Shown here: positions 1 to 64,000 of the stretch, one piece after another
Layout of the letters: each line of letters starts with the position of its first letter
How positions within the stretch are numbered: position 1 is the first letter of the stretch
From: Bacteroidota bacterium
Lineage (GTDB): Bacteria; Bacteroidota; Ignavibacteria; Tepidaquicellales; Tepidaquicellaceae
NCBI GenBank assembly: GCA_018266845.1
Contig: JAFDZO010000001.1
Coordinates: 13,565 to 77,564 of the forward strand
DNA length: 64,000 nucleotides
Reading direction: 5' to 3'
Notes under the pieces: model-generated
The model's input: only the letters and a program-made list of their open reading frames with translations
What the model was told of the DNA's origin: nothing
Databases searched by the model: none
Translations under genes and position numbers: made by a program

Positions 1-1818
1 CCTGCCGAAGAGAAGATAGAAATTACAGAGGAAAAAATTGTTCCTCCGGTTGAAGAAACCAAACTGCCTGTTTCTTCACTGGGAAATTTAGTTGTTGAAT
101 CCGAGTTCATCCGTGAAGAAGAACCTGTAAAAGATTTTGTTGTTCCTGAAATTCCGAAGATTGATGAGATTAGCAAGCCAATCGAAGAGTCTTTAGAGCC
201 TCCGGTGATTGAAACGAAAATAGAGGAGCGCCTTTCTGAAATCGTTAAAGAGCATAAGCCTAAAAAGATTAAAGAAGCCGACCCTTCAACACGAAACATA
301 GATGATTTATTAAGAACGCTTGGCACACCTATTGAAGAGACTGAAATTGAAGATGAGATAATAGAGGAAGAGACAATAAAAGAAATAACGGAAGCTCCTA
401 AAGCAGAAGATATTACAGAAGAGTTTTTCATAAAAACAGAAGAAAAGCCCGAAGATAAGTCTATCATCGAAGCTGTTCCTGAAATAATTGAAGAGAAACT
501 TCCATCTGTAGAGGAAGAAAAACTTACTTCGATTATTGAGGAGAATCTTCCTGAAATTATCGAGGAGAAAAAACTCCCTGAAATAATTGAGGAGAAAAAG
601 CTTCCTGAAATTATCGAGGAGAAGCTTCCTGAAATAATTGAAGAGAAAAAACTTCCTGATACTCCTCTTGCAGGAGATATTTCCGATGCAGAGCTTCAGA
701 AGAAAGTGGACTCTCTGATTGCCGAGTTTAAAACGGAATCATCAAAACTAAAAGATGAAGACGAAGAGAAGAAGATTGAACCGGAAGAAGAGAAACAGAT
801 TGAAGAAATAAAAGAGCCTGAGCCGGAGATTACAAAAATTGCGCCGCCGCAGGATATTGAAGAAGCCCAGCTTTCAAGCGCGCTTTCATCCATCTTCAAC
901 TCAATACTTACTTCTGAAAATATTAAGAAGGATGAAATACAGGAAAAGCATATTATAAAAGATGAAGTAAAAGACCTTCACAATGAAATAGTAAAAAGCG
1001 AAAAGCCGGCTGAAACAATTGTACCGCCTGTAGTTGAGGAAACGAAAGAGACAGTAACGCCTTCTATCAGTGATGTTTATTCAAGCGCAAGAAGCTTCAA
1101 CGATATCTTTGTTCAGAAGGATGATGTAAATAAAGATATTATGCGCGCAGAAGATGTAAAGCAGATTCAGGAAATGCACGAGGCAAAGGAAGAAAGCAGA
1201 GTTGAGCTAAAAGAAGGAATGCAGATTCCTGTTTCCGAAGAAAGCAAGCACACTCTGAGAGAAACCAATGGTCCGAACCTTACTGAAAGCGGAATTGAGC
1301 ATGACATCAGAACTTCAAAAATTTATACTAATGGAAATCCCCTGAAGCCGTATGCAAACGGAAAGAACGGGAACTCAACTTTTCATCAGGTTCTTGAAGA
1401 TAACGGGCTTCAGAAGGAATCAAAGACAAGCATATTCATAATTCTTGCAATCATAATTATTGCGCTCGGACTTTTATTCTTTGCAATCTTTAACTCGGGA
1501 ATTATGGGCAAAGAAAATCCTTCTCTTAATGAAAAGAACTACGGACTTGTTAAAGTAAAAGAAAATAAGAATGAAAAATATTTTTACGATAACGGAAAGG
1601 ACAAAGTTTATTTTCAAACCGACAAAGGATTTACGATTCAGGCAGGCTCGTTTAAAGATAAAGAAACTGCTATCGAAAAAAGAAAAGAGCTTATGAATAA
1701 AAAAGTTGAGAACGTAAGAATTGAAGAGCTTGAAAAGGATAACTCAACGTTTTACAGAGTGAGAATAGGAATGTTCACAGCTCTGGATGAAGCAAAAAAA
1801 TATTCAGAAAAATTTTAA
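1..1818 (+). CDS. SPOR-domain membrane protein, 5' truncated
   Basis: The frame is open from base 1, so the gene begins upstream of the window and the GTG at 205 is not its true start; 605 residues are visible. Most of the visible part is a very acidic, Glu/Lys/Pro-rich linker with a short repeat (variants of LPEIIEEK in tandem at about 500-660). A single membrane span (IFIILAIIIIALGLLFFAIF, about 1430-1495) follows. The C-terminus (about 1621-1815) reads as a SPOR domain: FTIQAGSFKDKETAIEKR, then FYRVRIGMFTALDEAKKY. SPOR domains bind glycan strands stripped of stem peptides at division sites, so a periplasmic peptidoglycan-binding role with a long cytoplasmic linker is the likely reading. 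Related proteins in Bacteroidota often carry an N-terminal DNA-binding-like region; that part cannot be seen here. Confidence 0.85.
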   Translation, partial: PAEEKIEITEEKIVPPVEETKLPVSSLGNLVVESEFIREEEPVKDFVVPEIPKIDEISKPIEESLEPPVIETKIEERLSEIVKEHKPKKIKEADPSTRNIDDLLRTLGTPIEETEIEDEIIEEETIKEITEAPKAEDITEEFFIKTEEKPEDKSIIEAVPEIIEEKLPSVEEEKLTSIIEENLPEIIEEKKLPEIIEEKKLPEIIEEKLPEIIEEKKLPDTPLAGDISDAELQKKVDSLIAEFKTESSKLKDEDEEKKIEPEEEKQIEEIKEPEPEITKIAPPQDIEEAQLSSALSSIFNSILTSENIKKDEIQEKHIIKDEVKDLHNEIVKSEKPAETIVPPVVEETKETVTPSISDVYSSARSFNDIFVQKDDVNKDIMRAEDVKQIQEMHEAKEESRVELKEGMQIPVSEESKHTLRETNGPNLTESGIEHDIRTSKIYTNGNPLKPYANGKNGNSTFHQVLEDNGLQKESKTSIFIILAIIIIALGLLFFAIFNSGIMGKENPSLNEKNYGLVKVKENKNEKYFYDNGKDKVYFQTDKGFTIQAGSFKDKETAIEKRKELMNKKVENVRIEELEKDNSTFYRVRIGMFTALDEAKKYSEKF

Positions 1819-1831
1819 TCAAATAAAAGCT

Positions 1832-1963
1832 ATGAAATATCTATCGCTAAAAGGAATTGTTGTACTGGCTTGGTCAATAATTCCAATGCTGTTCAGATTT
1901 AAGCTGCGCAAAATAGAAACCCCCGTAGCAAAGTATCCCAGCATCCTTGCAGAAGCTGCATAA
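1832..1963 (+). CDS. small hypothetical protein, 43 aa
   Basis: A short ORF begins 14 bases after the SPOR gene stop with ATG and ends 40 bases before a strong terminator, so it would be the last cistron of that transcript. The product begins MKYLSLKGIVVLAWSIIP, is hydrophobic in its first half and basic in the middle, and could be a small membrane peptide. I do not recognise the family. There is no convincing Shine-Dalgarno sequence, but that is common here. Position before the terminator is the main support. Confidence 0.4.
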   Translation: MKYLSLKGIVVLAWSIIPMLFRFKLRKIETPVAKYPSILAEAA

Positions 1964-2004
1964 GAAGTTTCAAAGGAGAGAGAAATAATCTACAAATCTG
2001 TAAC

Positions 2005-2037
2005 AAAAAGCCGCATCTTATCATGCGGCTTTTTTTA
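2005..2037 (+). terminator. rho-independent terminator
   Basis: An A run leads into GCCGCAT (2010-2016), a six-base loop, ATGCGGC (2023-2029) and a T run. It closes the transcript of the SPOR gene and the 43-aa ORF. The A and T runs make it bidirectional in form. Confidence 0.85.
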
Positions 2038-2072
2038 TTGGTAAAATACGTTAAGTGAGTTAATTTACCTTA

Positions 2073-2514
2073 TTTCCACTCTTCAGTGTGGAAATCATTG
2101 TTCAGCTTGTTCCCACGCTTCTGCGTGGGAACATTACCTGTACTTCTAGTGAAGAAACCGTTGCTACGCAGGAGCGTAGCAACGAGGAGTATTTTTTTAC
2201 TGTCAATTGTCTCTTGCTCTCATTGTATGCTTGTTCCCACGCTCCTGCGTGGGAACGTAACCTGTACTTCAAGCGAAGAAACCGTTGCTACACCGGAGCG
2301 TAGCAACGAGAGTATGTTTTTTGTTTTACTGTCAATTGTCTCTTGCTCTCATTGTTTACTCGTTCCCACGCTCCTGCGTGGAAACGTAACCTGTACTTCA
2401 AGTGAAGAAACCGTTACTACGCAGGAGCGTAGCAACGAGAGTATGTTTTTTGTTTTACTGTCAATTGTCTCTTGCTCTCATTGTTTACTCGTTCCCACGC
2501 TCCTGCGTGGGAAC
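2073..2514. repeat. REP-like palindrome array, left side of the transposase
   Basis: Two 24-nt palindromes alternate. Type A has stem GTTCCCACGC with loop TCCT (2109-2132, 2233-2256, 2362-2385, 2491-2514). Type B has stem GTTGCTACGC with loop AGGA (2160-2183, 2284-2307, 2413-2436). Type B is type A turned round, with three stem bases changed on each side. Each A-B pair with its spacers forms a unit of 124-129 bp that repeats in tandem. A degenerate copy (TTTCCAC/GTGGAAA) lies at 2073-2094. The arrangement is that of bacterial REP/BIME elements moved by RAYT transposases, one of which starts 57 bases further on. Confidence 0.9.
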
Positions 2515-2570
2515 GGTAAGAGGCTTCAATATTCATTTAATCTCTTCTGAAAATAAAATACTATTTATTG

Positions 2571-3104
2571 ATGAGAAGCAGAAATAAAATTTATAACGCT
2601 AATGGAGTTTACTTTATTACCTCTACTGTTGTGGATTGGCTTGAATTATTTAATAGTGATAATTCTTTTGAGATTTTAGCTGACTGTATAAATTTTTACA
2701 TTCGTAAAAAAAATTTCAAAGTTCATGCTTATGTCTTTATGAAAAATCATTTTCACTTAATTTGCTCCGGGGAAAATATATCAAAATCAATTGGCTCTAT
2801 TAAAAGTTTTTCAGCAAAGAAAATGATTGAAAAACTAAAAGACGAAAATAATTATGAAGTATTGAATAAATTAAGAGAAACAAAAAAGAAACATAAAACC
2901 GACAGGCAATTTCAGTTCTGGCAGGAAGGGTTTTATCCTAAAGAAGTTTTAAGTAATGGCGAATTAAAACAAAAGATTGAATACATTCATTACAATCCCG
3001 TTAAGAAAAATTATTGTGCTGAAATGGCAGACTGGAAATACTCATCAGCAAATTACTATAAAACTGGTATAGAAGGGATTATCTTTGTAGAGAGGATAAT
3101 TTGA
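2571..3104 (+). CDS. REP-associated tyrosine transposase (RAYT, Y1/HUH family)
   Basis: A 177-residue single-domain Y1 transposase. The HUH motif is KNHFHLI (His60 and His62) and the catalytic tyrosine is in the motif IEYIHYNPVKKNY (Tyr138 or Tyr141). The N-terminus (YNANGVYFITSTVV) and the late motif FWQEGFYPKEV are typical of RAYTs, which cut and rejoin single-stranded REP hairpins and are usually single-copy, domesticated relatives of IS200/IS605 transposases. I chose ATG at 2571 over the TTG one codon upstream. The gene is intact and has palindrome arrays on both sides, the layout called a REPtron in enterobacteria. The assignment is firm; activity on these palindromes is inferred from position. 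Confidence 0.9.
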   Translation: MRSRNKIYNANGVYFITSTVVDWLELFNSDNSFEILADCINFYIRKKNFKVHAYVFMKNHFHLICSGENISKSIGSIKSFSAKKMIEKLKDENNYEVLNKLRETKKKHKTDRQFQFWQEGFYPKEVLSNGELKQKIEYIHYNPVKKNYCAEMADWKYSSANYYKTGIEGIIFVERII

Positions 3105-3109
3105 TGTTC

Positions 3110-3545
3110 GTTGCAACGCCGGAGCGTAGCAACGAGGAGTATATCTTTGTTTTTTCTTGTTCCCACGCTCCGATGTGGGAACATTACCTGTAATTCAAGT
3201 GAAGAAACCGTTGCTACACCGGAGCGTAGCAACGAGGAGTATGTTTTTTTGTTTTATACTCGTTCCCACGCTCCTGCGTGGGAACGTAATATTTACAGCG
3301 TAGCAACGCTGTAGCGTAGCAACGAGGAGTATTTTTTACTATCAATTGTCTCTTGCTCTCATTGTCTACTCGTTCCCACGCTCCAGCGTGGGAACGTAAC
3401 AAGTACAACGTAGCGTAGCACGAGAAGAAATACTTCTCCGTGAATTAATTTGTGTAATTTCTAGTTAGGTTTTTGTTTTCCTCGCTCCCACGCTCCTGCG
3501 TGGGAACATAATATGTACAACGTTGCTACGCAGGAGCGTAGCAAC
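3110..3545. repeat. REP-like palindrome array, right side of the transposase
   Basis: The array resumes six bases after the RAYT stop. Type B copies lie at 3110-3133, 3210-3233 and 3522-3545. Type A copies lie at 3159-3182, 3262-3285, 3372-3395 and 3484-3507. The spacing is less regular than on the left, and scrambled fragments of type B are seen at about 3296-3325 and 3405-3422. The last 40 bases before lnt contain a second, unrelated direct repeat (variants of GTGAATTAATTTGTGTAAT at about 3440 and 3566). The last palindrome could also serve as a 3' end for lnt, which converges on it. Confidence 0.85.
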
Positions 3546-3588
3546 GAAAAGGAATACTTCTGTGTGAATTAATCTGTGTAATCTATAG

Positions 3589-5256
3589 TTAGGTTTTCCG
3601 ATTAGTTCTCTTTGTTAATCCTGCGCCGATTGCAAAAAGTAAGACTGCTCCGCTAATCCAAAGGCAGATTCTGCAAAGCCAGTCGCCATGCTCCGTATAA
3701 AAAGTTTTTTCTTTTATGATTCCGATTTTTCCTGCGAAAGAAGCCCGTTCGTTAATTGCCGTTTCGTTATATTTGTTTCCGTAAGGGTCAATAAATTCCG
3801 ATATTCCGGTATTCGCGCTGCGCGCAATCCATCTCCTGTTTTCAATAGCGCGTAAGACAGCGTATTGATTGTGCTGATAAGTTCCGAAAAGTTTTCCCCA
3901 CCAGCCGTCGTTTGTAATTATAGTGCAGAAGTCTGCTCCTTTTTTTACGAAGGCAGAAAAATATTCCGGGTAAACCGATTCATAGCAGATTGCAGTATTA
4001 AACTGCGTTCCGTCTTCGAGTACAAAGTTGTTTGTGTCTTTTCCAATCTGCCATTGGCTTATACCAACCTGCCATGTAACATAGTCTTTTAAAAATCCGA
4101 GAACTTCCTGATAGGGAACGCGTTCGCCCCCTATGACAAGTTTATTTTTTTTATACACCTGATACTCTGCTTGTGTTTTGTTTTTTTCAAAAAGCAGCGC
4201 GGCGTTAAAGGTATCGTAATATGCACCGTCATTGCTGCGTTTCGCGTCAACGGGTGCTTCGGTGGAATCTTTATAAATTTTATAATAAGGCAAACCGACT
4301 AAAAGCGGAGTATTAGCGGAGTCAACAAAGTTTTTTATCTTTAAATATTTTTCTAAATTGATAGTGTTGAAAAGGTAAAATGTAATTGCAGTCTCCGGCA
4401 ATATAACAAGTTTTGTTTGTGGATTTTTTTCTTTCAGCTGCTTTATCATATCTACGTAGTCTGTTACAAACTGCATCTGTTTGCTGCCCCAGCGTTCCCA
4501 AGGGTCAGAGTTCGGCTGAACAACTCCTATACTAATTTCTCCATTGGTAAAAGCGTTTTCATATTTTGCTTTGCTGCCGCGCGTAAGTGTATAAACATCG
4601 GGAGCAAAATATATTGCAAGAATTATTATAACGGTGATGATAGTTTTAGCAGAAGAAATTTTCCATTCACCGCTTTTAATTTTTTCAATCAGATAAAAAA
4701 GTAAAGCGCCGACGGAACAAATCCAGAATGACAAACCATAAACGCCTGTGAACTCGATGAACTGAATTTTTGAAAGATTATACGTCTGAGTATTCCCAAA
4801 AGAAAGCCAAGGAAAGCTGAACTGCGTAAGCGTATGAATATACTCAAATGCCGTCCAGATAAAAGGAAATGTTATAAGATAAGCGTAAGGAAATTTTTCG
4901 CTGCGGAAATTTTTATATGCTTTGAAAAAAGCTGCAGCGGGAATCCAGAAAAAAACAGGATGTGCAAGCAGCGCAAGAAGACCGGCGAAGATTAAATATC
5001 TTTCTGCGTTGTGGCTGAATCCGCTGAGGCAAATCCATGAGATTGCGATGAGATTGAACCAGAAAAAAACAGAGTAAGTTTTTTTTAAAACTTCCCCGAA
5101 CGAATTGCTAGAGATAATTTCTCTTATTAAAAGAACGATGCCAAGATAAATGAGCGGATAAAAATTGATTGGCGGAAATGCCAGCCCAAAACACGCTCCG
5201 CAGAGAAAACGAATCCAGAAATCTGTAGTCTTAAACCTGTTGAGAAATTTTTTCAA
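3589..5256 (-). CDS. lnt: apolipoprotein N-acyltransferase
   Basis: A 555-residue inner-membrane enzyme that adds the third acyl chain to the N-terminal cysteine of lipoproteins. About six hydrophobic segments fill residues 1-215, followed by a nitrilase-fold domain. The catalytic triad is visible: Glu288 in VILPETA, Lys370 in YKKNKLVIGGERVPY and Cys424 in NTAICYESVYPEYF. Length and order match the family. The start is TTG (TTGAAAAAATTT), and no better start lies near. The gene stands alone, with the palindrome array downstream and a divergent gap before ndk. Lipoproteins needing this enzyme are encoded nearby (28449-28940). Confidence 0.97.
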   Translation of the reverse strand: MKKFLNRFKTTDFWIRFLCGACFGLAFPPINFYPLIYLGIVLLIREIISSNSFGEVLKKTYSVFFWFNLIAISWICLSGFSHNAERYLIFAGLLALLAHPVFFWIPAAAFFKAYKNFRSEKFPYAYLITFPFIWTAFEYIHTLTQFSFPWLSFGNTQTYNLSKIQFIEFTGVYGLSFWICSVGALLFYLIEKIKSGEWKISSAKTIITVIIILAIYFAPDVYTLTRGSKAKYENAFTNGEISIGVVQPNSDPWERWGSKQMQFVTDYVDMIKQLKEKNPQTKLVILPETAITFYLFNTINLEKYLKIKNFVDSANTPLLVGLPYYKIYKDSTEAPVDAKRSNDGAYYDTFNAALLFEKNKTQAEYQVYKKNKLVIGGERVPYQEVLGFLKDYVTWQVGISQWQIGKDTNNFVLEDGTQFNTAICYESVYPEYFSAFVKKGADFCTIITNDGWWGKLFGTYQHNQYAVLRAIENRRWIARSANTGISEFIDPYGNKYNETAINERASFAGKIGIIKEKTFYTEHGDWLCRICLWISGAVLLFAIGAGLTKRTNRKT

Positions 5257-5645
5257 AAAGCGAATCAGTTCAAAAAAGTAAACTACAACATTGCTTATGA
5301 GGAAAAAATATTCAATGCAAATATAATGAGGGAAACACTAATTTTTGGCTTCGAGGCAACGTGTTGCTGTAAGGCGAGGGAGAGTAGAATGTGTAGAAGA
5401 ATTTATGGAAATAAGAGGAAAGTTGTTCGAGTATGTAGCTGTTAAATCATGTAGATGTTATTGGTTTCAAAAAGAACGAGAATAATATATTAAAAAAACA
5501 TTAATTTATTTTCATGCTCTCGATTTAAGCGTAAGTTTGTGATTTCAGGCTAAAATCGAAGTTTTTGCAAGGTCTTTTTGACTTTAAAAAAAAGATAAAA
5601 TTTCCCATTTTTGAAAAACATCAAAAACAGAAAGGATTTACAGTT
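5257..5645. other. divergent intergenic gap
   Basis: The space between lnt (leftward) and ndk (rightward) must hold both promoters, but I could not pick out a supported promoter or operator. A 39-codon ORF starting at 5326 has no family features or Shine-Dalgarno sequence and was not called. Nothing else is recognisable. Confidence 0.5.
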
Positions 5646-6065
5646 TTGTCCATACAAAGAACACTTTGCATCATAAAACCAGATGCCGTAAAAAAGGGCG
5701 TTTCCGGCTCAATTTTGCAGATGATACTCGATGCCGGCTTTTCAGTCAGAGGCATGAAGCTTGTACAGCTTTCCGAAGCCCAGGCTGGCAAGTTTTATGA
5801 AGTCCACAAAGAACGCCCATTTTATAAAGATTTAGTGGCTTTTATGACCTCCGGTCCGGTAATTCCAATTGCCCTCGAAAAAGAGGAAGCAGTTTCATCA
5901 TGGAGAAAGCTCATCGGCGCTACCGACCCTGCCGAAGCTGAAGAAGGCACAATCAGAAAAAAATTCGCTGCTTCTAAAGGCGAAAATGCAGTTCACGGTT
6001 CCGATTCTGAAGAGAACGGAAAAATCGAAGTTGGGTTTTTCTTTGCCGAAAGCGAATTGGTATAA
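5646..6065 (+). CDS. ndk: nucleoside diphosphate kinase
   Basis: Transfers the gamma phosphate between nucleoside di- and triphosphates through a phosphohistidine. From the TTG at 5646 the protein is 139 residues, the usual family length, and begins MSIQRTLCIIKPDAVKKG. An AGAAAGGA Shine-Dalgarno lies about ten bases upstream, which decides this start over the longer frame that opens at 5565. The active-site motif is NAVHGSDS with His117. The substrate loop is also normal (RPFYKDLVAFMTSGPV). The gene is followed at once by a terminator, so it is monocistronic. Confidence 0.97.
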   Translation: MSIQRTLCIIKPDAVKKGVSGSILQMILDAGFSVRGMKLVQLSEAQAGKFYEVHKERPFYKDLVAFMTSGPVIPIALEKEEAVSSWRKLIGATDPAEAEEGTIRKKFAASKGENAVHGSDSEENGKIEVGFFFAESELV

Positions 6066-6087
6066 TTCTCAAAAAAATTTAGACTAT

Positions 6088-6115
6088 AAAGCCCGGTTTT
6101 CTATCGGGCTTTTTT
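6088..6115 (+). terminator. rho-independent terminator of ndk
   Basis: AAAGCCCG (6088-6095), a nine-base loop and CGGGC (6105-6109) followed by six T. It separates ndk from the AraC-type gene that starts 25 bases later. Confidence 0.8.
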
Positions 6116-6139
6116 GTTTAATAAAGATTATTTTTAGCT

Positions 6140-7417
6140 GTGCGTTTTACCCGGCTACATATCATATTTTTTCTGCTCCTCTTTTCATCCGGCTTTGGCG
6201 CAGCCGATGTTTTTAATATTAACTTTACTCAATCAGAAAAAACAATTGATGCCAATCCCGATGACTGGGACGCAGCCGGCTTCAATGAATTTTCAAACAC
6301 TAACCAGAAAGATTCTCTCCGTAATAAAGTAAAATTTCAGTTTGCGTGGGATGAGCAAAACTTCTACGGAATTTTCATAGTGTTTGATAAGCAGATTATT
6401 AAAATAGTAAAGGGAATGGATAATCCTGACTTATTCCTGAACGATGCAATGGAGCTTTATCTCGATACAAAAAACGATGATGAAAAGAACAGGATGGACC
6501 TGAACGATTATCAGTTCATCTTCGATGCGCTTGGCGATTTTACTATTTTTAAAGGAGATAAAAATCAGATAAAAGATACGGCGGATTTTAAAGTACCTAA
6601 AGATTTCGGCACAGCCAATATCCTGATGAATGTAAAAACTTCTTTTATAGGCAGCGTAAATAATAACACGGATAAAGACTCTCTTTATATTATAGAGTTC
6701 TCAATTCCTTTTTCAAGCATAGGAGTTTCTCCAGTTGAAGGCTACAAAATGAAAATGGGAGTTTGCTTAGACGACAGGGATTCCAGAAAACTTTCTGATA
6801 CTATAAACACTAACGGAGTTGTAGGTGAAATGAGTTTTATGGACTGGAACGGAAAAACAGATTTTGGCTATCCTGCCGACTGGAAACCTGTGCAGCTAAC
6901 CGGCAAACCTGACTTTATAAATATCATCAATAAAAAATTCAGTAAGGTATGGCTTCTGATTTTTTCTCTTACCTTTGTGATTTCTATTTCAGTAATTTTT
7001 GTTCTTTACCTGAGAATTAATAAGCTGAAAAATATCCCGGTAAAAAATGAAATTAAAGAAAGCACATTACTTCACGTAATTGAAAAAGAACCGGACGAGA
7101 AAATTCTCCAGCATAAAGAACTGTTCGATAAAGCAAGAAAGATTATTGAAGATAAGATTGAAGAAAAAATAACTGCAGAGAATCTTGCAAAAGAGCTAGC
7201 ATTAAGCTTAAGGCAGCTTCAGAGAATTTTTAAAGATGAGCTTAATACAACTCCGACGGGATTCATAACCTTAATAAAATTAGAGAAGGCATCAGAGATG
7301 TTAAAATCGGGGAAGAATGTTACTGAAGCCGCATTTGCAGCGGGCTTCAGTGATTCATCTTACTTTTCAAGAGTATTTAAAAAATATTTCGGCGTTCCGC
7401 CAAGTGAGTATAATTAA
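6140..7417 (+). CDS. membrane-spanning AraC-family regulator with CBM9-like periplasmic sensor
   Basis: A 425-residue protein in three parts. Residues 1-21 are a signal peptide or first membrane anchor. Residues 22-260 resemble the CBM9-like sugar-binding fold found next to xylanases and in surface sugar sensors: DANPDDWDAAGF near the start, FAWDEQNFYGIFIVFD, then MELYLDTKNDD. A clear membrane span is at 269-291 (VWLLIFSLTFVISISVIF). The C-terminal 85 residues are an AraC/XylS helix-turn-helix pair: ITAENLAKELALSLRQLQRI, then AAFAAGFSDSSYFSRVFKKY. The layout suggests direct signalling from a periplasmic ligand to DNA without a kinase. Start GTG at 6140; no better start is near. Targets are unknown. 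The sensor call rests on fold-like motifs, the HTH call is firm. Confidence 0.85.
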   Translation: MRFTRLHIIFFLLLFSSGFGAADVFNINFTQSEKTIDANPDDWDAAGFNEFSNTNQKDSLRNKVKFQFAWDEQNFYGIFIVFDKQIIKIVKGMDNPDLFLNDAMELYLDTKNDDEKNRMDLNDYQFIFDALGDFTIFKGDKNQIKDTADFKVPKDFGTANILMNVKTSFIGSVNNNTDKDSLYIIEFSIPFSSIGVSPVEGYKMKMGVCLDDRDSRKLSDTINTNGVVGEMSFMDWNGKTDFGYPADWKPVQLTGKPDFINIINKKFSKVWLLIFSLTFVISISVIFVLYLRINKLKNIPVKNEIKESTLLHVIEKEPDEKILQHKELFDKARKIIEDKIEEKITAENLAKELALSLRQLQRIFKDELNTTPTGFITLIKLEKASEMLKSGKNVTEAAFAAGFSDSSYFSRVFKKYFGVPPSEYN

Positions 7418-7452
7418 GGTTTAATTTTTTTATATTTTTAATATCTTTATAA

Positions 7453-7698
7453 ATGGAAAAAATTGTATTAAATAATGTACCGGATTCTTTATATAATTCT
7501 TTAAAGCTTAATGCAGAAAGAAAACATAAGACTCTGGAGGAGGAAGCGTTAAGTATTCTTGCAGATAATCAGGCAGCAAGAACTCAAAGAGAGGTAAATA
7601 CCATAATTCAGGAACTTAAAACTTTGCATGAAAAAATAAATCTTTTACCTATGGACGATTTATTTCTACACGAAGCTAAAAACTTAGGAAGAGATTGA
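7453..7698 (+). CDS. FitA/VapB-type antitoxin
   Basis: An 81-residue protein with an N-terminal ribbon-helix-helix: MEKIVLNNVPDSLYNSLKLN, then AERKHKTLEEEALSIL. The C-terminal half is helical and would wrap the toxin. Such antitoxins bind the operator of their own operon and neutralise a PIN-domain RNase. It overlaps the toxin gene by four bases (TTGA), which is typical of a coupled toxin-antitoxin pair. Confidence 0.85.
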   Translation: MEKIVLNNVPDSLYNSLKLNAERKHKTLEEEALSILADNQAARTQREVNTIIQELKTLHEKINLLPMDDLFLHEAKNLGRD

Positions 7699-8090
7699 TA
7701 GTTGCAGATACTAACATAATTTCATATACCTTTATTAAAAGCAATTTGACAGAAAAATGCTTCGAGCTTTTAAAAAAGGACCCTGATTGGATTTCTCCCT
7801 TGCTATGGAAATCAGAGTTTAGAAATGTGCTTATGCAGCATATAAGATTTAATTCTTTAGATTTACAAACTGCAATTGAAATTATGACTATTGCAGAGAA
7901 CTTTATGAAAAGCAATGAATATGAAATTGAATCAAAAGATGTTCTTGAGTTAATCACTTCATCGAAAGCATCAGCCTACGATTGTGAGTTTATTGCCTTG
8001 GCAAAAAAATTTAATATCAAATTAATAACTACTGATAATAAACTTATCGGTTCTTTTCCAGACACCGCAATTCACTTAAACGAATTTTAA
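7695..8090 (+). CDS. vapC: PIN-domain toxin (VapC family)
   Basis: A 131-residue PIN-domain ribonuclease. The four acidic metal ligands are in place: Asp5 (IVADTNIIS), Glu41 (WKSEFRN), Asp96 (SAYDCEFIALA) and Asp114 (TTDNKLI). VapC toxins cut tRNA or rRNA when the antitoxin is lost. The start is TTG inside the antitoxin stop (TTGA), so translation is coupled. Both genes look complete, so the module may be active. The next gene converges from the right only 20 bases away. Confidence 0.88.
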   Translation: MIVADTNIISYTFIKSNLTEKCFELLKKDPDWISPLLWKSEFRNVLMQHIRFNSLDLQTAIEIMTIAENFMKSNEYEIESKDVLELITSSKASAYDCEFIALAKKFNIKLITTDNKLIGSFPDTAIHLNEF

Positions 8091-8110
8091 ACATTGACAT
8101 TACCTTAACA

Positions 8111-10006
8111 TCAATCTTCCGCTAGTACAATTACTTTATCATTTTCAGTAAGCATAATTTCATCTGATTTCACAGGATTAATTTTCACACCATAAGCTTT
8201 TTCCACATCATAGCAGTGTTTTGCAATTCTGTAACCGATAGCCGTATGTCCTTTTGATGCAGCAGATTCAAGTATTGTGTAAAAATTTACTTTTGAGCCG
8301 GATACAATGTAATCGCTTGCAGGCTTTAAATAAATTTCGGAACCGTCTGCATTGAACAAATCATCGAATACATATTTCAGCTCTTTGTTTTCCGAAAGCT
8401 GGGAAAGAAGCAGACTGATTAATTTATTGCTGACAATAAAATCATCTGCCTTTGTAACCTCGGCAAGCTCTTTATCTTTTACATCGAGAATTTCACTTAC
8501 GATGCTGTACTTAAAATCATTTTTCTCTGCAATATTTCTTAAATGGAGCAGAGTAATTAATGCTTTTGCATCGGCAATTTTCGGTTCAAATTTTCCTGCG
8601 TAACACAAAAGAATTATATGCTCAAACCTGTCATTCGCAATTGCCTCAAGGAATGTTCTTTCAGTTGTATTTCCGTGTACAAAATTCATCTGAGCATTAT
8701 GAAGCTGTATTTCAGATGCTTCATCTTTGTCATCGTCAAAATCCGAAGCAATTGTGATAGTAGAGCCCTTGCTTACATAAGAATCTATTTCTTTTATTAA
8801 TGAACACCCGGTATGATTCCATCCTATAATTAAAATATCTTCCTTCTCGTTTTTAGCAGTAGTTGAATTTGAAATAGCTGCCTTATTAACCGTAAAAGAA
8901 TTATTTGAAGCAACTACTTTATCATCATCTTCTGCTATTGCAATAACTTTATCGCCTGAGTTATACACTGTATCCATTGAAGGATTTATTAAAATTCCGC
9001 CGTCACTTTTTCTAAGTCCTATAACGCATGAAGATTCAAAAGAAAACAACACTTCTTTATAAGTTTTTCCGTTAAGCGAAGGAATTGTCTCGAAATAAAT
9101 TTCATCGCCGTCAAAATCCAAAAGTTCAGTGTAAACTACTGAAAGTCCCGATTGTCTGCATGTCTGCGCAATCACTCTTGAAATCAAATCTTTTGAAAGA
9201 ACTGCAGTAAGTTCATCGCCCCCAACAGTTTCTGCTATCTCAAGATTTTTTTCATCTTCAATTTCTGCAACGATGTGATACTTCTCAGGTTTCCTGTGCG
9301 GATTTTTTGTAATGGCAAGCAATGTTTTTATCACCTGTATATCAGGGTCATCATCTTCGGGAGAAACAACAATTATAGAACGTGCGGTATCAGGGCTTAC
9401 TATATTCAAATCATTTAAGTCAATCGGATTTCCGTTGCGGCATATTATCTCAGTATTTTTTGTATCGGGAATTTTAATGTCAATCTCATCTTCCATCTCT
9501 ACTTTGTCTTTATTGGCAAGAATTACAATCGATGCCTTCTTTTGATTTTCATTTGCAACAACTATCTCCGAAATAATCGTGAATATTTTTTCTGACCATC
9601 CGAGAATTAAAGTATGGTCATCTTCCATTACAGGAGATTTTCCTTTTCTCAAATCATCAAGCTTATTGCCTATACCGCTGGCAAGCACACCGATAAGAGT
9701 TGAAACAATAAAAATTCCTCCAAGTGTAACACAAAACATTATAATTCTAAATCCCCAGCCGGTATCTCCGCCCATTGTTCCGGGGTCAAGCGTGCGCATC
9801 AAGCTTGCCCAGGCAGCTTCAAAAAATCCCATTGAGTCTTCTGCACCTTCGGGAGTAACGCCAGAAATTGCTACAACTGTAGCTGCAATAACAACTAAGC
9901 ATAAAGATAAAACTCCCAGCGCGCCGATTAACGCGCCGGAACCTTTAGACATAAGCTTATCAAACTTATATCTGAAAACATTTGAGAAGGATTTTTGATG
10001 TTTCAT
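8111..10006 (-). CDS. CASTOR/POLLUX-like ion channel with paired RCK domains
   Basis: A 631-residue protein. Residues 22-50 form a membrane span and residues 60-112 a pore-like segment and second span (GWGFRIIMFCVTLGGIFIV). Two TrkA-N/RCK-type Rossmann regions follow: from about 131 (HTLILGWSEKIFTIISEIV) and from about 390 (DILIIGWNHTGCSLIKEI). The middle region matches the CASTOR/POLLUX type (ARSIIVVSPEDDDPDIQVIK). Plant members are nuclear cation channels; the bacterial ones are thought to be ion channels gated by ligands on the cytoplasmic ring, but their ion is not certain. The gene ends 13 bases before the tag gene and may be the last gene of a DUF4199-tag-channel transcript. Confidence 0.85.
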   Translation of the reverse strand: MKHQKSFSNVFRYKFDKLMSKGSGALIGALGVLSLCLVVIAATVVAISGVTPEGAEDSMGFFEAAWASLMRTLDPGTMGGDTGWGFRIIMFCVTLGGIFIVSTLIGVLASGIGNKLDDLRKGKSPVMEDDHTLILGWSEKIFTIISEIVVANENQKKASIVILANKDKVEMEDEIDIKIPDTKNTEIICRNGNPIDLNDLNIVSPDTARSIIVVSPEDDDPDIQVIKTLLAITKNPHRKPEKYHIVAEIEDEKNLEIAETVGGDELTAVLSKDLISRVIAQTCRQSGLSVVYTELLDFDGDEIYFETIPSLNGKTYKEVLFSFESSCVIGLRKSDGGILINPSMDTVYNSGDKVIAIAEDDDKVVASNNSFTVNKAAISNSTTAKNEKEDILIIGWNHTGCSLIKEIDSYVSKGSTITIASDFDDDKDEASEIQLHNAQMNFVHGNTTERTFLEAIANDRFEHIILLCYAGKFEPKIADAKALITLLHLRNIAEKNDFKYSIVSEILDVKDKELAEVTKADDFIVSNKLISLLLSQLSENKELKYVFDDLFNADGSEIYLKPASDYIVSGSKVNFYTILESAASKGHTAIGYRIAKHCYDVEKAYGVKINPVKSDEIMLTENDKVIVLAED

Positions 10007-10019
10007 TTATTAGTAGGGG

Positions 10020-10601
10020 TTATGATTTAGAAACTTTTTTATATCTATGACAGGTAATTAAGTGGTCGTTCACCATTCCCGCAGCCTGCATATATGCATA
10101 GCAGATTGTTGAACCGACAAATTTGAATCCTCTGGAAAGAAGATCTTTGCTCATGGCATCGGATTCTTTTGTCTTTGCAGGAACCTGACTTAAGCTTTCG
10201 AACTTATTTTTTATTGTTTTTCCGCCTGTGAACTGCCAGATGTACTTATCAAACGTTCCGAATTCTTCCTGAACTTTTAAAAAAGCTTTTGCATTGGAAA
10301 CAGAAGAGTAAATCTTAAGTTTGTTTCTTATAATTCCCGAGTCGTTCAATAATTTTTCAATTTTCTTTTCATTATAACGGGCAACCTTTTGAGGGTTGAA
10401 GTTATCAAACGCCTTTCGAAAATTTTCTCTTTTATTAATAATAGTTGACCAGCTTAATCCTGCCTGAAATCCGTCGAGGATGATAAACTCGAAGTGTTTG
10501 TTGTCATCGTGAAGCGGAGTTCCCCATTCTTCATCGTGATAAGCCATCATCAGATCAGAGCCCTTGCACCATCCGCATCTCTCAATTTCTTTTTTCGGCA
10601 T
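10020..10601 (-). CDS. tag: DNA-3-methyladenine glycosylase I
   Basis: Removes 3-methyladenine from alkylated DNA. From the ATG at 10601 the protein has 193 residues and begins MPKKEIERCGWCKG; the longer frame to 10679 adds a non-conserved leader. Zinc ligands are visible: Cys9 and His22 at the start (MMAYHDEEWG) and the HLITCHRY motif near the end. The core GFKFVGSTICYAYMQAAGMV is nearly identical to the family. The residue that matches Glu38 of the E. coli enzyme is Asp here (FIILDGFQAGLSW). The start overlaps the end of the DUF4199 gene by 20 bases, so the two are probably co-transcribed. Confidence 0.95.
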   Translation of the reverse strand: MPKKEIERCGWCKGSDLMMAYHDEEWGTPLHDDNKHFEFIILDGFQAGLSWSTIINKRENFRKAFDNFNPQKVARYNEKKIEKLLNDSGIIRNKLKIYSSVSNAKAFLKVQEEFGTFDKYIWQFTGGKTIKNKFESLSQVPAKTKESDAMSKDLLSRGFKFVGSTICYAYMQAAGMVNDHLITCHRYKKVSKS

Positions 10602-11112
10602 CTTTTTGTGATTTAGATTTTGAAGTAAATGCTCCGATAATAAATGAAGCCACCATCCCGGAGATAATAGTAAATGCAAACTGTTGAAGCATAAGAGTTA
10701 CAGGACTTGAGTTTGCAATGAGAGTCTTAATCGAATTGCTTTTTTTCAGGGAGTCAAGCGCTGCTTTATTTAACTGGGGCAGTGCTGAGTCTTTAATCGA
10801 ACTTAAAAAATCTTTATTGATATAGTTATAAAAAATAAACATAAAAATTACGATAAATATGGAGGCAAAGAAAGTTGCGCCAAATCCGCTTTTCATTCCT
10901 TCGCCATAATAGAATTTAGGCTCCGAAAGTGAATAAATTTTCCGTTTAATCGGAAAATATAGAAACACATAAAGGACAATATTGAGTAAAACAAAATCAA
11001 GAAAAAATTTTGTTGTAAAATTGATGCTGTTTCCGAACAGTTGGAAAAGCAAAAGTGTGATTCCACAATATACTGCGCCGCAAGTTACTCCGATTTTTAA
11101 ATTATAACCCAT
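10582..11112 (-). CDS. DUF4199-type membrane protein
   Basis: A 176-residue protein with four hydrophobic segments: about 9-27, 34-55, 79-97 and 143-165. The order and the short basic tail (TSKSKSQKDAEKRN) fit the DUF4199 membrane proteins of Bacteroidota, whose function is unknown. I used the ATG at 11112 (MGYNLKIGVTCG) rather than the TTG two codons upstream. The 3' end overlaps tag. Confidence 0.75.
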   Translation of the reverse strand: MGYNLKIGVTCGAVYCGITLLLFQLFGNSINFTTKFFLDFVLLNIVLYVFLYFPIKRKIYSLSEPKFYYGEGMKSGFGATFFASIFIVIFMFIFYNYINKDFLSSIKDSALPQLNKAALDSLKKSNSIKTLIANSSPVTLMLQQFAFTIISGMVASFIIGAFTSKSKSQKDAEKRN

Positions 11113-11230
11113 CCCCAATTTTTTAAAAGCAAAGCTAATGATAATAAATGAAAAATAAGATTGTAAAAGAATATCCCTATATGTGAATTACATTTCACGG
11201 CTATTAATTTTATATTAATAATCGCTAAAA

Positions 11231-12025
11231 ATGCAAGGCAGGAAATACAAGATATCAATAGTAACAATATGCTTTAACGACTTAAAAGAGCTGAAAAGAA
11301 CGTGCGTGTCGGTTGACAGCCAAAGGCAAAAACCGGATGAGCACCTGATAATTAATGCTTCAACAAAACCGGATATAGATGACTTTCTAAGGTCAATAAA
11401 ACTTCCTGAGTATAGACACTGGGAGAATATTAAAGATGAGCACATATCTGCAAGCTTTAATGAAGGTATATTAAGAAGCAGGGGTGATGTAATACATTTA
11501 CTTAACGCAGGAGATGAATATTATGATGAAAGCGTAATAGAGAGGGTTTCAAGTGAATTTGAGAAAGATGAAAAGCTTATGTGGACTCATGGCAATTATG
11601 TTCAGTATCGCGGGGGGATATGGGTTCTTACCGGCAAAGCTTTTAATCCTGAAAAATTATACAGAGGCATTTCAACAATCGGGCATCCTACCATGTTTGT
11701 AAAACGTGAGATGTATAATAAGCACGGGCTTTTTGATAAGAACAAGCGTGTTGCAATGGATTTTGATTTTATTGTAAGAATAGCCGGCGAGGCTTTTAAA
11801 TATCTTAATTACCCTATAGCAAAATTTTATCCGGGGGGAACAAGCAGCGCAAAACAATCTTTAGGCAAGAAGGAAGAAAAAGAAAGCTATAAAAAACACA
11901 AAGGGAATAGTTTAAAGATGGAACTTTGGTTTTTACGTTCAGGTGTTATTGATAAGATAATGAATACAAAAGTAGGTGATTTACTTTTTCAGTTAAAGAA
12001 TAAGAATAAAGAAATAAAAAAGTAA
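11231..12025 (+). CDS. glycosyltransferase family 2
   Basis: A 264-residue GT-A enzyme and the first gene of the glycan operon. The nucleotide-sugar motifs are ISIVTICFNDLKELKRT at the N-terminus, FNEGILRSRGDVIHLLNAGD in the middle (the metal-binding DxD position) and PTMFVKREMYNKHGLFD. It resembles the WcaE-like enzymes of exopolysaccharide clusters. There is no membrane span, so it acts on the cytoplasmic face. Donor and acceptor cannot be read from the sequence. Confidence 0.88.
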   Translation: MQGRKYKISIVTICFNDLKELKRTCVSVDSQRQKPDEHLIINASTKPDIDDFLRSIKLPEYRHWENIKDEHISASFNEGILRSRGDVIHLLNAGDEYYDESVIERVSSEFEKDEKLMWTHGNYVQYRGGIWVLTGKAFNPEKLYRGISTIGHPTMFVKREMYNKHGLFDKNKRVAMDFDFIVRIAGEAFKYLNYPIAKFYPGGTSSAKQSLGKKEEKESYKKHKGNSLKMELWFLRSGVIDKIMNTKVGDLLFQLKNKNKEIKK

Positions 12026-12032
12026 TAGTTTT

Positions 12033-13190
12033 TTGAAGATAATAATTATAGGCACTGCATATCCAATGCGCGGAGGGATGGCTCATTTTAACGAGCTGAT
12101 GTATAAATATTTATCAATAGAGAACGACGTTAAAATATATTCATTTAAAAGGCAGTATCCTGAATTTTTATTCCCTGGAAAAACACAATATGAAGAAGGC
12201 AAACCTCTTACTGAATTTGCAGAAGGAAGTAATATAATTTCTATAGACTCTGTTAATCCTTTCAACTGGATTAAATGGGGATTTATTATTGCAAAAGAGA
12301 ACGCAGACCTGATAATTATAAAATACTGGATTCCATTTTTTGCCCCCGCATTCTTTACGCTTGCATGGATAATTAGAAAATTTTCAAAAGCAAAAGTTTT
12401 GTTTCAGGCGGATAATGTTATCCCGCACGAAAAAAGATTCGGAGATAAATTTCTTACAAAGGTGGCTTTAAGTCAGGGGGATATTTTTCAGGTGCTTTCA
12501 GAATCTGTTGCCGAAGATTTAAAATTTTTTAATAAAAAAAATAAGCCGGTAATTCATTCAAAGCATCCGGTGTATAATTTGTTTGGTGAGAAAGTAGAAA
12601 AGATGGAAGCGCGGGAGTGTATAAAAAAAGAATTTGGAGTTGATGTTATTTCCGATAAAGTGATTTTATTTTTTGGCTACATAAGAAAATACAAAGGACT
12701 GAATTACCTTATTGATGCTATGAAAGAGGTGGTAAAAAAACTTGACGTAAAGTTACTTGTCGTTGGTGAATTTTATGAAGATGAAAATAAATACATGGAG
12801 CAGATAAAAAATAATAATCTCGAAAAAAATATTCTTGTCATATCGAATTTTATGCCCAATGAAAAAGTAAGATATTTTTTTTCTGCATGTGATTTAGTCG
12901 TATTGCCGTATAATTCAGCCACGCAAAGCGGAATTACTCAGATAGCATATTTTTATGAAAAGCCGGTTGTGGCTACTAAAGTCGGCGGACTATCAGAGGT
13001 TATTCACGATGGAGAAACTGGATATTTAGTTGAACCCAAAAACAGTCCTCAAATTGCAGACGCTATTTTAAAGTTTTATAACGAAAACATGGAAAGTGAA
13101 TTTAGCAAAAAAGTCAGCGAAGAAAAGAAAAAATATATGTGGGAAAAATTTGTTAATGAAATAACATCAAATGTAAAACTCATTGCTTGA
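12033..13190 (+). CDS. glycosyltransferase family 4
   Basis: A 385-residue GT-B enzyme. The N-terminus has the glycine-rich loop IIGTAYPMRGGMAHFNELMY. The C-terminal donor site is FYEKPVVATKVGGLSEVI, then HDGETGYLVEPKNSPQ, with the two glutamates of the GT4 EX7E motif. It starts with TTG seven bases after the GT2 stop, and no ATG nearby keeps the glycine loop. Its 3' end overlaps the flippase by eight bases. Role: adds a sugar to the lipid-linked repeat unit, probably retaining the donor's anomeric configuration. Confidence 0.92.
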   Translation: MKIIIIGTAYPMRGGMAHFNELMYKYLSIENDVKIYSFKRQYPEFLFPGKTQYEEGKPLTEFAEGSNIISIDSVNPFNWIKWGFIIAKENADLIIIKYWIPFFAPAFFTLAWIIRKFSKAKVLFQADNVIPHEKRFGDKFLTKVALSQGDIFQVLSESVAEDLKFFNKKNKPVIHSKHPVYNLFGEKVEKMEARECIKKEFGVDVISDKVILFFGYIRKYKGLNYLIDAMKEVVKKLDVKLLVVGEFYEDENKYMEQIKNNNLEKNILVISNFMPNEKVRYFFSACDLVVLPYNSATQSGITQIAYFYEKPVVATKVGGLSEVIHDGETGYLVEPKNSPQIADAILKFYNENMESEFSKKVSEEKKKYMWEKFVNEITSNVKLIA

Positions 13191-14661
13191 CGATTTAAAA
13201 AATACAATTAAGCATTCTGCTGTTTATGGAGTGAGCAGAGTTGCCAGCAAGGCGCTTTCTTTTGTTTTTATTCCTATGTACACTGCTATTTATGCCCCGG
13301 ATACCGTTGGTAAATTTTATCAGGTTGAACCCTTCTGGCAATACTTGCTTACAATTTGCCTTTTTGGATTTGAGACTACTATTATAACTCATTGCACCAC
13401 ACAGTCGGAAGATAACAGAAAGAAGCTGCTGTTTAATTTTTTAACAATTCTTCTTTTTAATTGTTTTGTGTTTCTGCTTGCAGGGATTTTATTTAATCAA
13501 AACTTTACTTCTTTTATTCTTCATCAGGATAAAGGCAGCAATGTAATTTTTTATGCTTTTCTGGTTTGCATTTTTGAATCGCTCATTACGTTGCCCTTAT
13601 GTATTGCTCGCTTGAAAAATAAACCCGGACTGTATAGCGCAATTGCTCTGACAAGTTTATTTTTAAATTTTTTTCTGCAGGTATATTTTGTTTATTTTCA
13701 GAAAAAAGATTTTGATTTTATTTTCATAGCAAAGTTTGCCGCGCCTATGATTGTGTTTTTGTTTTGTATCCCTTTGATTATCAATAACGTGAAAATCAAT
13801 TTTGACAAAACGAATCTTAGGCAAATAATAAATTTTTCTTTCTTCTGGATGTTGTACTCTATTATCACTATGCTTTTGAATACAGCGGATAGGTATATTT
13901 TAGCTTACTATGTCCCTATGGAACAAATAGGTATTTACGGAATCGGATATAGTGTAGGAAGCCTAACGAATTCGCTTGTTCTTGTTCCATTTTCGTTGGC
14001 ATTCAGCGGATTGTTTTATAAAAAAGTAAATGAAGAGAATGCAGAGAGATATTTTACGAAAATGTCTACATACTTGTTTTTCGCTATGACATTTGTTTCA
14101 TTGGTTGGGGCTTTAATAATGCCGGAAGCGGTAAAACTGTTTGTAAGAAATCCTGCTTTGTGGAACGCGATAAATATAATCAGAATTATTCTATACGCAA
14201 ACTGTGCTCTTTCTTTGTTTACTGTTATCAGTTTTTCTTTTCTGTATAAAAAAGAATCTAAGATTGTTACATGGTACTCTTTGATAGCATTAATATTTAA
14301 CGTAGCAGGTAATATTATTTTTGACAGGTATTATGGTATTTATGCTGCAGGGATTTTGTCTGTGCTCTCAAATATTTTACTGATTGTATTGCTGTATATG
14401 AAATCAAAACACTATTACTTTATTAAACTTGAAGCATATAAGTTAGTTTTGCTTTCTGTGTTGTATATAGGTTTGGTATATTTATCGGTTTTGGTGAAGC
14501 AGGATAACCTGCTTTTAAATACCGGTATAAATGTTATACTTGTTGTGATTTTCTTTTTGCTCTTGTATGTTGGAAGATTTTTTGAAAACATTGAAATTTA
14601 TTCTATTAAAGGCGCTATTAATAAATATCTAAAAATAAATTTATTTAGAAAGACTTCTTAA
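13183..14661 (+). CDS. polysaccharide flippase (Wzx/MOP family)
   Basis: A 492-residue protein with about twelve to fourteen hydrophobic segments. The start (IKHSAVYGVSRVASKALSFV, then FIPMYTAIYAP) is the standard N-terminal signature of Wzx-like exporters, which turn lipid-linked glycans over the inner membrane. The segment ILAYYVPMEQIGIYGIGYSV is the conserved internal helix pair. The TTG start lies within the GT4 gene and fits the family N-terminus. It links the cytoplasmic enzymes encoded upstream with the polytopic glycosyltransferases downstream. No Wzy polymerase is obvious in the window. Confidence 0.9.
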   Translation: MLDDLKNTIKHSAVYGVSRVASKALSFVFIPMYTAIYAPDTVGKFYQVEPFWQYLLTICLFGFETTIITHCTTQSEDNRKKLLFNFLTILLFNCFVFLLAGILFNQNFTSFILHQDKGSNVIFYAFLVCIFESLITLPLCIARLKNKPGLYSAIALTSLFLNFFLQVYFVYFQKKDFDFIFIAKFAAPMIVFLFCIPLIINNVKINFDKTNLRQIINFSFFWMLYSIITMLLNTADRYILAYYVPMEQIGIYGIGYSVGSLTNSLVLVPFSLAFSGLFYKKVNEENAERYFTKMSTYLFFAMTFVSLVGALIMPEAVKLFVRNPALWNAINIIRIILYANCALSLFTVISFSFLYKKESKIVTWYSLIALIFNVAGNIIFDRYYGIYAAGILSVLSNILLIVLLYMKSKHYYFIKLEAYKLVLLSVLYIGLVYLSVLVKQDNLLLNTGINVILVVIFFLLLYVGRFFENIEIYSIKGAINKYLKINLFRKTS

Positions 14662-14667
14662 TAAAAA

Positions 14668-15477
14668 ATGAAATACGACCCAATTAAAAATGTTTTTGCA
14701 AAAACAGTTGCACGAAATACTTTCCTGAGAAAAATCTTCTATTGGCTTCTTGATTTAATGTTTCTTCGCTCGTGGCATGTGAGAAAAATGATTAGAGAAG
14801 TTTTCCCTCATACAGATAAAAAACTTGATATATATGATGCCGGAATGGGATTTGGGCAGTATTCATATTTCCTTGCTAAGCGATTTCCCAACTGCACTAT
14901 TTTAGGAGTTGACGTAAAAGATGATCAGGTAGCTGACTGCAATTATTTTTTCAGCAAAGCAGGTTATAAAAATGCAAAATTTGAAATTGCCGACCTAACT
15001 AAAATAAATATTGAGAATAAATACGATTTCATTTTATGCGTTGACGTAATGGAGCATATAGAAGAAGATGAGCTTGTATTCAGAAATTATCAGAGAGCTT
15101 TAAAACCGGGAGGTAAGCTGCTCATAAATACTCCATCAAATTTAGGAGGAAGCGATGCACATGACGAAGACGATGAAAGTTTTATTGAAGAGCATGCAAG
15201 GCTTGGTTATTCAAAAGAAGATATTGAAGGCAAATTAAACAGCGCCGGATTAACGATGACACACTTCAAATATGCTTATGGAAAGTATGGCACAATCTCA
15301 TGGAGATGGGGAATAAAATATCCAATTTTAATGGCAGGCGCTTCAAAAATTTTAATTCTTATTCTTCCGTTATATTATTTATTTACTCTATGGTTTGTTT
15401 TAATATTGATGTGGATGGATTTAAATACAGATAATCCAGAAGGAACCGGAGTAACCTTAGTGGCAGAAAAAATCTAA
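14668..15477 (+). CDS. SAM-dependent methyltransferase (class I)
   Basis: A 269-residue protein. Residues 50-175 are a class I methyltransferase fold: the SAM-binding motif IYDAGMGFGQYSYFLAKRF, the acidic ribose contact LGVDVKD, and FILCVDVMEHIEEDELVFRN followed by LKPGGKLLINTPSN. A hydrophobic stretch near 225-250 suggests a C-terminal membrane anchor. It lies six bases after the flippase gene. Within the operon it may methylate a sugar or a lipid-linked intermediate; this is inferred only from context. Confidence 0.85.
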   Translation: MKYDPIKNVFAKTVARNTFLRKIFYWLLDLMFLRSWHVRKMIREVFPHTDKKLDIYDAGMGFGQYSYFLAKRFPNCTILGVDVKDDQVADCNYFFSKAGYKNAKFEIADLTKINIENKYDFILCVDVMEHIEEDELVFRNYQRALKPGGKLLINTPSNLGGSDAHDEDDESFIEEHARLGYSKEDIEGKLNSAGLTMTHFKYAYGKYGTISWRWGIKYPILMAGASKILILILPLYYLFTLWFVLILMWMDLNTDNPEGTGVTLVAEKI

Positions 15478-15487
15478 ATGAATTTTA

Positions 15488-16801
15488 TTGGAGAATAATA
15501 AACATTCATATAATAAAGTTCTTTGGAGTATAATTGGTGTATCATTTGCTATAAAAATAATCCTTGCATTTTTTCTTCCTTCCGAAATCCGTTCTGATAG
15601 CTATGTTTATCATTCCTTAGCGCAAAGCATCGTTAATACTTTTACTTATTCGTTTGAAGGTAAGCTTACGGGAGTAATTGCGCCCGGATATTCTATTTTT
15701 TTGTCGGGATTATATTTTGTTTTCGGTCCTGAACAATTCTGGGTAAAAATCATTCAGTCTATTCTCGAAATATTCACATGTTATTTATTCTTTAAAGTCT
15801 GCTTAAATTATTTTAATGAAAAAAAATCTCTAGTAGCTTTATCAGTTTTTACTTTCTTTCCTTCGAATATTTTGTTCAGCCAGACAATATTAACTGAGCC
15901 GTTATTCGGATTTTTAGCAATACTGCTTTTATTTTTATGCCTTAAAGAAAATTTAGTAAAATATATTTTCTTAATAGGATTAATTTGGGGATACTCCATT
16001 TTAATCCGTTCCTCGTTTGCTCCATCAATTTTATTGATTCCTATATTTCTCTTTTTCTATAAAAGAAAAGAAATCAATTTATCAGGTGTAATAAAGTATT
16101 CTTTATTGTTTTTCTTAGGGGCATTTTTAATTATCTCTCCATGGCTTATAAGGAATAAAACAGTTTTGAATACTTTTACAATTGCTACGCAAGGAGGCTT
16201 TACATTCTGGTCAGGGAGTAACCCCGATGCAACAGGAACATGGTATCATAAAATTGAAGAATCGAATCCATTATTTAATGTTGAGGATGAAGCAGAACGC
16301 GACAGACAATTTTATAAATTGGGAATTGATTACGCATTACACAATCCTCATAAATTTTTATTTACAGGGATAAAAAAACTTGGCTATTTATTTTCAAGCG
16401 AAAGAATGATAGTGCTGTATTTTACAAAAGGTGACGGTAAAGAATCAACTTCCACTCAGGTTTACAAAAGCGTAAATCCTTTGATAATAGCTTTAATAAA
16501 TATTCCGTATTTTATTGTAATGAGCTTAGGGTTATGGGGGCTGTTTATGCTTCGCAAAAAATATTTTTTTATATGGGGAATGATATTCGCATGGCTGTTC
16601 ACTTTTTTTATGTTTGTCGCTTTGGCAAGATACCATTATGTCCTGATTCCGTTTTTTATAATAGGAACAGTTTATTTTATTTATCATTATAAAACAGAAT
16701 TTACCGGCATCGCTAAATGGAAGAAAGCCACAGCCGTACTTTTTAATTTATTTTTGCTGGGAGTTTGGGGAGCAGAATTTTATTTATTATACTTTAAATA
16801 A
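15488..16801 (+). CDS. polytopic glycosyltransferase (GT39/ArnT-like)
   Basis: A 437-residue protein with about ten membrane spans. The first outside loop carries the acidic residue expected in GT-C enzymes (LPSEIRSDSYVYHSLAQSI), and PGYSIFLSGLYFVFG follows as in the ArnT/PMT-like family. Such enzymes transfer sugars from polyprenyl phosphate on the periplasmic side. The start is TTG at 15488, ten bases after the methyltransferase stop. The DPM1-like half of the next gene could supply its polyprenyl-phosphate sugar, which would explain why the genes are adjacent. Confidence 0.8.
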   Translation: MENNKHSYNKVLWSIIGVSFAIKIILAFFLPSEIRSDSYVYHSLAQSIVNTFTYSFEGKLTGVIAPGYSIFLSGLYFVFGPEQFWVKIIQSILEIFTCYLFFKVCLNYFNEKKSLVALSVFTFFPSNILFSQTILTEPLFGFLAILLLFLCLKENLVKYIFLIGLIWGYSILIRSSFAPSILLIPIFLFFYKRKEINLSGVIKYSLLFFLGAFLIISPWLIRNKTVLNTFTIATQGGFTFWSGSNPDATGTWYHKIEESNPLFNVEDEAERDRQFYKLGIDYALHNPHKFLFTGIKKLGYLFSSERMIVLYFTKGDGKESTSTQVYKSVNPLIIALINIPYFIVMSLGLWGLFMLRKKYFFIWGMIFAWLFTFFMFVALARYHYVLIPFFIIGTVYFIYHYKTEFTGIAKWKKATAVLFNLFLLGVWGAEFYLLYFK

Positions 16802-16804
16802 TTA

Positions 16805-18220
16805 TTGACTGACTTTAAAAAAATATCGGAAGAAAAAAACTACTGGAGAAAAAAGAATAAGTTTTATTATCAGTCTCTTGAAAAGTTATTTAAAAATTTA
16901 ATTTCAGAAAACTCGTCCGTACTTGAAATCGGATGCGCAGACGGAGATACCTTACACTCACTCGGTAATAAAAAATCTGCCGGAATAGATTATAATTGTT
17001 TTCATGTTGAAAATGCCAAAGCAAAATATCCGGGCATCAGATTTTATTTCATTGATATAGAAGCAAATGATTTTGAAGAAAAAACAAAAGAGATAAACGA
17101 AAAATTTGATGTTATAATTTTATCCGACTTAATCGGGACGCTAAAAGACATACAAACCGTTTTTGAAAGAATCAAAACCTTTTCCCACGAAAGAACAAAA
17201 ATAGTTGTAACCTATCATAACTATTTCTGGAATCCCATACTTAAGCTTGGCGAAACTCTTCATCTAAAAATGAAAGAGGGAGAAAAGAACTGGCTCTATA
17301 TTCACGAAATAAAAAATCTTTTATACCTTGCTGGGTTTGATGTCGTCCGCGCAGGCGGAATATTATTAATGCCTCTTAATATTCCTCTTATATCATCATT
17401 TGTAAATAAATATTTTTCAAAGATTCCTCTTGTAAAAAGATTATGCCTTGTCGGATACGTTGTAGCTAACAATGATACAAGAGAAGTCAGTGAGAAAAAA
17501 TACAAAACAACTGTGCTTGTTCCTGCAAGAAATGAAGAAGGCAACATAGCAAATATTTTAACCCGTATTCCTGATATGGGAAACGGCACTGAAATAATTT
17601 TTGTAGAGGGTAACTCCTCCGATAATACCTATGGAAAAATTGAAGAGATCATAAAACAAAATCCCGGTAAAGATATAAAACTTTTCAAGCAGCCTGGCAA
17701 AGGCAAAGGTGATGCAGTGCGTAAAGGATTTGAAAATGCTACAGGAGATATTTTGATGATTTTAGATGCAGACATGACGGTTCCTCCTGAAGATTTGCCG
17801 AAATTTTATAACGCTCTTGCCTCGGGCAAAGGAGAGTTTATTAACGGCAGCCGATTGGTTTATCAGATGCACGAAAAAGCAATGCGCAGCTTGAATAAAG
17901 CAGGAAATATTTTTTTCAGCAATGTGTTTAGCTGGCTGCTAGAACAAAGAATTACCGATACTCTTTGCGGCACAAAAGTTTTATTCAAAAAAGATTACGA
18001 CAAAATTGTTGAAAATAGAAAATACTTCGGCGACTTTGACCCATTCGGTGATTTTGATTTACTTTTCGGCGCATCAAAACTGAATTTAAAAATTATCGAA
18101 ATACCTGTACGCTACGGAGAACGCACTTACGGCGAAACAAATATCAGTCGTTTCCGTGACGGTATGATGTTATTGCGCATGTGTTTCTTTGCTATGAGAA
18201 AACTAAAATTCAATCAGTAG
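16805..18220 (+). CDS. methyltransferase - glycosyltransferase family 2 fusion
   Basis: A 471-residue two-domain protein. Residues 1-225 form a class I methyltransferase: SVLEIGCADGDTLHSLGN as SAM motif, then FDVIILSDLIGTLKDI. Residues 235-471 form a GT2 domain of the polyprenyl-phosphate (DPM1-like) kind: TVLVPARNEEGNIANILTRI, the metal site MILDADMTVPPEDLP, then GSRLVYQMHEKAMRSLNKAG and DTLCGTKVLFKK. No membrane spans follow the GT domain. The start is TTG three bases after the previous stop, and the stop abuts the next TTG. The fused domains are likely to act in one pathway; substrates are unknown. Confidence 0.85.
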   Translation: MTDFKKISEEKNYWRKKNKFYYQSLEKLFKNLISENSSVLEIGCADGDTLHSLGNKKSAGIDYNCFHVENAKAKYPGIRFYFIDIEANDFEEKTKEINEKFDVIILSDLIGTLKDIQTVFERIKTFSHERTKIVVTYHNYFWNPILKLGETLHLKMKEGEKNWLYIHEIKNLLYLAGFDVVRAGGILLMPLNIPLISSFVNKYFSKIPLVKRLCLVGYVVANNDTREVSEKKYKTTVLVPARNEEGNIANILTRIPDMGNGTEIIFVEGNSSDNTYGKIEEIIKQNPGKDIKLFKQPGKGKGDAVRKGFENATGDILMILDADMTVPPEDLPKFYNALASGKGEFINGSRLVYQMHEKAMRSLNKAGNIFFSNVFSWLLEQRITDTLCGTKVLFKKDYDKIVENRKYFGDFDPFGDFDLLFGASKLNLKIIEIPVRYGERTYGETNISRFRDGMMLLRMCFFAMRKLKFNQ

Positions 18221-19555
18221 TTGGCTGAACGAAAAAAAATATTATTCATAGTTGTACTTTCCTTTCTTTTTGCATTATCAATATTCAGAGTAATTTCGTT
18301 TATTGAGCAGGTCAGCCGGCAAAGTCTTCAGATGGATTTTACTGCATACTACACTGCGGGAAAAGTGATGAACCTCGGTTTAAATCCTTACAAAAATTAT
18401 ATCACACAGGACTGGCTTTTGTGGGATGGCGTTGCGCAGTTTAATCACAGCCGGTTTTTATATCCTCCTATAGCAGGAAATTTTTTTCAACCCTTTGCAA
18501 AATTTCACTATGATACAGCTAAACATATTTGGAATTATCTGAACTTCATATTTGTCATTGCTGGAATTTTTTTCTGGTTAAAAATATTCAGGTTTGAAAA
18601 AAATATTTTCATTGTTTTAATTACAGGAATTTTTTCTTTCAATTTTTTCCCTTTATATACACTTCTTGAAAGGGGGCAGATAGACGGACTCTCTTTTTTG
18701 TTGATTACTTTCAGCGCATATTTTTCATTTAAAAAAAACAATCAACCTGCCTCAGGATTTTTTTTAGCCCTTGCGTCAATATTTAAGTTTTACAGCCTTC
18801 TTCTTGTTCCGTTTTACATAGTTAAAAAAAAATATAAAACAGCTTTATCAACTGTTTTCACTTTTACTGCAATAATAATTTTAATGTATGTTATAAACAG
18901 TTCGCAGGAAGTTAATGATTACGTTTTATATCAGGCACCAAGAATATCACAATATGGAGAGAGCGGTACGGATGAAATGAGACCAGACTCATGGATATTA
19001 AAAAACTATTTTCGCATATCACGGTACTCAATTTCGATGGTTGAGGGCAGAACTTATCTCTCGGAATCCATAAGCTTTTTTTCAAATGCCTCCTTGGTAA
19101 GACTAATTGCTCAGGTAGAAGCTGCCGCAGGAATAAATATACCGGCAAGTGTTATCTCTATGCTTTTTTTACTATGCGCTTTTATTTTTTTATATAAAAA
19201 AAAGAAATATCATTCGGACATAGAATTGTTTATGTTAACAATTTTGTTCATTCTTCTGTTCAGTCCGTTTACATGGGTGATGAATTTAATCTGGCTTATC
19301 CCTTTGTTTTTTATATTGGTAGAATTAGTAAAAAGAAGAGGATATAGAAATTTATCTTTTATTCTGATGGTTATAGGCTTGTTTATAATTTTCATTCCCG
19401 ATAATCATAGAACATATGTTAGTATTGTTGATAACATTATTAAGCACAGATATATTGCAGGTGAGGTATTAATTATAACAGGTGTGATATTATTGCCTAG
19501 GTATAAAACGCCTAAAACTTCAGCTTCAAAGCTTTCGAAATTTTCTTCCATATGA
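18221..19555 (+). CDS. polytopic glycosyltransferase (GT87/DUF2029-like)
   Basis: A 444-residue protein with about ten spans. The N-terminal outside loop has the GT-C acidic motif (LQMDFTAYYTAGKVMNLGLN, then PYKNY) typical of GT87 mannosyltransferase-like enzymes, and LLERGQIDGLSFLLITFSAY is the other conserved segment. The TTG start directly follows the stop of the fusion gene. It is the last gene of the operon. Its final 44 bases overlap the 3' end of the PAP2 gene on the other strand. Confidence 0.8.
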   Translation: MAERKKILFIVVLSFLFALSIFRVISFIEQVSRQSLQMDFTAYYTAGKVMNLGLNPYKNYITQDWLLWDGVAQFNHSRFLYPPIAGNFFQPFAKFHYDTAKHIWNYLNFIFVIAGIFFWLKIFRFEKNIFIVLITGIFSFNFFPLYTLLERGQIDGLSFLLITFSAYFSFKKNNQPASGFFLALASIFKFYSLLLVPFYIVKKKYKTALSTVFTFTAIIILMYVINSSQEVNDYVLYQAPRISQYGESGTDEMRPDSWILKNYFRISRYSISMVEGRTYLSESISFFSNASLVRLIAQVEAAAGINIPASVISMLFLLCAFIFLYKKKKYHSDIELFMLTILFILLFSPFTWVMNLIWLIPLFFILVELVKRRGYRNLSFILMVIGLFIIFIPDNHRTYVSIVDNIIKHRYIAGEVLIITGVILLPRYKTPKTSASKLSKFSSI

Positions 19556-20066
19556 ATATAAAAATCAGCGCAGCAAAAACTCCAAGCAGAGCGCCGCACA
19601 ATATATCAAACGGATAATGTACTCCTACAAACACTCTTGAAATGGAAACTAAAAATGCTGTAATAAATAACGGATATTTGAAATTTTTATAGAAGTGAGA
19701 AATCAAAGTCGCAGCACCGAAATTATTTATTGCATGCGATGAAGTGAACGAAAACGAATCGGTACAATTCACAAGTAAATGAACGCCCTGCAATGCATTG
19801 CAGGGGCGTACACGGTGGAAAAAATCTTTTATGTAAAAACTGTTTACCTGGTCAGTTAATGTTACAAGCAGCAAAGCCATTACCACAACTACTTTACCCT
19901 TTGCTCCGCCTTTAAAAAAAAGCCAGCCGAGCAGAATTATATAAACCAAAAACCAGTGATTATTCTCAGTGATAAAGGGCATTACTTTATCACAAAGAGG
20001 GTTTGCTAAAGTTTTATTTATAAAGTAAAAAAGAGAGACATCAATATTTTGTAAAAACTCTCCCAA
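19512..20066 (-). CDS. PAP2-family membrane phosphatase
   Basis: A 184-residue protein with five or six spans. All three PAP2 motifs are present: KDFFHRVRP, TSSHAINN (Thr in place of the usual Pro of PSGH) and SRVFVGVHYPFD, giving the catalytic histidines. Candidate substrates are undecaprenyl diphosphate or phosphatidyl phosphates; size and motif spacing fit a BcrC-like enzyme. The TTG start abuts the hutU stop. A 27-nt near-perfect palindrome centred on TGCAATGCATTGCA (19783-19809) lies in the coding sequence for RPCNALQGVH, between motifs 1 and 2, without adding residues relative to the family. Confidence 0.88.
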   Translation of the reverse strand: MGEFLQNIDVSLFYFINKTLANPLCDKVMPFITENNHWFLVYIILLGWLFFKGGAKGKVVVVMALLLVTLTDQVNSFYIKDFFHRVRPCNALQGVHLLVNCTDSFSFTSSHAINNFGAATLISHFYKNFKYPLFITAFLVSISRVFVGVHYPFDILCGALLGVFAALIFIFIWKKISKALKLKF

Positions 20067-21716
20067 TTATTTCAGCATCGGCATGTTTATTCCGAATTTC
20101 TTCTGCTCTTCTATTGCAAGTTCATATCCTGCATCGGCATGTCTAACTATTCCCATTCCCGGGTCATACGTCAGACATCTTTCAAGTCTTGTTTCTGCCT
20201 CTTTAGAGCCGTCTGCGACTATTACCATTCCCGAGTGAATAGAATTACCTATTCCTACTCCGCCGCCGTGATGCAATGAAGTCCATGATGCACCGCCAAC
20301 GCAGTGTAATGCAAAGTTAAGCACGGGCCAATCTGCAATTGCATCAGAGCCGTCAATCATTCTTTCAGTTTCTCTGTTCGGAGAGGCAACGCTTCCGCAG
20401 TCAAGATGGTCTCTTCCGATTACTATCGGAGCCGAGACAATTCCGTCTCTCACCAAATCATTAAATATCTTTCCTGCTTTTGCTCTTGCGCCGTAACCCA
20501 GCCAGCAGATACGCGCAGGCAATCCCTGAAAGTGAACTTTCTCTTTCGCTGCCTTCAGCCATTTGTGAAGAAGTTTATCATCCGGGAAGGCATTCATAAT
20601 TGCTTCGTCTGTTCTGTATATATCTTCAGGATTTCCCGAGAGCGCAACCCATCTGAAAGGACCTTTGCCCTCGCAGAAAAGCGGGCGCACATATTCCGGC
20701 ACAAAGCCCGGAATATCAAACGCATTTTCAAATCCGTTTGCCTTCGCCTCGCCTCTTAAATTATTTCCATAGTCAAAAGTTATTGCGCCGCGCTGCATAA
20801 ACTCCCACATAGTTTTGCAATGTATCACAACTGTTTTTCTTGAAAGCTCAATGTATTTATCGGGATTAGTTTTTCTTAATTCAAGCGCCTGCTCTAAGCT
20901 CATTCCCATAGGAACATAGCCCGTCAGCATATCGTGAGCAGAAGTCTGATCTGTGAGAGCATCTGGAATAATTCCGCGCTTTAAAATCTCCGGTAAAATT
21001 TCTCCTGCATTACCTACAAGCCCGACTGAGCGCGCCTCGCCTCTTTCTTTCGCGGCGAGAACAAGTTTCAATGCCTCATCCAAATCTTCCGTTATCAAAT
21101 CGCAATAGCCCGTATCAACCCTTCTTTGTATTCTGGTTTTATCAACATCTATTCCTAAGAACGCAGCGCCGTTTAAAGTAGCTGCTAACGGCTGAGCTCC
21201 ACCCATTCCTCCAAGCCCGGCAGTGAGAACTAATTTTCCGCTGAGCGTTCCGCCAAAATGTTTATTGGCGCAAGCGGCAAAAGTTTCATACGTGCCCTGT
21301 AAAATTCCCTGCGTGCCTATGTAAATCCAGCTCCCTGCCGTCATCTGTCCGTACATTATAAGTCCCATTGCTTCAAGTCTTCTGAACTCATCCCACGTAG
21401 CCCACGCAGGAACAAGCTGAGAGTTTGAAATTAAAACTCTTGGAGCGTTTGTATGTGTTTTAAAAACAGCCACGGGTTTTCCTGACTGCACCAGCAGCGT
21501 TTCATCTTCGTTAAGATTTTTTAATGTCTCTACAATTTTATCGAAGCATTCCCAGTTACGGGCTGCTTTTCCTGAACCGCCGTACACAACTAAATCTTCG
21601 GGGCGTTCTGCAACATCGGGGTCAAGATTATTCATTATCATCCGCATTGCGGCTTCGGTAATCCAGTTTTTGCAGGATAAAGTATTTCCTGTCGGGGCTT
21701 TAACTATTCTTGACAT
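20067..21716 (-). CDS. hutU: urocanate hydratase
   Basis: Second enzyme of histidine breakdown, converting urocanate to imidazolonepropionate with tightly bound NAD acting as electrophile. The 549-residue length and the long conserved core match the family: [39 protein letters not shown] and [16 protein letters not shown], which holds the active-site cysteine. The NAD-binding glycine loop is [11 protein letters not shown]. hutH, hutI and the formimino-glutamate genes are not in this window. It is followed by the PAP2 gene with no gap, an unusual partner. Confidence 0.97.
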
Positions 21717-22089
21717 ATTGAGGTTAAATTTTTTGTATTACACAAAATATTAAATAAGGGATGTTTTAAAAAGATAAATTCTCATTCTTTATTCAGGATA
21801 TATTTTGCAAAAATATCCATATTTTTTATCGGGTTAAATTTTGTAAAAACATGTACTGAAACTTACGCCCCCTCGTAAGTTTTGAGGTAAACTATTGTTT
21901 TATCAGTGTTAAATTTTTAGATTCATTTTTAAAAAATAAGATACAATCTTGCCAAAGAACGAAGCGGAAAAATATTCCTCTGTAAATATAATAAGCAGAA
22001 TTCTTTTCTCAAACGAAAAGCTGCCTATATGTATATATAGGAAATTTTTCTGCGATTTGCCTTTACAAATACTCTGACTGATTTTTCCA
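21717..22089. other. intergenic gap upstream of hutU
   Basis: The only structure seen is a perfect 9-bp hairpin, AAACTTACG (21859-21867) and CGTAAGTTT (21874-21882) with a six-base C-rich loop. Neither strand has a proper T run after it, so it is not called a terminator. It could be a leader hairpin for hutU, but nothing supports a specific regulator. Confidence 0.4.
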
Positions 22090-22122
22090 ATAAAAAAAGG
22101 CGGAGTGTTATTTCCGCCTTTC
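22090..22122 (-). terminator. terminator of the T9SS propeller gene
   Basis: Read leftward: AAAGGCGGA, an eight-base loop, TCCGCC and seven T. It lies 11 bases after the stop of the gene at 22133-24424. Confidence 0.8.
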
Positions 22123-22132
22123 AAATTTTGCT

Positions 22133-24424
22133 TTACTTTACCAGCATCATTTTTTTTGTCTCTGAAAAATCACCTGCCCTTATCCTGTAAAAATAAACTC
22201 CCGTTGATAAGTTCGCTGCGTTAAATTCAAATGTATAATCACCTGCCTTCATTTCCGAATTAACTAACTCCTGCACAATTTTTCCCGATAAATCATAAAC
22301 AGTAATATTTACAAATTCACTTCGCGGAATTTCGAAACTTATTCTTGTCGAAGGATTAAACGGATTAGGATAATTCTGCTTTAACGAATATGATTTCGGA
22401 AGCGCGCCGTTCTCGTTTATATTAGTTATAAAATTTACAGTCGAATCCAAATCGTAATGCCGCAGCACTCCGAGCTGTAGCTCTGTAATAAATAAATCAT
22501 TTCTGATTTTATCATAATAATAAATCGGTCCCGTAAATCTTTTTTTGTATAAGACTCGTAAGGCAGTTCTTGAATAGGGGGAAGAAGTACTATGCTCGCT
22601 CATTCGGAGAGAATCGTCCGATATAATAAAGCCGTACATTTTATTTTTTGCCTGATTAATTCCTACAACTTTGCCAAGACCGGTTATCTTTCCCAGTATG
22701 GCATTATTGGCTGCGTTAACAATTATGTTGCCTACAAATAACCTGTTTGAGACGGAATCATAATACATGCAGTTTTCTTCAAACGCCGACATAGTATCAT
22801 TCCATTGCGCCGCTACTGCAAAGGAATCAACTGCCATAGTTGACGTGTTAAAAACTTTTAATCTTCGGGCGTTTTTATCGAGGCAAAATAATTTACTGAA
22901 ATCAGGCGCAATTATTAGCTGCAGCATTCCTATACCGCCGGCATCGGGATTAAATGTAAATCCGGGAATCGGAGTAGTGCTTTCAACAGCATTTGTTACT
23001 GCGTTTATTTTAACTATGTTTCCAAACTCAGGAAAACTGACAAATATTTTTTGCAAGAACTTATCATAACACATAACTGCTATTGCATCGTTTCTTCCTT
23101 CGTTTATCGGGAGAGTAATAGTTGCTGTTACGGTATTTGTTGCAGGATTAATAACCGAAATAGTGCTTGCCATATGATTAAGCACAAAAACTTTATTTAG
23201 TGCCGAATCAGTTCTTACCACGCAGGACCAGTTTCCTGCTTTTGATTTTGTAGCGGCAAAGGTATTTATGTTGTACTTTACAATATCTGAGCCGCCAAGC
23301 CTGCAAGCTATAAAAAGACTATTGTTATCGGGTGAAATATCCATCTCATCCAGTGTTACTCCAATGTGAACGGAATCAATAACGTTAGTTGCCATATTCA
23401 TAATTTCGATATAACCGGAGTGCATATCGGGCCACACTAATTTATTCCCGGCTTCGTAAACCAATGCCTTGTAAGTTTTATCTCCTCTTTTGGCAGAATC
23501 CAAAACACCGGTATTAAAATCGAGTATATACATTTTTGACCACGCGCCCCCCTGTCCCTGCTGGTCATAGCCGGTTGAATTCATGAAGTATCCCTTGCCC
23601 GTTCTTTTATCATATTCAAATCCGGTAACATCTGAACCGAGTTTTTTCGTCATTGTAATTAATCCTGTTGACATAGATACAGCGAACATTGTATCTGGAT
23701 TTGCCATAATAAATCTGTTGCGTGAAGAATCAGCAGCAACTATACCGCAAACAGTTGAAGTTATTATAGGGAGAATTCTCAGTGTGTTAAAAGGTGAAAC
23801 ACAGTTAAAAACTTTAAGTTGAGGGTAGCTTCCGACTAAATTTCTTGAAGACACATAAACCTTTGTTCCCAGACTATCAAATACCATTGAACTGACAGTG
23901 AATCCTACATTGATAGAATCAAGCAGGGTGAAATTAGTTCCGTTTAATATTTTTATTTTGTTTCCGTCTCCTATAAAAATTCTATTTCTTAGGGTATCAA
24001 ATGAAACTCCGCCTTGAGAGCTATTATAAGTGTATGAACCGACTAAAGCAGAAGTTTGAGGATTGACCAGATAAATAACTGAAGGACTGGCATCGGTATT
24101 GCCGCAAAGTATATAGCCGTTTGGCGGATTTACATATACATACGAAATTGTAAACGAAGTAGCATAAGGATAACTGACGGATTTAAGGTAAGACTTATTA
24201 ATAATATCTATTTGCGCAATGTGTTCATTCATTATAGGAGTTGTGTATGCAAGACCGCGCCGCTGGTCAATTGCGATGTCATACATTTTTACCGAGCTTG
24301 GGCTTGAGTTACCGGTGAGTTTTGTTTTCAGGTTTGAATAATCAAGCAGGCGGTAAGTCTGAATTTGGGAAAATGCTGACTGTATAAATAATATACAGGC
24401 AAAAAAGGTGAGGACTGCCTTCAT
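22133..24424 (-). CDS. T9SS-exported beta-propeller (YVTN-like) protein
   Basis: A 763-residue exported protein. A signal peptide is at 1-19 (VLTFFACILFIQSAFS). Repeats of the YVTN beta-propeller kind fill the middle, e.g. VFVLNHMASTISVINPATNT and LIIAPDFSKLFCLDKNARRL. The last 84 residues are a T9SS type A sorting domain: SLKQNYPNPFNPSTRISFEI, VYDLSGKIVQELVN, GVYFYRIRAG and SETKKMMLVK. The product should cross the outer membrane by the type IX system and be attached to or released from the surface. The ligand is unknown. It has its own terminator and is monocistronic. Confidence 0.92.
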   Translation of the reverse strand: MKAVLTFFACILFIQSAFSQIQTYRLLDYSNLKTKLTGNSSPSSVKMYDIAIDQRRGLAYTTPIMNEHIAQIDIINKSYLKSVSYPYATSFTISYVYVNPPNGYILCGNTDASPSVIYLVNPQTSALVGSYTYNSSQGGVSFDTLRNRIFIGDGNKIKILNGTNFTLLDSINVGFTVSSMVFDSLGTKVYVSSRNLVGSYPQLKVFNCVSPFNTLRILPIITSTVCGIVAADSSRNRFIMANPDTMFAVSMSTGLITMTKKLGSDVTGFEYDKRTGKGYFMNSTGYDQQGQGGAWSKMYILDFNTGVLDSAKRGDKTYKALVYEAGNKLVWPDMHSGYIEIMNMATNVIDSVHIGVTLDEMDISPDNNSLFIACRLGGSDIVKYNINTFAATKSKAGNWSCVVRTDSALNKVFVLNHMASTISVINPATNTVTATITLPINEGRNDAIAVMCYDKFLQKIFVSFPEFGNIVKINAVTNAVESTTPIPGFTFNPDAGGIGMLQLIIAPDFSKLFCLDKNARRLKVFNTSTMAVDSFAVAAQWNDTMSAFEENCMYYDSVSNRLFVGNIIVNAANNAILGKITGLGKVVGINQAKNKMYGFIISDDSLRMSEHSTSSPYSRTALRVLYKKRFTGPIYYYDKIRNDLFITELQLGVLRHYDLDSTVNFITNINENGALPKSYSLKQNYPNPFNPSTRISFEIPRSEFVNITVYDLSGKIVQELVNSEMKAGDYTFEFNAANLSTGVYFYRIRAGDFSETKKMMLVK

Positions 24425-24481
24425 TGAGGAAAAGTTAATTTCTACAAAATAAATAATACATATTAAATTGACAATACGGGT

Positions 24482-25398
24482 ACGAAAAAAGTTTAACGAA
24501 AAAACACTTCATTTTTTGTTAGCAATATATTCTTACTCGCAGCTATGCTCCAGCGTAGCAGCGAAAAGACTACAGCTCCCCTTTGGTTACAACGCCGGAG
24601 CGTTGTAACCAGAACAACTTTTGTTAGCAGTATACTCTTACTCACAGCTATGGACCAGCGTAGCTGCGAAAAGACTACTGCTCCCCTTTGGTTACAACGC
24701 TGGAGCGTTGTAACCAGAACAACTTTTGTTAGCAATATTTTCTTACTCGCAGCTATGCACCAGCGTAGCAGTGAAAAGACTACTGCCCACATTGGTTACG
24801 ACGCTGGAGCGTTGTAACCAGAACAACTTTTGTTAGCAATATATTCTTACTCGCAGCTATGCTCCAGCGTAGCAGCGAAAAGACTACTGCTCCCCTTTGG
24901 TTACAACGCTGGAGCGTTGTAACCAGAACAACTTTTGTTAGCAATATTTTCTTACTCGCAGTATGCACCAGCGTAGCAGTGAAAAGACTACTGCCCACAT
25001 TGGTTACGACGCTGGAGCGTTGTAACCAGAACAACTTTTGTTAGCAATATATTCTTACTCGCAGCTATGCTCCAGCGTAGCAGCGAAAAGACTACTGCTC
25101 CCCTTTGGTTACAACGCCGGAGCGTTGCAACCAGAACAACTTTTGTTAGCAGTATATTCTTACTCACAGCTTTGCACCAGCGTAGCTGCGAAAAGACTAC
25201 TGCCCCCATTGGTTACAACGCCGGAGCGTTGCAACCAGAACAACTTTTGTTAGCAATATATTCTTACTCGCAGCTATGCTCCAGCGTAGCTGCGAAAAGG
25301 CTACTGCCCCCATTGGTTACAACGCTGGAGCGTTGTAACCAGAACAACGAAAAAGGTTTAACGAATAAATATTTCATTTTTTGTTGTTAATATATTTG
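24482..25398. repeat. tandem palindrome array, about 104-bp units
   Basis: Eight 24-nt palindromes with stem GTTACAACGC and loop TGGA or CGGA start at 24586, 24691, 24795, 24900, 25003, 25108, 25212 and 25316, a period of 103-105 bp. Each unit also holds a second palindrome, GCTATGC-TCCA-GCGTAGC with outer TCGC/GCGA. Units 2-3 and 4-5 are near-identical pairs, so a block of about 209 bp was duplicated. The flanks carry an imperfect direct repeat of about 50 bp (24482-24531 and about 25348-25398) that contains TTTAACGAA and TTCATTTTTTGTT. Several open frames run through the array on both strands but have no coding features. The design is that of the RAYT-flanking palindromes at 2-3.5 kb. Confidence 0.9.
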
Positions 25399-25412
25399 TG
25401 ATTTTTATCGCT

Positions 25413-26267
25413 ATGACAAATAAATTTTCAGAAGAGCTTTTAAGGCAGATAGAAATGGCTTCTCTCATTCTTGAGAGGCAAAGATATTACTCCGAAGACG
25501 AGCTTGCCGATAAGCTAAGCACAAGCGTTACCACGATAAGAAGAGACGCAAATAAACTAAGGCAGCTTGGCGTGGGAATATACTCGCGGAAAAATGTTTT
25601 TGAGATAATAAATATTTCGGATGATACGCTTAATACGTTAATCACCGCATACCTTTCTCTTAATGATAATATTAATATTAGGAATTTAAAGCTCATCCAG
25701 AAAAAATTCGGAGAAAACGCGCTTGGTGTTTTTGTGAAAATTTTGAAAGCAATAAACAGAAAACATATAATTGAGCTTGGCTACGGCTACAATATGCACG
25801 GGGAAATTAAATGGCGCGCCGTAACTCCATTGAGCTTAATAAATACAGGCAGAACTTTCCATTTATATGGAGTAGAGAATGAAGATTCCGATGAAATAAA
25901 ATGTTACTTAATTGAAAGAATAATTGATATAAGATTCACCGATAAAAAAAGTTCGGTGAAAAATTTGCCCGGCGCATATAATATTTATGAAAAATCATGG
26001 GGAACATACAGCGGCGGCGAGGCGTATGACGTGGAGTTAAAATTTTCTAAAGGCACAGGCAAGCTGATAAAGGATAAGATATGGATTGAGAATCAGGAGA
26101 TAACAGATAAAGACGACTTTGTAATTATGAAAATGAAGGTGAAGCTTTCCTATGAATTTATTGCGTGGGTAATGGGCTGGGGGAAAGAAGTTGAGGTGAT
26201 AAAACCAATAGAGCTGAGGAAGGAGATTTTGCAGAGGGCGAAGGATATAACCTCACTTTATAAATAG
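25413..26267 (+). CDS. WYL-domain transcriptional regulator
   Basis: A 284-residue protein. Residues 1-55 form a DeoR/HTH_11-like winged helix: QRYYSEDELADKLSTSVTTI followed by RRDANKLRQLGVGI. Residues about 105-190 form a WYL-like ligand domain (HIIELGYGYNMHGEIKWRAV, then TPLSLINTGRTFHLYGVEN). The C-terminal part is a WYL extension (VMKMKVKLSYEFIAWVMGW). WYL regulators sense nucleic acid or nucleotide signals and often control defence or DNA repair genes; no target is evident here. I chose ATG at 25413 over GTG at 25398. The gene sits between two groups of palindromes. Confidence 0.85.
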   Translation: MTNKFSEELLRQIEMASLILERQRYYSEDELADKLSTSVTTIRRDANKLRQLGVGIYSRKNVFEIINISDDTLNTLITAYLSLNDNINIRNLKLIQKKFGENALGVFVKILKAINRKHIIELGYGYNMHGEIKWRAVTPLSLINTGRTFHLYGVENEDSDEIKCYLIERIIDIRFTDKKSSVKNLPGAYNIYEKSWGTYSGGEAYDVELKFSKGTGKLIKDKIWIENQEITDKDDFVIMKMKVKLSYEFIAWVMGWGKEVEVIKPIELRKEILQRAKDITSLYK

Positions 26268-26302
26268 TGAAAAGGTCAAATAGTGAAATAGTGTTCAATT
26301 CC

Positions 26303-26405
26303 GTTGCGACGCAGGAGCATCGCAACGAGGAGATAGTAGTCTCTCGTTACAGCGCTCCTGCGTTGTAACGTACTTACTCTGGTTACGACGCTCCAGCGTA
26401 GTAAC
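26303..26405. repeat. three REP-like palindromes
   Basis: Three 24-nt palindromes, at 26303-26326 (stem GTTGCGACGC, loop AGGA), 26346-26369 (GTTACAGCGC, loop TCCT) and 26382-26405 (GTTACGACGC, loop TCCA). They lie between the WYL gene and ligA, which converge here, and may serve as a shared 3' end. The three differ from each other in the middle of the stem, with mostly matched changes on the other side. Confidence 0.85.
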
Positions 26406-26418
26406 CTTATAACTCTAA

Positions 26419-28920
<2,502 letters not shown>

Positions 28921-28940
<20 letters not shown>

Positions 28941-30060
28941 TTTTATCAATGGGAAGGTTTCTGAAATTTTTTCTGTCGAACTCCAGTGTCTTTCCGTTTA
29001 GTGTTACTTCTATCAGGTCAGAATTCGGTGTGCCGATGTGAAATATTCTCTTTGCTTTAAAAACTTCGCTCTCGCCTTTTTCTATATATATTCTCTTCGG
29101 GTCGTTTATTGTATTCGAGTCAGCATCTACTATCACCCATGTTTTCTTGTTTGCCGAAATCTCCATTGTAAGAGAATCGTTTTTTGCGGCAAGAAGCTTC
29201 TGCTTCTCTTCTTCAGCTTTTTTTATGGAATCCTGAATTTCTTCGGGAGTTTTCTTGCCTAAAATTTTCTTTTCATTTTCTTTTACAACTTCATCGAACG
29301 ACTTTCTCTGTATCTCCGGTCCTTTATTGTTATTATTTAAAAATAAAATATTCACAAGCGAATAAACTCCCGCGCCGATGAGAAGAAATATTATTACTAT
29401 GAAAACTGTTTTGAGAAAAGATGAGTTAACATTTTTAGTTTTGACTATGTATCTTTTATCGGGATCTGCAGTTACATTTTTTTTATCTTCTGTTTCCCTT
29501 TGTATGTCAATCGGTTTTTTTTCTCTCGGAGGAGGAAAGTTAAATTCTTCAGTTTTCTTCTTTGTTTCTTTCTTTTCTTCCTGCTTCTTTACTTCTTTTT
29601 CATCATCAACGGGTTTTGTTTTCTCATTCTCGACGGGTTTTTTAAACTCATCTATATTGAACTTATCAAACACCTCATCCTTTTCCTCTTTGTGCTCTTC
29701 TTCTTTTTTCTCTTCGGGCTTAGGTTTTTTTACTTCGAGCTTAGGCTGCTCTTCTTTTTTCTCTTCTTTAATTTTTTCAAAAGCTTCAAGCTTTTCTTCG
29801 GGAGGCAGTCTTTTAGTCGAGTAATTTCCAAGCTTTGCAGTTTCGTAATCTTTTAAAATGGTATCGGGATTCAATCCGATTGATTTTGCGTACTGTCTTA
29901 GAAAAGCTCTTATATATGTTTGCGGCTGGAATGTGAAATCGCCGTTCTCAAGATTTTCAAGAACTGCCATATTTAGCCTTGTATCTAATGCAACATCTTT
30001 GAGAGTCATATTCTTTGACTCCCTGAAATATTTTAAGTCTTCGGAAAAAGTTTTCAGCAT
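28921..30060 (-). CDS. RodZ-like protein (HTH, membrane span, DUF4115)
   Basis: A 379-residue protein. Residues 5-70 are the Cro/C1-type HTH of RodZ (MTLKDVALDTRLNMAVLENL, then ENGDFTFQPQTYIRAFLRQY, which lacks DNA-binding activity in E. coli and contacts MreB). A long Lys/Glu-rich linker spans 85-205. The membrane span is at 215-241 (FLKTVFIVIIFLLIGAGVYS). Residues about 300-375 are a DUF4115-like periplasmic domain (TWVIVDADSNTINDPKRIYI). RodZ helps MreB set rod shape. mreB is not in the window, so the gene symbol is withheld. The overlap with the lipoprotein gene points to co-transcription. Confidence 0.85.
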
Positions 30061-30263
30061 GGTTTAGCGAAATGTAAACCATAAAAATACTTTTAATTTA
30101 AAATTAATTAAAGGCAGTTGTTTAACGAATTTGTAAATTTTTATCTGCAAAATAGAAGTGTAAGAGCTTTACAGCAAGTAATTAGGAAGTTTGCAAAATG
30201 TGTGTTCTGTTCTTTAAGAATTCTCTTAGCATCTTTGGTGTAAAAAGCCGGGCGGGAGATATA

Positions 30264-30298
30264 AAAAAACCCGCTGCGATTGGGCGAAGCGGGTTTTT
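30264..30298. terminator. orphan bidirectional terminator
   Basis: Seven A, CCCGCT (30270-30275), a 12-base loop, AGCGGG (30288-30293), five T. No annotated gene ends here from either side: rodZ starts at 30060 and runs away from it. It therefore implies an unannotated transcript, either rightward from about 30.1 kb or leftward from about 30.36 kb. Confidence 0.75.
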
Positions 30299-30377
30299 CA
30301 GTTCATGTCAGAAATCAGGTGCCTCTTCTCTAAACACCATCAGTCTGATTGGGTTAAAATATATTTATGAAAAACTT

Positions 30378-30412
30378 TTAAAAATCCGGCTTGAGCTTCT
30401 CTCCCAAGCCGG
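30378..30412 (-). terminator. leftward terminator of the candidate microprotein
   Basis: Read leftward: CCGGCTTG (30412-30405), an 11-base loop, CAAGCCGG (30393-30386), A and a T-rich run. It lies 48 bases beyond the stop of the 27-codon ORF at 30460-30543. Confidence 0.65.
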
Positions 30413-30459
30413 GATGGAATGAACTCCCTTAAAGGGGGTTATAAGAGAGTTCCAAATTT

Positions 30460-30543
30460 CTATTTTTTCTCCGGCTTCATGAACAGCATTGCCACGAAGC
30501 TCGATAAGATTACTAAAATTGCAACTGATGAAATAGTTACCAT
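30460..30543 (-). CDS. candidate single-span microprotein, 27 aa
   Basis: A 28-codon frame starting with ATG reads MVTISSVAILVILSSFV then AMLFMKPEKK and stop. It is one hydrophobic helix with a basic tail, a strong membrane-peptide profile for a random frame. A leftward terminator follows within 50 bases. It looks something like the KdpF or CcoQ class of tiny subunits, but no kdp or cco genes are present and I do not assign it. There is no Shine-Dalgarno sequence. About 280 bases upstream of it are free for a promoter. Confidence 0.5.
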   Translation of the reverse strand: MVTISSVAILVILSSFVAMLFMKPEKK

Positions 30544-30826
30544 TGTTTTAGGGGTTTTTATTTTTCTTGAACAAAGATATACAGATTTTCGGCATTGGCA
30601 AAATAATTTTGAATTGAAAAGTATCTTATCTAACAACCCTGTTTTGCTAAAAACCTACATTTTTCGATAAAAAATAAAGGTTTCGATAAAAATATTGTAT
30701 CTTATTTTCTGCTGTACAAAAATAAAATAGTCATAAAAATTAAGATAAAAATTTTTTTTAAATCCAATTTCAATCTCCATTCGTTATTCAAGTATTCATT
30801 TGAAAAATTAACCAACGAAGAAAAAA
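30544..30826. other. intergenic gap before the DUF4331 gene
   Basis: This AT-rich stretch should hold the promoters for the DUF4331 gene (rightward) and the microprotein (leftward). A short direct repeat (TTTCGATAAAAA at about 30661 and 30681) is visible; nothing else is recognised. Confidence 0.4.
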
Positions 30827-32590
30827 ATGAAAAAGACACTTATCCTTACTTTGATTGCTCTTGTTATGATTGGCGGAGGAATCTTTTATTTCTCCCCTGA
30901 TATTGAGGCATCAAGCCACAGGGAAGCGCCGATAATCAGCGCAGACCCACAGGCTGACAATACAGACCTTTACGCATTTGTCGCGCCTGATGCAACGAAT
31001 TCCCTGACGATTGTTGCATGTTATAATCCTATGGAAGAACCTTCAGGTGGTCCGAACTTTAATAAATTCGGCTCTGATGTTCTTTATGAAATTAAAATTG
31101 ATAACGTAGGCGATAGATTAGAGCACGTTACTTATCAATTCCAGTTTACTGATATTGTAGGAAACGGAAACACATTTCTTTATAACACAGGCTCGGTAAA
31201 AAGCATTAACGATCCCAACCTTAACGTCAAGCAAACCTATGTTGTAAAGAAGATTGTAAACGGCTCAACTGTTTGGACTTCTTCAGCATTACCTGTTCCT
31301 CCATGCTATGTAGGCGGTCCCGGACATAACGACCCGAACTATGCAGGTCCTATTTCGATGCCGAACTATAATGCTTTAATGCAGGCAGGCATTCAAAATC
31401 TTCCTTCAAGCGGCGGAAAAGTTTTCTGTGGTCCGACAGATGACCCTTTCTTTGTTGACCTTGGAACAGCGTTCGATTTATTAAAAATCAGACCGAATGC
31501 TCCGGGCAATGGCGGCGGCGGTAAAGATGCTCTTGCAGGATATAATGTTCACTCAATAGTTCTTCAGGTGCCGAAATCAGAAGTTACAAGAAATGGAAAC
31601 GGCAATCCTTCAGCAAGCGATTCAAATGCTATAGTCGGAGTGTGGGCAACTGCTTCAAGAAGAACAACAACTGTAATTAATTCTGATGGAACAAGAAGCG
31701 GTTCAGGAAACTTTGTTCAGGTTTCAAGACTTGGTATGCCTTTGGTGAATGAAGTTGTAGTTCCGCTCGGCAAAAAAGATTTATGGAATGCTTCACAGCC
31801 GGTAAATGATGCGCAGTTTTTGAGCTATGTTACAAATCCTGAATTAGCAGGAATTATTAATGCTCTCTATCCTGTAACAGATGATATTCCTACATCAAAC
31901 AGAAACGACTTAGTTGCTGCATTCTTAACAGGTGTAAGCGGCTTGAACCAAAGACCGCAGGATACAAGAACTCCATGCGAAGTATTAAGAGTCAACTTAG
32001 GAATTGCGCCTGTACCATTTGCAAGCGAAAACAGACTTGGAGTTATCGGCGGTGATAACGCAGGATTCCCGAATGGAAGAAGATTAAAAGATGATGTTAC
32101 GGATATTGCTTTAAGAGTTGTTGCAGGCGTACTGCTTGGACCTCCCTACAGCACAGGAATTAACAATCAGCTTGGTGATGGCGTGCAGAGAAACGATGTG
32201 GCATTCCAGACAACCTTCCCGTATGTTGCAGCTCCGCATCAGGGGTACACAAATTCACACGGTTCAATCGTAGGAATTTTTAACACTCCAAACGGAAACA
32301 ACGGCTTGCCGAATTCATACGGCTTACAGCAAAATTTCCCGAACCCTTTTAATCCTTCAACAGAAATAAGATACAATCTTTTAAAGAATGACAAAGTTTC
32401 GGTTAAGATATATGACATAACAGGAAAAGAAGTAAGAACTTTAGTTGACGGAACAATGAGCGCGGGAGTAAATTCAGTAATATGGAACGGATTGACGAAT
32501 GAAGGAAACGCAGCAGCTACAGGCACATACTTTGTAAAGCTCGTAACATCTGCCGGTGAAGATACAAGAAAAATGATGTTAGTAAAATAA
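30827..32590 (+). CDS. DUF4331 protein with T9SS sorting domain
   Basis: A 587-residue exported protein. The signal peptide is followed by the hallmark start of DUF4331, EASSHREAPIISADPQADNT, then DLYAFVAPD. The domain fills residues about 30-480. The last 85 residues are a T9SS sorting domain (LQQNFPNPFNPSTEIRYNLL, VKIYDITGKEVRTL, TRKMMLVK) with a FlgD-like WNGLTNEGNAAATGTY segment. The biochemical role of DUF4331 is unknown. From memory, genes of this family often lie next to TPR and HupE/UreJ genes in Bacteroidota, as here. A terminator follows, so the downstream genes may have their own promoter. Confidence 0.9.
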   Translation: MKKTLILTLIALVMIGGGIFYFSPDIEASSHREAPIISADPQADNTDLYAFVAPDATNSLTIVACYNPMEEPSGGPNFNKFGSDVLYEIKIDNVGDRLEHVTYQFQFTDIVGNGNTFLYNTGSVKSINDPNLNVKQTYVVKKIVNGSTVWTSSALPVPPCYVGGPGHNDPNYAGPISMPNYNALMQAGIQNLPSSGGKVFCGPTDDPFFVDLGTAFDLLKIRPNAPGNGGGGKDALAGYNVHSIVLQVPKSEVTRNGNGNPSASDSNAIVGVWATASRRTTTVINSDGTRSGSGNFVQVSRLGMPLVNEVVVPLGKKDLWNASQPVNDAQFLSYVTNPELAGIINALYPVTDDIPTSNRNDLVAAFLTGVSGLNQRPQDTRTPCEVLRVNLGIAPVPFASENRLGVIGGDNAGFPNGRRLKDDVTDIALRVVAGVLLGPPYSTGINNQLGDGVQRNDVAFQTTFPYVAAPHQGYTNSHGSIVGIFNTPNGNNGLPNSYGLQQNFPNPFNPSTEIRYNLLKNDKVSVKIYDITGKEVRTLVDGTMSAGVNSVIWNGLTNEGNAAATGTYFVKLVTSAGEDTRKMMLVK

Positions 32591-32617
32591 TATAAAAGTT
32601 GTCTGCCAAAACAACAA

Positions 32618-32650
32618 TCCTCCGGTGATGAAGAATTGCCGGAGGAAATT
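32618..32650 (+). terminator. terminator of the DUF4331 gene
   Basis: TCCTCCGG (32618-32625), a 13-base loop and CCGGAGGA (32639-32646), followed by AATTTT. The T run is weak. Confidence 0.6.
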
Positions 32651-32698
32651 TTACAAGTTCATTTTAATAAGATGATATTTAAACGCAAAGGCTCAGGC

Positions 32699-32813
32699 TC
32701 TTTTAAAACACCCTCCGCCTCGCTTTGCTCGACGCCTCCCTCAAGGGAGGAATAAAAATTCTCCCCTTGAGGGGAGAATCCCGCTTTAGCGGGATGAGGG
32801 GTGTTTCTTTTAA
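32699..32813. mobile_element. MITE-like element with 8-bp direct repeats
   Basis: A 99-bp core (32707-32805) begins AACACCCTC and ends GAGGGGTGTT, an inverted repeat with one base missing on the left. It is flanked by identical TCTTTTAA repeats at 32699-32706 and 32806-32813. Inside are three palindromes: CCTCCC/GGGAGG (32735-32750), CTCCCC/GGGGAG (32761-32776) and CCCGCT/AGCGGG (32780-32793). There is no coding capacity. Its base composition differs sharply from the AT-rich surroundings. Confidence 0.75.
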
Positions 32814-32964
32814 GATATAGTAATTTAGCTAATATAAAATTTTAAACGATAATTTTTGTCTTCTAATTATATTAATACTGATTTAAAATATTTGTTTAAA
32901 GCTACTTCGCGTTTAAATTTTTTGAATTTACAGTTAAATAATCGGTTTTAAAATTTTTAAAAAT

Positions 32965-34245
32965 ATGAAAAAAATAACAATACTCAGTCTGGCAATTATA
33001 GTTTTAGGCATAGGTGCATGGAAATTTATTGATTACAAAAAAAATAAAACAAGAAACAATGTTATCGGTTTGCTTAACAGCAAAACATCATACGTTTCAA
33101 ATTCATCCTCATCAGCAGATAGATATATATCTGCCAGTCAGGAAGATTTGAGAAACAATCCCGATAACACAAACCTTCTTGTAAAAATGGGATATGCTTA
33201 TGTTCAGAAATCGAGAGAGGAAAACGACCCGCAGTATTATGAAAACGCAAAAGATTTTTTTCAAAGGGCAATCGAGCTTGACGGAAACAATGCCGATGCT
33301 TACGGCGGACTTGGTTCAGTGTGCCTTTCCGAACACAATTTTAAAGATGCTTTGCAGGCAGGTAAAAGAGCGCTGGAAATTAATCCTCACTCTGCTTATG
33401 CAATGAGCGTGATTGTAGATGCGCAGGTTGAGCTTGGCATGTATGGCAACGCAATAAAAACGGCGCAGAGTATGGTAAATACAAGACCTGACTTAAGCTC
33501 GTACTCGCGAATTTCTTATTTAAGAGAGATACACGGTGATTTACCGGGAGCAATTGACGTTATGAAAATGGCAGTAAATGCGGGAGCCCCAAACGGTGAA
33601 AATACAGCATGGTGTACTGTACAGCTTGGCAATCTATATTTTAATGCAGGAGAAATTGATTCTGCAAAAATTTGTTATGATGCTGCTTTAGAAAAATACC
33701 CGGACTATGTTTATGCTCTCGGCGGATTAGCAAAGATAAAATTGCATAACGGAGATTATATAAGCGTGGTTACGATGCTTGAAAAAATTGCAGATAAAAA
33801 TAAACTGCCGGAATATTTAATTTTATTGGGAGAAGCGTATAAAATTACAGGGCAGAATGATAAAACGGAAGAGATGTTTGCGAAAGTGAAATTCATTAAT
33901 ACTTACTTTAAAGAAAAAGGAGTGGATACGGATTTAGAGCTGACTTTGTTTAATATCAATCAGGGAAGAAATATAAAAGAGGCAGTAAAGACTGCTGAAA
34001 AATATATTAAAGAAGGCAATAACAGCTTTAAAACATTTCATACACTTGCATGGGCAGAGTACAAAAACGGAGAGACGGATTCAGCTGTAAAAAATATTGA
34101 AACAGCATTGAAGACAGGCATAAAAGAGCCGCTGCTATGGTATCATGCAGGTAAGATTTTTGAAAAAGCCGGAGATAAGGTGAAAGCGGAAAAATATCTT
34201 TCGTACTCACACAGCATTAACCCTTGGTTAGAAAAAATTGAATAA
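32965..34245 (+). CDS. TPR-repeat protein, membrane-anchored or exported
   Basis: A 426-residue protein. Residues 1-22 form a signal anchor (ITILSLAIIVLGIGAWKFI). From about 60 on there are eight or more tetratricopeptide repeats, e.g. AYVQKSREENDPQYYENAKD, AIELDGNNADAYGGLGSVCL and ALEINPHSAYAMSVIVDAQV. TPRs form a scaffold for protein contacts. Its place between the DUF4331 and HupE/UreJ genes suggests a shared pathway, and its stop lies eight bases before the original hupE start as judged from the duplicated sequence at 34246-34260. Confidence 0.88.
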   Translation: MKKITILSLAIIVLGIGAWKFIDYKKNKTRNNVIGLLNSKTSYVSNSSSSADRYISASQEDLRNNPDNTNLLVKMGYAYVQKSREENDPQYYENAKDFFQRAIELDGNNADAYGGLGSVCLSEHNFKDALQAGKRALEINPHSAYAMSVIVDAQVELGMYGNAIKTAQSMVNTRPDLSSYSRISYLREIHGDLPGAIDVMKMAVNAGAPNGENTAWCTVQLGNLYFNAGEIDSAKICYDAALEKYPDYVYALGGLAKIKLHNGDYISVVTMLEKIADKNKLPEYLILLGEAYKITGQNDKTEEMFAKVKFINTYFKEKGVDTDLELTLFNINQGRNIKEAVKTAEKYIKEGNNSFKTFHTLAWAEYKNGETDSAVKNIETALKTGIKEPLLWYHAGKIFEKAGDKVKAEKYLSYSHSINPWLEKIE

Positions 34246-34382
34246 TAATTTTATGAAAACTTCGGACTCTTTACGAAGCTCCTGCTTCGTAACGTTTGTT
34301 TTCTCAAGACAAGTGTTAACGAAGTAAAAGTAAATCAATTTAGAACACTACTGAAAAACTTGAACACTAATTTTATGAAAAC
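34246..34382. repeat. REP-like palindrome insertion with 15-bp direct repeats
   Basis: The sequence TAATTTTATGAAAAC occurs at 34246-34260 and again at 34368-34382. Between them are 107 bases that include a palindrome, TTACGAAGC-TCCT-GCTTCGTAA (34271-34292), of the same design as the other arrays. The right copy of the direct repeat holds the hupE start codon; the left copy holds an ATG that now opens a 24-codon dead-end frame ending at 34327. The total added length, 122 bases, is close to one unit of the array at 2.1 kb. Confidence 0.8.
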
Positions 34383-35034
34383 AAAATTCCTTTTTTCCAT
34401 TACTCTTCTGATTATCTGCTTTGCGCCTTCACTGATTTTTGCCCATCCTATTGATTTGGATAAATTGTCCAGACTGGATATAAGCTGGCTTTATTTGCAG
34501 CTCGGCTTCACTCATATTCTGCCTTTCGGCTTCGACCACATACTTTTTATTCTCGGATTATATTTGATGTGCAAAACAATGAAGCAGGTTATAATGCTTG
34601 CGACTACTTTTACCATAGCTCACTCTATAACATTAGGACTTGCAATGTTTAATGTTGTAAGTGTTCCTGCAAATATTGTTGAGCCGTTAATCGCAATTAC
34701 AATACTTGCAGTAGCAGTGGAAGTAATTTTTGTAAAAGATTTTAAGAAGATAAACATAGCAATAGTGTTTTTCTTCGGGTTAGCTCACGGGCTGGGATTT
34801 GCCGGGGCGCTTCAGGAACTTGGTTTGCCGAAACAGGAATTCGGTTACGCGCTGGTGCTTTTCAATTTAGGGGTAGAACTTGGGCAGATTTCCGTGATAA
34901 TGCTCGCGTATTTTTTGTTTGGCAAATGGACAAAAAACAAAGTTTGGTACAAACAAAAAGTGGCAATTCCCTTATCAATTGTTATAGGGCTTACGGCAAT
35001 TTATTGGACTGTTGAAAGAGTGATAGAGGGGTGA
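34375..35034 (+). CDS. HupE/UreJ-family membrane protein
   Basis: A 219-residue protein with a signal peptide (FLFSITLLIICFAPSLIFA) ending before HPIDLDKL, then about six spans. The His-rich family motif is LGFTHILPFGFDHILFILGL, and a second His lies in FFGLAHGLGFAGAL. Members are thought to carry or sense Ni or other metal ions for hydrogenase and urease, but no such enzyme is encoded here, so metal handling for the DUF4331 system is only a suggestion. I chose ATG at 34375 over TTG at 34360 because ATG gives a clean signal peptide and lies in the duplicated ancestral context. Confidence 0.88.
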   Translation: MKTKFLFSITLLIICFAPSLIFAHPIDLDKLSRLDISWLYLQLGFTHILPFGFDHILFILGLYLMCKTMKQVIMLATTFTIAHSITLGLAMFNVVSVPANIVEPLIAITILAVAVEVIFVKDFKKINIAIVFFFGLAHGLGFAGALQELGLPKQEFGYALVLFNLGVELGQISVIMLAYFLFGKWTKNKVWYKQKVAIPLSIVIGLTAIYWTVERVIEG

Positions 35035-35136
35035 AAATTGTTATAGAAAACGGATAGTTTTATTAGAAAATTCCTTTGCAAATGTTAAAAAGATTTTTAA
35101 TCTTACAATTTACGATTATATTTTTTAGATTTAACC

Positions 35137-35352
35137 ATGAGCAAAATACAAATAGAAATAAAAGACGAATACTTTGATACTTTCCTTAGTTTTTTAAATC
35201 TTCTGCCTGAAGATTTGATAAAGATAAAAATTGATTCGGAAATGATAGCAGATGAAAGCGACTTAATTTCATATAAAGCAGCTAAATCCGAATATGAAAA
35301 AGGAGAAGTTTTTACTCTTGATGAAATAATTAAGGAAAGAAAAGTTGTATAA
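35137..35352 (+). CDS. RelB/ParD-like antitoxin
   Basis: A 71-residue acidic protein (MSKIQIEIKDEYFDTFLSFL, then EYEKGEVFTLDEIIKERKV at the end). The FTLDEI-type tail is typical of antitoxins that cap RelE/ParE toxins. It overlaps the toxin gene by eight bases. The assignment rests mainly on that pairing and on size. Confidence 0.75.
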   Translation: MSKIQIEIKDEYFDTFLSFLNLLPEDLIKIKIDSEMIADESDLISYKAAKSEYEKGEVFTLDEIIKERKVV

Positions 35353-35620
35353 TATAGTATTCAGCAAAAGCGTAAAAAAATTTTTGAAAGAATTGGATGA
35401 AAAAACTTTTGCTGCATTTCTTGAAAAAATAAGTGTTCTACAAGCTGACCCCTATAAAAGGGATAATAATTTAGATGTAAAACCTCTCGTTAATCTTCCC
35501 AAAGGAAACTACCGTTTGAGAATCGGAAATTTTAGATTTTTATACGAAATAAAAGAAAAGGAAATAATTATTTTCTTTTATAAAGCCGGAACCAGACAAA
35601 GCATATATAATAAATCTTAA
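35345..35620 (+). CDS. RelE/ParE-type toxin
   Basis: A 91-residue protein with the RelE fold sequence pattern: NIVFSKSVKKFLKELDEKT at the N-terminus, LVNLPKGNYRLRIGNFRFLY in the core and EIIIFFYKAGTRQSIY at the end. The Arg-rich core strand is usual for mRNA-cleaving RelE toxins. The start is TTG inside the antitoxin gene. The last four bases overlap the end of the phosphorylase gene, which converges on it. Confidence 0.82.
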   Translation: MYNIVFSKSVKKFLKELDEKTFAAFLEKISVLQADPYKRDNNLDVKPLVNLPKGNYRLRIGNFRFLYEIKEKEIIIFFYKAGTRQSIYNKS

Positions 35621-37707
35621 GATACTCTTGTATAAAATTTTTCTGTGTATTCCTGCACCATTCTTTCAGTGCTGAAATATCCCGCTAAATTTTTTATTGA
35701 TGCGCGGATTTTTTTAATCCACTCTACAGGGATATTATGAGCATCCCTTAGATAAAATAAAGGAAGTATCTCTTTTTCCAAAGTTGTGTACATGGAGTTT
35801 GCCTCGAACCAGTCTTTTTCATCGAGTGAAACTGAGTCCGATTCATCTACCGAGTCAATTTTCCATCCGAACTCAGGCGCGTATGCCTCAGCCCACCAGC
35901 CGTCAAGAATTGAGAAATTTAGCCCGCCGTTTGCGATTACTTTCATTCCGCTTGTGCCTGATGCTTCCTGCGGGCGGCGGGGATTATTAAGCCACACATC
36001 GCAGCCCTGAACAAGACGCTTTGCAACTTCAAGCTCATAGTTCTCCAGAAAAATAATTTTGTGATTAAGCGAGTTGTCATTCATATAGGCGACTATCTCT
36101 GCAATAATTGCTTTGCCTTCATTATCTTTCGGATGAGCTTTTCCAGAGAAAATAAATTGAACAGGCATTTTTGGATTAGTTAAAATTTTTTTTAATCTCT
36201 CCAAATCCTTAAAAATTAAATTGCCTCTTTTGTATGTTGCAAATCTTCTCGCAAAACCGATTGTAAGAGCGTTTTCATCAAGCACTTCTTCTGCCTCTTT
36301 TACTTTTTCGTATTCTGCGCCCAGAGACTGAAGCTCGCTGCTGAAAGTGTCTCTTACGAAATTTATAAGCCGTCTTCGGTTTCTGTTTCGAGCCTTCCAC
36401 AAATCTTCATCGGGCAGCGCGCTTATTTTATCCCAAATACCATCCTGATTAATCCAGTCTTTGCCGAAGCTGTTTATATAAAGACGCTCCGAGTATTTCG
36501 ATAAAAATGTTTTAGTATGAATTCCGTTAGTGATAGAATCTATCTGCGATCTTTCGGCAGGCAGGTTCCACATTTTTCGGGATACCTCTCCATGAAGCCT
36601 GCTTACCCCATTGATAAAATTGGAGTTATTTATTGCAACTTCCGCCATATTGAAATGGCTGTTGGATGAGTCGCCATTGTACAAATCACCCTCTTCAAAA
36701 AATTCATCGAAAGATAGTTTTAATTTCTCTTCCGCGTAAGTTTTAAAATATTTTTCTACGAGCCATCTTTCAAAAATGTCTATTCCTGCGGGAACAGGGG
36801 TATGGGTCGTAAATATATTTGAGTAGTAACAGATTTTTTTCGCTTCGTGGTAGGAAATATGAAGTTCCTTCATTTTATCGGCAATCCGCTGAAAGCACAG
36901 AAAAGCTGAATGACCTTCATTTAGATGAAATGCTTTTATAGTATAGCCCAGTACGTCAAGCAGTTTTTTTCCTCCGATGCCAAGCAGTATTTCCTGTTGA
37001 ATTCTTTTTTCAGTATCTCCTCCATAAAGTATATCCGTTATACGCTTATCATCAACTGTATTTTCATCAACGAAAGTATCAAGTAAAAATAAGTTAATTC
37101 TTCCTATCACCAGCTTCCATATCTGCGCCTTTACAACTCTTCCCGGTATTTCAACTGAAATTTTTACCGGACGGTAGTGGTCATCAGTAACAAGATGCAT
37201 GGGGAGATGCTCGAAGTAATTTTTTTCATACAGCTCTGCCTGCTTCCCGTTCTTATCTATGTACTGCCGGAAATATCCGTATAAATATGCAAGTCCGACG
37301 CCGACAAGAGGAATGCCTAAGTCGGAAGAAGATTTCATGTGGTCGCCGGAGAGAACGCCAAGCCCGCCGGAATATAATTTAAGGCAGTTCGCGATTCCAA
37401 ACTCCGCTGAAAAATATGCTATGGTAGGAGAAACTATATCGGAATAGTTTTCTTTAAAAAATGTATCAGCTGAAACGTATTTTTTGTAGTCAATGTACAT
37501 TTCAGTTATTCTATCCTTTAGGTTTTTTTTCTCTAAAGTTTCAAACAGGTATGAATGATTTATCGTATCGAGAAATTTAATCGGGTTGCGGTCGCTCCAT
37601 ATCCAAAAATCTTTATTTATTTCTTCAAAGACTGAATAAAATTCATTGTTCCATGTCCATGATAAATTATATGAAAGCTCTTTAAGCTGGTTTAGTATTT
37701 CCTGCAT
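35617..37707 (-). CDS. alpha-glucan phosphorylase (GT35, short form)
   Basis: A 696-residue PLP enzyme that releases glucose 1-phosphate from glycogen or maltodextrin. It begins with the DUF3417-like N-terminus of the short form (LKELSYNLSWTWNNEFYSVF). The phosphorylase core has LYSGGLGVLSGDHMKSSSDL and AFHLNEGHSAFLCFQRI. The PLP lysine is in RRPQEASGTSGMKVIANGGL (about Lys589). No other glycogen gene is near. ATG at 37707. Confidence 0.93.
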   Translation of the reverse strand: MQEILNQLKELSYNLSWTWNNEFYSVFEEINKDFWIWSDRNPIKFLDTINHSYLFETLEKKNLKDRITEMYIDYKKYVSADTFFKENYSDIVSPTIAYFSAEFGIANCLKLYSGGLGVLSGDHMKSSSDLGIPLVGVGLAYLYGYFRQYIDKNGKQAELYEKNYFEHLPMHLVTDDHYRPVKISVEIPGRVVKAQIWKLVIGRINLFLLDTFVDENTVDDKRITDILYGGDTEKRIQQEILLGIGGKKLLDVLGYTIKAFHLNEGHSAFLCFQRIADKMKELHISYHEAKKICYYSNIFTTHTPVPAGIDIFERWLVEKYFKTYAEEKLKLSFDEFFEEGDLYNGDSSNSHFNMAEVAINNSNFINGVSRLHGEVSRKMWNLPAERSQIDSITNGIHTKTFLSKYSERLYINSFGKDWINQDGIWDKISALPDEDLWKARNRNRRRLINFVRDTFSSELQSLGAEYEKVKEAEEVLDENALTIGFARRFATYKRGNLIFKDLERLKKILTNPKMPVQFIFSGKAHPKDNEGKAIIAEIVAYMNDNSLNHKIIFLENYELEVAKRLVQGCDVWLNNPRRPQEASGTSGMKVIANGGLNFSILDGWWAEAYAPEFGWKIDSVDESDSVSLDEKDWFEANSMYTTLEKEILPLFYLRDAHNIPVEWIKKIRASIKNLAGYFSTERMVQEYTEKFYTRVS

Positions 37708-37834
37708 TATTAATTCTTTTGTAAGGGAAAAATTTTAAAAGTTTTAAAAATAAACATTGAAAGGCGTTTTAACCACGTAAAAATTTCCCTATGTTTATTT
37801 TTTTCTAATAAGTAATTTATTTAAAAATAACTTT

Positions 37835-38182
37835 ATGAAGAAGATTTTATTTCTTTTAGCTCTTTTTTCTGCGCCCGCATTTCTAAAGGCGGGAAATATT
37901 CATGAAGTAAAATATGAATATCAGGCTGATGTAAAAGTGAAAGTCGTTGAATATGAATATCAAGCTGACTTATTGGTATATGTAACGGACTATGAATATC
38001 AATCACAAGGTAAAGACCAGAACTGGTTTTTTGTAAAGTACGAATATCAGGCTGATACTAAAGTCTTTTTTGTTGACTATGATTATCAGGCAGATATAAA
38101 AATATTTTATGTGAAATATGAGTATCAGGCAAAATGGAACAAGCAAACAAAATTTACCGGAAGATTTAAAAAACAGAAATAA
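37835..38182 (+). CDS. DUF6150-like exported repeat protein
   Basis: A 115-residue protein with a signal peptide (ILFLLALFSAPAFLKAG) and six tandem copies of a motif of about 14 residues, consensus VxYEYQADxKVxx (KYEYQAD, EYEYQAD, DYEYQSQ, KYEYQAD, DYDYQAD, KYEYQAK). The alternating aromatic and polar pattern suggests a small all-beta solenoid or sheet. I recognise the repeat as DUF6150-like; no function is known. It ends in a basic tail and lies six bases before the DUF971 gene. Confidence 0.8.
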   Translation: MKKILFLLALFSAPAFLKAGNIHEVKYEYQADVKVKVVEYEYQADLLVYVTDYEYQSQGKDQNWFFVKYEYQADTKVFFVDYDYQADIKIFYVKYEYQAKWNKQTKFTGRFKKQK

Positions 38183-38187
38183 TAAAA

Positions 38188-38496
38188 ATGATTTTTCCCG
38201 TTAAGATAAACAGAACAGAAAGAAACTCACTGCTCATCGGATGGAATGACAACTCTTCGACTGAAGTTAGCATAACAAAACTGCGTGATGAATGCCCTTG
38301 CGTTCACTGCAAGGGGGAGTCAGTAATTTTCGATTCGTATATTCCGATAAAATCTCCGTTTAAAGCAGCAGGATTTTATGAGATAGATAAAATTGAAAGA
38401 ATAGGAAACTATGCCATTCAAATAATATGGAAAGACGGGCATAATACGGGAATTTATTCATGGGAGATTTTACGAGAGTTGGGAGAGAAAAAATGA
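38188..38496 (+). CDS. DUF971-domain protein
   Basis: A 102-residue single-domain protein matching DUF971, also seen at the N-terminus of gamma-butyrobetaine hydroxylases: LLIGWNDNSSTEVSITKLRD, then a putative metal site ECPCVHCKGE, and IQIIWKDGHNTGIYSWEILR. Stand-alone members have been linked to iron-sulfur cluster work, which is not certain. It overlaps the next gene by four bases (ATGA). Confidence 0.88.
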   Translation: MIFPVKINRTERNSLLIGWNDNSSTEVSITKLRDECPCVHCKGESVIFDSYIPIKSPFKAAGFYEIDKIERIGNYAIQIIWKDGHNTGIYSWEILRELGEKK

Positions 38497-39587
38497 AAAT
38501 TACCGTTCCTACTCTTCTTGTTGATAAAAAGAAAGCAATTGAGAATATCAAGTTTATGTCTGAAAAAGCAAAAAGGCATAAACTAATTTTCCGCCCGCAT
38601 TTAAAAACTCCGCAATCCGTTCAGGCGGCAAAATGGTATAAAGAGATTGGAGTAAATAAGGCAACCGTTTCATCGTTCAGAATGGCTGAGTATTTTGCCG
38701 GAGAGGGATGGGATGATATTACAGTTGCTTTTCCTGTGAACGTACTCGAAATAGATAGAATAAACTCTCTTGCAGAAAAAATAAATTTGAATATCTTATT
38801 TACATCTCATGAGGCAGTTTCATTGCTTTCGGAAAAGTTAAAATTTCCTATAGGATTTTTTATAAAGATAGATACAGGAATGCGAAGATCAGGAATCGAG
38901 CCGGATAATTTTAAAATGATAGATGATGTTTTAAACGAAGCAAATAGAAACAATAAATTAATATTTAAAGGATTTCTTGCTCATTATGGACACACATACA
39001 AAGCAAAATCAACCGAAGAAATAAAAAGCATCCACGAAAAGAGTCTATTGGAATTGAAAAGGTTAAAAGATAATTACAAAAGGAATTTCCCTGATATTAT
39101 AGTTTCAGTTGGTGATACTCCGTCGTGCAGCCTCATGGATAACTTTGACGGCGCAGATGAAATTCGTCCCGGCAATTTTATTTTTTATGATTTGCAGCAA
39201 TGGCGAAACGGCTCATGTTCATTAGATAAAATTGCGGTTGCAATGGCATGTCCGGTTGTCGCAAAAAACGAGGAGAGAAAAGAAATAGTTATTTATGGCG
39301 GCGGAGTGCATTTCTCGAAAGATTCTTTCGTAATGGAAAACGGAGTTACTGCATTCGGCTATATTGTAAATCTGAATGAAAGCGGATGGGATTTGCCCGA
39401 TAAAAAAAGCTATGTAAGCTCACTTTCGCAGGAGCACGGTATAATAAAAGCATCGGATGAATTGTTTTGTAAAGCTAAAATCGGTGATGTTGTGGGAGTT
39501 TTGCCGGCGCACTCATGTATGACGGTAAATTGCATGGGGAGATTTCATACTTTAGAAGGGGAAGAGCTTTCAGTGATGCAGAATTAA
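38493..39587 (+). CDS. D-threonine aldolase / D-serine dehydratase-like PLP enzyme
   Basis: A 364-residue fold-type III PLP enzyme. The N-terminal alanine racemase-like barrel begins MKITVPTLLVDKKKAIENIK, and the PLP lysine is Lys38 in LIFRPHLKTPQSVQAAKW. The phosphate-binding region is VSVGDTPSCSLMDNF. The C-terminus has the metal-binding PAHSCMTVNCMGRF typical of DSD1-type enzymes, which use Zn or Mn at His-Cys. I chose ATG at 38493, overlapping the DUF971 stop (ATGA), over a GTG-like start 11 codons upstream. Which of the two reactions it performs cannot be told from sequence. Confidence 0.88.
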   Translation: MKITVPTLLVDKKKAIENIKFMSEKAKRHKLIFRPHLKTPQSVQAAKWYKEIGVNKATVSSFRMAEYFAGEGWDDITVAFPVNVLEIDRINSLAEKINLNILFTSHEAVSLLSEKLKFPIGFFIKIDTGMRRSGIEPDNFKMIDDVLNEANRNNKLIFKGFLAHYGHTYKAKSTEEIKSIHEKSLLELKRLKDNYKRNFPDIIVSVGDTPSCSLMDNFDGADEIRPGNFIFYDLQQWRNGSCSLDKIAVAMACPVVAKNEERKEIVIYGGGVHFSKDSFVMENGVTAFGYIVNLNESGWDLPDKKSYVSSLSQEHGIIKASDELFCKAKIGDVVGVLPAHSCMTVNCMGRFHTLEGEELSVMQN

Positions 39588-39594
39588 TTTTTTT

Positions 39595-40221
39595 TTATTT
39601 CTTTAACTTATTTATCACCTTCTCAATTCTTTTTCTTTTTGTTTCTTTTTCTACATCGTTTAATCTTCCTTGCAGGGTTTTGACGAAAAGCTCTTTATTT
39701 TCGGCAGTAATAACAGGAAGCGCCCTTTCCGCATACATAGGCAGCTGATTTGTTGCGCTGATTTTTAACTGATGTATCAAGAGGTTAAATGCTTCTTTGG
39801 AATATTTTTTGACAGCCGTTAGCTTAATAAGAATGTTCACTGCATAATCCTTAGTAATTACCGAACCTTTATCCGCTATATCAATAATCTTTGGAAGAGC
39901 AGCATATACAATCTGCGGATTTTCGCTGACTATAAAGCTTACGGCAGTCATTGCTCCCCATTGCATTCTATTACTCTTGGAATCAAGCTGCCGGATAATT
40001 TCTTTTGCATAAGGGGAAATTAACTCCGGTTTCCGCTCTCCGGTTTCATAAATCACCTTGATGCAGTCATGCTGTATATCCTTGCCTGCGTTTTGCAAAT
40101 TGTCAATCAGCTCTTTAACCGCGCCTTTGTCTCCCTTTTCTGCTATTGCTATTGCAAGCTCAACATTTGGAGCTTCGTCTCTTCTATTTAATGATGAAGC
40201 TAACTTGCTTATTACTGACAT
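39595..40221 (-). CDS. HEAT-repeat protein
   Basis: A 208-residue protein of tandem helical pairs: LAIAIAEKGDKGAVKELIDN, ISPYAKEIIRQLDSKSNRMQ and LPKIIDIADKGSVITKDYAV. No signal peptide or catalytic motif is seen, so it is a cytoplasmic scaffold. I chose ATG at 40221 (MSVISKLASSL). It converges on the aldolase-like gene with seven bases between stops. Confidence 0.75.
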   Translation of the reverse strand: MSVISKLASSLNRRDEAPNVELAIAIAEKGDKGAVKELIDNLQNAGKDIQHDCIKVIYETGERKPELISPYAKEIIRQLDSKSNRMQWGAMTAVSFIVSENPQIVYAALPKIIDIADKGSVITKDYAVNILIKLTAVKKYSKEAFNLLIHQLKISATNQLPMYAERALPVITAENKELFVKTLQGRLNDVEKETKRKRIEKVINKLKK

Positions 40222-40444
40222 AGTCTTTTGTTTATTAAAATACATTTCCGGTAACCAAAAGTAGTTAAATGGTTTCCGTATTACAATGCTCTCTCAAACG
40301 CGAATTCAAGGGATAAAAATTTAATATACTTTATCATATTTAACGGATTCATTAAATTATTATTAATGCTTCCGTCCCCGAAAAACCGGAATATAAATTC
40401 CAGAATCAATTTTTCCCAAGAAACTTTTCTTAATTTGTGAATAA

Positions 40445-41854
40445 ATGAAAGAATTGAAATTAACTGCAATACTGAAGACCTTTTCGAAAGAGGAAATAAG
40501 AGATTTTGAAAAATTTCTTCAATCTCCATTTCTGAATACAGCGGGCGTGTATGTGCTGAATTTTTTTCAGCGCTTGAAAAAATATTATCCTGATTTTGAA
40601 TCGGAAAATTTTACGAAGCAATCAGTTTTTAAGTCAATGTATCCGAAAGAAAAATACAATGATACCAGACTAAGGAAACTCATATCCGAAACAATGAAAC
40701 TTGCTCTTGAATTCATCAGCATTAAGAACTTCCTTAATGATGACCACTCTAAGGGTATGTATATGCTTGAAGAACTGAGCGAAAGAAATATAGATTCTAT
40801 TTTTGAGATAAAAAGTAAGGAAATGATGAAACGGCTTGAAGCTGAAAAGGTGAAAGACTATCAATATTATCAGAAGAAATACGATATTATTCAGAGCGCA
40901 AAATCATTTTATTTTAACAGGGAAAGGAAAAAATCAATTGCGCTTTTTGATGAAGAAATAAATTCACTATCGAAATACTTTGCTTTGCTTTTTATTCACA
41001 AGTTTATTGAGCGGTTCAAAGAAAAACACAGCTTCACTGATGCAAATTTTGCTTTGCCCTTTTTTAATGAAATTAGCAATTACGCTGCCGAAACTTATTC
41101 GGGTAAGGAAAATCTTTTTGATTTATATTATACCGAGCTATTGCTTCACTTAACAGGGGAGGAAAAATATTATTTTTCACTAAAGCATATAAAAGAGAAA
41201 GTGTTTAATAAAATTGAAATAAGTTCTCTTTCAAATATATATTCTACTCTTGCAAACTATGCCGCAGAACAGCAGGAAAACGGAAAGGTGAATTACCTGA
41301 ATGAAATATTTATCCTCTATAAAGAGATTCTTAAAAGGAAGCTATATGGAAATATTTTTTCGGAGTTTCTTTTCGTTAACATAGTTACAACAGCTTTACG
41401 GCTTGGTGAAATAAAGTTTGCAGAGAAATTTATTAACGATTATAAAAATAAAATGAACAGGGAAGTCAGGGAAGATACTTATAACTACTGCCTTGCGAAC
41501 ATTTTGTTTTCGAAAAAGAAATTCTCTTCTTCGCTTGAGGCGATTTCAAAAATAAACTTCAGCTTTCCTCTTCATAAATATCTTGTAAAAAATCTTACTC
41601 TGAAAATTTATTTCGAGCTTAATGAAGCAGATTCAATTTTCTCTTTAATAGACTCGTATAAGCACATTTTGAAAAGAGATAAATCTGTTCCGCAGAACGT
41701 GAGAATGCTTATTACAAATTTCGCGAACTTCATAAGGGAGATGATAAGAATCAAAAACGGTGAAAAAAAGCTTGAAGATATTGAAGTTAGAATAAAAAAA
41801 TCCGTTACAGCGGAAAAATTGTGGCTGCTCTCAAAGGTAAGTGAGTTTAAATAA
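40445..41854 (+). CDS. helical solenoid protein, family A paralog 1
   Basis: A 469-residue protein that I do not assign to a named family. The N-terminus carries a conserved block shared with the gene at 49906: LKTFSKEEIRDFEKFLQSPF, then YYPDFESENFTKQSVFK. The rest is almost wholly helical, with TPR-like pairs and many Lys/Glu, no signal peptide and no cysteine-rich or catalytic motif. It stands 36 bases before a large T9SS protein gene. Similar proteins with a '(S/N)P(Y/F)(F/L)N' start are known in Bacteroidota as multi-copy hypotheticals; that is from memory. Confidence 0.75.
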   Translation: MKELKLTAILKTFSKEEIRDFEKFLQSPFLNTAGVYVLNFFQRLKKYYPDFESENFTKQSVFKSMYPKEKYNDTRLRKLISETMKLALEFISIKNFLNDDHSKGMYMLEELSERNIDSIFEIKSKEMMKRLEAEKVKDYQYYQKKYDIIQSAKSFYFNRERKKSIALFDEEINSLSKYFALLFIHKFIERFKEKHSFTDANFALPFFNEISNYAAETYSGKENLFDLYYTELLLHLTGEEKYYFSLKHIKEKVFNKIEISSLSNIYSTLANYAAEQQENGKVNYLNEIFILYKEILKRKLYGNIFSEFLFVNIVTTALRLGEIKFAEKFINDYKNKMNREVREDTYNYCLANILFSKKKFSSSLEAISKINFSFPLHKYLVKNLTLKIYFELNEADSIFSLIDSYKHILKRDKSVPQNVRMLITNFANFIREMIRIKNGEKKLEDIEVRIKKSVTAEKLWLLSKVSEFK

Positions 41855-41890
41855 TTCAATATTATTTATATCTTTTTGAAAACTAACCTC

Positions 41891-44473
41891 ATGAAAAGTA
41901 TATCAACTGCCGCAGGAATTCTGCTGACAGGCATTATCGCCTTTCTCAGTTTTTCTGTCCAATCACCATTTATCAAAAACAAAATTGATACAGAAAGTTT
42001 TTCGGACGAAAAATCCGAAAAGAAAACCGAACCGTCAGAATGGTTTTATACTCAAAGGGCATATCCGTATGACGATATCCCCGTTGAAAAATATTTTGAT
42101 GCAGTAGAGAAGAAAAAAAATTTCCCCGCTTCACTTAGCGCCAGCGCTCCGTGGAATCCGATTGGACCAACTAATATCGGAGGACGCGTAAACTGCGTTA
42201 CGGCGGATCCGTTAAATCCTAACATCATCATAATAGGCGCTGCTGCGGGAGGAATTTTTAAAACAACTAACGGAGGGCAAAACTGGTCTTCTAAAACAGA
42301 TTTTGCTCCGGCTTTGGGAATGGGATGCCTTGAGATGGACCCGAACAACTCAAACATAATTTATGCAGGTACTGGTGAAAGTAATGCTGCAATAGATTCT
42401 TATCCCGGTTACGGAGTTTTAAAATCAACAGATAAAGGCGATACTTGGAGTGTAATAGGATTATCTGAAGTATTAAATATTTCGGCTATAAAGGTACATC
42501 CGCTGAATTCCAATATTGTTTACGCCGGAGGCATGGGGTATCGCTCTAAAAGTGTTAATAAAGGAATTTATAAATCTACTAATTCCGGCGCTACATGGAC
42601 TAAGGTTCTATTTGTTTCCGATTCTACATCGGCAATTGACATAGGGATAGATTACACTGACGTTAATATTGTATATGCAGCTATGTGGCAGAGAGTAAGA
42701 CCTCCAAATGTTTCAAGCACGGGAGGATTAACAAGCGGATTATACCGTTCAAGCAACGCAGGACAAAATTGGACATTACTTGGAACTACAAACGGCTTGC
42801 CTGCGCCTTCGGCAACAACAGGACGGATTAATATAAATGTATCAAGAGCAAATTCTTCCAATGTTTATGCAATTTACAAAACTACATCAGGAAATAATAT
42901 AAGCGGAGTATATAAATCAACGAACAAAGGATTAAACTGGACAAGTCTTCCTATTACCGGAGTTAACTCATCTGGTTTTGACTGGTATTTCGGCTTGATT
43001 GAGACTGACCCTTCCAATTCTAACACGCTTTACATAGGAAGCGTAGATGTATTTCGAACTACTAACAACGGGACAAGCTGGACAAATCTAACGAATGCTT
43101 ATTCCGGCACATTCGACCAGCAGCATCCCGACCAGCATGCTCTATGGATAAGCCCTACGAACGGACAGCTTTTAATCGGCGGAAATGACGGAGGAATTTT
43201 TATATCTACAAACGGCGGAACGAACTGGAGTAAAAAATATGAATTGCCGATTTCCCAATATTATGCGGGCTGCATTGACTTTCTAAATCCTTCAAAAAAA
43301 TATGGAGGCACTCAGGATAACGGCTCACACGGTTCAATAAATGCAGGTCAAGCCGGCTGGGAAGTATTGTATGGCGGTGATGGTTTTCATTGTCAGGTTG
43401 ATTACACTAATTCAAGCGTGATTTATATGGAATCTCAAAATGGCGGTATAGGCAGAAGCGATGACGGAGGAAATTCGTTCAACGATATTTCTTCGGGACT
43501 TGATTTAACGAGAACAAACTGGTCATCTCCTTATATGCTTGATATACAAAATTCGAGCATTGTTTATTTTGGTTCGTACAAATTGCACAGGTCAACAAAT
43601 AAAGGCGCAAGCTGGACAGCAATCAGCCCGGATTTAACCAAGGGCGCAAACGGCAGATTAGGAACAATTACTTGTATGTCAAATGCAGTTTTGGCTTCCA
43701 CTCAAAGGGTGATTTACACAGGCGCTGATGACGGAAGAGTGATGGTAACAACAAACTCAGGAACAAACTGGACGGAAATTTCTTCAACTCTTCCCGTGAG
43801 ATACGTTACGGATGTTGTATGCGATAAAAGGAATCCCGCTGTAGCTTATGTTACCTTGAGCGGTTTTAATATGGATGAGAATAATACGCGCATATTCAGA
43901 ACAACAAATTACGGTGTATCGTGGGCAAATATTTCCGGTAACCTTTTGAATGTTCCTGCAAACTCTCTCATTATAGATTATAATAAAGATTCTACTCTGT
44001 TTGTCGGAACCGATGCCGGTGTTTATTACACTACAAAGCTTGGAACTAGCTGGGTTCAGCTGGGGACGGGGCTGCCGAATGCCCCTGTGTTCGATTTAAT
44101 CTATCATCAGGCAACATCAAAGCTTATAGCAGCAACACATGGAAGAAGTATGTTTGAAACCGATATTTCTAATCTTCCGAGCAGCGTCGGGAATATTTCG
44201 CAAGCTGCCGGTGATTTTGTTTTAAAACAAAATTATCCTAATCCGTTTAACCCTGAAACGAAAATTTCTTTTTCATTGAATAAAAAATCGAATGTAACGC
44301 TTAAGGTTTTTGATTTAACGGGAAAGGAAATAGCAACTCTCTTTAACGGTGTAAAAAATGCAGGCAGTTATGATGTAAAATTTAACGGGGCGAACCTTGC
44401 AAGCGGTGCATATTTTTATAAACTTGAGAGTGAAGATTTCAGTGATGTAAAAAAGATGATGCTTATAAAATAA
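41891..44473 (+). CDS. T9SS-exported Asp-box (sialidase-like propeller) protein
   Basis: An 860-residue exported protein. The signal peptide is SISTAAGILLTGIIAFLSFS. The mid region has many Asp-box (BNR) repeats as in VPS10/sortilin-like propellers: GGIFKTTNGGQNW, GVYKSTNKGLNW, GIYKSTNSGATW and IFRTTNYGVSW. The last 85 residues form a T9SS sorting domain (LKQNYPNPFNPETKISFSLN ... VKKMMLIK). The propeller fold does not by itself show enzyme activity; no sialidase catalytic set (Arg triad) was found by eye. I chose ATG at 41891; a TTG five codons upstream is possible. Confidence 0.92.
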   Translation: MKSISTAAGILLTGIIAFLSFSVQSPFIKNKIDTESFSDEKSEKKTEPSEWFYTQRAYPYDDIPVEKYFDAVEKKKNFPASLSASAPWNPIGPTNIGGRVNCVTADPLNPNIIIIGAAAGGIFKTTNGGQNWSSKTDFAPALGMGCLEMDPNNSNIIYAGTGESNAAIDSYPGYGVLKSTDKGDTWSVIGLSEVLNISAIKVHPLNSNIVYAGGMGYRSKSVNKGIYKSTNSGATWTKVLFVSDSTSAIDIGIDYTDVNIVYAAMWQRVRPPNVSSTGGLTSGLYRSSNAGQNWTLLGTTNGLPAPSATTGRININVSRANSSNVYAIYKTTSGNNISGVYKSTNKGLNWTSLPITGVNSSGFDWYFGLIETDPSNSNTLYIGSVDVFRTTNNGTSWTNLTNAYSGTFDQQHPDQHALWISPTNGQLLIGGNDGGIFISTNGGTNWSKKYELPISQYYAGCIDFLNPSKKYGGTQDNGSHGSINAGQAGWEVLYGGDGFHCQVDYTNSSVIYMESQNGGIGRSDDGGNSFNDISSGLDLTRTNWSSPYMLDIQNSSIVYFGSYKLHRSTNKGASWTAISPDLTKGANGRLGTITCMSNAVLASTQRVIYTGADDGRVMVTTNSGTNWTEISSTLPVRYVTDVVCDKRNPAVAYVTLSGFNMDENNTRIFRTTNYGVSWANISGNLLNVPANSLIIDYNKDSTLFVGTDAGVYYTTKLGTSWVQLGTGLPNAPVFDLIYHQATSKLIAATHGRSMFETDISNLPSSVGNISQAAGDFVLKQNYPNPFNPETKISFSLNKKSNVTLKVFDLTGKEIATLFNGVKNAGSYDVKFNGANLASGAYFYKLESEDFSDVKKMMLIK

Positions 44474-44484
44474 TTTTAATAAAA

Positions 44485-44517
44485 AGACCTTTATCTGATA
44501 TTTTCAGATAAAGGTCT
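44485..44517. terminator. bidirectional terminator between two T9SS genes
   Basis: A perfect 14-bp stem, AGACCTTTATCTGA (44485-44498) with its complement (44504-44517), and a five-base loop. A five-A lead and a TCTACTTTTT tail make it usable by the convergent genes at 41891 and 44540. Confidence 0.85.
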
Positions 44518-44539
44518 TCTACTTTTTGCCAAAGAAAAT

Positions 44540-46660
44540 TTACTTTACTAAAAGCATCTTTTTCGTTTCGGAAATATTTCCTGCCGTTAACTTGTAAAAA
44601 TAAGTTCCTGTAGGAAGAGCCTCTGCGTTAAATTCAATTTTATATTCCCCTGCAGATTTATAGTCATTCACTAAAGTTTTTACCAGCTTCCCTGAAATAT
44701 CATACATATTAATATTCACAAATCCGTTTTTTGCAATCGTAAATTTAATAGTTGTTTCAGGGTTAAACGGATTAGGATAGTTTTGTTTCAGTGAGAAATT
44801 GTTTGCAATTTCAGAGGTGGAAAAAGTATTCGTAAGCAATTCCTGCGGCTGATAGTAGATAGCGTAACTTGTGGCAATAAATATTTTGCTGTCAAAATTT
44901 ATAATGTCGTTAAAATCGGTAAAAAGAAAATTTGTTCCTGTTACATCTACCCAGTTTGCGCCGTTATTGTGAGAACGAAACAAACCTCTGCCGCCGAAAA
45001 TTTGAGTGCAGAATAAATTTGTTCCTACTCTTATTATTGATGAAACATAAGGGTCTGCGCCAAGTCCGTCATTTAGCATAGTCCAATTTGCTCCGGCATT
45101 TGTAGAGCGGTGCACTCCATGACCAGTACCAAGGTACATATCTGTCCCTTCGAGATATATTGAAAACACTTCAGGAAAAAACCCCTGATAGAATTGCACG
45201 GCATTCCAGCTTGCGAAGTTATCAGCTGATTTTAATAATGTCGGGCTTGTTCCGGTACATCCTGCAAATATTACTCCATTCAGTTTAACCATACATGTAA
45301 CCTGCTTTTGCGCGCCATAGAAGGAAGTAGCTGCCCACGAGTTTCCATCATCAGTTGATTTGAAAATCCCGTTATATCCTCCTCTGTATAAAGCAGTTCC
45401 GTCTTTTAGAATGCAGCTTGCCCTTAAATCAAAACCTGATAAGCCGTTATTCATTCCCGTCCACGAGCTTCCGTTGTTTGTTGAGTAAAAAACTCCGTCA
45501 TCCGTTAAAGAATAGAGTCTGTTTTCTATTAATGAAACGCTGTTAGTTGTTAAGCCATTTCCGTTGTTTGATGCAAACCAGTTTATCCCGTTATCTGTTG
45601 ATTTATAAACTCCGTTTCCGCCTACTGCTGCGTACAAAATATTTCCTGCGGAAATTATTTTTTTTGCATTAACGCCTAATGCAGCAAGACCTGAAATTTT
45701 TTGATTCCAGCTTGCTCCGTTATCTGTAGAAATATAAACACCTTTTGAATAAGTGCAGGTGATAAGTTTTCCGGGCAGAGATGTAAGCCAGTAAAAATAC
45801 GGGAACGAAACCGGAAGCCCTGCGCTGACAGAGTTCCACATGTTTGTTCCGAGAACAAATACTCCTCCATTGCATGCAACATAAAGGGAGTTGTTGAAAA
45901 CATAAACACATCTTAGATTCAGTAAAGTGCCGGTGAGATTATAGTTAGCAGCAGTCCAGCTTGCCCCGTTATTTGTTGACATATAGACTCCGCTTCCAAA
46001 AAATGTAGAGTACAAATTTCCGTTATACAAAGCAAACGAGGTTGCAGCGCCGGATGGCAGCCCTGTATTTGCCGGAATCCAATTTGCAAAATTCCCCGAT
46101 GAATAATAAACACCCTGAGTCGTTCCTATATACAAAGTATCACCTTTAAAAAACAAGCCGTCAGCATCAGGCATCGCGCCTAAAGAGGACGTAATATTAA
46201 TCCAGTTATTTCCCAGATTAGTCGAGCGATAAACTCCGCTATCAGTTGTAATAAAAACATCTGTTCCTTTGCTGATGCTTTTTGTAATGTACTTTGCTTT
46301 TCCGCTAAGTCCATTATTAATTTTTTGCCATGAAGCTCCGTCGTTTGTTGTTCTGTACATTCCGCCGGGACCGGAATTGGAATACTGCGCTCCCATAAAA
46401 ATTGTGCTTCCGATATTCGCGAAGCAAGTAGGATAAAAGCCATAGTCGGTTATCCCGCTATTAACCGGAATCCAGTTTTCTCCTCCGTTGGAAGATTTGA
46501 ATACTCCGCTGCCGTTGCTGCCGGAGTAAATAGTATTGGTGGAAGGAACTGCATAAACGGAAAAAACTATTCCGCCGTCAACACCGGCATTTGCCCTCGA
46601 CCATTGCGAAAAAGAATTGCAATAAAAAAATAAAGCAAGAACTACAAAAAAATTTTTCAT
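44540..46660 (-). CDS. T9SS-exported Asp-box propeller protein
   Basis: A 706-residue exported protein. The signal peptide is KNFFVVLALFFYCNSFSQ. At least ten Asp boxes of the form S-T-x-x-G-x-x-W are seen: GVFKSSNGGENW, GMYRTTNDGASW, GVYISTDNGASW, GVFYSTNNGSSW and GVHRSTNAGANW. The T9SS sorting domain begins SLKQNYPNPFNPETTIKFTI and ends SETKKMLLVK. The start at 46660 (MKNFF) is preferred over one five codons upstream. It is similar in kind to the proteins at 41891 and 52904. Confidence 0.92.
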   Translation of the reverse strand: MKNFFVVLALFFYCNSFSQWSRANAGVDGGIVFSVYAVPSTNTIYSGSNGSGVFKSSNGGENWIPVNSGITDYGFYPTCFANIGSTIFMGAQYSNSGPGGMYRTTNDGASWQKINNGLSGKAKYITKSISKGTDVFITTDSGVYRSTNLGNNWINITSSLGAMPDADGLFFKGDTLYIGTTQGVYYSSGNFANWIPANTGLPSGAATSFALYNGNLYSTFFGSGVYMSTNNGASWTAANYNLTGTLLNLRCVYVFNNSLYVACNGGVFVLGTNMWNSVSAGLPVSFPYFYWLTSLPGKLITCTYSKGVYISTDNGASWNQKISGLAALGVNAKKIISAGNILYAAVGGNGVYKSTDNGINWFASNNGNGLTTNSVSLIENRLYSLTDDGVFYSTNNGSSWTGMNNGLSGFDLRASCILKDGTALYRGGYNGIFKSTDDGNSWAATSFYGAQKQVTCMVKLNGVIFAGCTGTSPTLLKSADNFASWNAVQFYQGFFPEVFSIYLEGTDMYLGTGHGVHRSTNAGANWTMLNDGLGADPYVSSIIRVGTNLFCTQIFGGRGLFRSHNNGANWVDVTGTNFLFTDFNDIINFDSKIFIATSYAIYYQPQELLTNTFSTSEIANNFSLKQNYPNPFNPETTIKFTIAKNGFVNINMYDISGKLVKTLVNDYKSAGEYKIEFNAEALPTGTYFYKLTAGNISETKKMLLVK

Positions 46661-46778
46661 AAAAAATAATAACATTTTGGGAAATAATTTTACTCTCCCA
46701 TGCGGGGGTGGGAGTTTATCGGTGGACGGTGTTGTATTGTAAATCTATTACAAAAGAAAAAAAGAATCAACTTATTCT

Positions 46779-47414
46779 TTAGGGCGAGAGCCGTGATAAA
46801 TTCCAGCCTCCTTCGGTTTTCTCATAGCATATTCTGTCGTGAAGGCGGTTTTCTCTTCCCTGCCAGAATTCAAAGTAATCAGGGATAAGCCTGAATCCTC
46901 CCCAGTAATCGGGCAAAGGAATTTCCGTATCGGAAAATTCTTCCGAATATTTTTTAAATTTATCTTCGAGTTCTTTTCTGCTTTCGATTTTTGAGCTTTG
47001 GATTGATGCCCATGCTCCTATGCGGCTTTCTGCCGGCCGGGAATCAAAGTATGCTTTTGACTCTTCTTTAGTAACTTTCTCTATAATGCCCTCTATTCTT
47101 ATCTGCCTGTGAAGCTCTTTGAAGAAAAATAAAATAAAGCCGTTCGGGTTTTCAATCAGTTCTTTGCTTTTACGGCTGAGATAGTTAGTGTAAAATACAA
47201 ACCCCTTATCATCCACTCCTTTCAAAAGCATTATCCGTGATGACGGTTTTCCCTCCTTTGAACAGGTCGAAAGAATAAATGCGTTTACGTCTTCGGTTCC
47301 GGCATTCATGGCTTCGGCAAACCAGTTTTCAAATTGAACAAAAGGGTTCTTATCAGTATCTTTTATATCAAACTCTTTTGAAATATACTCTCTTCTTAAA
47401 TCTGCGTAGTTCAT
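46779..47414 (-). CDS. pdxH: pyridoxamine 5'-phosphate oxidase
   Basis: An FMN enzyme that makes PLP from PNP or PMP. The 211-residue length is normal. Conserved segments: MNYADLRREYISKEFDIKDT, SSRIMLLKGVDDKGFVFYTN (FMN site), QIRIEGIIEKVTKEESKAYF, WGGFRLIPDYFEFWQGRENR and the terminal WNLSRLSP. No residue seems to be missing. PLP users in the window (the aldolase-like enzyme and the phosphorylase) are separate transcripts. Confidence 0.97.
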   Translation of the reverse strand: MNYADLRREYISKEFDIKDTDKNPFVQFENWFAEAMNAGTEDVNAFILSTCSKEGKPSSRIMLLKGVDDKGFVFYTNYLSRKSKELIENPNGFILFFFKELHRQIRIEGIIEKVTKEESKAYFDSRPAESRIGAWASIQSSKIESRKELEDKFKKYSEEFSDTEIPLPDYWGGFRLIPDYFEFWQGRENRLHDRICYEKTEGGWNLSRLSP

Positions 47415-47635
47415 ATTAAATAATTTTTATTAATAAAGTTTGGAATAAAAGAGGAAAAATTAAATTCAATAATTAATCTATAATGAAAAACAGAGTATGG
47501 CGGCAGGAAATCGGCACAACTTTTACAGAAAAATCCGTAAATATATTGGAACTTAACCCGGTATTTGTGAATTAAAAATATTATATATTGAATTTAATCT
47601 TAAATTTAAGATGACTAAATTTAGGGCTTTAGTAA

Positions 47636-49123
47636 ATGAAGGATAATTTGCCACAAAATACAGACGAAAAGTATATAAAGTACGACGAATCCAAAACTCT
47701 TGAGCAGTATATTCTGGAAGATATTGAAGCATACGAAAACGGAAAAGACAGAAATATTCCGCATGAAGAAATAACAGAAACCGAAATACAGCCGGAAGAG
47801 CAAAAAACAGAAGAAGAAAAACCAGAGGAAGAAGTTCAGCCAAAGGCGCAGGTTCCTGAACCGGGAGAAAGCAATTACCAGATAAACTTAATAAATGAAA
47901 ATTTATTAAGAATCAGAGTTAAAACAAAAAAAGGCGTTAATATAGATTGCTCCGTTAAAGACACAAAGTCTTCGGCGGAAACTCAAAGCAACAGGCTTTA
48001 TCTTCACCCGAAATCCGGGAATGAAGTTCAGGAAGTTGAAATTATCATTTCAATTGACCCTTCTACAGGCGAGCTAATCGTCGAAAAAAAAAAAGATGAA
48101 AACGGATATATAACTCCGCAGCCCGTTATTACTCCAAATCCGGCAGTGGAAAATCTTATCATGCCGGTTGACCTTGGCAGACCCGACGAACCGATAATAC
48201 CGCTTACCGAAGATGAAATTCTTGAGCAGAAAATAGGGAAAAAAAATCCGTACCATTTAGGCAGGCTTTTATACCGCAGAAACATGACAATCGGTATTAT
48301 TTCAGCGGTTGTGTTTGCATGTTTGTGCACTATATTGTTTTACAATTTTTATGGCAAAGCTGAAACGAAAAGCGTTGCTCCTGAATCGAGGTTAATTATC
48401 TTAAATGATATTCCTACTAAAATTAATTTTAAGGAATACGAAGACCCTAATAAGCCGAAAGAGGAGCAAAAGCCCCCGACAACTACTCCTGACCCAAATG
48501 CGCCTCCTACTATAAAGCAAAATATTATTAGAGCGCCAAAAATTAAAAGACCTAGAATTAACACTCCGCAGGACTCTTTATTGACTAATGATGCTACAAA
48601 AGAGCTTGATTCATTAAGAAAATTACAGGCATCGAAGGACAGCCTGAAAAAATTGGATTCGCTGAAGAATCTGACTTCAAAAACAGATTCTATGAAAATT
48701 GATTCTTTAAGCGCATTCAATAATAAAGACGTTGGATTGTTTTTGCCTTACAAACAGTTTGCCCCTAAGTGGTCTCTGATTGATTCCCGCCAAATAAACT
48801 CTCAAACAACAAGTTTTGAGGGGGTTCTTTTAGTGGATTCAACAAATGCTGCTGCTAAAATGAATTTTTTCATTTTCCTTGATAATGACCCAAAGAAGTT
48901 TGACGATGTGTTTAAAGACAAGTCGCAGCTTTTCCCGATGGCAGATTCTTCCATGATTGCTTACGTGCTTCCTCCTTATACTCAAATCGGAAAGACAACA
49001 TATTCATTTTATATTTTCGGAAAGACCCACAAAATAAATGCTACTTTACAAGTAAGCAAAGAGTTTTTTGAACAGTATAAACCTGTAGCGGAAAATATTA
49101 TTAAATATATGAGGGTTAGATAA
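47636..49123 (+). CDS. single-span membrane protein of unknown function
   Basis: A 495-residue protein. Residues 1-215 are acidic and include a small domain-like part (YQINLINENLLRIRVKTKKG). A membrane span is at about 222-242 (IGIISAVVFACLCTILFYNF). A Pro-rich and then Lys/Asp/Ser-rich linker follows (PPTTTPDPNAPPTIKQNI; repeated SLKKLDSLKNL). The C-terminal 120 residues form a compact periplasmic domain (KWSLIDSRQINSQTTSFEGV ... FFIFLDNDPKKF). The layout recalls TonB or secretion-linked anchors, but the C-terminus does not match TonB. A terminator follows. Confidence 0.8.
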   Translation: MKDNLPQNTDEKYIKYDESKTLEQYILEDIEAYENGKDRNIPHEEITETEIQPEEQKTEEEKPEEEVQPKAQVPEPGESNYQINLINENLLRIRVKTKKGVNIDCSVKDTKSSAETQSNRLYLHPKSGNEVQEVEIIISIDPSTGELIVEKKKDENGYITPQPVITPNPAVENLIMPVDLGRPDEPIIPLTEDEILEQKIGKKNPYHLGRLLYRRNMTIGIISAVVFACLCTILFYNFYGKAETKSVAPESRLIILNDIPTKINFKEYEDPNKPKEEQKPPTTTPDPNAPPTIKQNIIRAPKIKRPRINTPQDSLLTNDATKELDSLRKLQASKDSLKKLDSLKNLTSKTDSMKIDSLSAFNNKDVGLFLPYKQFAPKWSLIDSRQINSQTTSFEGVLLVDSTNAAAKMNFFIFLDNDPKKFDDVFKDKSQLFPMADSSMIAYVLPPYTQIGKTTYSFYIFGKTHKINATLQVSKEFFEQYKPVAENIIKYMRVR

Positions 49124-49170
49124 GAAGATACACACTCTCATTTATCCGCAAAAAAACATTCTAAAGCAAA

Positions 49171-49201
49171 AAAGGCTTACCGCAAGATGTAAGCCTTTTT
49201 T
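49171..49201 (+). terminator. rho-independent terminator
   Basis: AAAGGCTTAC, an eight-base loop, GTAAGCC (49189-49195) and six T, about 50 bases after the membrane-protein stop. Confidence 0.85.
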
Positions 49202-49272
49202 ATTGGAATCTGCTGCCAAAGGGGGAGTGGCACAAAACCTTCGGCAACAGATGAATGACACCTTATATTAAA

Positions 49273-49473
49273 TTAAGTAAAATACTTAAATCTTTCGAAG
49301 AACCTCAAACTGCTCATATCCGGAAAATATGAGCTTATCTTGTCTGATTCTTTTTCTTCCGTATTAGTAATGTTACAGCTTTTCGGGTAAACTATTTTGT
49401 TATCGGATATCTTTAGCTGAGCATCGCCTGCTTCTGCATTATCCCCCGATAAATAAATCCAGCATTTGAACAT
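49273..49473 (-). CDS. small hypothetical protein, 66 aa
   Basis: A 66-residue frame (MFKCWIYLSGDNAEAGDAQL start). It has an unusually clear Shine-Dalgarno, AGAAAGGA, eight bases before ATG, rare in this window and the main reason for calling it. There is no signal peptide, membrane span or known motif. It lies downstream of the next small gene, 55 bases apart, and may share its transcript. Confidence 0.6.
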   Translation of the reverse strand: MFKCWIYLSGDNAEAGDAQLKISDNKIVYPKSCNITNTEEKESDKISSYFPDMSSLRFFERFKYFT

Positions 49474-49528
49474 TAATATGTCCTTTCTAATTATAGTTGT
49501 TAGGGGGAGGTAGAATTCTATTCTAAAA

Positions 49529-49744
49529 TTAATCTATAGGTTGAATAAGAATAATTTTTCCGTCATCGGAGTAAACGATTTCGTAAAGTCTGCCATCAAT
49601 ATAAACGAATTCAGAATAGTTGTTTCCTGAAATACTACCGGGATAAACCGGTCTTTCAGGCAGTGTTTCTGAACTAGCAGGCTTTACTAAAAAAAATAAA
49701 ACAAAAACTGAAATTGAAACTATTAAAAGTTTTAGGTATTTCAT
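49529..49744 (-). CDS. small exported protein, 71 aa
   Basis: A 71-residue frame with a clean signal peptide (YLKLLIVSISVFVLFFLVKP, then ASSETLPE) and a mature part of about 45 residues (EFVYIDGRLYEIVYSDDGKI). A strong GGAGGAA Shine-Dalgarno stands five bases before ATG. I do not recognise the family. It shares the gap with the divergent helical-protein gene at 49906. Confidence 0.7.
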   Translation of the reverse strand: MKYLKLLIVSISVFVLFFLVKPASSETLPERPVYPGSISGNNYSEFVYIDGRLYEIVYSDDGKIILIQPID

Positions 49745-49905
49745 TTGTTCCTCCAGGGTTTAGTGTTAATATTGTAATGATGGTGCGCAAAAGCAAAACT
49801 TTTTGTCGAAAAAAATAAAACAGCTGAGTTGACATTATTGATTATTTTCTGGTTTTTTTGAAAAAATTTCAATAATTTAAGGTTATAAAAATAAAATGTA
49901 AAAAA

Positions 49906-51405
49906 ATGATAAATTCTCATTTTATTGACGTTTTAAAGACATTTAATCCTCAAGAGCTGGAAGGTTTTAAAACTTTTCTTGATTCTCCTTACTTTAACAA
50001 GAGGAAGAAGCTTGTTGAATTATTTAATGTCGTAAAGAGTTACTATCCCTTTTTTACAGATGAAAATTTTACACGGGAAAATATTTTTAAAAAAATTTAT
50101 AAAAAAGAAGACTTTAATTATGGAAAAATAAATGAAGGGTTAAGCGCTTTATATAAGCTGTCAATGAATTACATTAAACAAAATGCTATTGAAAAAAATA
50201 AATTATACCCCGATGTAATGTTGATAGAGGAACTGCGAAAGAGATCGCTAAAAAATATTTTTACAATTAAAGATCGAGAAATTAAATCAGAGATAAATCA
50301 ATTTAATGAATTAGACTCGAATCTTTTCCTTAAACAGTATCTTATTGAGATTGAAAGAGCAAACTATGTAATTTTATTTGGCAAAAACCATAGAAAAGAG
50401 AGAATTGATGGTTATTTAAATGTGATGAGAAATATTATGGTGTCCCTTACAAATTTTTATATATCTGAAATTATTTCTTTAAGCGTAAACAATTTCAACT
50501 ATTCAATTTCCTACTCTAGCGAAAGCGGCATTATATTTGAAAAAATTCATAAGTCAGGGTTAATCCAAAGCCTTTTTAAAATTATTGAGCCATTTAATCA
50601 ATATGACTTTTATTTGAGGCTTTTAAATTACTTTTTTGAAGCAATATCTGACATAAATAATAGCAATAAGTATTACGAATATAAGAGCGCGGTTTTTGAA
50701 AATTTGAAGAAAATGAGCACGGATGATATTAACTACCATATTCAGTGCTTATCTTCGTATTGTATAATAAAGAAAAGGCATGAGAAAAGTGCAGAAGAGT
50801 TTTCAAAAGAATATGTTAATCTACAGGAAATCATACTTGAAAAGAAATTGTTTATTGATAGCAGGTCAGAATTTCTACATAAAGATTTGTATATAAATCT
50901 TTTAACAAATTATGATAGCCTTAAAAATAAAGAAAAAGTAAAATTTCTTCTTCAATACTCAAAATATCTTCACCCGGAATTACGTAATGATTTAAAAAAC
51001 TATGGAGAGGCATTATATCATTTTCTCAATTTCTCTTATCAAAAAGCATTAATAAAATTGTATACAGTTAAATTGGACGATAAGTCTCTTGAATCAAGAG
51101 TTAACAATCTTCAGATAAGGTGTTTGTATGAAACAAATGATTTTGTGAGATGTGTAGAAAAAATCAATTTGTATAAAAAGCAAAATAGAAAAAATAATTT
51201 TCTTTCTAAAAAGAAAATTGATAAAGAGCTTGCTTTTCTTTTATTGGTAGAAAACTTAATAAAAGTAAAAGAAAACAAAGGAAAGTTTGATGCTGAATTC
51301 CTTAAAAACAAAATCGAAAAAGATGAATTTATTCCCTCAAAAGAGTGGCTTATTGAAAAATGCTACGAGCTTTACGAAAAGCCGAAACAGATTTCCAATT
51401 ATTGA
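49906..51405 (+). CDS. helical solenoid protein, family A paralog 2
   Basis: A 499-residue protein sharing the N-terminal block of the gene at 40445: LKTFNPQELEGFKTFLDSPY, then YYPFFTDENFTRENIFKKIY, while the helical remainder has diverged strongly. No signal peptide or catalytic motif. Base use is more AT-rich and Lys/Asn-rich than in its neighbours. It has its own terminator and converges on a T9SS gene. I do not know the function; a role as an adaptor or scaffold is only a guess from the helical make-up. Confidence 0.75.
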   Translation: MINSHFIDVLKTFNPQELEGFKTFLDSPYFNKRKKLVELFNVVKSYYPFFTDENFTRENIFKKIYKKEDFNYGKINEGLSALYKLSMNYIKQNAIEKNKLYPDVMLIEELRKRSLKNIFTIKDREIKSEINQFNELDSNLFLKQYLIEIERANYVILFGKNHRKERIDGYLNVMRNIMVSLTNFYISEIISLSVNNFNYSISYSSESGIIFEKIHKSGLIQSLFKIIEPFNQYDFYLRLLNYFFEAISDINNSNKYYEYKSAVFENLKKMSTDDINYHIQCLSSYCIIKKRHEKSAEEFSKEYVNLQEIILEKKLFIDSRSEFLHKDLYINLLTNYDSLKNKEKVKFLLQYSKYLHPELRNDLKNYGEALYHFLNFSYQKALIKLYTVKLDDKSLESRVNNLQIRCLYETNDFVRCVEKINLYKKQNRKNNFLSKKKIDKELAFLLLVENLIKVKENKGKFDAEFLKNKIEKDEFIPSKEWLIEKCYELYEKPKQISNY

Positions 51406-51411
51406 AAAGCT

Positions 51412-51438
51412 CCCCGCAGTTACCTGCGGGGTTTTTTA
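51412..51438 (+). terminator. rho-independent terminator
   Basis: CCCCGCAG (51412-51419), loop TTAC, CTGCGGGG (51424-51431), T run. Seven bases after the stop of the helical protein gene. Confidence 0.9.
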
Positions 51439-51480
51439 TAGCAGGGAGCAGACTATAATTGCTTTTTGAGTCATGAGAGT

Positions 51481-52809
51481 TTATTTTAAGAGAGTCATTT
51501 TTTTTACTTCACTTACACCATCAGTTTCTAACCTGTAAAAGTAAACACCGCTCGAAAGCCCTTCGCCCGAAAAACTTGCTTCATAATATCCGGGCTGTTG
51601 ATATTCCGAAACAACCTTTTCAACAACTCTGCCGTTAATATCATATACTATCAGACTTACGAAAGATGAGTTGTGTATTCCGTATCTGATGTTAGTTGTA
51701 GGATTAAAAGGATTGGGAAAATTCTGCATTAGCTCTATAGAGTTCGGTACAAATCCTTCAATCTTTTTTATTGAAGTAACACTTTGAACTATAGGGGAAA
51801 GCTGTCTTATTACATCGTTCATTCCTTCCGATAAATCAGGGTGAACTTTATCTGCTCCAAGAAATCTGTTTTCATTAGAGCTGAATAAGGCATATAAATC
51901 AAGCCCGCGCTTCACCTTCGGGTTAGCGGCATTTTCGTTCATAACAGTGTTCCATATATCCCTGTATTGAATCTGCGTAGAAGCATCTACGAAACTTTCT
52001 TTAGTATGATGAATAGAATTGTAAACAACCTTTACTCCTAATCCATTCAAAAAAGAAATATAATTTCTCATATCATTCCCGAAGCTTGAAGCAGGGTATC
52101 CGTTATGAGCATTGTTTGCTCCGAAAAAGAAAACTGCAATAGGGTATGCAGTATGGTTTGCATATCTTCCTCCAGCAAGATATTCGTTGTGATAGTCATT
52201 ATACCAATCGGAGTGCTGCGAGCCGTTTACACCTCTATTTATAACAGATATTTTTTTTCCGGTTGATAAGCGCAGAGCAGTCTGAAGCATGTGGGCTGCA
52301 TTATCCTGATAATTATATGACTCATCTCCGCAGCGTATAAGTGTTTTCAACATGCACTGGTCTCCGTAATCTATAAGCGAGTGTCCCCATAACACAATGT
52401 GGAGAGTGTCTGCTCCGCTTAAAACCGGCTCTGCCGATGTTGTAAAATTTATCACATTACTTGAAGGCGACCAAAGGCTGCCGTTATTGTAAATTGCGTT
52501 TGCAATGTACTGCTGCCCCGCTTTGCAGCCTAAAATATTTTTTGAGGTCAAGTCGTATTGGTCTGCAGTAAAAGGAAAAGACATCCAGCTTCCCGAAGTA
52601 TCGCACTGATTCCACCATGTGTCCATTACCGTATCGCCTGCCGCTTCTCTTATTATCCAACGCGTATTTTTTACCTCCGGTGATACGTTTGTAAGAGTTA
52701 ATGTAAAGCTGCCCCATGTAATATTTGAAACAGAAATTACCGGAGCGCTTAACTGAGCATAAATAGGGAATGAAACGAGAAGAAATAAAATTAAGATTTT
52801 ATGTTTCAT
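51481..52809 (-). CDS. T9SS-exported SGNH-like hydrolase with FN3-like N-terminus
   Basis: A 442-residue exported protein. The signal peptide (ILILFLLVSFPIYAQ) is followed by an FN3-like domain at about 20-125. Residues about 135-335 carry the SGNH blocks: HIVLWGHSLIDYGDQ (nucleophile Ser in GHS), INRGVNGSQHSDW (Gly), VFFFGANNAHNGY (Asn) and LGADKVHPDLSEGM (Asp/His pair). SGNH enzymes are esterases or acetyl-hydrolases on glycans and lipids. The C-terminus is a T9SS sorting domain (LMQNFPNPFNPTTNIRYGIH ... VKKMTLLK). A surface esterase is likely; the substrate is unknown. Confidence 0.85.
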   Translation of the reverse strand: MKHKILILFLLVSFPIYAQLSAPVISVSNITWGSFTLTLTNVSPEVKNTRWIIREAAGDTVMDTWWNQCDTSGSWMSFPFTADQYDLTSKNILGCKAGQQYIANAIYNNGSLWSPSSNVINFTTSAEPVLSGADTLHIVLWGHSLIDYGDQCMLKTLIRCGDESYNYQDNAAHMLQTALRLSTGKKISVINRGVNGSQHSDWYNDYHNEYLAGGRYANHTAYPIAVFFFGANNAHNGYPASSFGNDMRNYISFLNGLGVKVVYNSIHHTKESFVDASTQIQYRDIWNTVMNENAANPKVKRGLDLYALFSSNENRFLGADKVHPDLSEGMNDVIRQLSPIVQSVTSIKKIEGFVPNSIELMQNFPNPFNPTTNIRYGIHNSSFVSLIVYDINGRVVEKVVSEYQQPGYYEASFSGEGLSSGVYFYRLETDGVSEVKKMTLLK

Positions 52810-52903
52810 ATTCTTGTTTTGAAGATTTCTATTTGTTCTATTATTTAGGTTTAAAATTATTTGTCAGTATTTTTTCTTACAACCGGCAACAATAAACCGA
52901 TAG

Positions 52904-55480
52904 CTATTTTACCACCATCATCTTCTTTGTATCAATAAAATCTTCAGTTGTCAGCCTATAGAAATATACGCCTGATGAAAGGTCATAACCGCTGAATTTA
53001 GTAATCTGCTTTCCTGCCCGTCTGTATTCATCAATTAAAGTAGCAATCAATTTTCCTGTAATATCAAAAACCTGCAGCTTAACGCCTCCGCCTTTTTTCA
53101 TATTGAATTCAATCGTTGTTAATGGATTAAACGGATTCGGATAGTTTTGCTTCAGGTAATAGTCGTTCACAATGGAGCCGTTGTTTCCGATTACCGATGG
53201 GTCTTCGGATAAATCGCGGATATAAATTCCTCTCCCAAATGTTGCAGCAAATATTATAAAGTGGTCAGATACAAATCCGCTGTCTATATATGTCATTTCG
53301 GTAACCTTTACCGCTTTAGGAGCGCCATTATCCCATTTGTACCAGTGGTTACCTCCGTCAGTTGTGCCAAAAAATCCGAATCCCTGTGTGCCCACATATA
53401 TTTTATTAGGGTCAGTCGGATGGGCAACAACATCTGCCATCGGAACGTCATCCAATCCTGCTCCTGTTATGTTCACCCAGTTTAACCCAAGGTTTGTTGA
53501 GCGGAAAATTTTATTTCCAACTGAATTTGTTCCGCTCGTTATTGCGAATGCTATGTTCGGGTTACGCGGGCTGAATCTCACGCGCTCGATTTGATTTTTT
53601 CCGACTCCGTTTGGAGTTCTGTCGCCCCACGTTCCGCCGCTGTAAACTTTCAGCTTTCCTGTATTAACTCCTCCCGTATCATTGGGGCATGCGAAGACCG
53701 TTCCGTTATCACTTACTGTTATCATTCTGTTAATAAAGTATGGTCCTGTGGGGCAGTTTAAATCGTTCCATGAGCTTCCGTCGTTAGTTGACATCCATAC
53801 GGTCTTGCATACGTTTGTATATAAATTTACTGGGGACTGTTTGTCGGTTCTGATACATTGATACCATTGACCGCAGGGATTGGATATATTTGAACTTATA
53901 TCTGACCAAGTTGTATAATCTCCTCCCGATGTGCTTTTGAACCATCTGAATGGAAGTCCTCCTGTAGGAAAAACTCCAACACTGCAATAAACTTTATTGG
54001 TATTAAAAGGATGAAAAGCCACTCCTGAGCCGTCGCCTCCAAGAGTCATCTTATAATTATCACCGCCAAGATGAGAAATGCAGACACCATTGTGTTCCAG
54101 CCCGATTGCCTGGTCAAGCTCGAATGAAGGACTTATTGCAATGTAAAAAATTTCAGAGCATGCCATTACATTATCAGGTGTGAACCATGTTGCCCCTTTA
54201 TCGGTCGATTTAAAAACTCCACCATCGCAGGTGCACCAGACTTCTGTGTTACTCTTCCATGCAATTGATGTTACGTCCGGGTGCATATAGTTATCATCCA
54301 CTTGTGTCCACTCAGTTCCGCCGTTTGTTGAGCGCGCCATAAAAACACCTCCTGCAATTACCGTATTCGGGTCGTTCGGGCAAACGCCAATGGCGCAATT
54401 ATTGAATCCCTGATTACCTAAGATTGCCCGTGCATTTGTATCTAAAGACCAGTTTGCTCCGCTATTAGTGCTTTTGGCAATGCCGAATGTTTTATTTGTT
54501 AAATCAACTATGTTTGCGAACAAAAAATTCGGGAAGTTTTTGCAAACAGTAATTCTGGAATTTCTTATTGTAGTAGCGGGCTGGTAAATGAGATTCCAGT
54601 TTAATCCTGCATTAGTTGATTTATAAAATCCTCTTCTTATTGAACCTTCTCTCACCGCATACATTATATCAGGGTTTGAAGGGTCAAGCTGAAGGTCTGA
54701 GATTCTTTGAAAGTTTTCAATTGTTGTATCGCCAACAATAATTTTGTCCCAGCTTGAGCCGTCATTTGATGTTCTGAACAAACCCTCCGAAGAAGCTGCG
54801 AGAATTATGTTCGGATTTGTTCTGTGAAACTTTATTGAGTTGAACCAATACGGAGTCTGCCCTGGCAGGTTTTGCTGCTGGAATGTTGCAGCATTATTTC
54901 TGGTTCTCCAAAGCCCTGTACCTCCGTCATCATTTCCGGGGCGGTAAAGTCCTGTACCGACAAAGAAATCTGAATCATGTGCCGGATGAGTTGCAAATGC
55001 TCCGATTTTTTGCGTGTTTAGGTTTTCAGAATAAGGAATAGGAACAGTTAAAAAAGGTCCTGCCCACAATCCGCCGTGGGCAGAGGCAATCCAGTAATTG
55101 CCGTTGCGGTCGAAATCTACCATCATACATCTGCCGGTATATTTTTGCAGAACATCTGAAGAATACATGTTTCTGATTCCCGCGGGACCATACATAGACC
55201 ACGGGATTAACTGCGCATCTTCCTGTGAGCGTTTGTTCTTGTGGTAATTATCAAGATTGTTCCAGATTTCGTTTTGCTTTTCTGGAGAAATATTTACAAA
55301 TCTTTTGTTTTCAAGTTCGGCATCTTTTTCTTTGTTTTCAAAATTTTCTTTTTCTTCGTTTTCAAATATTTCATGCTTACCCGATTCATTTTCTATTTTG
55401 TCGTTGCTTTCTTTTAAAATAAAAGCAGTAAGGAAAACTGCTGCTGCAAAAAGAGAGAAGAGAGAAATCTTAAATTTCAT
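52904..55480 (-). CDS. T9SS-exported Asp-box propeller protein
   Basis: An 858-residue exported protein. The signal peptide is FKISLFSLFAAAVFLTAFIL, then a Glu/Lys-rich linker (residues 25-75). Asp boxes are frequent: GLFRTSNDGSSW, GFYKSTNAGLNW, GIAKSTNSGANW, GVFKSTDKGATW and IFRSTNLGLNW. The sorting domain begins YLKQNYPNPFNPLTTIEFNM and ends DTKKMMVVK. The start overlaps the stop of the small membrane protein gene by four bases (ATGA), so the two are co-transcribed. Confidence 0.92.
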   Translation of the reverse strand: MKFKISLFSLFAAAVFLTAFILKESNDKIENESGKHEIFENEEKENFENKEKDAELENKRFVNISPEKQNEIWNNLDNYHKNKRSQEDAQLIPWSMYGPAGIRNMYSSDVLQKYTGRCMMVDFDRNGNYWIASAHGGLWAGPFLTVPIPYSENLNTQKIGAFATHPAHDSDFFVGTGLYRPGNDDGGTGLWRTRNNAATFQQQNLPGQTPYWFNSIKFHRTNPNIILAASSEGLFRTSNDGSSWDKIIVGDTTIENFQRISDLQLDPSNPDIMYAVREGSIRRGFYKSTNAGLNWNLIYQPATTIRNSRITVCKNFPNFLFANIVDLTNKTFGIAKSTNSGANWSLDTNARAILGNQGFNNCAIGVCPNDPNTVIAGGVFMARSTNGGTEWTQVDDNYMHPDVTSIAWKSNTEVWCTCDGGVFKSTDKGATWFTPDNVMACSEIFYIAISPSFELDQAIGLEHNGVCISHLGGDNYKMTLGGDGSGVAFHPFNTNKVYCSVGVFPTGGLPFRWFKSTSGGDYTTWSDISSNISNPCGQWYQCIRTDKQSPVNLYTNVCKTVWMSTNDGSSWNDLNCPTGPYFINRMITVSDNGTVFACPNDTGGVNTGKLKVYSGGTWGDRTPNGVGKNQIERVRFSPRNPNIAFAITSGTNSVGNKIFRSTNLGLNWVNITGAGLDDVPMADVVAHPTDPNKIYVGTQGFGFFGTTDGGNHWYKWDNGAPKAVKVTEMTYIDSGFVSDHFIIFAATFGRGIYIRDLSEDPSVIGNNGSIVNDYYLKQNYPNPFNPLTTIEFNMKKGGGVKLQVFDITGKLIATLIDEYRRAGKQITKFSGYDLSSGVYFYRLTTEDFIDTKKMMVVK

Positions 55481-55704
55481 AAGACTATTATTAAGGTTAT
55501 TAAAATTAAAGTTATAATTGTCAGCAGTACAATTGTCAAAAATTTTCTTTTTACTTTTGCTTTTAGGCTGACTGCTGCTATAACTAGATTTGATAGGGAG
55601 CCGAGAAAGAGATAAGATTGTCTTTCAGAGAAAATTATAGCCGTTACCAATATCGCGGCTATTGTTGTTACCAGGTATATTAAGACAAGATTTTCGTATC
55701 TCAT
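55477..55704 (-). CDS. small two-span membrane protein, 75 aa
   Basis: A 75-residue protein with two hydrophobic segments (LVLIYLVTTIAAILVTAIIF and FLTIVLLTIITLILITLIIV) around a short polar turn with Lys/Arg (SLKAKVKRKF). It overlaps the T9SS propeller gene by an ATGA junction, which is the main support for its being real. No family is recognised. Confidence 0.55.
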   Translation of the reverse strand: MRYENLVLIYLVTTIAAILVTAIIFSERQSYLFLGSLSNLVIAAVSLKAKVKRKFLTIVLLTIITLILITLIIVL

Positions 55705-56382
55705 AAAGATTTCTGATACAAAAATACCTTTTTTGCCCTCCTTCAGGCATTAAATATTATGACTTTTTTATGTAAAAAAGCGACAAATTCTGTTTCTTAA
55801 CCGATTTTTAGAGTCCGGCGCTTTAGTACATTAATAATATAGTGAAATTTTTGCGCGGCTGTCTAACAGTTTATTTTGAGTTTGTATCTTTTAAACCGAT
55901 TCTGGTGAATGAATATATCAAAATGGTAGTGATTTGGAGTTTTTCTTTTGCTTATGTTCTTTTCAATAATTCAGGCAAAAATCGTTTAGCTTTGAAAAGA
56001 AATTCATTTTTATGAAAATCTAATCACTAAACTTATAATAAACAAAAATATATTATTTCGAGTAGGTAATATGAGCAAAACACTGCAATTTTGAGCTTAG
56101 GAAATCAATAGCAAGAGATATGGGTGTAACTGACTTTCTTCGTAATGAGGAAAAAATCAAAATGTATTGTAGTTTTAAAGAATGAATATTTTGTGGGATT
56201 TTTCAACCAGAAACAGGTTTTTAGCAGCTTTAACGGTCTTGCAACTTTTGCTATACTTTTACGAATACATTATTATTATATTCCACTCGCACAACCTCCT
56301 ATATACTCGCACATAAATAGGAAACATTCAAATCCAGTATTGTAAGTTTTCCGTAATTTTTTATAAATAAAATATTTGTGTG
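55705..56382. other. intergenic gap with no recognised gene
   Basis: About 680 bases. A 66-codon frame (56145-56345) and a 36-codon frame (about 56071-56184) exist but have no family features, Shine-Dalgarno sequence or conserved motif. No hairpin with a T run was seen. Very AT-rich; it should hold the promoter of the cytochrome gene. Confidence 0.5.
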
Positions 56383-57363
56383 ATGAAGAAATTCCTCAAA
56401 GTTGTTTACATCCTTTTGCTTATAATAGCAGTGGGACTCGTTTCAGGTTACATTTACATGCAGAAAAAATTCCCTGCCGTAGGTGAAGCTCCAAACATAA
56501 AAATTGAACCAACCGAACAGCGTCTTGCGCGCGGTAAATATTTATTCAATAGCGTTGCAGGATGTGCTGACTGCCACTCGACCAGAGACTGGTCAAAGCT
56601 GACAGGACCCATTGTTCCCGGTACAGAAGGAAAAGGTGGAGAACCGTTTGATGAAAGAATCGGCTTGCCCGGCTCATTTCCTTCCAAAAATATTACACCG
56701 GCAGCGCTTGGAAACTGGACAGACGGCGAAATTTACAGAGCCATTACATCAGGCGTAAGTAAAGATGGCGAACCTCTTTTCCCGATTATGCCTTATCCAA
56801 ATTTTGCAAAAATGGATAAGGAAGATATATATTCAATCATTGCTTACTTAAGAACACTTGCCCCGATTCAGAATGAAGTTCCAAAGCACGATGCAAAGTT
56901 TCCGATGAATTTAATTATGCGCACCATACCGGCGCCTCCTGACCATCAGCCTATTCCCGATAGAAGTAATACAGTAGCTTACGGAAAGTATCTCGTTACA
57001 TCGGCTGGCTGCGGTGAATGTCATTCTCAATCCGATAAAGGCGTTCCTGTTGCCGGTAAAGAATTTGCCGGAGGTGTAGTGTTCGATATAGGACCATGGA
57101 TTAACCAGTCTGCAAACATTACGCCCGATAACGAAACAGGTATAGGGAAATGGACTAAGGAAGATTTTATTAAAAGATTCAAATCATGCTCGACACCGGA
57201 ATACAAAAATACTGCCTGGAAGGAAGGTGAGTTCCAGACTATAATGCCCTGGACTTTTGTTTCCCAGATGTCAGAGGAAGATTTAGGCGCAATCTATGAT
57301 TATCTGCATTCTTTGCCCGCTGTAAAAAATTCTGTTGAAAAGTTTAAGCCCGGAAAAAAGTAA
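56383..57363 (+). CDS. membrane-anchored dihaem cytochrome c
   Basis: A 326-residue protein with an N-terminal anchor (FLKVVYILLLIIAVGLVSGY) and two c-type cytochrome domains. Haem sites are CADCH (residues about 63-67) and CGECH (about 212-216), with distal Met candidates in FPIMPYPNF and TIMPWTF. The spacing and the NITPxxxTGIGxW motif (SANITPDNETGIGKWTKEDF) are those of cytochrome c domains in alcohol- or sorbitol-dehydrogenase-type electron transfer. No dehydrogenase is encoded here; it may feed a terminal oxidase. ATG at 56383 is preferred over GTG one codon before. A terminator follows. Confidence 0.92.
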   Translation: MKKFLKVVYILLLIIAVGLVSGYIYMQKKFPAVGEAPNIKIEPTEQRLARGKYLFNSVAGCADCHSTRDWSKLTGPIVPGTEGKGGEPFDERIGLPGSFPSKNITPAALGNWTDGEIYRAITSGVSKDGEPLFPIMPYPNFAKMDKEDIYSIIAYLRTLAPIQNEVPKHDAKFPMNLIMRTIPAPPDHQPIPDRSNTVAYGKYLVTSAGCGECHSQSDKGVPVAGKEFAGGVVFDIGPWINQSANITPDNETGIGKWTKEDFIKRFKSCSTPEYKNTAWKEGEFQTIMPWTFVSQMSEEDLGAIYDYLHSLPAVKNSVEKFKPGKK

Positions 57364-57393
57364 TAAACCGGGTTACTCCATAATTATATATTA

Positions 57394-57427
57394 AACCTCT
57401 CTTGCTGTTTGCAGGAGAGGTTTTTTT
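57394..57427 (+). terminator. rho-independent terminator
   Basis: AACCTCTC (57394-57401), a 13-base loop, GAGAGG (57415-57420) and seven T, about 30 bases after the cytochrome gene stop. Confidence 0.8.
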
Positions 57428-57477
57428 ATACCTTCTTATTTGCTTTTTTCTTTTCACGCCTTGCAGTAACTTTAACT

Positions 57478-57933
57478 ATGACTAATACAATAACAATTAT
57501 TCCGGCTGCCCTGGAGAATCTTGATGAACTTGCCGTATTGTTCCAAAAGTACCGGATATTTTATAAGAAAGAACCCGATACCGAAGGGGAGAAAGATTTT
57601 CTCAGAGATAGAATCACAAAAAAAGAATCTGTTATTTATCTTGCAAAATGCGAAGATAAATATATAGGATTCGTTCAGCTTTTTCCAATATTTACTTCTA
57701 CAAGAATTTCACGTTTATGGCTGCTGAATGATTTATATGTTGATGAAGATTTTAGAAAAACGGGCGCAGCTACAAGGCTAATTGAGAAATCAAAAGAGCT
57801 TGCAAGAGAAACAAATACGGCTGGATTGATGCTTCAGACGGCAAAAACGAATTTAACGGCGCAGAGTGTCTATGACAAGAATGACTTTGTTAAAGACGAT
57901 GATTTTTACACTTATTATTGGTTTAATAAATAA
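57478..57933 (+). CDS. GNAT-family N-acetyltransferase, copy 1
   Basis: A 151-residue GNAT enzyme that moves an acetyl group from acetyl-CoA. Key parts: FVQLFPIFTSTRISRLWLLN (strand 4) and the pyrophosphate loop region DLYVDEDFRKTGAATRLIEK, where the usual Q/RxxGxG/A appears as RKTGAA. I used ATG at 57478; the longer frame to 57409 runs through the terminator. It is related to the copy at 58067. The substrate is unknown. Confidence 0.9.
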   Translation: MTNTITIIPAALENLDELAVLFQKYRIFYKKEPDTEGEKDFLRDRITKKESVIYLAKCEDKYIGFVQLFPIFTSTRISRLWLLNDLYVDEDFRKTGAATRLIEKSKELARETNTAGLMLQTAKTNLTAQSVYDKNDFVKDDDFYTYYWFNK

Positions 57934-57984
57934 AATTATAATCATAAAATTTTCTTAATAAAAGGGGCAGCGGGCTTAATTTTT

Positions 57985-58001
57985 GAAACCCAACGGGTTT
58001 C
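57985..58001. repeat. small hairpin
   Basis: GAAACCC, loop AAC, GGGTTTC. There is no T run on either strand, so it is not a terminator. Single copy in the window. Confidence 0.4.
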
Positions 58002-58066
58002 GTAAAAAAGAATTTTTTTATTATTGGGAGAATAATTCCTGATAGGAAAATTAAATCCTAACTCCA

Positions 58067-58546
58067 ATGACAGAGCAAAAAGAAATAACAGAACTTGATG
58101 AGGAGCTTCTTCCCGAATTCATACGTCTGTTTCACGATTACAGAATATCGCTTGGCTTGCATTCTGTTCCCATTGCTGAAGAAAAATTTCTGAGAAAAAG
58201 ATTTTATGACGGCGATTTTCACGTAATACTTGCAAGTGTAATGTTCAACAGCGGAATTATTGAATATACGGAATATGCAGGATTTGCAATTCTCTATCCT
58301 TTTTATTCCACAATTCAGCTTAAAAAAATCTGGCTGCTTAATGATATTTTTGTTGAAAAGAAATATAGGCATCAGGGGATAGGAACAATGCTCCTTGAAA
58401 CCTGCATAAATATTTCGGAGAAAACAGAATCATGCGGAATCGTGCTTGAAACTCTAATTGAAAGTTTCGGCGCGAAAAAGCTTGTTGAGAAAAGGGGTCT
58501 TGTAAAAGACAACTATACTTACGCTTATTATAGAGAACATAAATAA
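58067..58546 (+). CDS. GNAT-family N-acetyltransferase, copy 2
   Basis: A 159-residue GNAT enzyme with a normal acetyl-CoA loop: LKKIWLLNDIFVEKKYRHQG, then IGTMLLE. The shared WLLND core with the gene at 57478 shows that the two arose by tandem duplication or come from one subfamily. The gene after it starts six bases from its stop. Confidence 0.9.
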   Translation: MTEQKEITELDEELLPEFIRLFHDYRISLGLHSVPIAEEKFLRKRFYDGDFHVILASVMFNSGIIEYTEYAGFAILYPFYSTIQLKKIWLLNDIFVEKKYRHQGIGTMLLETCINISEKTESCGIVLETLIESFGAKKLVEKRGLVKDNYTYAYYREHK

Positions 58547-58552
58547 AATTGC

Positions 58553-58885
58553 ATGGGATTTGTAGTGCTTGCTCCTTACAAAGTAAGGAAAGAAAATCAA
58601 AAAGAATTTTTTGAAGTTTTAAAAGCAAAAAGAAAATATTTTCTTGAAAACGGTTTTATGACTTCAAGGGTTCCAATGCTATTAAAATCGAAACATGACG
58701 ATGAAATTCTGATTGATGTTTTTGAATGGACGAGTGAAGAGCATATAGATTTAGCTCATAAAGATACCGGAGTAAGAGAATTGTGGGCGAAAATGGATGA
58801 GTTGTGGGAAAAGGGAGGTTTCAAGCTGAGTGAATTGAAAGAGAGCGAGCTTTCTTTCCCAAATTTCATTCCGGTGGATTTGTAA
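58553..58885 (+). CDS. small ABM-like alpha-beta barrel protein
   Basis: A 110-residue protein with the pattern of the dimeric alpha-beta barrel (antibiotic biosynthesis monooxygenase) fold: FVVLAPYKVRKENQKEFFEV at the N-terminus and ILIDVFEWTSEEHIDLAHKD in the middle. No cofactor motif is visible. The stop shares one base with the ATG of the PAP2 gene (TAATG). Confidence 0.65.
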   Translation: MGFVVLAPYKVRKENQKEFFEVLKAKRKYFLENGFMTSRVPMLLKSKHDDEILIDVFEWTSEEHIDLAHKDTGVRELWAKMDELWEKGGFKLSELKESELSFPNFIPVDL

Positions 58886-59673
58886 TGAAAAGATTTTCTT
58901 CTGTAAACCGCCATATAATAAAATACGCCACCTTAGCCGTATTTATACTTATTGTCTTTTCTTTATTGCTGCCGGCTGGTTATAACTCCTACATTACAGA
59001 AGATTTTCTTACCTATTTTTGGGTTGCCGCATCTCTTTCATGCAATCCTCCCGCCGTGCTGGTTTCAATGGTGATTATACTTTTTCTTTTAATTTTCTCC
59101 ACTAAGAAATTTATCCGAATTCACCACTCGTTTATTATTTTCCTGTTGATAGGAACTGTTTTACTTTCTGCCGGTGTTTACTTTATTAATTTTTTGAAAT
59201 CGGAGTTTCCCAAGCCGCGTCCCTTTCATGAGTTTCTTTCTTCACGTAATTTGCTTCGGGAAAATCTGGAAAATTTTACGCAGCTTTCAGATACACAAAG
59301 AAAGCTTGAGCTTAGCAGCGATTCCCTTATTCAGAAAATTCCTGAAGGAGTAAGCCCTATTGTTTACAAAATCTGGCTTGCAGAGCCGGCACTGTCGTTC
59401 CCTTCTGCGCATGCTTTTAATTCGGTTTTTATCGGTATTGTTTACTCGTGCATTTTATTTTTTACTATTCAAAACAAAAAGATAAAAAAAATTTATTTTG
59501 CTCCTTTGATATGGATGATATTTGTTTCAGTCTCCAGAATTGTTTTGGGATTTCATCATAAAACGGATGTCATATTCGGTTCGCTAATGGGGTATTGCGC
59601 TGCGCTGTTGTTTGTTTATTCAGGGGCATTAAACAAAATAATTTTTATTAACCGAGGAAAAGATGCTGCCTGA
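58885..59673 (+). CDS. PAP2-family membrane phosphatase
   Basis: A 262-residue protein with five or six spans. PAP2 motifs are KSEFPKPRP, PSAHAF and SRIVLGFHHKTDV (catalytic His residues present). A long loop of about 60 residues separates motifs 1 and 2. Unlike the copy at 19512 this has the standard Pro in motif 2. The substrate is likely to be a lipid or polyprenyl phosphate. It overlaps the next gene by 11 bases. Confidence 0.9.
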   Translation: MKRFSSVNRHIIKYATLAVFILIVFSLLLPAGYNSYITEDFLTYFWVAASLSCNPPAVLVSMVIILFLLIFSTKKFIRIHHSFIIFLLIGTVLLSAGVYFINFLKSEFPKPRPFHEFLSSRNLLRENLENFTQLSDTQRKLELSSDSLIQKIPEGVSPIVYKIWLAEPALSFPSAHAFNSVFIGIVYSCILFFTIQNKKIKKIYFAPLIWMIFVSVSRIVLGFHHKTDVIFGSLMGYCAALLFVYSGALNKIIFINRGKDAA

Positions 59674-60703
59674 TTTCATTAAGTCTGATTTTAAGTTCCG
59701 AAGTATTTATTCCGGGTATCTGATAAATCTTTTAAAGAAAGATTTCACAGTTAAAGATTTAGGAATACTTGTTCTGCTTTCTGCTCACGCTTCTTTTGAC
59801 GAAGATTTATATAAAGTTTCATTCAAACGGCTTTGTAAAATTTATAAATCCTTACAAAGTAAAATTTCAGCCATAGATGAAAAGTTTAAAAACGATGATT
59901 ATCATATTGCTAAAAAGATAATTGAAACAGGCTGGGAAAATATTCATAAAGTATATTTTAAGAAATTAAACAATCTCTGGCATATACAATACAATCAGCT
60001 CCGCACTCTAAAGCCGAGAAGAAATGCAACACTGGAAATAAAATCCGTTTATAAAAAATTTGAAAAAAACTCGTTTAACTTTAATAAATCTTTTCTACAA
60101 ATAGAAAGATTTATGAAGCGCAGAATAGCAGGAACAGATGTTTCGTTTTTCTACAATAAATTCCCTTTTGTAAAAGCGCATACACTGCTTGTGCCTGAGC
60201 AGGAAAAAAATCACCCGCAATTTTTGAGAAGAAGGTTTCACTTTTTTGCCTGTGATTTGGCAAAGGGGACGGAAGGATTTGCAATTGGCTATAATTCTAT
60301 CGGGGCATTTGCTTCGGTGAATCATCTACACTTTCAGCTTTTTATAAAGAATGAAACTCTTCCTGTAGAAAACTCAATGTGGAAGCACAACGGAGGGGAA
60401 AAAAAATATCCGGCGGAGTGTTTTGCGTTTACAAATAAAACTTCTTCATGGAAATTTATTCAGCTTCTTCACAAAAAAAATATTCCTTACAATATATTGT
60501 ACACACGGGGGAAAATTTATATTTTTCCGGTGAACTTTCAAAAAATTCATAAGCATACTATCTTTCCATTGGGCTTTGCGTGGATTGAGCTTTCGGGCAG
60601 TTTTATTAATGTATCAAAAAAAGATTACGATAGAATTACCGAAAAACAAATTTTGAAGGAGTTTAAAATGAATAAATTCCCTAAAAAATTACCCTTAAAA
60701 TAA
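59663..60703 (+). CDS. HIT-superfamily phosphorylase, GDP-hexose phosphorylase-like
   Basis: A 346-residue protein. Residues 155-240 hold the diagnostic part: FYNKFPFVKAHTLLVPEQ, then the HxHxQ motif in GYNSIGAFASVNHLHFQLF (His221, His223, Gln225). This block closely resembles plant VTC2 GDP-L-galactose phosphorylase (NSLGAFATINHLHFQ) and animal GDPGP1, which split GDP-hexoses with phosphate through a guanylyl-histidine. The N-terminal 150 residues are helical and not recognised. GDP-sugar salvage or turnover is a reasonable guess; an ApxA phosphorylase is the alternative. Confidence 0.75.
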   Translation: MLPDFIKSDFKFRSIYSGYLINLLKKDFTVKDLGILVLLSAHASFDEDLYKVSFKRLCKIYKSLQSKISAIDEKFKNDDYHIAKKIIETGWENIHKVYFKKLNNLWHIQYNQLRTLKPRRNATLEIKSVYKKFEKNSFNFNKSFLQIERFMKRRIAGTDVSFFYNKFPFVKAHTLLVPEQEKNHPQFLRRRFHFFACDLAKGTEGFAIGYNSIGAFASVNHLHFQLFIKNETLPVENSMWKHNGGEKKYPAECFAFTNKTSSWKFIQLLHKKNIPYNILYTRGKIYIFPVNFQKIHKHTIFPLGFAWIELSGSFINVSKKDYDRITEKQILKEFKMNKFPKKLPLK

Positions 60704-60739
60704 ATTAAAAATGAAGTATGTTAAGCTAAAATATGCTGA

Positions 60740-61351
60740 ATGTTTATAACCTTTGAAGGAATAGACCTTTGCGGAAAATCAACTCAGGCAAGGATGCTTG
60801 TTGAGTATTTGCAATCAAGGAAAAAGAAAGTAATATACGTCCGCGAGCCGGGCGGGACGAAGATTTCAGAGAAAATCCGCCATCTGCTATTAGATAAAGA
60901 TCATGTTGAAATGGAATACGTTACGGAATTTTTGCTTTTCTCCGCTTCCCGCTACCAGCTTACGAACGAAATAATTATTCCGCGACTGAAAAAAAAATTT
61001 GTGGTGATATGCGACCGTTATTTTGATTCCTCAACGGCTTATCAAGGCTTTGGCGGAAAAATTGACGTGAAAGATATAAAAAGCGTAAACAAATTTGCCA
61101 CATCAGGATTAAAACCCGATATAACTTTCCTGCTGAATATCACTCCGCAGGAAAGCTTCAGAAGAAAAAAAATCATGAACAAAGCGGGAGATAGAATAGA
61201 GGAAAAAACTCTTTCATATTATAAAAAAGTTGTGGACGGATATATGCGAATTGCATCTTCGGAAAAGAAAAGATTCAAAGTGATTGACGGCACGAAAAAT
61301 GTAAACGATATTCACCAATATATTGTTAGCGTAATAAATAGAAACATTTAA
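60740..61351 (+). CDS. tmk: thymidylate kinase
   Basis: Makes dTDP from dTMP. The 203 residues include the P-loop FEGIDLCGKSTQARML, the DRX motif ICDRYFDSSTAYQGFGG and the thymidylate-binding REPGGTKISEKIRHLLL. The LID region is present (GDRIEEKTLSYYKKV). No residue seems missing. The start is ATG at 60740. Confidence 0.96.
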   Translation: MFITFEGIDLCGKSTQARMLVEYLQSRKKKVIYVREPGGTKISEKIRHLLLDKDHVEMEYVTEFLLFSASRYQLTNEIIIPRLKKKFVVICDRYFDSSTAYQGFGGKIDVKDIKSVNKFATSGLKPDITFLLNITPQESFRRKKIMNKAGDRIEEKTLSYYKKVVDGYMRIASSEKKRFKVIDGTKNVNDIHQYIVSVINRNI

Positions 61352-61392
61352 CTATAAATTATAGTATAAGAATAAAGATTTTTAAGAATAAA

Positions 61393-63057
61393 ATGAAAAG
61401 AATATTTAAACTGAAGTACCTCTCCCTTCTTTTGCTTGCGGGCTTTACTTTTTTCCTCGGAACAACGATGGAAAGAAACGACGATATCTATGATAAGATA
61501 AATAAAAATATGGATGTCTTCGGCAAGGTGTATAAAGAGATTGCCCTCAATTACGTTGATGAAATTGATGCGGATAAATTTGTTAAAGCAGGCATCGAGG
61601 GTATGCTCGGCACTCTTGACCCGTACACAACTTATTATGATGAGAACAGCAAAGACCAGATAGATCTTATCACCGCTGGAAAGTACGGAGGTATCGGTGT
61701 TACAATAGGTGTACGAGACAGTGTGTTCACAATTACTGACGTTATGAACGGATACGAAGCTCAAAAAAAAGGTTTACGGACAGGCGATAAAATCATAGAA
61801 ATAGACGGGCAGGATTTGCGCGATACGAAATACGAAAAAGCCAGACTAATGGTGCGTGGACCGGTCGGTACTTCTCTTTCTATGAAGATTGACAGGGAAG
61901 GCGAAGTTTTAAGTTTTAATCTCATAAGACAGGAAATAATCTTGAAAGTTGTTTCATATTTTGGAATGATTGAGCCAGGCTCTGACGGCGTTGGCTATAT
62001 CCGTCTCGACAGGTTTACAAACAACGCAGTTTCGGAAGTTGAAAACGCAATAAAAACTTTTAAAGCATCAGGTAACTTCAAAGGACTCATTCTTGATTTA
62101 AGAAATAACGGCGGAGGGCTTCTGGATGCTGCTATCGGTATTTTGAATAAGCTCGTTGATAAAAACAGTCTTCTTCTTATTACAAAAGGAAAAGAAACCT
62201 CTTCTGAGAAAAAATATTTTTCTTCGGAAGAGCCTCTCGTTCCGAAGAATGTTCCTGTAGTTATTTTAACCAATGAATCAACTGCCTCAGCTTCTGAAAT
62301 TGTTGCAGGCGCTGTTCAGGATTTGGACAGAGGGGTCATAGTAGGAACGAAATCTTTCGGCAAGGGACTTGTACAGCAGTTCAGGGATTTATCCAATGAT
62401 AAGCAGATGAAGATTACAACTTCAAAGTATTTTACTCCTTCAGGAAGATGGATACAGCAGAAAGATTATTTTCAGGAAAATAAGTTCGGAGTATTTTTAG
62501 ATAAGAATAAATATTCGCAAAGCGAGTTTAAAACCCTTGGCGGAAGAACAGTTTATGCAAAGGGCGGTATTGCTCCCGATGTAGAGATAAAGGTTGAAGG
62601 GTTAAGTGATATTTATTACTCGCTTCTTTCAAAAGATATGTTTTTCAAGTATGCGAACAATTATCTGGATAAAAATCCCGGCTTGAAATCCTTTAAACCG
62701 ACTGAAGAAATTTTTGCGGATTTTAAAGAATTTATTGCCGGTAAGAATTTTGATTACGTTTCTGGAGCTGATAAAAAAATAGCTGACTTGAGAAAGGCAA
62801 CCGATGGGAAAAACTTCAATCCGAATATTGCAGATTACTTGAATAAAATTCAAAACGAAGTTGCAATCGAAGAAACAACAGAGCTGGAGAACGCAAAAGA
62901 AGAGATAAAAAGAGCCATAGCCGAAGAGATAAATAAGCGGTTGATTAGTGAAACAGAACAGATTGCTGCCACATTTGAGTTTGACAGGCAGCTTCAGGAA
63001 GCTATAAAAATTGTTAAAAATTCATCAGAGTATAGCAGGCTGCTTGGCAAAAATTAA
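61393..63057 (+). CDS. ctpA: S41-family C-terminal processing peptidase
   Basis: A 554-residue periplasmic protease. A signal anchor (YLSLLLLAGFTFFLGTTM) precedes a PDZ domain (about 95-175: GKYGGIGVTIGVRDSVFTI, RTGDKIIEIDGQDLRDTK). The Ser/Lys dyad is Ser299 in NESTASASEIVAGA and Lys324 in GTKSFGKGLVQQF, 25 residues apart as expected. The C-terminal 150 residues (PTEEIFADFKEFIAGKNFDY) form a helical tail seen in Bacteroidota members. Role: tail-specific trimming of periplasmic proteins. Confidence 0.95.
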   Translation: MKRIFKLKYLSLLLLAGFTFFLGTTMERNDDIYDKINKNMDVFGKVYKEIALNYVDEIDADKFVKAGIEGMLGTLDPYTTYYDENSKDQIDLITAGKYGGIGVTIGVRDSVFTITDVMNGYEAQKKGLRTGDKIIEIDGQDLRDTKYEKARLMVRGPVGTSLSMKIDREGEVLSFNLIRQEIILKVVSYFGMIEPGSDGVGYIRLDRFTNNAVSEVENAIKTFKASGNFKGLILDLRNNGGGLLDAAIGILNKLVDKNSLLLITKGKETSSEKKYFSSEEPLVPKNVPVVILTNESTASASEIVAGAVQDLDRGVIVGTKSFGKGLVQQFRDLSNDKQMKITTSKYFTPSGRWIQQKDYFQENKFGVFLDKNKYSQSEFKTLGGRTVYAKGGIAPDVEIKVEGLSDIYYSLLSKDMFFKYANNYLDKNPGLKSFKPTEEIFADFKEFIAGKNFDYVSGADKKIADLRKATDGKNFNPNIADYLNKIQNEVAIEETTELENAKEEIKRAIAEEINKRLISETEQIAATFEFDRQLQEAIKIVKNSSEYSRLLGKN

Positions 63058-63081
63058 TTCTTTAAGGTAATTTTATAGTAA

Positions 63082-64000
63082 ATGAAAATCGGTATTATAG
63101 GCGGCGGACAGCTTGCAAGAATGATGATGGAATGCGCTTACAGGTATGGATTTGAATTTGTGATTTTATCAAAAGAAAAAAATTCCCCCGCCGGAATGAT
63201 TACGAATAATGAAATAACCGGCGACTGGAACGATACCGAATGCCTGAAAAAATTTGCCGGTGTGTGTGATGTTGTAACGCTTGAAAATGAATTTATAGAT
63301 TATAAAAAACTTGAATGTATAGAGTCGCTTGGTAAAAAAGTTTATCCGTCTTCTTCTAATATAAGATTAATTCAGGATAAGTTTATACAAAAAGAAACTC
63401 TTCGCTCTTTGAAAATTCCGGTTGCTGAATTTTCAGATGTAAAATCAATAGAAGGTATAAGAAGTTTTACGGAAAAGTATAATTATCCCGTGATTTTAAA
63501 ATCGCGTACGATGGGATATGACGGCAAGGGAAATTACAAAATTGATTCTGATGACGATATAGGCACGGCGATGGATGAGCTTGGCAAAAGAGGCGAGCTT
63601 ATGTGCGAGCAGTTTATTACTTTCGAAAAAGAAATTGCAGTTCAGGCGGTTCGAAGCATAAACGGTGAAATAAAAATTTATCCGGTTGTGGAAACCGTCC
63701 AGGAAAATCACATCTGCAAATATGTTTTTGCTTCGAATGATTTGTTCGTAAACTTAAAAAGAGAAGTTGAAAAAATTGCAATCATTATTCTTGAGCATTT
63801 GAATTATGTCGGTGTAATGGGCATTGAAATGTTTCTGAAAGGGAATGAGATAATTGTAAACGAACTCGCGCCTCGGGTTCATAATTCGGGGCATTACACA
63901 ATAGAGGGATGTTATACATCGCAGTTTGAAAATCACATCAGGGCTGTTTCAGGTCTTTCGTTGGGTGAAACTGGTATGAAAGAAAATTCTTCTGTAATGA
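63082..64000 (+). CDS. purK: N5-carboxyaminoimidazole ribonucleotide synthase, 3' truncated
   Basis: The frame starts at ATG 63082 and remains open to the end of the window, so about 306 residues are visible. It makes N5-CAIR from AIR, ATP and bicarbonate in purine synthesis. The start is the family signature MKIGIIGGGQLARMMMECAY. ATP-grasp features: YPVILKSRTMGYDGKGNYKI, then EKEIAVQAVRS and the late metal/ATP motif NELAPRVHNSGHYTIEGC. Because the gene runs off the end it has no stop here. purE is presumably further on. Confidence 0.95.
   Translation, partial: MKIGIIGGGQLARMMMECAYRYGFEFVILSKEKNSPAGMITNNEITGDWNDTECLKKFAGVCDVVTLENEFIDYKKLECIESLGKKVYPSSSNIRLIQDKFIQKETLRSLKIPVAEFSDVKSIEGIRSFTEKYNYPVILKSRTMGYDGKGNYKIDSDDDIGTAMDELGKRGELMCEQFITFEKEIAVQAVRSINGEIKIYPVVETVQENHICKYVFASNDLFVNLKREVEKIAIIILEHLNYVGVMGIEMFLKGNEIIVNELAPRVHNSGHYTIEGCYTSQFENHIRAVSGLSLGETGMKENSSVM

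Follow-up and report, generated by a model that had tools for sequence, protein, structure and literature searches.

The biochemistry of RAYTs (TnpAREP) was carried out on proteins from E. coli, Stenotrophomonas and Marinomonas (PMC8266576). In E. coli, the protein contacts a GTAG foot, which is thought to select the C|T cut site, and for the E. coli and Stenotrophomonas enzymes the foot, the bulge or the loop outweighs most of the stem sequence (PMC8266576). Bacteroidetes RAYTs with hairpins termed "atypical" are grouped as subclass 2.6 (PMC6006769).

The window, i.e. the whole stretch of 64,000 nt that was analysed, belongs to Bacteroidota bacterium GCA_018266845.1 (contig JAFDZO010000001.1, positions 13,565-77,564, forward strand). 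It contains a locus that is read here, with a probability of roughly 0.85, as a REPtron: a RAYT gene inside an array of the REPs on which it most likely acts. The first-pass annotation had placed this REPtron far from the phyla in which such systems were characterised. For the biochemistry this is correct (PMC8266576), but RAYTs of Bacteroidetes with atypical hairpins had already been reported (PMC6006769).

RAYT gene and protein

Profile scores and a 12-protein alignment agree with the earlier description of an intact Y1/HUH gene with His60, His62 and a tyrosine in YIHYNP. The protein scored 105.1 bits against NCBIfam NF047646 REP_Tyr_transpos (cut-off 80) and 28.7 bits against Pfam Y1_Tnp (cut-off 23). 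Its motifs are N59-H60-F-H62 (HUH), W117-Q118-E-G and YIHYNP with the catalytic Tyr138; H60, H62, Y138 and N142 were invariant in the alignment. E. coli TnpAREP was the sole match in a PDB sequence search. A structure model built from four relatives (pLDDT 67, moderate confidence) has a predicted fold that was matched best by REP-bound E. coli TnpAREP (4er8), with the ISDra2 and IS608 transposases ranking next.

The latter matches and the common HUH/Y1 fold would also suit an ordinary IS200/IS605 insertion sequence, the subterminal hairpins of which had multiplied locally, a reading that is very improbable given a score of 19.7 bits against the IS200 model (cut-off 55) versus 105 bits for REP_Tyr_transpos. 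The gene is present as a single genomic copy, the two other RAYTs of the genome being merely 40% and 34% identical to it, the flanking ORFs include no tnpB-like neighbour, and the hairpin is present many times without the gene. Membership of IS200/IS605 was rejected on the equivalog score below the cut-off and the lack of near-identical copies in the genome.

Palindrome array around the gene

The RAYT gene is surrounded by 15 palindromes at 2108-3546 and one decayed copy at 2071-2096; with this first copy included, the array extends from 2071 to 3546 (Table 1). Type A, GTTCCCACGC-TCCT-GCGTGGGAAC, is found on the + strand of the window and type B, GTTGCTACGC-TCCT-GCGTAGCAAC, on the - strand. 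At up to three mismatches, nine matches to type A and seven to type B were obtained in the window, with 0 expected (shuffled sequence gave none); one of the nine is the reverse-strand reading of the palindrome copy at 3372, and one of the seven sits at 26303, beyond the RAYT array. Types A(+) and B(-) alternate on both sides of the gene, forming the close inverted REP pairs that characterise BIMEs and REPINs, with one gap where a B was lost or decayed between 3371 and 3483. The claim that palindromes of two inverted types flank the gene is thereby borne out.

Palindromes of 24 nt in units of 124-129 bp had been proposed. The spacing was recovered upstream of the gene (124 and 129 bp, start to start), and the length was corrected to 26 nt because the full stems are 11 bp long, enclosing a loop of 4 nt. 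Five copies folded as single-stranded DNA gave this same 11-bp stem and 4-nt loop, at -14 to -15.2 kcal/mol (z -7.3 to -9.7). The dinucleotide CT stands immediately 5' of the stem in every copy of the array except the last (3521-3546). An Rfam scan of the RAYT locus matched no family.

Table 1. Positions of the RAYT gene and of REPs in the window.
Feature	Position	Strand	Remarks
Decayed REP	2071..2096	+	TATTTCCACTC-TTCA-GTGTGGAAATC; CT foot
REP type A	2108..2133	+	CT foot
REP type B	2159..2184	-	CT foot
REP type A	2232..2257	+	CT foot
REP type B	2283..2308	-	CT foot
REP type A	2361..2386	+	CT foot
REP type B	2412..2437	-	CT foot
REP type A	2490..2515	+	CT foot; final copy ahead of RAYT ATG (2571)
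RAYT (TnpAREP) gene	2571..3104	+	177 aa, ATG to TGA, intact ORF
REP type B	3109..3134	-	CT foot; starts 5 bp past RAYT stop codon
REP type A, imperfect	3158..3183	+	CT foot
REP type B	3209..3234	-	CT foot
REP type A	3261..3286	+	CT foot
Decayed REP type B	3299..3324	-	CT foot
REP type A	3371..3396	+	CT foot
REP type A	3483..3508	+	CT foot
REP type B	3521..3546	-	Foot TT
Second array, same REP design	24585..25340	-	8 copies; GGTTACAACGC-TCCN stems and variants; CT foot; ~104-bp period; intergenic
Three more REPs, same design	26302..26406	.	Divergent stems; intergenic

Hairpin design of the RAYT clade

Hairpins were collected, with a pairing criterion, at 39 RAYT loci, of which 14 belong to the family of the window, another 21 to the rest of the GTDB phylum and 4 to proteobacteria. 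Stem pairing in this set is therefore given by construction, and the foot and the free-position test are independent of it; orientation was assigned from the loop, independently of the foot. Directly 5' of the 11-bp stem, CT was present in 104 of the 122 TC-loop hairpins near these loci, versus a mirror-image AG 3' of the stem in 8 of 122, and the 3' side had no conserved position at all. Counted over distinct arms, the CT foot occurred in 74 of 90 against a background of 7% (p ~6e-68). The consensus over the 39 loci is CT-CGTTCC....-TC(C/T)(N)-....GGAA(C/T)G; the middle of the stem varies between RAYTs and mostly agrees within one locus.

One design, consisting of an 11-bp stem, a TC(C/T)(N) loop and a CT foot (AT in Pseudomonas, where it was found in 50 of 53 hairpins), flanks nearly all RAYTs of the clade in Bacteroidota/Ignavibacteria, Pseudomonas, Desulfobacterota and Planctomycetota. 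The GT[AG]G foot is absent from the hairpins of the clade, in which the foot reads NNCT (NNAT in Pseudomonas). Correspondingly placed in the alignment, P123, K124 and L127 of the window RAYT occupy the positions of E. coli E100, H101 and R104, and W94 and Q95 are retained; three of the five GTAG-contact residues examined (list from PMC6006769) are thus replaced. With both the foot and the foot-reading residues changed, the CT/AT foot and the replacements would fit a recoded guide, as judged from the aligned sequences.

Other RAYTs and arrays in the same genome

The 3.53-Mb assembly contains three RAYTs above the family cut-off, including that of the window. The hairpins are CT+CGTTCCCACGC and CT+CGTTGCTACGC at the window RAYT, have CATTCCCAAAC and CCGTCCCAAAC stems at the contig 7 RAYT, and read GCC+GTCGTTGGTC-TCC at the contig 15 RAYT. 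The contig 7 pair recurs at a closely related RAYT in a sister species (G015; the two loci are L050 and L052); at L050/L052 the REPs, with ATTCCCAAAC and CGTCCCAAAC stems, stay with their RAYT across the two species. Contig 15 (L036:3209-4741) holds a second type of REPtron, with the foot GCC instead of CT, in which the RAYT (3628-4149, - strand) is flanked by 15 hairpins of the form GTCGTTGGTC-TCCC-GACCAACGAC and relatives.

Pattern searches supplied the palindrome totals for genomes; the flank statistics were calculated on retrieved loci. In the window's own genome, the pattern GTTNNNNNGCTCCNGCNNNNNAAC (GTT-N5-GCTCCNGC-N5-AAC) identified 121 palindromes, and the reversed control 0. The five free base pairs of this pattern were Watson-Crick in 256 of 290 cells (88%) of the listed copies versus 33 of 120 (28%) in chance matches elsewhere, and two to four pair types were seen at four of the five free stem positions in the listed genomic copies; these are therefore hairpins that vary in the stem with pairing preserved. 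Exact copies of the stem types of the window RAYT occur six times elsewhere in the genome (one A and five B), the REPs that flank this RAYT being dispersed in the genome.

The window RAYT had been named as the source of the other arrays in the window. Their stems (GTTACAACGC and variants), however, are unlike those at the RAYT locus, and the exact own-stem copies elsewhere are the six just mentioned. As two further RAYTs with their own hairpins are present besides, the window RAYT is not established as the maker of these arrays. Even odds are given to the reading that the locus is a REPtron and that the other arrays owe their origin to different RAYTs, to RAYTs since lost or to the drift of older REPs. 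It draws on the different stems, on the separate hairpin sets of the two further RAYTs and on reports of Pseudomonas REP classes that persist without their RAYT (PMC3686654), and is countered by the match of the other arrays to the REPs at the RAYT locus in the CT foot, the TC loop and the GTT/AAC ends. One enzyme could serve several stems, because foot, bulge or loop outweigh the stem for the E. coli and Stenotrophomonas enzymes.

Elsewhere in the window (7453-8090), two adjacent small ORFs of 81 and 131 aa resemble a FitA/VapB-type antitoxin and a PIN-domain toxin.

Distribution and phylogeny of the clade

Exact copies of palindrome A were also found in Pseudomonas, other Gammaproteobacteria, Zetaproteobacteria, Desulfobacterota, Planctomycetota, Latescibacterota and more. 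Among 119 loci with the exact palindrome, a Y1 protein was encoded at five; four of these proteins, one of them truncated, are related to the window RAYT at 34-45% identity, and in all four cases the palindrome abuts the gene. In the Pseudomonas listings, +/- palindrome pairs are mostly 72-91 bp apart.

In 50 palindrome-bearing genomes from other phyla, all 18 RAYT loci at E <=2e-49 were flanked by [CA]T-footed hairpins, which were again collected with the pairing criterion. Weaker matches, to E 1e-28, had footed hairpins at two of five loci (L244 and L246, not L245, L251 and L252), and RAYTs in these genomes more distant than E 1e-28 had no [CA]T-footed hairpins alongside. In a tree of 71 RAYTs, every one of the 46 with tagged hairpins was placed inside a single branch of 52 rows, and the tag label required 6 changes versus 21 in shuffles; of the six rows in the branch without a tag, four or more (L049, L056, L207 and L217) carry CT-footed hairpins whose loop is different. 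One well-supported inner branch unites the proteobacterial and planctomycete RAYTs with two from Bacteroidota. This mixture of phyla suggests that the RAYT clade has moved between phyla, with no direction implied by the unrooted tree. A search of phages for the RAYT gave no match, and a search of plasmids gave six remote matches and identified no transfer vehicle.

A RAYT 40% identical to that of the window is encoded on a 562-kb replicon of Salinivibrio kushneri that is listed as a plasmid (NZ_CP114587.1:1112-1627). In an uncultured Desulfobacterium (L137:5476-6063), an in-frame fusion joins an unrelated N-terminal domain, which resembles ORF6N, to the C-terminal portion of a RAYT that lacks the HUH motif; the palindrome still adjoins this gene.

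Palindrome number and RAYT presence

The proposal that palindrome number should track the RAYT among relatives was followed up with a positive outcome in two sets of genomes. In 199 Pseudomonas genomes, the RAYT was present in 31, each with 2-289 palindromes (median 56); the 168 RAYT-less genomes had a median of 0, with none in 105 (Mann-Whitney p ~2e-16, strain relatedness ignored). In 296 Bacteroidota genomes, a strong RAYT match was found in 10 of 13 carriers of the true palindrome versus 34 of 283 others (p 4e-7, relatedness ignored). Copy number did not differ with or without the RAYT (p 0.52) in 50 genomes that form an ascertained set, chosen for carrying the palindrome.

Many palindromes in genomes of close relatives that had never carried a RAYT had been put forward as refuting evidence. 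High copy number without a RAYT was indeed seen, 18 of the 168 RAYT-less Pseudomonas genomes retaining 20-180 palindromes, and could be explained by prior loss of the RAYT. Other REP classes likewise persist without a cognate RAYT, which has been put down to RAYT loss (PMC3686654), and by analogy the palindromes in RAYT-less Pseudomonas are likely left over from such loss. Pseudomonas genomes such as G324, G526 and G463 contain 148-180 palindromes and no RAYT of the window's clade.

High copy numbers in many RAYT-less genomes, the strength of the hairpins and the intergenic position of the window's other arrays would also be expected of RNA- or chromosome-level elements (terminators, mRNA stabilisers or protein-binding sites), spread by another enzyme or by recombination, among which the RAYT had landed. 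That account is improbable: the same RAYT clade is accompanied by the same design with differing stems at ~50 loci in several phyla, more distant RAYTs are without the design, palindromes occur in every RAYT-positive Pseudomonas genome (31/31), and the locus has no Rfam match.

Proposed mechanism and significance

The reading of the locus as a REPtron, in which gene and palindromes belong together, is supported by the alternating REPs, by the co-occurrence of clade RAYTs and hairpin design across phyla and by palindrome counts that track the RAYT. The gene product would be a Y1/HUH endonuclease that acts on single-stranded DNA. By analogy with characterised relatives, from which its binding, cleavage and transfer of REPs are inferred, it most likely binds the hairpin formed by a single-stranded REP, for example on the lagging-strand template, and most likely recognises the stem-loop, with TC in the loop, together with the CT dinucleotide at the 5' foot. 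It would cleave beside the hairpin via Tyr138, forming a Tyr-DNA link, and rejoin the ends. Cleavage and rejoining would spread and maintain the REPs, either alone or in inverted A(+)/B(-) pairs, and so confer mobility on them, while the RAYT gene would stay single-copy within its own array.

REPtrons are known, as are the subclass 2.6 hairpins without GT[AG]G from Bacteroidetes (PMC6006769). Compared with the main text of PMC6006769, the definition of the hairpin design, the CT/AT foot and the coupling to a RAYT clade outside Bacteroidota appear to be new. A RAYT partner for the Pseudomonas palindrome also appears to be new. The palindrome itself is absent from the text of PMC3686654, the main survey of REP classes in fluorescent pseudomonads: neither TTCCC nor GTGGGAA occurs there, the table of 22 REP classes included. 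A literature search by palindrome sequence yielded no relevant paper among the matches listed.

On balance, a third large REP superfamily is favoured, whose defining features would be hairpins with a [CA]T foot, a stem of 11 bp and a TC(C/T)(N) loop, together with a RAYT clade of its own in which the GTAG-reading residues are replaced. It would span at least Bacteroidota/Ignavibacteria, Pseudomonadota, Desulfobacterota and Planctomycetota, would have moved between phyla, and would account for the widespread GTTCCCACGC..GCGTGGGAA palindromes of Pseudomonas; the palindrome was also found in Latescibacterota, Zixibacteria and Zetaproteobacteria. The RAYT clade is the likely mobiliser of a palindrome present in many unrelated bacteria. 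REP/RAYT biochemistry has so far been based on GTAG-reading enzymes, and a clade whose foot is different but just as fixed, and whose contact residues are replaced, offers a natural experiment on how the foot ("guide") determines where cleavage occurs. The Pseudomonas copy-number data provide a ready comparative system of RAYT-positive and RAYT-negative strains.

Comparison with known systems

The locus resembles the E. coli REPtron (TnpAREP 4er8 with REP/BIME; group 2) in the HUH/Y1 fold, the dispersed REPs and the position of the gene amid inverted REP pairs of two related types. It differs in that the window REPs have neither the GTAG foot nor the stem bulge, and in the replacement of E100, H101 and R104. 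With the REPINs of Pseudomonas and Stenotrophomonas (group 3 RAYTs) it shares perfect short palindromes, inverted doublets and a copy number tied to the cognate RAYT, exceptions being ascribed to RAYT loss (PMC3686654); those REPINs differ by the GT[AG]G foot. Assignment to the classical GT[AG]G REPs was rejected on the NNCT/NNAT foot and the loss of the E100/H101/R104 equivalents from the cognate RAYT.

The GTAG and CGTC REP superfamilies and the TIRtrons are similar in having REP-like palindromes with a one-sided tag, and TIRYT genes are without GTAG repeats (PMC3733652). The CGTC REPs are described as having stems of 8-9 bp that open with two A/T positions, and as lacking a partner transposase (PMC3733652). 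By this description the window REPs are set apart by the CT/AT tag, the 11-bp stem that starts C-G-T-T and the loop of 3-4 nt, and the stem led to the rejection of the CGTC class.

TnpAREP subclass 2.6 (PMC6006769; Bertels group 5), composed mostly of Bacteroidetes members, is the likely matching subclass for the window RAYT. The protein length (177 aa; subclass median 179) and the HUH-to-Y distance (~78; median 82) are close, and both have NHxH, WQ, YIHxNP, hairpins without GT[AG]G and a GTAG-reading region that is not conserved (PMC6006769). A visual comparison with Table 1 of PMC6006769 places NHFH and YIHYNP of the window RAYT just outside the subclass motifs NH[LIV]H and YIH[QN]NP, which the clade relatives fit. 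The subclass 2.6 hairpins are called atypical, with weaker secondary structure and no consensus in the main text (PMC6006769), whereas those found here are strong, with a fixed CT/AT foot and a TC loop. The subclass is mostly from Bacteroidetes (PMC6006769), and the present clade extends to Pseudomonas, Desulfobacterota and Planctomycetota.
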